DNA from: a virus
Strand: one strand, 5' to 3'
DNA: 22,632 nt
Virus record (IMG/VR): IMGVR_UViG_3300017748_000160
Location: 1 to 22,632 of that record
The position numbers were made by a program, and so were the translations under genes. Shown piece by piece: positions 1 to 22,632 of the stretch (the stretch's first letter is position 1; each line of letters begins with the position of its first letter). Below the pieces are notes generated by a model that saw only the letters and a list, made by a program, of their open reading frames with translations, did not search any database and was not told the DNA's origin.

Positions 1-414
1 TGCAGGGATAGTTGCACCACTCAGAGCTAGTTGTGCATCTGTTAAAGCACCCATAGAAGTGCTGTAGGCTTTCTGTGCTTCGTCTAAACCTGTAGCTGCC
101 TCAGTAACCTCAGGTGTTTCTGTGCCTTGCTTTAATATGAAGTCAGGCTTTTGAGTTGTCTCTGGTGGTTGTTGCTCTTGTTCTTCTTGTTGTTCCATAG
201 CACCTTCACTACCTTCAGCAAAGCCTGATGGAGCTAGGGGTTCACCTTCTACACGCTGTCTAGCAATGTCTGTGTAGCGTCCTATCTTAGCAGCAGCACG
301 AGGGCTAGACGCTAAGAATGCATCCATCTCATCCTTCTGTGCTGGGCCTGTAAAGCCCATCTCTTTAAGGAGAGTGTGTGTTTGCTGATTGGTAAAACCT
401 TTAAACTTTTTCAT
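1..414 (-). CDS. N-terminal part of a phage structural protein (cut by window edge)
   Basis: An open frame of 138 codons runs off the left edge. It starts at ATG 412-414, two bases after the stop of the upstream gene, with an AGG-containing ribosome binding site in TAGGTAGCA. The protein begins MKKFKGFTNQQTHTLLKEMG and continues with a stretch like DAFLASSPRAAAKIGRYTD, then a Glu/Gln-rich linker containing GFAEGSE. The opening 'GFT..Q...L..MG..G' followed by 'FLASSP.AA.K.G.Y' resembles the start of large structural proteins I know from uncultured marine phages; that is recollection, not a search. GFAEGSE echoes the FAEGG segment of the 731-aa protein at 16398-18593. Position at the end of the structural block suggests a virion component. 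The function cannot be named from this fragment. Confidence 0.75.
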   Translation of the reverse strand, partial: MKKFKGFTNQQTHTLLKEMGFTGPAQKDEMDAFLASSPRAAAKIGRYTDIARQRVEGEPLAPSGFAEGSEGAMEQQEEQEQQPPETTQKPDFILKQGTETPEVTEAATGLDEAQKAYSTSMGALTDAQLALSGATIPA

Positions 415-416
415 TG

Positions 417-878
417 CTACCTAGTTCCTATCCATACAAACCCAAACAAACAACCCGTACAAAAAATAAATACAGCTATACCTGCTGACCACTCTATTAT
501 TTTCTGTTTAATCTCTATTTGTCTGTGATCGTGTTCTTTCTTTTGTTTTCTTAACTTGGCTTCTATCTCAAGTATCTCTTGCCACTTAGATGGGCCATAC
601 ATAACCGATATGTAATCTTTTAATTCTTTACGCATGGACTCAGCTTTTTCTTTAGCTTGCCATATCTCCATTGCCTGTGCTTCAACGCCACTACCTAGAG
701 CCTTATACCAAGGTGGCTTTTGAGATTGTCTGTCTGCAAAGTCTAGGTCTGCTACTGCACCTGCCCACTGAGAGAGTTGACCACCCATGTCCTGCAAATC
801 TTTTCCAACTTGTATGCCTTTTTTAATTGCATTAAAAGCTGCAGTAGCACCAGCTATGGCTGTTACTGGATCAATCAT
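417..878 (-). CDS. Hypothetical protein with C-terminal membrane segment
   Basis: 153 residues. The N-terminal third (MIDPVTAIAGATAAFNAIKK) is small-residue rich and amphipathic. The middle (about residues 75-125) is highly charged and probably helical or coiled-coil. Residues about 130-150 (AGIAVFIFCTGCLFGFVWIG) form one hydrophobic transmembrane helix just before the C-terminus. The start is supported by a G-rich ribosome binding site (GGGGGGAG) a few bases upstream. It lies between a second single-span protein and the structural gene at the window edge. Two adjacent small membrane proteins at the end of a late block would fit a lysis role (holin or spanin-like) or an envelope-associated ejection role, but no family signature is visible. 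I call it hypothetical with a predicted tail anchor. Confidence 0.8.
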   Translation of the reverse strand: MIDPVTAIAGATAAFNAIKKGIQVGKDLQDMGGQLSQWAGAVADLDFADRQSQKPPWYKALGSGVEAQAMEIWQAKEKAESMRKELKDYISVMYGPSKWQEILEIEAKLRKQKKEHDHRQIEIKQKIIEWSAGIAVFIFCTGCLFGFVWIGTR

Positions 879-899
879 AGTCTCCCCCCAATGATTGTA

Positions 900-1172
900 T
901 TAGTTTTCAGTGTCCCTGTTTGCCATCTTTTCCACTGAGTTACGTATGGCTTTTATGTTTTCATCCATGCGTCCAAGGGTTACGGCTTGACTTTGTACTA
1001 CTTTTTCTAAAGCCTCTATTCTAGTTTCGTGCCGTATGAGTTCACGTTGATTGTTTTCTATGTTGTTGTCTAGACTTGATACATACCAGACTAGTGCTAC
1101 AGTCTGACCGACAATAGCTAGTATAAAAGAGATAGGTACAGATTTACTTAGATGCCAGCTATTGTCAGTCAT
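900..1172 (-). CDS. Small membrane protein with N-terminal TM helix and coiled coil
   Basis: 90 residues. A hydrophobic helix at about residues 13-33 (VPISFILAIVGQTVALVWYV) is followed by a charged heptad-like region (about 35-80, NNIENNQRELIRHETRIEALEK and on) that should form a coiled coil. The topology (one N-terminal anchor, long helical tail) occurs in inner-membrane spanins and in some small holin-associated proteins. It is the reverse of the XhlA type, where the coiled coil precedes the membrane span. The start ATG 1170-1172 follows AAGGAATAAATAAACA, in which the ribosome binding site overlaps the stop codon of the upstream 69-aa gene, so the two are probably translationally coupled. 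A lysis role is inferred only from topology and position; no endolysin is in the window. Confidence 0.8.
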   Translation of the reverse strand: MTDNSWHLSKSVPISFILAIVGQTVALVWYVSSLDNNIENNQRELIRHETRIEALEKVVQSQAVTLGRMDENIKAIRNSVEKMANRDTEN

Positions 1173-1179
1173 TGTTTAT

Positions 1180-1389
1180 TTATTCCTTATTGTCTTCAAG
1201 ATCGTTTGCAAGATCAACAGCAAATGCTTCACGACCTACTATAAGTTGATCTAGGTTAAAACGTGTAGTGTTAATCTTACGTTCTAAATCCTGTACATGT
1301 GCAAGCATAGTCTTTTGCTTATCCGTCATGTCATCAACGTTGTATTCTACTTCGTTGACTGTGATGACATTTTTTGTTTTCTCTGCCAT
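1180..1389 (-). CDS. Small conserved phage protein (DUF6447-like)
   Basis: 69 residues beginning MAEKTKNVITVNEVEYNVDD. The pattern is a short beta-hairpin-like opening ('K.VTV.GVEYD...LSD..K' in relatives I remember), then one long helix (QKTMLAHVQDLERKINTTRF...) ending in an acidic tail. This resembles the small DUF6447-type proteins found in marine phages; the family name is from memory and needs a profile search. The function is unknown. It is the first gene after the consensus promoter at 1435-1462, with AAAAGGAGACTAAC just ahead of the ATG, so it should be strongly translated. Its stop codon is part of the ribosome binding site of the next gene. Confidence 0.8.
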   Translation of the reverse strand: MAEKTKNVITVNEVEYNVDDMTDKQKTMLAHVQDLERKINTTRFNLDQLIVGREAFAVDLANDLEDNKE

Positions 1390-1414
1390 GTTAGTCTCCT
1401 TTTATTAAACAGAT

Positions 1415-1427
1415 GGTCATTTAGACC
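1415..1427 (-). other. Small hairpin at predicted 5' end of transcript
   Basis: On the minus strand GGTC TAAAT GACC forms a 4-bp stem with a 5-nt loop. It begins within a base or two of the start site predicted from the -10 box at 1435-1440. A 5'-terminal stem can protect mRNA from 5'-end-dependent decay; as DNA it could also be a weak dyad operator. The stem is short and could be chance. Confidence 0.35.
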
Positions 1428-1434
1428 TTATATA

Positions 1435-1462
1435 ATTATACACAAATACAACAGTTTGTCAA
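1435..1462 (-). promoter_or_regulatory. Consensus sigma70-type promoter
   Basis: On the minus strand a perfect -35 box TTGACA (1457-1462) and a perfect -10 box TATAAT (1435-1440) are separated by 16 bases. Both sit in the 79-base gap between the 100-aa and 69-aa genes, and the predicted start is near 1428. It would drive the 69-aa gene, the two membrane proteins and the structural gene running off the left edge. Matching both hexamers exactly in a noncoding gap is unlikely by chance and implies recognition by host RNA polymerase holoenzyme. Confidence 0.85.
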
Positions 1463-1468
1463 GTGTTT

Positions 1469-1771
1469 TTACCAACTATCGTACCATGTAGATACTTCTG
1501 TTGTAACTTCATCGGTAGTCATATCAACTGAAGTGCCATCATCGTTTTGTTTTTGCATAGTATGTCTACCATGTATATTAAGTACACGAGTAGTAAGTGC
1601 AGCCTTGTCTAACACTGTCACTGTCTCTGGTACTTTGAACTCACGAGGTGCATCATTAGTCCAGCCTACCATAGTAAAGTTATCTGGGTCACGATAGTAG
1701 CCACCATCCTTTACCCAATTAGGTATAGTCATGCCCTGTGGCCCTGCGTCTAGTTTGTATTCAATAATCAT
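1469..1771 (-). CDS. Hypothetical phage protein, 100 aa
   Basis: 100 residues, starting MIIEYKLDAGPQGMTIPNW. It contains several aromatic and Gly/Asp-rich turns (VKDGGYYRDPDNFTMVGW) and an acidic Thr-rich C-terminus (TTDEVTTEVSTWYDSW). The ATG overlaps the stop of the 269-aa gene in an ATGA arrangement (1768-1771), so translation is coupled to it. I recall similar short proteins next to fibre genes in marine phage genomes, without known function. The -35 box of the next promoter starts 7 bases after its stop codon. No membrane segment or signal peptide is seen. Confidence 0.8.
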   Translation of the reverse strand: MIIEYKLDAGPQGMTIPNWVKDGGYYRDPDNFTMVGWTNDAPREFKVPETVTVLDKAALTTRVLNIHGRHTMQKQNDDGTSVDMTTDEVTTEVSTWYDSW

Positions 1772-2577
1772 TTTGCCTCCAGTTTCAGCATATAGTCTGT
1801 ATTCACAAAGTCACTCTTACCAAACAAACGTTCTGCTGTCTTGTCTACATTAGCACAGTACTTGTCTGCCATTTGATCTAAGAACTCTTCTAGGTCATTA
1901 GAGTGTAGCAACACACCGTTCTTAATCTGTTCTGCTGAGTGTTGTACATAGCCTGATGTTTCTGTTAGTGCTACCTGTGGGTGTACACCGTGTTGCTGTA
2001 AGTATTCTATAGTAGCTGTCTGTGCTCTACCACCATCAAGTAGGTTACGGTACATAAGCTCAAAGCCTCTACGTACATGGTGACGTTTCTCTTCAGCTTC
2101 AAATGCTTCTTCATCCCATTCATCAATGTCGTGTGCGGCTTTAATGTTATTGTACTGATCAATTAATGTAGCTATGTCTTTGAATGAGCCATTGATTTTG
2201 TTTTCCATTGTAGACAATGCTACAACCTTCTGACGATACTCAGCCTCTGCTACTGGATCAATGTCACCCTCTAGGTCTTGCATTTCTTTGATAGTCTTAG
2301 CATGACTTACTTGTGCCTCTGCTAAAGCCATCTTACGTTTCTCAATCTCAGCCATAATCTGACGCATCATACGCATAGGTGACTGACCGTTTAGCATAGT
2401 CAGTGTCATTAAGCCTAGTGTAGTCTGGCTGTTGTTACGATCAAAAGCCCTAGTCTTTTCTTCTATCTCTGGAAGAAACTCATTTACCTTTGCTACAGCA
2501 GCTACGTTTATTTTACCTGCTGCTACTGCTGGAAGACTAAATGCTATGTTATCTTTTTTTATTATTTCTTGTTTCAT
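1768..2577 (-). CDS. Hypothetical coiled-coil phage protein, 269 aa
   Basis: 269 residues from ATG 2575-2577. I prefer this start to the in-frame ATG at 2638-2640. It has GGAGATTAAT directly upstream, and the longer version would begin inside the preceding kelch gene and merely translate that gene's tail and the ribosome binding site. The N-terminus (MKQEIIKKDNIAFSLPAVAA) is followed by a long charged helical region, about residues 70-155, with heptad character (MRQIMAEIEKRKMALAEAQ). A helical C-terminal half follows. No enzymatic motif is visible. Its place directly after three putative receptor-binding proteins suggests a tail-associated or fibre-assembly role, but this is inference from position only. 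Confidence 0.8.
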   Translation of the reverse strand: MKQEIIKKDNIAFSLPAVAAGKINVAAVAKVNEFLPEIEEKTRAFDRNNSQTTLGLMTLTMLNGQSPMRMMRQIMAEIEKRKMALAEAQVSHAKTIKEMQDLEGDIDPVAEAEYRQKVVALSTMENKINGSFKDIATLIDQYNNIKAAHDIDEWDEEAFEAEEKRHHVRRGFELMYRNLLDGGRAQTATIEYLQQHGVHPQVALTETSGYVQHSAEQIKNGVLLHSNDLEEFLDQMADKYCANVDKTAERLFGKSDFVNTDYMLKLEAK

Positions 2578-2578
2578 A

Positions 2579-3520
2579 TTAATCTCCTGCACATGATGCG
2601 TGACCTGTTGCATTATACAAGTCACCAAAGTCAGTAGCATTTCCAGTATAGGCTATAGTTATATACTCCAGTACACCTGTACTGCTGGCATTACGACCAC
2701 CAAATACACCTCTCGTAACACTAGAAGCAGCCGTAACAAAATCAAGGTTTTGTATTAGATCACCGAAGTCTGTAGCATTTCCAGTAGTATCTATAGTTAT
2801 ATAGTCTATTACATTTCCTGCATTATTTCCGTTTTGACCACCAAATACACCACGAATATTATTAGAAACAGCCGCAGTTGCAAAGTTACGAGCTACAGTC
2901 AAGTCGCCAAAGTCTGTTGCGTTTCCCGTTGAGGCTATAGTAACATAGTCCATTACATTAGTAGGAGTACCAGCAGGTAAACCCCCACCAAATACACCAC
3001 GAGTTGTGCCTGATACCCCTGCTACTCTGCGTCTACCCACAGTAAGATTACCAAAATCTGTTGCATTACCTGTAGTGGCTATAGTTATATAGTCTATAGT
3101 ATTGTTACTATTTGCTATAGAGCTACCAGCAAATAAACCACGAATACCGTTTGATGAACCCCCTATTTCTTGATGAGATAAATTTAAGTCACCAAAATCT
3201 GTTGCATTGCCAGTAGTTGCAATTGTCACGTACTGTATTGCGTTACCCTGTGCACCACCAGCAAACACACCACGAACAGCATTAGACAAACCACCTGCGT
3301 AGTACCTATTTACATCTAAGTCACCAAAGTCTACTGAATTACCGGGGGTAGGTATGGAAATATAATGTATCGTATTAACATCATAGCCACCAGCAAATAA
3401 ACCCCTACTCCCCACAAAAGGGGGTGGGCTATTATCACCACCAACAGCTACACCATTAAAAGTCGTAGCCCCTGTTAGGTTGCTTATATCGTCTGTCTGA
3501 TGATTAATTGTTAGTGACAT
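2579..3520 (-). CDS. Kelch-like six-repeat protein, paralogue 3 (putative fibre tip/adhesin)
   Basis: 313 residues. It opens with the short segment MSLTINHQTDDISN...VAVGGDN shared with the other two paralogues, then carries six repeats of about 48 residues. Each repeat has the order RG(V/L)FGG(G), then NVIDYVTIATTGNATDFGDL, then 'VAR..A..SN.T'. The GG doublet, the Tyr strand and the DFG turn at fixed spacing look like blades of a kelch or galactose-oxidase-type beta propeller; six repeats would close a six-bladed ring. Such proteins in tailed phages are usually exposed fibre or receptor-binding parts. The last codons (GCA GGA GAT TAA) form the ribosome binding site of the next gene. Function is inferred from fold resemblance and position after the long fibre gene. 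Confidence 0.85.
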   Translation of the reverse strand: MSLTINHQTDDISNLTGATTFNGVAVGGDNSPPPFVGSRGLFAGGYDVNTIHYISIPTPGNSVDFGDLDVNRYYAGGLSNAVRGVFAGGAQGNAIQYVTIATTGNATDFGDLNLSHQEIGGSSNGIRGLFAGSSIANSNNTIDYITIATTGNATDFGNLTVGRRRVAGVSGTTRGVFGGGLPAGTPTNVMDYVTIASTGNATDFGDLTVARNFATAAVSNNIRGVFGGQNGNNAGNVIDYITIDTTGNATDFGDLIQNLDFVTAASSVTRGVFGGRNASSTGVLEYITIAYTGNATDFGDLYNATGHASCAGD

Positions 3521-3521
3521 A

Positions 3522-3920
3522 TTATGTTCCTGAAGTACCTGATGCTGTTCTAGCCACAGTTAAGTCTCCAAAATCAGTAGCATTACCAGTTGTAGCTATC
3601 GTGATGTAATCTATAACTTTACCAGAATCTGAGTTGACATATGTACCGTGAAATAATCCTCTAGTTGCATTTCCAGAGTTACCAAATGTTTCTCTGGCTG
3701 TAGTTAAATCACCAAAGTCTGTAGCATTACCTGTAGTTTGTATTGTAACATATTGAATAGTATTTACGTCACCACCACTTGTTATACCACCACCAAATAC
3801 CCCACGAGTAGTATTAGATAGACCAGCTAAACTACGTGTGGCTGTAGTTAAATCCCCAAAGTCCGTAGCATTACCTGCGGTGGCTACAGTAACGTAGTCA
3901 ATTACATTACTTATACCCAT
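3522..3920 (-). CDS. C-terminal half of kelch-like paralogue 2 (in -1 frame)
   Basis: 132 codons from ATG 3918-3920 carrying repeats 4-6 of the middle paralogue and a normal C-terminal end (VARTASGTSGT), whose stop overlaps the ribosome binding site of paralogue 3. It lacks the N-terminal segment present in the other two paralogues and begins mid-blade (MGISNVIDYVT). Its ATG overlaps the stop of the upstream frame (TAATG). It could therefore be made by -1 frameshifting from the upstream frame, by termination-reinitiation (a GGGGG run lies 9 bases upstream), or not at all if the split is a mutation. The repeat pattern continues without loss across the junction, so it is the second half of one gene. 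Confidence 0.8.
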   Translation of the reverse strand: MGISNVIDYVTVATAGNATDFGDLTTATRSLAGLSNTTRGVFGGGITSGGDVNTIQYVTIQTTGNATDFGDLTTARETFGNSGNATRGLFHGTYVNSDSGKVIDYITIATTGNATDFGDLTVARTASGTSGT

Positions 3921-3950
3921 TAATCTAAACCCCCAGCAAATAAAGCCCTT
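3888..3950 (-). other. Candidate -1 programmed frameshift site joining the two halves of paralogue 2
   Basis: The minus strand reads GGG-GGT-TTA-GAT-TAA in the upstream frame. It contains the slippery heptamer G-GGT-TTA (3932 down to 3926), an X-XXY-YYZ sequence in exactly the phase needed for tandem -1 slippage. After slipping, the ribosome reads AGA-TTA-ATG-GGT and enters the downstream frame, avoiding the TAA at 3920-3922. An SD-like AAGGG lies 13 bases upstream (3946-3950). A 9-bp stem (AGUAAUGUA/UACGUUACU, one U-G pair, 6-nt loop, 3888-3911) begins 14 bases downstream; that spacer is longer than usual. The predicted fusion has 319 residues and six repeats, like its neighbours. Confidence 0.55.
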
Positions 3951-4480
3951 GTGTTATCAGCACAACTTGTGTGAGCACTTCTTGCTATAGTCAAATCACC
4001 AAAGTCTGTTGCATTACCTGTAGTTGCAATAGTTACTGTATCAATTACATTTGATCTACCACTAGCACCATAACCACCAGAAAATATTGCTAGTGTACCA
4101 TTTGAAGCAGCAGCTACACTTCTTCCTACAGATAAATCTCCAAAGTCTTGAGCATTACCCGTTGAGGCTATGGTTATGTAATCTATTGAGGTATCAGAAT
4201 CTTTACCTGTATTCAAACCCCTTGTTCCGTTAGATGTAGAACTGCTATCTTGTCTAGACACATTTAAATCACCAAAGTCAGTAGCATCACCTGTAGTATC
4301 TACAGTAACATAGTCTATTGTATTTGAAGCAGAAGCTGATGCAGGTAAATTACCAGCCATCATTACAGCACGACTGCCATACCATACAGGACTATTATCA
4401 CCACCAACAGCTACACCACCAACAGTTATAACACCGTCATTGCTAATCTCATTTGTTTGATGATTAAATGTTAATGCCAT
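3920..4480 (-). CDS. N-terminal half of kelch-like paralogue 2 (0 frame)
   Basis: 186 codons from ATG 4478-4480. This start has GGAGATTAAT directly upstream and gives MALTFNHQTNEISN, homologous to the starts of paralogues 1 and 3. An in-frame ATG at 4514-4516 is rejected because it only adds the translated tail and ribosome binding site of the preceding gene. It carries three kelch-like repeats and stops in the middle of the fourth blade (RALFAGGLD, then TAA). The next frame resumes with NVIDYVT. Counting across a -1 shift, seven residues separate the GG of this half from NVIDY, the same as in RGVFGGG-7-NVMDY of paralogue 3. If not frameshifted it would be a half-propeller of three blades. 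Confidence 0.82.
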   Translation of the reverse strand: MALTFNHQTNEISNDGVITVGGVAVGGDNSPVWYGSRAVMMAGNLPASASASNTIDYVTVDTTGDATDFGDLNVSRQDSSSTSNGTRGLNTGKDSDTSIDYITIASTGNAQDFGDLSVGRSVAAASNGTLAIFSGGYGASGRSNVIDTVTIATTGNATDFGDLTIARSAHTSCADNTRALFAGGLD

Positions 4481-4481
4481 A

Positions 4482-5456
4482 TTAATCTCCTGAACATGCA
4501 CTAAATGACGAAACAATTGTTGTTAAGTCACCAAAGTCAGTAGCATTTCCTGTATTAGCAATTGTAATATATTGAATAACATTTACAGGGGTTCCTGCTA
4601 CATCTCCCCCAGCAAATATTCCTCTACTACTGTCAGATGTTCCTGCCATACCATAGACATTAGATGCTAAATCCCCAAAGTCTGCAGCATTACCAGTTGT
4701 ATCTATAGTAACATACTGCATTACATTTGTCCGACTTGATACTAATCCACCACCAATCACTGCTCTAGTTCTACTATCACATGTTGCGAACCAGTTACCT
4801 CCTGTAAGAAGATTGCCAAAGTCTGCAGCATTACCAGTTGTATCTATAGTAACGTACTGTATTGTATCTGTTCTAACACTTCCATCCGTGTAACCACCAA
4901 TAAATAAAGCTCTAGTGTCACTAGCAGATGCTGCTATTTGTTGTACGTGGTCTATGAGATTACCAAAGTCAGTAGCATTACCTGTAGTTGCTATAGTTAT
5001 ATAATCTATCTCATCCTTTTGACCGCCAAAGTTGCCGCCACCGAATAGCCCACGAGTTTTATTAGATGTCCCAGCAAGCTGATAACGGGCTACAGTAAGA
5101 TCACCAAAGTCTGTGGTATCACCTGTAGTAGCTATAGTTATATAGCTAATTTGATTTGTCATATTAGCATCATTAACAAACCCACCAGCAAATATTCCTC
5201 TAGACCCATTAGAACAAGCTGCATTTGCTTGATTTATAGCAGGAAGATCACCAAAGTCTGTAGCATTACCAGTAGTAGATATAGAAATGTATTGCATTAC
5301 ATTTACATTACCACCAGAACCCGTGTACCCCCCACCAAAAACTCCACGATCCCCAGCCGCAGGACCATTATCACCACCAACGGCTACGCCATTAACAAGG
5401 ATAGTACCAGTAGCATTGCTAATGTCGTTAGTCTGATGGTTGATGGTAAGAGACAT
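4482..5456 (-). CDS. Kelch-like six-repeat protein, paralogue 1 (putative fibre tip/adhesin)
   Basis: 324 residues, starting MSLTINHQTNDISN followed by VNGVAVGGDN, the segment common to all three paralogues. Six repeats follow (for example RGVFGGGYTG, then NVMQYISISTTGNATDFGDL), consistent with a six-bladed kelch-like propeller. The shared N-terminus probably docks or folds onto a common virion partner, while the propeller faces carry the variable loops between GG and the Tyr strand. The ribosome binding site is AAGG about ten bases upstream of ATG 5454-5456. The stop TAA is embedded in the ribosome binding site of paralogue 2 (GGA GAT TAA). Placed after the long fibre gene and a 101-aa protein, a receptor-binding role is likely but unproven. 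Confidence 0.85.
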   Translation of the reverse strand: MSLTINHQTNDISNATGTILVNGVAVGGDNGPAAGDRGVFGGGYTGSGGNVNVMQYISISTTGNATDFGDLPAINQANAACSNGSRGIFAGGFVNDANMTNQISYITIATTGDTTDFGDLTVARYQLAGTSNKTRGLFGGGNFGGQKDEIDYITIATTGNATDFGNLIDHVQQIAASASDTRALFIGGYTDGSVRTDTIQYVTIDTTGNAADFGNLLTGGNWFATCDSRTRAVIGGGLVSSRTNVMQYVTIDTTGNAADFGDLASNVYGMAGTSDSSRGIFAGGDVAGTPVNVIQYITIANTGNATDFGDLTTIVSSFSACSGD

Positions 5457-5466
5457 ACGTTATACC

Positions 5467-5772
5467 TTATACTGCAGTAGAGCCTGACATATCAGCTTGA
5501 GCCATTACCCAAGAGTAGCACTTATCAAGGAAAGCATCTCCTGATGAAGCATTGACTGCATCCCAATCTGCGTTGTAACGTTTAAAGTCTACCTCACGAG
5601 TGTCATCCGTAGGTGAGTTTGTAGCATATGCTGACAAGTCAATCATTACGGAAAACTTAGGGTCAGTGCCACGTTGACGTGATACATTTGCCGATACGAT
5701 TCGGTAGTATGCGTTGTTAAATGCAATGCCGTACTGACTTGCACTTTGTGTAATATTATGTTGTATAGCCAT
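5467..5772 (-). CDS. Hypothetical tail-region protein, 101 aa
   Basis: 101 residues beginning MAIQHNITQSASQYGIAFNN. It looks like a compact beta-rich domain followed by a helix (GDAFLDKCYSWVMAQAD), with the segment PKFSVMIDLSAYATNSP in the middle. A strong ribosome binding site AAAGGAGAAACAAACA precedes the ATG. It sits 14 bases after the long fibre gene and just before the kelch paralogues. I have seen comparable small proteins next to fibre genes of marine phages without an assigned function. An adaptor or fibre-associated role is inferred from position only. There is no membrane segment and no signal peptide. Confidence 0.8.
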   Translation of the reverse strand: MAIQHNITQSASQYGIAFNNAYYRIVSANVSRQRGTDPKFSVMIDLSAYATNSPTDDTREVDFKRYNADWDAVNASSGDAFLDKCYSWVMAQADMSGSTAV

Positions 5773-5786
5773 TGTTTGTTTCTCCT

Positions 5787-8700
5787 TTAGGCGTATGTAA
5801 CTTCAGTGGTTCTAATATTAGCCACCCATCTAATGTTATGGCTTGCTTCACCTGTACAAGTTATTGCTAGGGCGTTGTTTGTATTGTCTGCTGAGAGAGC
5901 CATAACCCAGCTAGACTGATTATCAATAACAGTAGTTGCACTGTTAGCAAGTGTTGTTGTGCCACCGTCATTTACTAGCAAACCCTCAATGCGGAATGAG
6001 GCATAGGCTTGTGCTCCGTTTTGCATAGCAGTGATAGTACCGTCAAAGGTAATGCAAGTATCACTTGCTGCTACGATTTGGTTAGTACTTGCAGCAGTTG
6101 CGTTATCTGTTGTAAGTACTGTTGCTGTTGCATCTGTTGTGTCTGCACGAAGGATAAACTGACCACCTTGTGAGTCTCCTCTGGCTGCAAATCTACCCCC
6201 CGCAAAAGCATATTTTCCTATTATTTCACTAGATGCAGATGAACCAATTGCAGTTGAAAACTTCTGTGTTGCCCTAGCATCATCTCCTATTGCAATGCTT
6301 GACCCACCAGATGCTCTAGCTGCACCTATATAGTATTGATTGCCCATTGCAAGAGAGCCTACACCAGATGCTTGTGCTTGATAACCGACAGCAATCCCAT
6401 AAGCACCAGAACCTTGAGAACTTTCCCCTAGTGCAATTGCGGCAGTTCCTGATGCTTTTGCTTGTTTACCTATTGCAATACAGTTAGTAGCAGTTGCACC
6501 GTAGGTATTTGTGTTGTTATCTATAACTGCTGCAAAACTGTCATTGCCATTTGCGTAAGAATGACCTAACGCCACAGCATTTGTGCCACTTGAGCCAATG
6601 GTAGCATAATAACCTAAACCTATAGCTCCTGTTGCTTCAACAAAAGCATTGTTACCAATAGCTACCGACTGTGCGCCTTGTGCGCCACGACTATTTCCAC
6701 TTTGGCCTATAGCCGCCGCAAAACTGTCCGTTCCACCTGCATTAGAATACGTAAGTGCTACTGCTCTTACACCTACAGCATTTGCGTGATTCCCAAAAGC
6801 AGCAGTGCCTGTAGCAGAAGCTGTATTATCTAATCCAATTGCAACACTACCGTTTGCAGAAGTTACGTCTTGGCCTATAGCAATAGATGTACCGTCAGAT
6901 GCTTTTGCTCTTTGACCCATAGCAATAGTATTTTCACCAAGCGCACCATAGCTGGATGTGTTGTTGGCTATAGCTGCTGCAAAGCTGTCTGCACCAGAAG
7001 CGTAAGATCGACTAATTGCAGTAGCATAAGAACCAGTTACAGCCTGTGCTTGATAGCCAATAGCAGCAGCACCACTTGATGTTGCATCCGTAAATGACCC
7101 AACCGCAAGAGCATTACTAGAGGTTGATGCTACGGAGTTTTTTCCAATCGCAAAAGAATCTGTTGAACTAGAAACAGCACCGTCACCAATAGCTATAGCA
7201 TTTGTACCCGTAGCACTTGGTTGAGCATTAGGTGAACTTTCATTAGCAGCATAAAGATCAGCACCACCGCCAGCATCAGCAAAAGTAACAGCCCCAGAGC
7301 CGTTTGTAGTAAGCACCTGATTGGCAGAACCATCGGATGTAGGTAGGGTATAAGCACCGTTTAAAGTGAGTGCACCTGCTGTACTAAGAAGCATTTTTTC
7401 AGAACCGCCCATTCTAAATGAAAGAGGGTATGCACCAGTATTACTATAAGTACTGTCAATAACTGTTTTACTATTACTATCATCTACACTAAGGTTTAAC
7501 TGTCTAAGCCCTGTTCCAGTAGACTGAAGTTTTAATTTTAAAGTATCAGAACCAGCTACCTCTAATCTACCCGTTGCTTGTGCTGTACCTGTTACACTAA
7601 CACCAGATGATGTTGTGGCGAGTTTTGCGGAATTATCATAGTACATTGTAGATGCACCATTAGATAACCCAACAAAGAAGTTTTCACCTGTGTGGGCTTG
7701 CAGTTTTACTTCGTTGTTACCACGAATGAGCATGTCACCCACTTCTGATGAAAACTCTAAGGAACTTCCGTTCCAATGGATTGATGCGTCTGATCCATCT
7801 CCAAAAATAATCTTGCCGTTATCTGCGAACTTAGCATCATGGTTAAATATTGCCGTACCAGCATCAGACATATCAAGGGTCAGGGCGGTTATGGTGCTAC
7901 CACCGTCATTACCCTTAAAGATTGTATCTGCATCTTGCTCTTTGTTTTCAATATTAAAGCCTGATGATCTATAAACCTCACCATACTGCAAACCCTGATA
8001 CACAAGGTTTAATCTATCGCCGTGGTCTATAGTAAGATCACTATTAGCAGCACTTCTAAGAGTAAGAAGACCAGAACTTTCATGTGTGGTTGCAATAACA
8101 CTGCCTGTTACACTAATACCTCCACTTTCTGTGGTAAGTTTTGAGTTTCCACTATGGAGTAGCTCAACCTGAGATGAACTTAAATTTAATAGGCTAGTGC
8201 CAGAGGCGTTATCAAATTGTATCTCTTGACCTTGTATTACTAAATGGCTTGATCCACTTTCTGTAATATGAGATTTGTTAGTAGAAGAGTCATGATAAAT
8301 TTGAAGATCAGAACCAGCTCCAAATATAGCCTTATCACTGTCAGCAAAAAGAATATCACTACCATTAGAGGCTAAATCACCACCAAGCTGTGGAGTAGTA
8401 TCTGCTACAAGGTCAGAAGACACAGCCGCAAAGCTCAATGTACCACTACCATCTGTTTTTAAGAAATGCCCCGCAGAACCATCTGAAATAGCTGTAGTAG
8501 GTGCAGTAGCAAATACAGCTACATTACCTGTAGCATTCGGAAATGTAATTGTACGATCTGCTGTTGGGTTTGTAAAGGATACTGTAGTCTCGTTAGCATC
8601 TGCACTAGAGCCTTCAACACTAAACCCTGAGTCACTCAATTGCAAACCAGATACAATTGGACTTGTCAGTGTTTTATTAGTAAGTGTTTTAGTTGTAGCG

Positions 8701-11048
8701 GAGAAGTATGTATCAAGTAAGTCTACATCACGATAACCTATTTCGTTACCGTTATCAAACATAAGTATAGCATCATTACTTGCTATTGCCGTACTTGTAT
8801 CTACACTTACAGCAGAAAAGTCAGCTACTGTGTTTAGCTCTGCACCTGTGGCATTAAGACCTGTTACGTTATTAGCTGTACCATTAACTGCTTGGATACG
8901 GGCTTCTACCGATTGTTGTGTTGGAATAAGGGTAGCACTGTTAGATGACATATCGTCTTCATCTACAAAACCTGTAATAGTTATGCTACCGTCTGACAAA
9001 CTACCATAGGTAATCGTACCTGTAGTGGTAATAGCACTTGACCCATTATCAATAGAACCAAAGCCACTTGTAATGCTACCACTATTAAGAGCACCTACTG
9101 TAGTAACATTGCTTAGAGTATCTAAAGATGTCTCCATGTAAGTTTCAAAGTCAGTCAGTGCTACCTGCTTCATAGTACCAGCATCATTAACTACAACTCT
9201 ATCTGCATCTGCAAGAGTAGTAGATGTAGCTGATGTACCACCATCCATAATGTTTAGCTCAGTAGCAGTAGCATTTACACCTGTGAGGTCTGTAGGAGCT
9301 ATAGTAATATTAGCTGTACCATCGAAAGACTGACCAGCAATTGTACGTGCAGTTGCTAGGGCTGTAGCTGTGCTTGCATTACCTGTAACAGCACCTGTAA
9401 CATTGCCTTCAATATTGGCTACAAGTGTACCCGTAGTAATAGTAAGATCACCTGTAGACGCACCAGTAAACGTACCTGTACCTATAGTAAACTTGTCTGC
9501 ACTTTCGTCAAAACCAATAAAGGCATTAGCATCATCACCACGTTCAATGACAATACCTGCATCACCTGAAGCAGAACCTGTACGACCATTACCTAACTCA
9601 ATAAGTTTATCATCGACAGTCATGTTTGCAGAGTTTACTGTAGTGGTTGTACCATCAACCTGTAAGTTACCTGTAACTGTTAGGTTCTGAGATAGTGTGA
9701 CATTACCACCAGAAGTAATAGCAATAGCATCTGTATCACTAGCAGAGCCTATGTTACCGCCATCACTGATAATTATATTACCACCAGTAATGTTTCCTGT
9801 AGTTGTAATGGTACTAGAGCCTGTATCAATTGTACCAAAGCCAGACGTAATAGAACCTGCGTTTAAAGCACCAACAGTTGTAGCAGCCGTTGTTACAAGA
9901 TTAGGCATAGCCGTGATTTCATCATCAAGATATGCAGCAAGGTCTGTCATTGCAACCTGTACCATAGTACCGTTGTCGTTCATAACAACACGATCAGCAT
10001 CAGCTACAGTAGTAGATGTTGCAGAGGTATCACCGTCTAGTATATTAATCTCAGAAACAGTTACTGTAGCTCCATCCAGTTTATTTAACTCAGCAGCCGT
10101 AGATGTAACCCCATCTAAAATGTTTAGTTCAGCCGTAGTAGAAGTAACACCATCTAGAATATTTAACTCTGCTGTAGTAGACGTTACACCGTCCATGATG
10201 TTTAACTCTGCAGTTGTTGCAGTAACACCATCCATAATATTGAGTTCAGCAGTAGTGGCAGTCACGCCGTCTAGAATATTTAATTCAGTGGCGGTAGAAG
10301 TAACACCATCAAGTATATTAAGTTCTGCTGCAGTAGAGGTAACGGCTGTACCGCCCAGTGAAAGGGAAGTTGCAGCTAAAGTAGTAAACGTACCTGCACC
10401 TGCACTAGCTCCACCAATAGTAGCACCATCAACTGTACCACCATTAATGTCTGCAGTGTCAGCTACAAGAGAATCAATGTTAGCTGTACCATCAATGTAC
10501 AAGTTACGCCACTCAGAGCCTACAGCACCTAAGTCATGTGTATCGTCAGCAGAAGGTAATAGTGGGGAAGCAACATCTGCAGTAACTGTTACCGTATCAC
10601 TAGCAGCATTACCAAGTGTAGTATTACCATTTACAGTAAGGTTAGCTGTAATGGTAGCACTCTCGTCAACCTGTAGTGTGTCAATAGTAGCAGTGCCATC
10701 TAGGTACAGGTCTTTGAACTCTACACTAGATGTACCAAGGTCAATGTCGTTGTCTGTGACAGGAGTAATAACACCATCTTGGATTCTAATTTGCTCTACT
10801 GCTGCACTAGATACCTCTACAAATACACCAACACGATTGTTTGATGTATCTACAGAAACTTTATTAAGTGCATCTGAGTCAGCAATCAGTGGTACGTATG
10901 CACCCTCTGCTGTTGTACCATCGTGCTTGTGTCCTGATGAAGCATTAAACGCAGCAAGTACTTGGTCAAACTCTAGGTTTAACGGGTTAGCTCGTACAAC
11001 GGCTGTTGCCACAATGTCTGCTGAAGACTGTCTTGTATATCCTGCCAC
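5787..11048 (-). CDS. Very long repeat-rich tail fibre / adhesin, 1753 aa
   Basis: The start is GTG (11046-11048) after AGGAGATAAAAA. Domains in order: an N-terminal part (1-230) with two copies of a 'DLG....(E).(K/R)(D/N)LY(L/I)DGTA.ID' motif; eight 13-residue LNILDG repeats (237-340); two copies of a 73-78 residue block (from 341 and again near 605); a long beta-rich middle with typical fibre phrases (NKTLTSPIVSG, DLQIYHDSS); a region of YadA-head-like repeats (about 1284-1610, pattern AIAIG...A.A.G); and a C-terminal domain of about 140 residues ending RTTEVTYA. YadA-type heads form left-handed beta rolls in trimers, so a trimeric fibre is likely. I see no C-terminal autoprotease motif. 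It probably builds the main side or tail fibre that contacts the host surface. Confidence 0.9.
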   Translation of the reverse strand: MAGYTRQSSADIVATAVVRANPLNLEFDQVLAAFNASSGHKHDGTTAEGAYVPLIADSDALNKVSVDTSNNRVGVFVEVSSAAVEQIRIQDGVITPVTDNDIDLGTSSVEFKDLYLDGTATIDTLQVDESATITANLTVNGNTTLGNAASDTVTVTADVASPLLPSADDTHDLGAVGSEWRNLYIDGTANIDSLVADTADINGGTVDGATIGGASAGAGTFTTLAATSLSLGGTAVTSTAAELNILDGVTSTATELNILDGVTATTAELNIMDGVTATTAELNIMDGVTSTTAELNILDGVTSTTAELNILDGVTSTAAELNKLDGATVTVSEINILDGDTSATSTTVADADRVVMNDNGTMVQVAMTDLAAYLDDEITAMPNLVTTAATTVGALNAGSITSGFGTIDTGSSTITTTGNITGGNIIISDGGNIGSASDTDAIAITSGGNVTLSQNLTVTGNLQVDGTTTTVNSANMTVDDKLIELGNGRTGSASGDAGIVIERGDDANAFIGFDESADKFTIGTGTFTGASTGDLTITTGTLVANIEGNVTGAVTGNASTATALATARTIAGQSFDGTANITIAPTDLTGVNATATELNIMDGGTSATSTTLADADRVVVNDAGTMKQVALTDFETYMETSLDTLSNVTTVGALNSGSITSGFGSIDNGSSAITTTGTITYGSLSDGSITITGFVDEDDMSSNSATLIPTQQSVEARIQAVNGTANNVTGLNATGAELNTVADFSAVSVDTSTAIASNDAILMFDNGNEIGYRDVDLLDTYFSATTKTLTNKTLTSPIVSGLQLSDSGFSVEGSSADANETTVSFTNPTADRTITFPNATGNVAVFATAPTTAISDGSAGHFLKTDGSGTLSFAAVSSDLVADTTPQLGGDLASNGSDILFADSDKAIFGAGSDLQIYHDSSTNKSHITESGSSHLVIQGQEIQFDNASGTSLLNLSSSQVELLHSGNSKLTTESGGISVTGSVIATTHESSGLLTLRSAANSDLTIDHGDRLNLVYQGLQYGEVYRSSGFNIENKEQDADTIFKGNDGGSTITALTLDMSDAGTAIFNHDAKFADNGKIIFGDGSDASIHWNGSSLEFSSEVGDMLIRGNNEVKLQAHTGENFFVGLSNGASTMYYDNSAKLATTSSGVSVTGTAQATGRLEVAGSDTLKLKLQSTGTGLRQLNLSVDDSNSKTVIDSTYSNTGAYPLSFRMGGSEKMLLSTAGALTLNGAYTLPTSDGSANQVLTTNGSGAVTFADAGGGADLYAANESSPNAQPSATGTNAIAIGDGAVSSSTDSFAIGKNSVASTSSNALAVGSFTDATSSGAAAIGYQAQAVTGSYATAISRSYASGADSFAAAIANNTSSYGALGENTIAMGQRAKASDGTSIAIGQDVTSANGSVAIGLDNTASATGTAAFGNHANAVGVRAVALTYSNAGGTDSFAAAIGQSGNSRGAQGAQSVAIGNNAFVEATGAIGLGYYATIGSSGTNAVALGHSYANGNDSFAAVIDNNTNTYGATATNCIAIGKQAKASGTAAIALGESSQGSGAYGIAVGYQAQASGVGSLAMGNQYYIGAARASGGSSIAIGDDARATQKFSTAIGSSASSEIIGKYAFAGGRFAARGDSQGGQFILRADTTDATATVLTTDNATAASTNQIVAASDTCITFDGTITAMQNGAQAYASFRIEGLLVNDGGTTTLANSATTVIDNQSSWVMALSADNTNNALAITCTGEASHNIRWVANIRTTEVTYA
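6219..7199 (-). repeat. YadA-head-like repeat region of the fibre with a 'DSFAA' super-repeat
   Basis: Roughly fifteen or more short repeats of the form (S/N)(I/V)AIG..A.A.G cover residues 1284-1610 of the fibre. Within them a longer unit recurs three times, marked by SGADSFAAAI, GGTDSFAAAI and GNDSFAAVI, each followed by about 20 residues and another AIG/AMG repeat. On the DNA these lie near 6985, 6723 and 6535. Confidence 0.75.
9018..10028 (-). repeat. Duplicated 73-78 residue block inside the fibre gene
   Basis: Segment 9795-10028 (beginning TSATSTTVADADRV) and segment 9018-9236 (beginning TSATSTTLADADRV) encode near-identical blocks. Both also share VGALN(A/S)GSITSGFG and end ...ITTTG. 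The second copy is five residues shorter. Each is preceded by an LNI(L/M)DG unit, so the duplicated module probably includes one repeat. Confidence 0.7.
10029..10340 (-). repeat. Eight tandem 39-nt coding repeats (LNILDG type)
   Basis: Eight contiguous 13-residue units of the form TSTTAELNILDGV cover residues 237-340 of the fibre. The two central pairs are nearly identical; the last two units (LNKLDGA, INILDGD) are degenerate. LNILDG repeats are common in fibres of marine phages and probably extend a beta-structured shaft. Confidence 0.85.
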
Positions 11049-11051
11049 TTT

Positions 11052-12848
11052 TTATCTCCTGTCGCCTGTGCCATACAGAACAGATACGGCTTGTATTGTA
11101 TGACTTGGGCTTGTACTATTGGTAACGTAAGATACCGAAATAGAATCCCCTGATCCTGTTATGCTAGTTGATCGTGTTGGTGATGGGTTACCATCATATA
11201 TGTCTGTAGTATCAAAAATAGTAGATGAAGAATCGAAAAGTGAAGCCGCACCTGCTGTAGTCAGTGAAAAGTTTTCTGGTGTGTTAATCTCAGAGTCACC
11301 AAAGTTAAAGTCAATACCTACGTTAATTATTGCCTCACCCTCTGTTTTAAGAAAGGTTTTAACTTTGTAAAAGACTTTTCGTACTTCCGGGTCACCCATG
11401 AAATAATAAGGTGTTTGGTACACACTAAAAATGTTCTCTGTATTAAAAGAGCTTCCCTCTTCTTGCTTGTACACTTTACCAGAAGTATCTCCATGAAGAA
11501 CAAACTCAAACTGTCCTATGTATCCACTAGCCACTGCTGTTGCTTCAATACCTACAAGCTGGCTGTACTCAAACGTAGACTGTGCTGTAGGGCTTTTACG
11601 AATAGCTGCTAGTAACGATAGAGAAGTGTTAGCTTCAAAGAATAACCTAAACTGAGACTTTCTTCGTAGAACCAGAGCTTTTAGTTTAGTTACATCCTCA
11701 TTAGCTGTGTAGTTCTCAAAGGTCTTTTGAATCTCACGAGATACAGTTTCAAGTTCAACGTCACCAATACGAGATGTACCTGAGATAGGTCTAACACCGT
11801 CTGGGCCAAGGAAGATAATGTCACCACCAAACTCTACTACAGTATCAGGTGCGACACACCCCAAGTCATTAGTAACGTTTTCTACTGTAAAGTTAGAATA
11901 GTTGTCGCCTATGATACGCTTAATTTGGTTCTGACCGAAAACGTAAAGCTGATTACGAAAGGCTTTCATCTGGGTTACAGTAAAGCCTATGTTAATTACA
12001 CCTGCGCCGTTGGCAGGGTCAAAGTCTGTGTCTGCATTAGGGGCAGAAAAATATATGTTAAACGGTTCTGCAGGATCACCAGCTAACCAAAGATGATTAG
12101 CAAAAGCACTAGCAAACTTAGGGTCGGTGGGAGCATTAGCATGTGTGATCTGTGTATAGGTTGAACCATTGTACTTGGCTGCAGGATTTACACCATCTGT
12201 CAGTAGTAAGATTTCTTCAGTCCAATTATAACGTTCAAACCTTACTACGTCAACCCCTGTCATTGTAGGACTACCTGCTGTACTAACTGCAGTCCAACCT
12301 ATAACAGAAGGAGTACCTACAACTGTGCTAGAATGTGAAGATGTACCACCAGTTATCACATTGTTAGCGGAAAAAATAGTATCGGGTAGTCTTCCAAAGT
12401 TTATAACAATAGAGTTGCCACTACCATTGGCTGTCTTAGATATGACTGAACCTGAAGCTGACACTGCAGAATCATCACTTGAACTAACTACAGCAGTAAC
12501 CGTTTCACCTACAGTAAAAGATGCAGATTGATTGTCCGTGACTACAATAGTGTAGTAATGATTGTAATGATGTAAGTAGTTATTTCCTGATGAGGGTGCT
12601 CTACAACCTAGTACGCCTTGGTTTATGTCACCGTTTACTACAAGCCCTAATACTTTACCTGTACCCGGCAATGTACCGTAGGAATTTTCAAAACCACTTA
12701 TACGCCTATAACCACCCTCAAGGGATGGCTCCATGTTCACAAGACGTACAGCGCTTCCTGAGAAGTTGTTAGACTGTGTAAGAGGGTCCACGTTAGTTAC
12801 AAGACCACCTGCCATAACAGATACGTATGTTTGTAATGCATCAGACAT
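11052..12848 (-). CDS. Tail hub / stabilisation protein (P22 gp10-like or T7 gp12-like)
   Basis: 598 residues. The N-terminus (VSVMAGGLVTNVDPLTQ, then SAVRLVNMEPSLEGGYRRISG) has the 'GG..T..d........A..L.N.....GG.RR..G' pattern typical of head-to-tail stabilisation and tubular proteins. Around residues 215-300 are beta-rich segments (LLLTDGVNPAAKYNG, FANHLWLAGDP, FRNQLYVFGQNQIKRI) that look like propeller blades. Such proteins form the tail hub below the neck in P22 (gp10) or the lower tube in T7 (gp12). Length is between the two families. Its ATG overlaps the stop of the gp4-like gene by 8 bases, so translation is coupled. The gp10 assignment is by pattern and gene order, not by alignment. 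Confidence 0.7.
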   Translation of the reverse strand: MSDALQTYVSVMAGGLVTNVDPLTQSNNFSGSAVRLVNMEPSLEGGYRRISGFENSYGTLPGTGKVLGLVVNGDINQGVLGCRAPSSGNNYLHHYNHYYTIVVTDNQSASFTVGETVTAVVSSSDDSAVSASGSVISKTANGSGNSIVINFGRLPDTIFSANNVITGGTSSHSSTVVGTPSVIGWTAVSTAGSPTMTGVDVVRFERYNWTEEILLLTDGVNPAAKYNGSTYTQITHANAPTDPKFASAFANHLWLAGDPAEPFNIYFSAPNADTDFDPANGAGVINIGFTVTQMKAFRNQLYVFGQNQIKRIIGDNYSNFTVENVTNDLGCVAPDTVVEFGGDIIFLGPDGVRPISGTSRIGDVELETVSREIQKTFENYTANEDVTKLKALVLRRKSQFRLFFEANTSLSLLAAIRKSPTAQSTFEYSQLVGIEATAVASGYIGQFEFVLHGDTSGKVYKQEEGSSFNTENIFSVYQTPYYFMGDPEVRKVFYKVKTFLKTEGEAIINVGIDFNFGDSEINTPENFSLTTAGAASLFDSSSTIFDTTDIYDGNPSPTRSTSITGSGDSISVSYVTNSTSPSHTIQAVSVLYGTGDRR

Positions 12849-13560
12849 CTGTGTTTAATTGACTGCTTCTTACTGGACGTGTAATCATTGTAGACACAAC
12901 ATTAACGGGTTGATCTAAAATAAGTCGGCGCATCATCTCAATACCGTCTTTAAACTTTTGTTCGTGCATAGCAGCACTCTGTTCGTTAGACCTAAAGAGC
13001 ATCATGTACATCATAGCCCCGTCAATAACTACGTGCTTAAAACGGTCAGGTATTAAAGCTGTATCACTTGATGCTGTTAGCTCAGCAGGGAATTTAAAAT
13101 ACCTATACTCAATTACATAAGCAGCATTAGGGACAGGCGTAACGCCAAACTTCTCTTCCTGTGTCAGGTACACATAATCAGGAGCGCTTCTAGCACCCTC
13201 ACCGCCTAACTCTTCTAGGGACTTAAACGATGTAATGTATTGATCGAAGGTGAGTAGTTTTAGTTTCTTAGGTGTATTACTTTCTGTAGTAAGCTGTCTA
13301 ATATAAAAGGTATCCCAATCTGCTTTAGAATAGTCTGCAGGAAAGGCATATGTCCCTGTACCTGCAGTTAGTGTCTGCGTTGTTGTAGTCAACGCAAAAG
13401 GCCACTCTTGAGCATCCTGTAACATCTGCCTAATAGATGAGTTGATAGCATCCTTGGCAAGGGCTTGTACGTTTTTAACTGCAGTAAACTCAGACTCAGT
13501 AATCTGAACCTCATTAAGTCTACGTAAAAGCTCGTTTGTCAGGTTGATAAAAGTAGCCAT
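12841..13560 (-). CDS. Neck / tail accessory protein (P22 gp4-like, T7 gp11-like)
   Basis: 239 residues from ATG 13558-13560 (MATFINLTNELLRRLNEVQI). A longer frame from GTG 13591-13593 is rejected because its first codons lie in the intergenic hairpin and have no ribosome binding site. The N-terminal helices (LTNELLRRLNE, then ALAKDAINSSIRQMLQDAQEWPFA) and the following 'TGTYAFPADYSKADWDTFYI' region match the style of adaptor proteins that dock under the portal. Position between the capsid block and the gp10-like hub gene agrees. The family call rests on gene order and overall pattern; the length exceeds P22 gp4 (166 aa). Confidence 0.7.
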   Translation of the reverse strand: MATFINLTNELLRRLNEVQITESEFTAVKNVQALAKDAINSSIRQMLQDAQEWPFALTTTTQTLTAGTGTYAFPADYSKADWDTFYIRQLTTESNTPKKLKLLTFDQYITSFKSLEELGGEGARSAPDYVYLTQEEKFGVTPVPNAAYVIEYRYFKFPAELTASSDTALIPDRFKHVVIDGAMMYMMLFRSNEQSAAMHEQKFKDGIEMMRRLILDQPVNVVSTMITRPVRSSQLNTDV

Positions 13561-13584
13561 AAGAATCTCTGTTGGATGTACGTA

Positions 13585-13608
13585 AGGGGCCACCCGAAAG
13601 CAGCCCCT
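13585..13608 (-). other. Intergenic hairpin with UUCG loop, no U-tract
   Basis: On the minus strand AGGGGCTGCT-TTCG-GGTGGCCCCT can form a 10-bp stem, including three G-U pairs, capped by UUCG. It lies between the decoration and gp4-like genes and is followed by TTACGTACATCC rather than a run of U, so it is not a canonical intrinsic terminator. It may be a processing, stability or partial-attenuation element. Its 3' half shares TTCGG.TGGCCCC with the hairpin at 16353-16366. Confidence 0.6.
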
Positions 13609-13618
13609 AAAGTTTTAC

Positions 13619-14101
13619 TTATGCAAGTGTGTCACGATCTACTTCATTAGCAGCCATGTCACCCATGTCTGTGCAGTCCATAAGAACAGCCCATACACGG
13701 AGCTTACCTGATGAAACAGCACCACCTGATAGGGTAGCAATTGTTACATCAATATTGTCATCAGCAACAGCCATTACGGGCTGGTATGCTGCAGGGTTCT
13801 GTGCGACTACTGCTGCTGCAGATGTAGCATCGAAACCATCAACAAATACGTCAGCATCAACCATACCTAAGTCTACTGTGAAAGTAGAACCATCGGATGC
13901 AGTGTCAACTTCGATACCTGCGTTCAGGACCATAGTACCTTTAGCTACAGCAATTACAGGAATGACATCAGATGCTGCAAGAGCAGAACCTTTGTCAGAC
14001 AAGGCTGTTGCCAAGTTTAAGGTAGTTTGAACCATATAAGGGTTGCGACCACGCTGCGAAACGCCACGAGCAGAAGCAAGAGTATTATCACCAAGTGCCA
14101 T
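13619..14101 (-). CDS. Putative capsid decoration / head protein, 160 aa
   Basis: 160 residues, beginning MALGDNTLASARGVSQRGRN. Apart from this short N-terminal arm the protein is Ala/Val/Asp-rich and beta-like (TFTVDLGMVDADVFVDG, DNIDVTIATLSGGAVSSGKL), without membrane segments. It starts 14 bases after the major capsid gene, with GGGAGG ahead of the ATG, indicating high expression. Small beta-rich proteins immediately downstream of a coat gene are commonly decoration or head-fibre proteins, and I assign this role on those grounds. It ends just before the UUCG hairpin. An alternative is a minor head-completion protein. Confidence 0.7.
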   Translation of the reverse strand: MALGDNTLASARGVSQRGRNPYMVQTTLNLATALSDKGSALAASDVIPVIAVAKGTMVLNAGIEVDTASDGSTFTVDLGMVDADVFVDGFDATSAAAVVAQNPAAYQPVMAVADDNIDVTIATLSGGAVSSGKLRVWAVLMDCTDMGDMAANEVDRDTLA

Positions 14102-14115
14102 ATCTCATTCCTCCC

Positions 14116-15177
14116 TTATAGACCAGATGTGTAGATTGCGTTCACGAGCGCCTCAGGACGAAGAATCTTGCGCCCATAGAGATGCATACCACGAACGATA
14201 TCTGCAAATGAATCTGGATCACGGTAAGTCTCAGTCTTGTTAATCTGCTCAGCAGTTGCTGCAGCAGTAGAATGACCTGCAACCAACACACCGTAGTGTG
14301 CAGAACCTGTAGATGTGGTAGAGGTTGGACCGTTACCTACTTCAGGAAGGTTGTTGGACATATAGACTTTGAAGCCGTGAATGTTGTTGAAGACCAGACC
14401 GTTCTGTAGTCCTGAACCACCGAAATCGGCGTTCAACAAGCGGCTGTCTTCGTCTTTAAGTAGTTCTGCAAACACCGGGTCGATGACAATCCATCTATCA
14501 TTTGTGCTTACATTTTGCTGGTCAAGCTTACGTGACATCCGTGCAAGAACTTGCATAGGTGTAGCGTTAGCTGTTGTAGTATTCAACGAGTCAGCACCAG
14601 TACGGGGCTTAACTACGATTGAGTTACCTGAAGAGCCACTGTTAAAGTCAGAAGCGTCTAGCTTCATGCTTGACAGAAGTTCATCATCGCCAGCAGTTGA
14701 TACAGCTTTAGAACCGTTTACGGTTGTGTTAGCTGCGTTAGCTCTACCATGAATAGCTGATTGCTTGAAGCCAGACATATAACCAAGAACGTCTTGGTCA
14801 AACTGGTCAGCCAAACGATAAGCTGCACGGTCAGAAGCGATTGAACCGAAGTTGATGTGGCTGTGCGCCTCTTCGATATCGTCTACCTTGAAAGCAAAGT
14901 AGTTAGCTTTGTCTACGGTGAGAGAAAAGTCCTCATCGTCAAGGTCTTGTGGTGTGATAGTCGTGCCACGGGCATACGACTTCACTGTGATTTCAGGCTC
15001 TTTGATAATCTTAACGGAATCACCCATGTTAGCAATCTCTCCGAAATAATCAGAGTTTGTAATTGCTTCTACAATTGAGGCCTTGCGGAAAGCAAGTTGT
15101 ACCTGTTTGCTGTAGATTACTGGACTAAAGTTACCGTTTGGTAGATTACCGTAGCCTGACGCTGTTGCGAAAGCCAT
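14116..15177 (-). CDS. Major capsid protein
   Basis: 353 residues (MAFATASGYGNLPNGNFSPV). The features are those of HK97-fold coat proteins of podoviruses: an N-terminal arm, then SDYFGEIANMGDSVKIIKEP and VKSYARGTTITPQDLDDEDF (E-loop/P-domain style), the segment LTVDKANYFAFKVDDIEEAH, and a long spine-helix-like segment DRAAYRLADQFDQDVLGYMSG. The C-terminal part (NRWIVIDPVFAELL, then FKVYMSNNLPE) is the usual A-domain pattern. A near-perfect ribosome binding site AGGAGG precedes the ATG. The gene has its own promoter and a 5' leader, as expected for the most abundant virion protein, and follows the scaffold gene. The likely nearest families are P22-coat-like or other marine podovirus capsids. 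Confidence 0.92.
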   Translation of the reverse strand: MAFATASGYGNLPNGNFSPVIYSKQVQLAFRKASIVEAITNSDYFGEIANMGDSVKIIKEPEITVKSYARGTTITPQDLDDEDFSLTVDKANYFAFKVDDIEEAHSHINFGSIASDRAAYRLADQFDQDVLGYMSGFKQSAIHGRANAANTTVNGSKAVSTAGDDELLSSMKLDASDFNSGSSGNSIVVKPRTGADSLNTTTANATPMQVLARMSRKLDQQNVSTNDRWIVIDPVFAELLKDEDSRLLNADFGGSGLQNGLVFNNIHGFKVYMSNNLPEVGNGPTSTTSTGSAHYGVLVAGHSTAAATAEQINKTETYRDPDSFADIVRGMHLYGRKILRPEALVNAIYTSGL

Positions 15178-15347
15178 AGTTAAATCCTCCTTAGATAGTT
15201 AGGCTTATTTAGCATTTTATAAGCAGAACAATCAGGTAAGAGGCTGTTCGTTCTAGGGTGCGACATCAAAGAAACTCGGCCAAGTTTAATGTCTGTCGGG
15301 CCTATAGTAGAGCAGGTAAGTCTTATCATATTTGTCTTAGCTTAATG

Positions 15348-15399
15348 TAAGGTGTAAGTATAGTTGCTGAAACGTCTAACAGGGCATACTCACACCTTA
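15348..15399 (-). other. Long stem-loop at the 5' end of the capsid transcript
   Basis: Minus-strand arms TAAGGTGTGAGTAT and ATACTTACACCTTA pair over 14 positions with one G-U wobble. They enclose a 24-nt loop that can itself form a short stem. TTAA/TTAA could extend it beyond a 2-nt bulge. It begins about six bases after the predicted transcription start, so it caps the mRNA. Candidate roles are 5'-end protection, RNase III processing, or a regulatory leader. Confidence 0.65.
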
Positions 15400-15411
15400 T
15401 TAACATACACA

Positions 15412-15440
15412 GTTATAACATAGAGTTTGTGTATTGTCAA
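15412..15440 (-). promoter_or_regulatory. Strong sigma70-type promoter for the capsid gene
   Basis: On the minus strand a -35 box TTGACA (15435-15440), a 17-base spacer and a -10 box TATAAC (15412-15417, five of six consensus) lie just after the scaffold stop codon. The predicted start is near 15405. It would boost the capsid, decoration and downstream tail genes over the scaffold and portal genes. Confidence 0.8.
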
Positions 15441-15448
15441 TACTTTAT

Positions 15449-16327
15449 TTATCTCGCACCACCAGAAATATCATAAACAAACTTTCCGCTACGAATAGCT
15501 TCCATGATATCATCTGACTTTTGTTCGTACTCTTGTGCGCTCATACGTTGCACATCAGACTCACGCAAGTGTCCAGCAGTAGTATCGCTGTCAGGTTTGG
15601 AGACACGTTTTGTTTTTACAGCAGATGCTGCATCTTTATTCTTCTGCCTCTTTCCTTTGGTATCCATGCCGTTGTCTACTTTATATAGATCAATAACACG
15701 TATTACGGACTGAGGGTCATCTTGGTTTTCGTACAGTGCGTCCTGCACCCACTTAGGCTGTTCACCAGCCCAATCGTGAAAGTCATCACTGCCACGTAGA
15801 TCATCGAAGTCTTCATGCATGGCACGGATTTCGTTCTGTGCCTTTGTGCGCTGGGCTTCTGAGTTGATCTTGTCAATCTCTTTCAGGCGCTCATCTGCAG
15901 AGCTAAACTTTTCTTGTGCTTTCTTCTCTGCAATAGTCTCGACAATGCCAGCAATCTCAGGGTACTTCTCTGCCCACGCTTCAATACTTTCATCTGACGT
16001 AGGAGCACGAACCTTGCCTGTTTTCTGTAAGGTGTTTAGCTGCGCCTTGAGTTGCTTTAACTCTTCAGACTGCTTGTTAAGATGGCTACGTAGATCACTG
16101 TAGCGTTTCTTGTATGTACGCTCTTCACCAGAGAGTTCTTCTTTTTCTTCTTTATCAGGTTTATCTTCTTGGGCTTCTGCTTTTTCTTCAATCTCTTCAG
16201 TGCGAGACTTCATCAAAGCTTCTAGCTCTTCTTCCTCTTTCTTGATCTTATCTTCTAGAGATGTAGGTTTCTTTGGGTTTACAAGACCTACTGCCTTTTG
16301 TGTTTCTACTTCTGCTAGTTCAGGCAT
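15449..16327 (-). CDS. Capsid scaffolding protein
   Basis: 292 residues, strongly charged, no aromatic-rich core and no membrane segment. Residues about 22-115 are Glu/Lys-rich coiled coil (EDKIKKEEEELEALMKSRTE; LRSHLNKQSEELKQLKAQL). Further helical segments follow, such as ERLKEIDKINSEAQRTKAQ, with a basic stretch near 228-245 (TKGKRQKNKDAASAVKTKR). A basic patch in the C-terminal part is typical for contact with coat protein in podovirus scaffolds. The position directly before the major capsid gene fits. The start ATG 16325-16327 has AAAAAGGAAAACAACT upstream, preceded by the UUCG hairpin. I see no protease motif. Confidence 0.82.
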   Translation of the reverse strand: MPELAEVETQKAVGLVNPKKPTSLEDKIKKEEEELEALMKSRTEEIEEKAEAQEDKPDKEEKEELSGEERTYKKRYSDLRSHLNKQSEELKQLKAQLNTLQKTGKVRAPTSDESIEAWAEKYPEIAGIVETIAEKKAQEKFSSADERLKEIDKINSEAQRTKAQNEIRAMHEDFDDLRGSDDFHDWAGEQPKWVQDALYENQDDPQSVIRVIDLYKVDNGMDTKGKRQKNKDAASAVKTKRVSKPDSDTTAGHLRESDVQRMSAQEYEQKSDDIMEAIRSGKFVYDISGGAR

Positions 16328-16352
16328 AGTTGTTTTCCTTTTTATGTTGGGG

Positions 16353-16366
16353 CCAGCCGAAGCTGG
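16353..16366 (-). other. Intergenic UUCG tetraloop hairpin upstream of scaffold
   Basis: On the minus strand CCAGC-TTCG-GCTGG forms a perfect 5-bp stem closed by the very stable C(UUCG)G tetraloop. It lies in the 70-base gap between the 731-aa and scaffold genes and is followed by CCCCAACATAAAAAGG, not a U-tract. It may mark an RNA processing or stability boundary rather than a terminator. Its TTCGG.TGGCCCC stretch recurs at the hairpin near 13585. Confidence 0.6.
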
Positions 16367-16397
16367 GTAGCCTTATAGTTTACGGTTAATCCGCTTT

Positions 16398-18593
16398 TTA
16401 AAAACCAGTTACTGTTTGACCTGATTTAAACTTATCTATCTGTTTTTTTGTATAAGCATCCGCTTCTTTTTGTTCTCTTGCTTTCCTCACTAACGATTCA
16501 TGGAAGCTTCCTTTATTACTAGAGCTACTGGATTTTTTAATAGCTTGCTCTCTATCCTGTGTAGAAAGACCGTCTACTCTGTCTGCACTCATTAGCCTAT
16601 CTTTTTCCTCTTCAGAAGCAGAATCATACTGTTCAGCAAAGTCTTCCTTTTTGTTACGCAGTCGGTTTATAGTTACAAAGTGTGCTGCTAAAGTATCGTT
16701 ACCACTATCTACTGCATTATCAAACGCTGGTTGTTCTTTTTCAGTAAGCAGGTTTTTCTTAGCTCCACCAGACATACTAGCATCTCTAGGGTCATACTTT
16801 TGACGCTCTTCAGTAACCTCTTCTGCTAATCCTAACCTGTCTAACCTATTGCTAAGACCTAGCATATCTTCGTAACCTTCGTTTGCAATACCTAACGGGT
16901 CATCGTAAGGGTCTAGGTAATCTGTACCACTTAGCTCCCTACCGCCCGGTGTTGCAACTAGGCCTTTATTATACATCTCTTCGACCATTTCTTTATAAGC
17001 ATCATTAGAACCAACACCTAAGCTAGACGTTATTTCTGATATAATACCTCTGTCTTCTTTTTGCTTATCCTTTAATGCGTTATTTATACTTAATGCTAAA
17101 TAAGTAGACTCACTAGTTACCCCTGCAGTGTTTAACAAATCGGTCTGTTCTTTAGGTAAAGGCTGTCTTGTAGCTCTGTCTACAATTACACCATTTTCAT
17201 TTCTTATAAAATCAACAGAGGACAGTATCTCATTAGAGCGGTCTAATATTTCCTGACTTCTTTTTTCTTTACTTTTCTTTATCATTGTTTCTATTATATT
17301 ACTACCACCACCTACAATCTTACCTAAAACGCCGCCACCTAAAAGACCGCTTACTAACTTCTCTCCTTGGTCTAAACCCAAAGGATTAGCACCTTCTTTT
17401 ACATCTAAAATCAACGAGTTATTATATTGTTTAAATTCATCCATACCCCAATCTTTTGGGTTCTTTTTTTTCCAGTCTACTTTACCTTTTTTAATCTCTT
17501 CAAGGGCTACAGTATTCCTATCATCTGCTGGTGACCGTACCTCTTGTACCGCCTCTGCTTCTTGCTGTTCTTCCACAACAGTTTCACCCATTTCACGGAA
17601 ACCTTCAGGTATTCTGCTTAGCGGCCTACCATTAAAGAAGAATACAACCATCTTTTGTTTAGTATCATCATTAATGTATTGTTTACTCTGAAAGCCAGAG
17701 AACCTAGAGCCAGTACCACCGTACTGACCATAGCCACCCCCAACAGGTTCAGGTACTACACCACCCTCTGCAAAGCCTTGTGGCATCTCTTCTTCTTCAA
17801 CTTCTAGCTCATCATCTCTGAAGGGTAGCTCATCACCTTCTTTAATACGATCAAAGCCTTCTGCTGCAGCATTCTGTAACTCATTAAAGAAGTCTTCCCC
17901 AAAGTACCGTACAGTCTGGGCATTAATAATAAACTCACCTTCACTGACACGCACGTCAATATCGTCACGTACCTCAGAAGGTTTAGCGCCTATAGGAGCA
18001 GTGTTCCCACTTACAGGGTCTTCCTGCTCGTTCATAATGAGTTGCATTTCTGTTTGTGCTTGATTGCTCACTTTACCACCCTCTGCAAAAGTAAAATTTG
18101 CATCTAAAAGTTTTATCGTATCTCCACCATCCCAAGAAGACTTTAGTTTATTTACTCTTACATTATTTGGGAGTTTGTCTTTTAATAAACTTTCAAATAC
18201 ATTAGCCCAATCAAGGGATATGCCTTTTTCACTTAAACTAGCTGGTCCCAGATTTAAGGCAGGTTTACTAGGAAGACTTATACTTGGGCTGCTTTTTGGT
18301 GCATCTTTTTCTATTTGTCTTATTACTTCTCTACCTAAGGAGCTTTCTTCTGAAGGAGTAAAGTTTCCTGTAACTGCATCCCACATACCTACTAAAGCGT
18401 CTGTGTCGCTCTCTTTTACAGATATGGTTTCAGCTTCCTCTATAGGCCTAGCCCTTGGCCTGACAGGGGGTGGGTCATTCTTTTTTGGTCTAGCTCGTGG
18501 CCTAACAGTAGGTTTTGACTTTACACTAGCTTTCGCTGAAGTATAAGCTTCACGGGCCTCTCTGCCACCTAGTCCATAATCTCTCTCAGGCAT
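16398..18593 (-). CDS. Putative virion structural protein with SEGEF-type segment, 731 aa
   Basis: 731 residues. The N-terminus is basic and Pro-rich, with two RPRARP motifs (31-36 and 45-50). Residues about 185-280 carry a conserved-looking segment (GAKPSEVRDDIDVRVSEGEF, then IINAQTVRYFGEDFFNEL) followed by an acidic stretch and GFAEGGVV. I know this 'DDI.V..SEGEFVI.A..VRY.G' segment from structural-type proteins next to portal genes in marine phages, but it has no firm function. The rest is mainly hydrophilic and helical, with low-complexity Ser/Lys near the C-terminus. The start overlaps the stop of the 62-aa gene by 8 bases. Between portal and scaffold, a head-interior or head-assembly role is plausible. 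Confidence 0.72.
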   Translation of the reverse strand: MPERDYGLGGREAREAYTSAKASVKSKPTVRPRARPKKNDPPPVRPRARPIEEAETISVKESDTDALVGMWDAVTGNFTPSEESSLGREVIRQIEKDAPKSSPSISLPSKPALNLGPASLSEKGISLDWANVFESLLKDKLPNNVRVNKLKSSWDGGDTIKLLDANFTFAEGGKVSNQAQTEMQLIMNEQEDPVSGNTAPIGAKPSEVRDDIDVRVSEGEFIINAQTVRYFGEDFFNELQNAAAEGFDRIKEGDELPFRDDELEVEEEEMPQGFAEGGVVPEPVGGGYGQYGGTGSRFSGFQSKQYINDDTKQKMVVFFFNGRPLSRIPEGFREMGETVVEEQQEAEAVQEVRSPADDRNTVALEEIKKGKVDWKKKNPKDWGMDEFKQYNNSLILDVKEGANPLGLDQGEKLVSGLLGGGVLGKIVGGGSNIIETMIKKSKEKRSQEILDRSNEILSSVDFIRNENGVIVDRATRQPLPKEQTDLLNTAGVTSESTYLALSINNALKDKQKEDRGIISEITSSLGVGSNDAYKEMVEEMYNKGLVATPGGRELSGTDYLDPYDDPLGIANEGYEDMLGLSNRLDRLGLAEEVTEERQKYDPRDASMSGGAKKNLLTEKEQPAFDNAVDSGNDTLAAHFVTINRLRNKKEDFAEQYDSASEEEKDRLMSADRVDGLSTQDREQAIKKSSSSSNKGSFHESLVRKAREQKEADAYTKKQIDKFKSGQTVTGF

Positions 18594-18774
18594 TTACTTC
18601 ATCCCGTAAATATGTTAATCTGCGTAGTGCAGCAATCTCACCCTGAGCACGATACACACCTTCAATAGATGTCTCTTGCTCTAACCTACGTTGCGCTACA
18701 TCAATCTTACTGTCAAGCACCTCTAAGAAGTCATCCCATAGAGGCTTATCGTTTACTAGCTTCTTTATTGTCAT
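18586..18774 (-). CDS. Small helical protein between portal and structural gene, 62 aa
   Basis: 62 residues (MTIKKLVNDKPLWDDFLEVL), almost entirely predicted helix: LVNDKPLWDDFLEVLDSKID, then AQRRLEQETSIEGVYRAQGE and AALRRLTYLRDEVN. The ATG overlaps the portal stop (ATGA, 18771-18774), with AAGGG ten bases upstream inside the portal gene, so translation is coupled. Similar short helical proteins directly after the portal are common in podovirus-like marine phages. They have no assigned function. Its own stop overlaps the start of the 731-aa gene. Confidence 0.85.
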   Translation of the reverse strand: MTIKKLVNDKPLWDDFLEVLDSKIDVAQRRLEQETSIEGVYRAQGEIAALRRLTYLRDEVNA

Positions 18775-20909
18775 GTACCAGTAAACCCTTGCTCACCCGG
18801 TGTAGGTACTGTACCCGTACCAATGTTACCGCCACCTGCTCCTGTGGTATCTGCTACGCCAACTCCTGCTTGCTCTGGGGCTGCTCCGGGCGTAGGTGGT
18901 GGCGGTGGACCTTGCTCTGCACCTGCTGGGGGTTCAGGTGGTGTAGTAAACTTCTTGAGTATCTCTGCTTGGATAGCAGCATCACCCAAAGAGTTCGTCA
19001 CCTTATCAGGGTCAAGGTCCATACTCTTAGCAATCTCACGAATAATATAGTCAGACTTTACAAACGGCATGAGTGCTGGGTTAGAGGCTACACCCATGAA
19101 CTGCATCAGTCGTTGACTGCGTACCTCGTTAGCCATCAGGCTCTCTGTACCAGAAGCTTTTACCTCTAAGTCTCCTTTGATTTCCTTGTCGAAGTCGAAC
19201 TGCATATTAAACGCAAAGAACGCCTTACCAATAGGACCAATAAGATAGTCATCTACGTTCTTGACAACATTTCGTATAGAGCCGTTAGCTGCAGACATAA
19301 GCATACTGATGCCAGAAGCAGTCCTTCCCACTCCTGATACTCCAGTTTGTCCATGTGCGAACGAAGGAAATCCCGTACTCTCATCTGCTAATACCCTTGC
19401 CTTATCAAATAGTTGCATGTTTTCGTTGGCTACATTGGGGAACTTAGTTCCAAAAATGCCTTGACCCGGAGCACCCCCCTGTCTACGAAAAATCTTGCCG
19501 GGGTACACGGATAAGTCCTGACCCGGTACAAGATTGGTTTCATCAACTTCTATAATAAGATTACCTGACAGGGCAGCATTATCTATCGCCATACGCATGA
19601 AGCCATTCATAAGCGTCTGCGTATCGTCCATGTTCTCTGCAATACCTACACCAAAGAAGGAGTAAGGGTTAAGTTCGTAGGGTACAGCGTAGTACGGAAT
19701 ACGTGTAGGCTTGAAAGGATTAAGTACAAGACGTAGTACTTCGTTGTTACAAACCCATACGTTTACATTTACTTGCTCTGCATCTTTAAGCTCACGAGGA
19801 ATACGTACACCGTTTTCTTCTAGTATATCTGTGTCAACGTAACCCCAAAACTCTAGGACTTCATAGCGCTCTGGCGAACCTGATTGCTGGTCATCGTCCT
19901 GCATATCCTGTTCCCAATACTTCTTGTCGTAGGACTCACCAAGCTGGATAGCCTTCTCAACAGAATCTGTTCTAAAGAAAGGACGAGACTTCAAGCCACG
20001 CATCTGAGAGCGTGTCATTCGATGGCGCTCAATTACGTACTCTGCTTCATCCATGTTGTACGCATCAGGATCAGGGTAGAAGTTCCACACAGATACATGG
20101 CTAGTGGACGGTACAGTTTTGATGGTAGGATCGTATTCACCGTCTTCATTCCAGTTAGGGTACTCTTTGTCAATTGCAAACGGACCCTTCATAATACCTG
20201 TACCAAACAAGGCCATCTCAAAAGACGTATGGCGAAGCTGTTTATTAGCTCCACTCTCTTCTAACTGATCATGTATTTTCTTTTCCATCTTCTTAGCTGC
20301 GACCATAGCAGGATGGAATGTTACTGTATCTTGAGTTGTACCCGGACCTTCCATAACTTTGTCAGACACAGCCTCAAGCTTATTCTGTAGTGGACCCATA
20401 CGTTTCATACGGTCATACATTGTCTCGCCCGGCTTCAGCTTTTCATCAGGGTCAAACAGAAACTTTACTTTAGGTTCTTGTTCAAAAGCACTACGCAGTG
20501 GGTCCGTAGCTTGCTCAGTCTGTGGGTTCAGGCTGATATGCATAGATTCTGCTACACCCTCAGGTAACGTTGTAGGGTTTACCGTTAGAGGGAAACGAGC
20601 ATTACCAAATAGAACATCTACGATCTGACCGTAAGCTGCGAGGGTCTTTGTCTTTGTAACCTTAACAAAGATACGAGACTTCTCAGCCTCAGTAAACTGT
20701 ACATCACCGCCATACAAACCTCTGTAGTTTCGGTAAGCACGTAGCCATCGGTTCTCATCTGCGTATCGTGCATCTTCTGCACGGCTAAACCGTGACTCAA
20801 CGTAAGACACTACACTAGGTACATCTAAGTCATCACCGTCTTGAATAACAGACACGTCATCTGTTTCAAACAGTTCACCTTGTTCGTTTACATTATCTTC
20901 TTCTGCCAT
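18771..20909 (-). CDS. Portal protein
   Basis: 712 residues, close to the length of P22-type portals (about 725) and longer than T7-type (about 536). The N-terminal half includes SRAEDARYADENRWLRAYRN, TKTKTLAAYGQIVDVLFGNA, and a region HTSFEMALFGTGIMKGPF followed by HVSVWNFYPDPDAYNMDEAE. These are characteristic of the wing and stem of podovirus portals. A mid-protein segment (FGVGIAENMDDTQTLMNGFM) looks like the helical crown-approach region. The last 58 residues (655-712) are Pro/Gly-rich (TPPEPPAGAEQGPPPPPTPG), a flexible tail. It forms the dodecameric ring for DNA entry and exit and docks terminase. It starts six bases after the terL stop. Confidence 0.92.
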   Translation of the reverse strand: MAEEDNVNEQGELFETDDVSVIQDGDDLDVPSVVSYVESRFSRAEDARYADENRWLRAYRNYRGLYGGDVQFTEAEKSRIFVKVTKTKTLAAYGQIVDVLFGNARFPLTVNPTTLPEGVAESMHISLNPQTEQATDPLRSAFEQEPKVKFLFDPDEKLKPGETMYDRMKRMGPLQNKLEAVSDKVMEGPGTTQDTVTFHPAMVAAKKMEKKIHDQLEESGANKQLRHTSFEMALFGTGIMKGPFAIDKEYPNWNEDGEYDPTIKTVPSTSHVSVWNFYPDPDAYNMDEAEYVIERHRMTRSQMRGLKSRPFFRTDSVEKAIQLGESYDKKYWEQDMQDDDQQSGSPERYEVLEFWGYVDTDILEENGVRIPRELKDAEQVNVNVWVCNNEVLRLVLNPFKPTRIPYYAVPYELNPYSFFGVGIAENMDDTQTLMNGFMRMAIDNAALSGNLIIEVDETNLVPGQDLSVYPGKIFRRQGGAPGQGIFGTKFPNVANENMQLFDKARVLADESTGFPSFAHGQTGVSGVGRTASGISMLMSAANGSIRNVVKNVDDYLIGPIGKAFFAFNMQFDFDKEIKGDLEVKASGTESLMANEVRSQRLMQFMGVASNPALMPFVKSDYIIREIAKSMDLDPDKVTNSLGDAAIQAEILKKFTTPPEPPAGAEQGPPPPPTPGAAPEQAGVGVADTTGAGGGNIGTGTVPTPGEQGFTGT

Positions 20910-20914
20910 GTTAC

Positions 20915-22483
20915 TTAGTATCCAAAGGTTGAGTCTGCAGCCTGAAATCCTGCATTATGTGAAACTGGGTTGAAGTCCCATAGAGAACTTCTAGGTCTTG
21001 TCATTATACCATACCTAATAGCATCGTACAAGTGATCTTCCGCATTAGTATCTACGTCTTCTGGATTTCTTTTATCCAAAGGGATACTAGGTAGTTGAGC
21101 TACGCAGTTCGTGCAAGTCGAAAAGAACACTAACCTTGGCTCATCTGTGTACTCATCAACCTGCAAACGGCGGTGAAGCTCGTTTTTACCTGCGACCCTA
21201 GAGCCTCGTGAACGGTCTGAAGGCCTCCACCTGCATCCCTTTGCGTTCATCTGCTCTGCCAAGGAAGGGCCAGTGTCACCTCGTTTGTGCCACAGGGAGC
21301 TATCTAACACACCGTATCTTATACTACCATCGCCACTCTCAGCTTCAAGTACCATATCCGCTAGATCAGTAGCTGTAACCTTAGAACAATATAACTCTCT
21401 GTATACAACAAGCTGCTCGCTGGGTGATACAGCAAACCAGACAACCCCTGTATGACTTCCGTAGCCGTAGTCGCAAGCTCTAAACTTAGTCCAGCTTGAG
21501 GGTATTTTAAAAGGGTCCACGACATGTATGGCTCTGTTCCACTCAGGGAAGGCAGCACCTTCATTAACATCCCAATTACCTTCTAGTAGTTGCTTGCGTT
21601 GATGTTCTGGTAGTGACAGAAGCATGGCTTCATAGTCGCCACTATCAGCTAAGTAAGGATTATCAAAGAGGCTGGCAGGTATAAACCTTCTCTTGAATAG
21701 GGGTTGACCAGCTTTACTATGCCCTGCAGGGAAGCGCAACACCTCACCAGACTCTATGTCCGTTGCCCAGAAAGGTGTATTAGGTGATGCTGGGTCAATG
21801 AACATTTTCTTAACCCAAGCATGGCCGACACCGCCGGGGTTAGTAGTAGCTCGCATGTACAAACCTAAGTCCTTGTTTGCACTACGTAATCTGGATCGCA
21901 TATAGTCCCACGCAAAACTGGAGGACCACTGAGTGAGTTCGTCAAAGGCTACGTAGTTAAACGCCTGACCTTGGTAGCGCATAACGTCTGTGTCTCTGTC
22001 CAAGTACGACATCCAAAGTGTGCCGCCTCTTGGTGTAGTCCATTGCGACTTACGCTCAGACCACTTTATTCCGGGTATAGCCTTAGGGTACAACTCTTGG
22101 CTTTTCTGTATGAGTTCCCTAAGTTCTTCTGTTGTGTGTCGTACAAGCAGACCACTGAAGTCTGAGTTGTTCATATTACGTAAAGGGTCAGCTAGGGTAG
22201 CGTAGGACTTACCACCACCTGCAGCGCCACCATATAGCACCTCACGTTCACCTGAAGCTAGGTACTCTGTCTGAGGTCCGGGGTTGGGCCTAAAGACAAT
22301 GTTCTGTGCTTCCTCTACGTCATACTCAGGGGGCTTAGCTACTGCTGATATCTTCTTGGTCTTCGTAGGTGTAGCGGCCTGTGTAGTTTTTTTCGAGCGC
22401 TTCGATCTGGTGTAACGTTTTTTGGAGCCGCTTGGCGTACTCACGTTTAATTGTAGTAATGTGCTTTCTTTTTCTTTCGACAT
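20915..22483 (-). CDS. terL: Terminase large subunit
   Basis: 522 residues. The ATPase domain has Walker A GGAAGGGKS (85-93), an HTTEEL helix, and Walker B YVAFDE (177-182) with the catalytic Glu182, followed by the coupling motif RATTNPGG (211-218). The nuclease domain shows the RNase H-like acidic residues: Asp338 in FRACDYGYGS, Asp394 in GVLDSS and Asp487 in EDHLYDAIRYG. The enzyme packages DNA into the prohead through the portal and cuts concatemers. The first 49 residues are basic and low-complexity and lie in the stretch that also encodes the small-subunit-like gene in another frame. No better start is available until residue 104, and the ATG has only a weak ribosome binding site, so the N-terminus is the least certain part. 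Confidence 0.97.
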   Translation of the reverse strand: MSKEKESTLLQLNVSTPSGSKKRYTRSKRSKKTTQAATPTKTKKISAVAKPPEYDVEEAQNIVFRPNPGPQTEYLASGEREVLYGGAAGGGKSYATLADPLRNMNNSDFSGLLVRHTTEELRELIQKSQELYPKAIPGIKWSERKSQWTTPRGGTLWMSYLDRDTDVMRYQGQAFNYVAFDELTQWSSSFAWDYMRSRLRSANKDLGLYMRATTNPGGVGHAWVKKMFIDPASPNTPFWATDIESGEVLRFPAGHSKAGQPLFKRRFIPASLFDNPYLADSGDYEAMLLSLPEHQRKQLLEGNWDVNEGAAFPEWNRAIHVVDPFKIPSSWTKFRACDYGYGSHTGVVWFAVSPSEQLVVYRELYCSKVTATDLADMVLEAESGDGSIRYGVLDSSLWHKRGDTGPSLAEQMNAKGCRWRPSDRSRGSRVAGKNELHRRLQVDEYTDEPRLVFFSTCTNCVAQLPSIPLDKRNPEDVDTNAEDHLYDAIRYGIMTRPRSSLWDFNPVSHNAGFQAADSTFGY

Positions 22484-22632
22484 CTATACGTTTCTTTAAG
22501 CCATCATGTGTTATATCTCTACCTGACTGTGTAGTTAGCCACGCCGATACTTGACGTAGGCTGTACTGCTTCAGGTGTTTCTTAGCTAACTCTAATAGCT
22601 CTAACTCCTTTGGTATAGGGTTTAACCACCCA
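22335..22632 (-). CDS. Small terminase-like DNA-binding protein (5' end outside window)
   Basis: 98 residues are visible, ending at TAA 22335-22337; the start is beyond the right edge. The visible part begins WLNPIPKELELLELAKKHL. It then has a helix-turn-helix-like segment (YSLRQVSAWL followed by GRDITHDGLKKRI) and a long basic coiled helix (KRKHITTIKREYAKRLQKTL) before an acidic end. An N-terminal HTH and central helical oligomerisation region are the usual layout of small terminase subunits, which recognise the packaging site. Position directly before terL supports this. It overlaps the terL start by 149 nt in a different frame. No other protein family fits better, but the role is inferred. 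Confidence 0.65.
   Translation of the reverse strand, partial: GWLNPIPKELELLELAKKHLKQYSLRQVSAWLTTQSGRDITHDGLKKRIDVERKRKHITTIKREYAKRLQKTLHQIEALEKNYTGRYTYEDQEDISSS

Follow-up and report, generated by a model that had tools for sequence, protein, structure and literature searches.

The question raised by this locus is whether the stretch between a scaffold-position gene and the capsid gene of a podovirus carries a functional RNA and, if so, what that RNA might do. We analysed a virus record of 22,632 bases (IMG/VR IMGVR_UViG_3300017748_000160), and "the window" refers to this whole stretch of DNA. It derives from a podovirus of the HMO-2011 type, of which it is a fragment. Its capsid protein shares 79% identity with its counterpart in Roseobacter phage CRP-345 and 77% with that of Puniceispirillum phage HMO-2011, its upstream genes match terminase and portal models, and its gene order is similar to that of HMO-2011. 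Elsewhere in the window, successive ORFs of the tail-fibre part (2579-5456) are built from many copies of a YVTIATTGNATDFGDL-like unit, and an ORF of 1753 aa (5787-11048) has tandem "TAELNILDGVT" repeats and YadA head repeats.

The features of the intergenic region ahead of the capsid gene, and the gene itself, are as follows.

15412-15440, minus strand: promoter, with -35 TTGACA (15440-15435), a 17-nt spacer and -10 TATAAC (15417-15412)
15348-15399, minus strand: 5' hairpin (P0) of 14 pairs (15399-15386 with 15361-15348), one of them G-U
15194-15343, minus strand: conserved structured domain, the match to covariance model R1
15180-15329, minus strand: 49-codon frame from ATG (15329) to TAA (15180), not conserved and probably due to chance
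15186-15191, minus strand: ribosome-binding site AGGAGG
14116-15177, minus strand: major capsid protein gene, 353 aa, with its ATG at 15177

Related leaders and their distribution

A capsid search of IMG/VR yielded 80 loci, the best 80 of 599 matching stretches. By a mechanical rule, 208-297 nt separate the capsid gene from the upstream frame in 76 of these best 80; the exceptions are L037 (362 nt) and three loci, L041, L046 and L066, which lie at a contig edge and begin only a little way ahead of the capsid gene. Among gaps of the usual type, the longest, 297 nt, belongs to L077, whose 5' hairpin is about 40 nt bigger. We extracted 203 leaders, dropped 5 with no recognisable -10 and clustered the remaining 198 at 90% identity into 75 representatives. 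Leaving out 13 divergent leaders, among them that of the window, gave a core set of 62, and 43 of these core leaders form alignment A1.

Covariance model R1 was built from 43 relatives, with the window excluded. In the window it scores 46 bits at 15343-15194 (E 9.1e-8 in 120 kb), and a search of the whole record places the match at the same position. Among 100 sources, 75 match at E 0.01; the 25 misses comprise 9 named phages and 16 IMG/VR loci, the latter being the divergent group around L020 and L030, L076 and the truncated L041 and L066. In 19 whole named phage records, 11 match at E <=0.002 and all of these matches lie at the capsid leader (HMO-2011, CRP-345, CRP-1, CRP-13, CRP-9, CRP-2, CRP-212, CRP-603, CRP-207, CRP-235 and ctYwJ313). 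There is one confident R1 site per genome. CRP-3 has a match at the leader that is near noise level (E 0.02), those of phiM6 (E 0.1) and RHph_N3_13 (E 0.34), also at the leader, are within noise, and the leader of CRP-738 is doubtful (E 0.65, no twin-loop motif).

The pattern is restricted to capsid genes. Two motif scans brought in further loci. In the first, 118 of 119 matches precede capsid genes, and the 119th is a short stretch for which the rule chose a reading frame that has no capsid match. In a second scan the count is 71 of 72, with the match 150-156 nt ahead of the start; the 72nd match is on a contig that ends after 131 nt. Four phages with related capsids, the Pelagibacter phages HTVC033P, HTVC115P and HTVC103P and Vibrio phage CHOED, have capsid gaps of 26-58 nt and give R1 noise only (0.04-0.9), away from the capsid leader. 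The leader is therefore dispensable for this capsid type.

Several further observations concern variation in, or resemblance to, the leader. An HNH/PacI-like endonuclease gene (815-1384) in L213 (ctYwJ313) splits the promoter and 5' hairpin from the leader core, possibly as a homing insertion into the leader. In L203 (CRP-13), the segment from the P1 3' strand to the ribosome-binding site (about 1397-1500) exceeds that of relatives by roughly 95 nt. A scan of host genomes gave 6 matches, of which L223 may be a phage contig. Short blastn matches (28-40 nt) in N4-like roseophages lie around the ribosome-binding site, and we attribute them to chance.

Promoter, 5' hairpin and the upstream open frame

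The first-pass annotation of this DNA had proposed that the capsid gene has a near-consensus promoter of its own. The promoter is where it was placed, and of the 198 related leaders that are 250 nt or longer, 197 have the pattern TTGACA-16..18-TATAAY; the leader promoter exceeds chance expectation. Transcription likely starts near 15405, so that the leader would be about 228 nt long; the first-pass annotation gave about 225 nt. Besides the capsid promoter, one other TTGACA-16..18-TATAAY site exists on either strand of the window, at 1462 on the minus strand, where it lies between ORFs 1469-1771 and 1180-1389.

The 14-bp stem-loop predicted at the 5' end of the transcript was likewise found, at 15399-15348, and its covarying pairs in relatives include compensatory changes. 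Its folding z-score is -2.7 in the window and averages -2.4 over the 75 representatives (first 80 nt). The whole leader of the window has z = -3.0, and 2 of 200 shuffles fold equally well; over the 75 representatives the whole-leader z averages only -1.8. Both the 5' hairpin and the whole leader of the window fold beyond chance. Protection of the mRNA, one role suggested previously, is possible for the conserved 5' hairpin, but it leaves the larger conserved domain unexplained.

It had also been suggested that the 49-codon frame couples its translation to that of the capsid gene. The frame is present and its TAA does lie between AGGAGG and the capsid ATG, but it is no more than chance would give. 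A corresponding frame of at least 40 codons occurs in 1 of 75 representatives, namely the window itself; among near relatives, L006 has ACG at the position of the start codon, and in L002 a TGA stops the frame after five codons. We therefore rejected this frame as a coupling device. The chief conserved element, short of which the first-pass annotation stopped, is the roughly 150 nt from the hairpin to the ribosome-binding site.

A conserved domain of about 150 nt

The core of this domain is a single long irregular hairpin consisting of P1, P1c, P2, P3, P4 and P5. In the window, its parts and the neighbouring helix P6 are as follows.

15220-15344, minus strand: closing helix P1, UAAGC (15344-15340) with GCUUA (15224-15220), corresponding to GCAAAC/GUUUGC of relatives
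15238-15324, minus strand: P1c, AAGA (15324-15321) with UCUU (15241-15238)
15320-15316 and 15243-15242, minus strand: outer internal loop, CUUAC opposite CC, in the span of P1c
15244-15315, minus strand: P2, CUGCUC (15315-15310) with GAACAG (15249-15244), one mismatch
15254-15304, minus strand: P3, UAGG (15304-15301) with CCUA (15257-15254)
15300-15299 and 15260-15258, minus strand: inner internal loop, CC opposite CAC, in the span of P3
15261-15298, minus strand: P4, CGACA (15298-15294) with UGUCG (15265-15261)
15272-15287, minus strand: P5 hairpin, AAACU-UGGCCG-AGUUU, with a palindromic GGCC loop
15203-15224, minus strand: P6, GCUUAU (15224-15219) with AUAAGC (15208-15203), adjoining the ribosome-binding site

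The structure was derived from pair statistics and a block table of the core leaders; RNAalifold found no structure in the first 75-sequence alignment. In the block table, compensating changes are seen in P1 (GCAAAC/GUUUGC), P1c (UCUG/CGGA), P2 (CUGA/UCAG, CUAA/UUAG, CUAG/CUAG), P3 (UGG/CCA, UAG/CUA, AAG/CUU) and P4 (CGU/ACG, CAU/AUG, UACU/AGUA, UGAC/GUCA), and the P5 hairpin is variable. In five leaders (L081, L083, L101, L131 and L168) the P5 arm is larger, and a AACUGAUCAUU loop replaces the usual GGCC hairpin.

We counted 34 pairs in the 43 aligned leaders, 32 of them nested and two belonging to a candidate pseudoknot. These pairs are formed in 90.5% of cells, and both sides change in 186 cases, where shuffles give 61.7 and slid controls no more than 46, statistics that are partly circular in that the structure was read from those same sequences. 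A fairer test compared all 11,476 column pairs with two tree-based null models. At E 0.05, 6 pairs are significant under one null and 5 under the other; 5 of the 6 and 4 of the 5 lie inside the structure, all in P4 and P5, and the one other pair reflects slippage of the alignment at the ribosome-binding site. Pairs in P1, P2, P2b and P3 are singly below significance in this tree-aware test of 11,476 pairs. In a wider alignment of 64 distinct rows, which was fitted to the model, both-side changes occur in all 32 nested pairs, including all six pairs of P1. The capsid gene has a 5' leader that is conserved, structured and non-coding and that stands behind its own conserved promoter.

Twin internal loops

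The central helix P2-P3, of 13-15 nt, is bordered by two similar internal loops. The outer loop has NNAC opposite CC and the inner has CC opposite CAC, and both strands read 5'-NAC-C...helix...G-CC-3', an approximate two-fold symmetry. The loop residues are near-invariant in the aligned leaders. Under a search rule written after the sequences had been inspected, both loop halves are found in 51 of 87 leaders, whereas 30 rounds of dinucleotide shuffling give 0.43 on average and never more than 2; the inner half is found in 65 of 87 and the outer in 69 of 87 (shuffle means 4.4 and 4.9). The loops are kept in CRP-212, where the helices are quite different (outer CAGUGA/UCACUG, inner GUGAGG with CCUCGU). 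The soil phage phiM6 has both halves (CUAC-CCAUA...UAUGG-CC and UUAG-CC...AUAC-CUAA), and RHph_N3_13 has the inner half. By eye, a third copy of the loop appears to be present in the 5' hairpin of some lineages.

This symmetry suggests that the putative ligand would be a dimeric protein, probably a homodimer. Symmetric loops would also suit an RNA whose role is structural only, or one that a host protein or RNA polymerase binds.

The closing helix and the ribosome-binding site

P6 competes with P1 because both helices use the same strand. The sequence GUUUG(C/U)AU is present in 49 representatives, with GCAAAC upstream in 48 of them and the P6 partner as well in 37. Within the 43-sequence alignment P6 shows no covariation, and for this reason we dropped it as an independent helix and kept it only as a competitor of P1. 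The thermodynamic ensemble favours P1, with a mean of 0.69 (n=41) versus 0.19 for P6 (n=33). P6 does not cover the ribosome-binding site. The predicted probability that this site is unpaired averages 0.41 over 75 leaders and exceeds 0.5 in 44% of them, and the site is thus predicted to be neither clearly hidden nor clearly open, being half-accessible on average.

Possible functions of the leader

We consider it quite possible, though short of an even bet, that the leader is a protein-bound element that controls translation of the capsid gene, possibly autogenously. We favour such a reading because the element is found at capsid genes only, has one confident copy per genome, closes beside the ribosome-binding site and has two symmetric loops. 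The restriction to capsid genes in both motif scans is what an autogenous coat-protein operator requires. In the mechanism that we propose, the twin loops would be two half-sites for a protein dimer, for which a virion protein of the phage (the capsid or scaffold protein, for example) is the likeliest candidate. Its binding would steady the domain and its closing helix P1, the choice between P1 and P6 beside the ribosome-binding site would set how often ribosomes start on the capsid gene, and capsid synthesis would thereby be matched to assembly.

The most specific form of this proposal is a two-fold symmetric operator through which the capsid protein or its scaffold partner controls the capsid's own translation. 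The twin CC//NNAC loops, about one helical turn apart, would then hold a protein dimer that shifts the balance of P1 and P6. So specific a form is unlikely. The coat-protein operators of RNA phages, e.g., MS2, are small hairpins that repress the replicase. They have in common with our leader an RNA structure beside a start codon and, as an idea, a dimeric coat-protein ligand; here, however, the phage is a tailed DNA phage, the RNA is large and leads the gene for the capsid itself, and any ligand is putative.

We also looked for a dedicated partner gene, by comparing the presence and absence of 93 HMO-2011 frames in 15 of the 19 named records (all except CRP-9, CRP-207, CRP-235 and CRP-603, with the doubtful CRP-738 counted as leader-bearing). 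None of the 93 frames fits except that of class II ribonucleotide reductase (13373-15316 in HMO-2011, L229), which occurs in all 11 records counted as leader-bearing and in none of the 4 leaderless ones. This is probably a lineage effect, and we rejected the enzyme as a partner. With no dedicated partner beyond this enzyme among the 93 frames, shared virion proteins or host factors are left as candidates.

A plainer possibility is that a strong late promoter and a leader raise the stability and translation of the capsid mRNA with no specific ligand, by analogy with gene 10 of T7. T7 gene 10 encodes the capsid protein and has the promoter phi10 between the scaffold and capsid genes, a 5' hairpin and a strong ribosome-binding site; its promoter serves T7's own RNA polymerase and its leader is short. 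The position of the gene, the separate promoter, the 5' hairpin and the strong ribosome-binding site are all shared with our leader. On the other hand, the promoter here is of the sigma70 type, and near-invariant loop residues and a covarying domain of about 150 nt exceed what a generic stabiliser would need. We regard this explanation as somewhat unlikely.

The nascent RNA might instead act on host RNA polymerase, causing processive antitermination of the late operon as put RNAs do. The put RNA of HK022 is described in PMC9378689 as about 70 nt long, with irregular stem-loops, in two copies behind the two early promoters; it binds RNA polymerase and suppresses termination, and so acts on transcription. 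Our element likewise is a structured RNA with irregular stem-loops that begins directly behind a sigma70-type phage promoter, and no dedicated protein was found for it in the screen of 93 frames. However, it is about 150 nt long, twice the length of put, has a single confident copy per genome instead of two, and adjoins the capsid ribosome-binding site; moreover, a simple scan for sites resembling terminators saw none from the capsid gene as far as the gene that follows it. We regard antitermination by this RNA as improbable.

Still less probable is a trans-acting RNA for head assembly or packaging, possibly dimeric through contacts between P5 loops. The packaging-motor RNA of phi29 (pRNA) is a free RNA of similar size with the potential for loop-loop contacts, unlike the present mRNA leader. 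Of 57 extracted P5 hairpins, 51 have a palindromic apical loop (GGCC in 40, GUAC in 7), which would allow dimers, but several lineages have no palindrome (AGGCAU, CGGCGG, CUUGCUA), and we saw no terminator or processing site that would separate the leader from the mRNA. The loop GG could also pair with the CC of the inner loop, though without covariation. The corresponding pseudoknot, UGGCC on the P3 side with GGCCA in the P5 loop, pairs in 96.7% of cells with zero covariation and no excess over shuffles in the 43 leaders; P3 accounts better for two of its G's, and several lineages lack the loop GG.

Least probable of all is a metabolite-sensing riboswitch, for which a complex covarying domain with two competing helices beside the ribosome-binding site would be suitable, but the element is confined to capsid genes and matches no riboswitch in Rfam.

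Relation to known RNAs and significance

A search of Rfam 15 with window positions 14900-15700 and 12 relatives, at permissive settings, gave only chance-level matches far under the gathering scores. Full-text literature searches returned no title or abstract opening that describes the element, and term searches of the main texts of PMC9038755, PMC6918029, PMC8528129 and PMC6256558 revealed no promoter, non-coding or intergenic element at this place. The Ocean-VI motif is a marine-only candidate structured RNA of unknown function with no Rfam number (Weinberg et al. 2010, PMC2864571). Our element is likewise a marine structured RNA, and the two were compared by description only, so an earlier partial sighting is possible. 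The suggestion in the first-pass annotation of an undescribed RNA element that tunes capsid yield thus holds for the element, in view of its covariation, its position and the lack of an Rfam match; that it tunes yield is what we infer.

The core motif is also found in soil relatives that infect Rhizobium and Sinorhizobium. One of them, phiM6, infects Sinorhizobium meliloti 1021, a laboratory strain, and the idea is therefore open to ordinary genetics. HMO-2011-type phages are described in PMC9038755 as a dominant marine group with a broad distribution. A large conserved RNA structure sits on the capsid mRNA of this group, and its features point to a control of capsid dosage at the RNA level that would be undescribed as far as Rfam and our literature searches reach.
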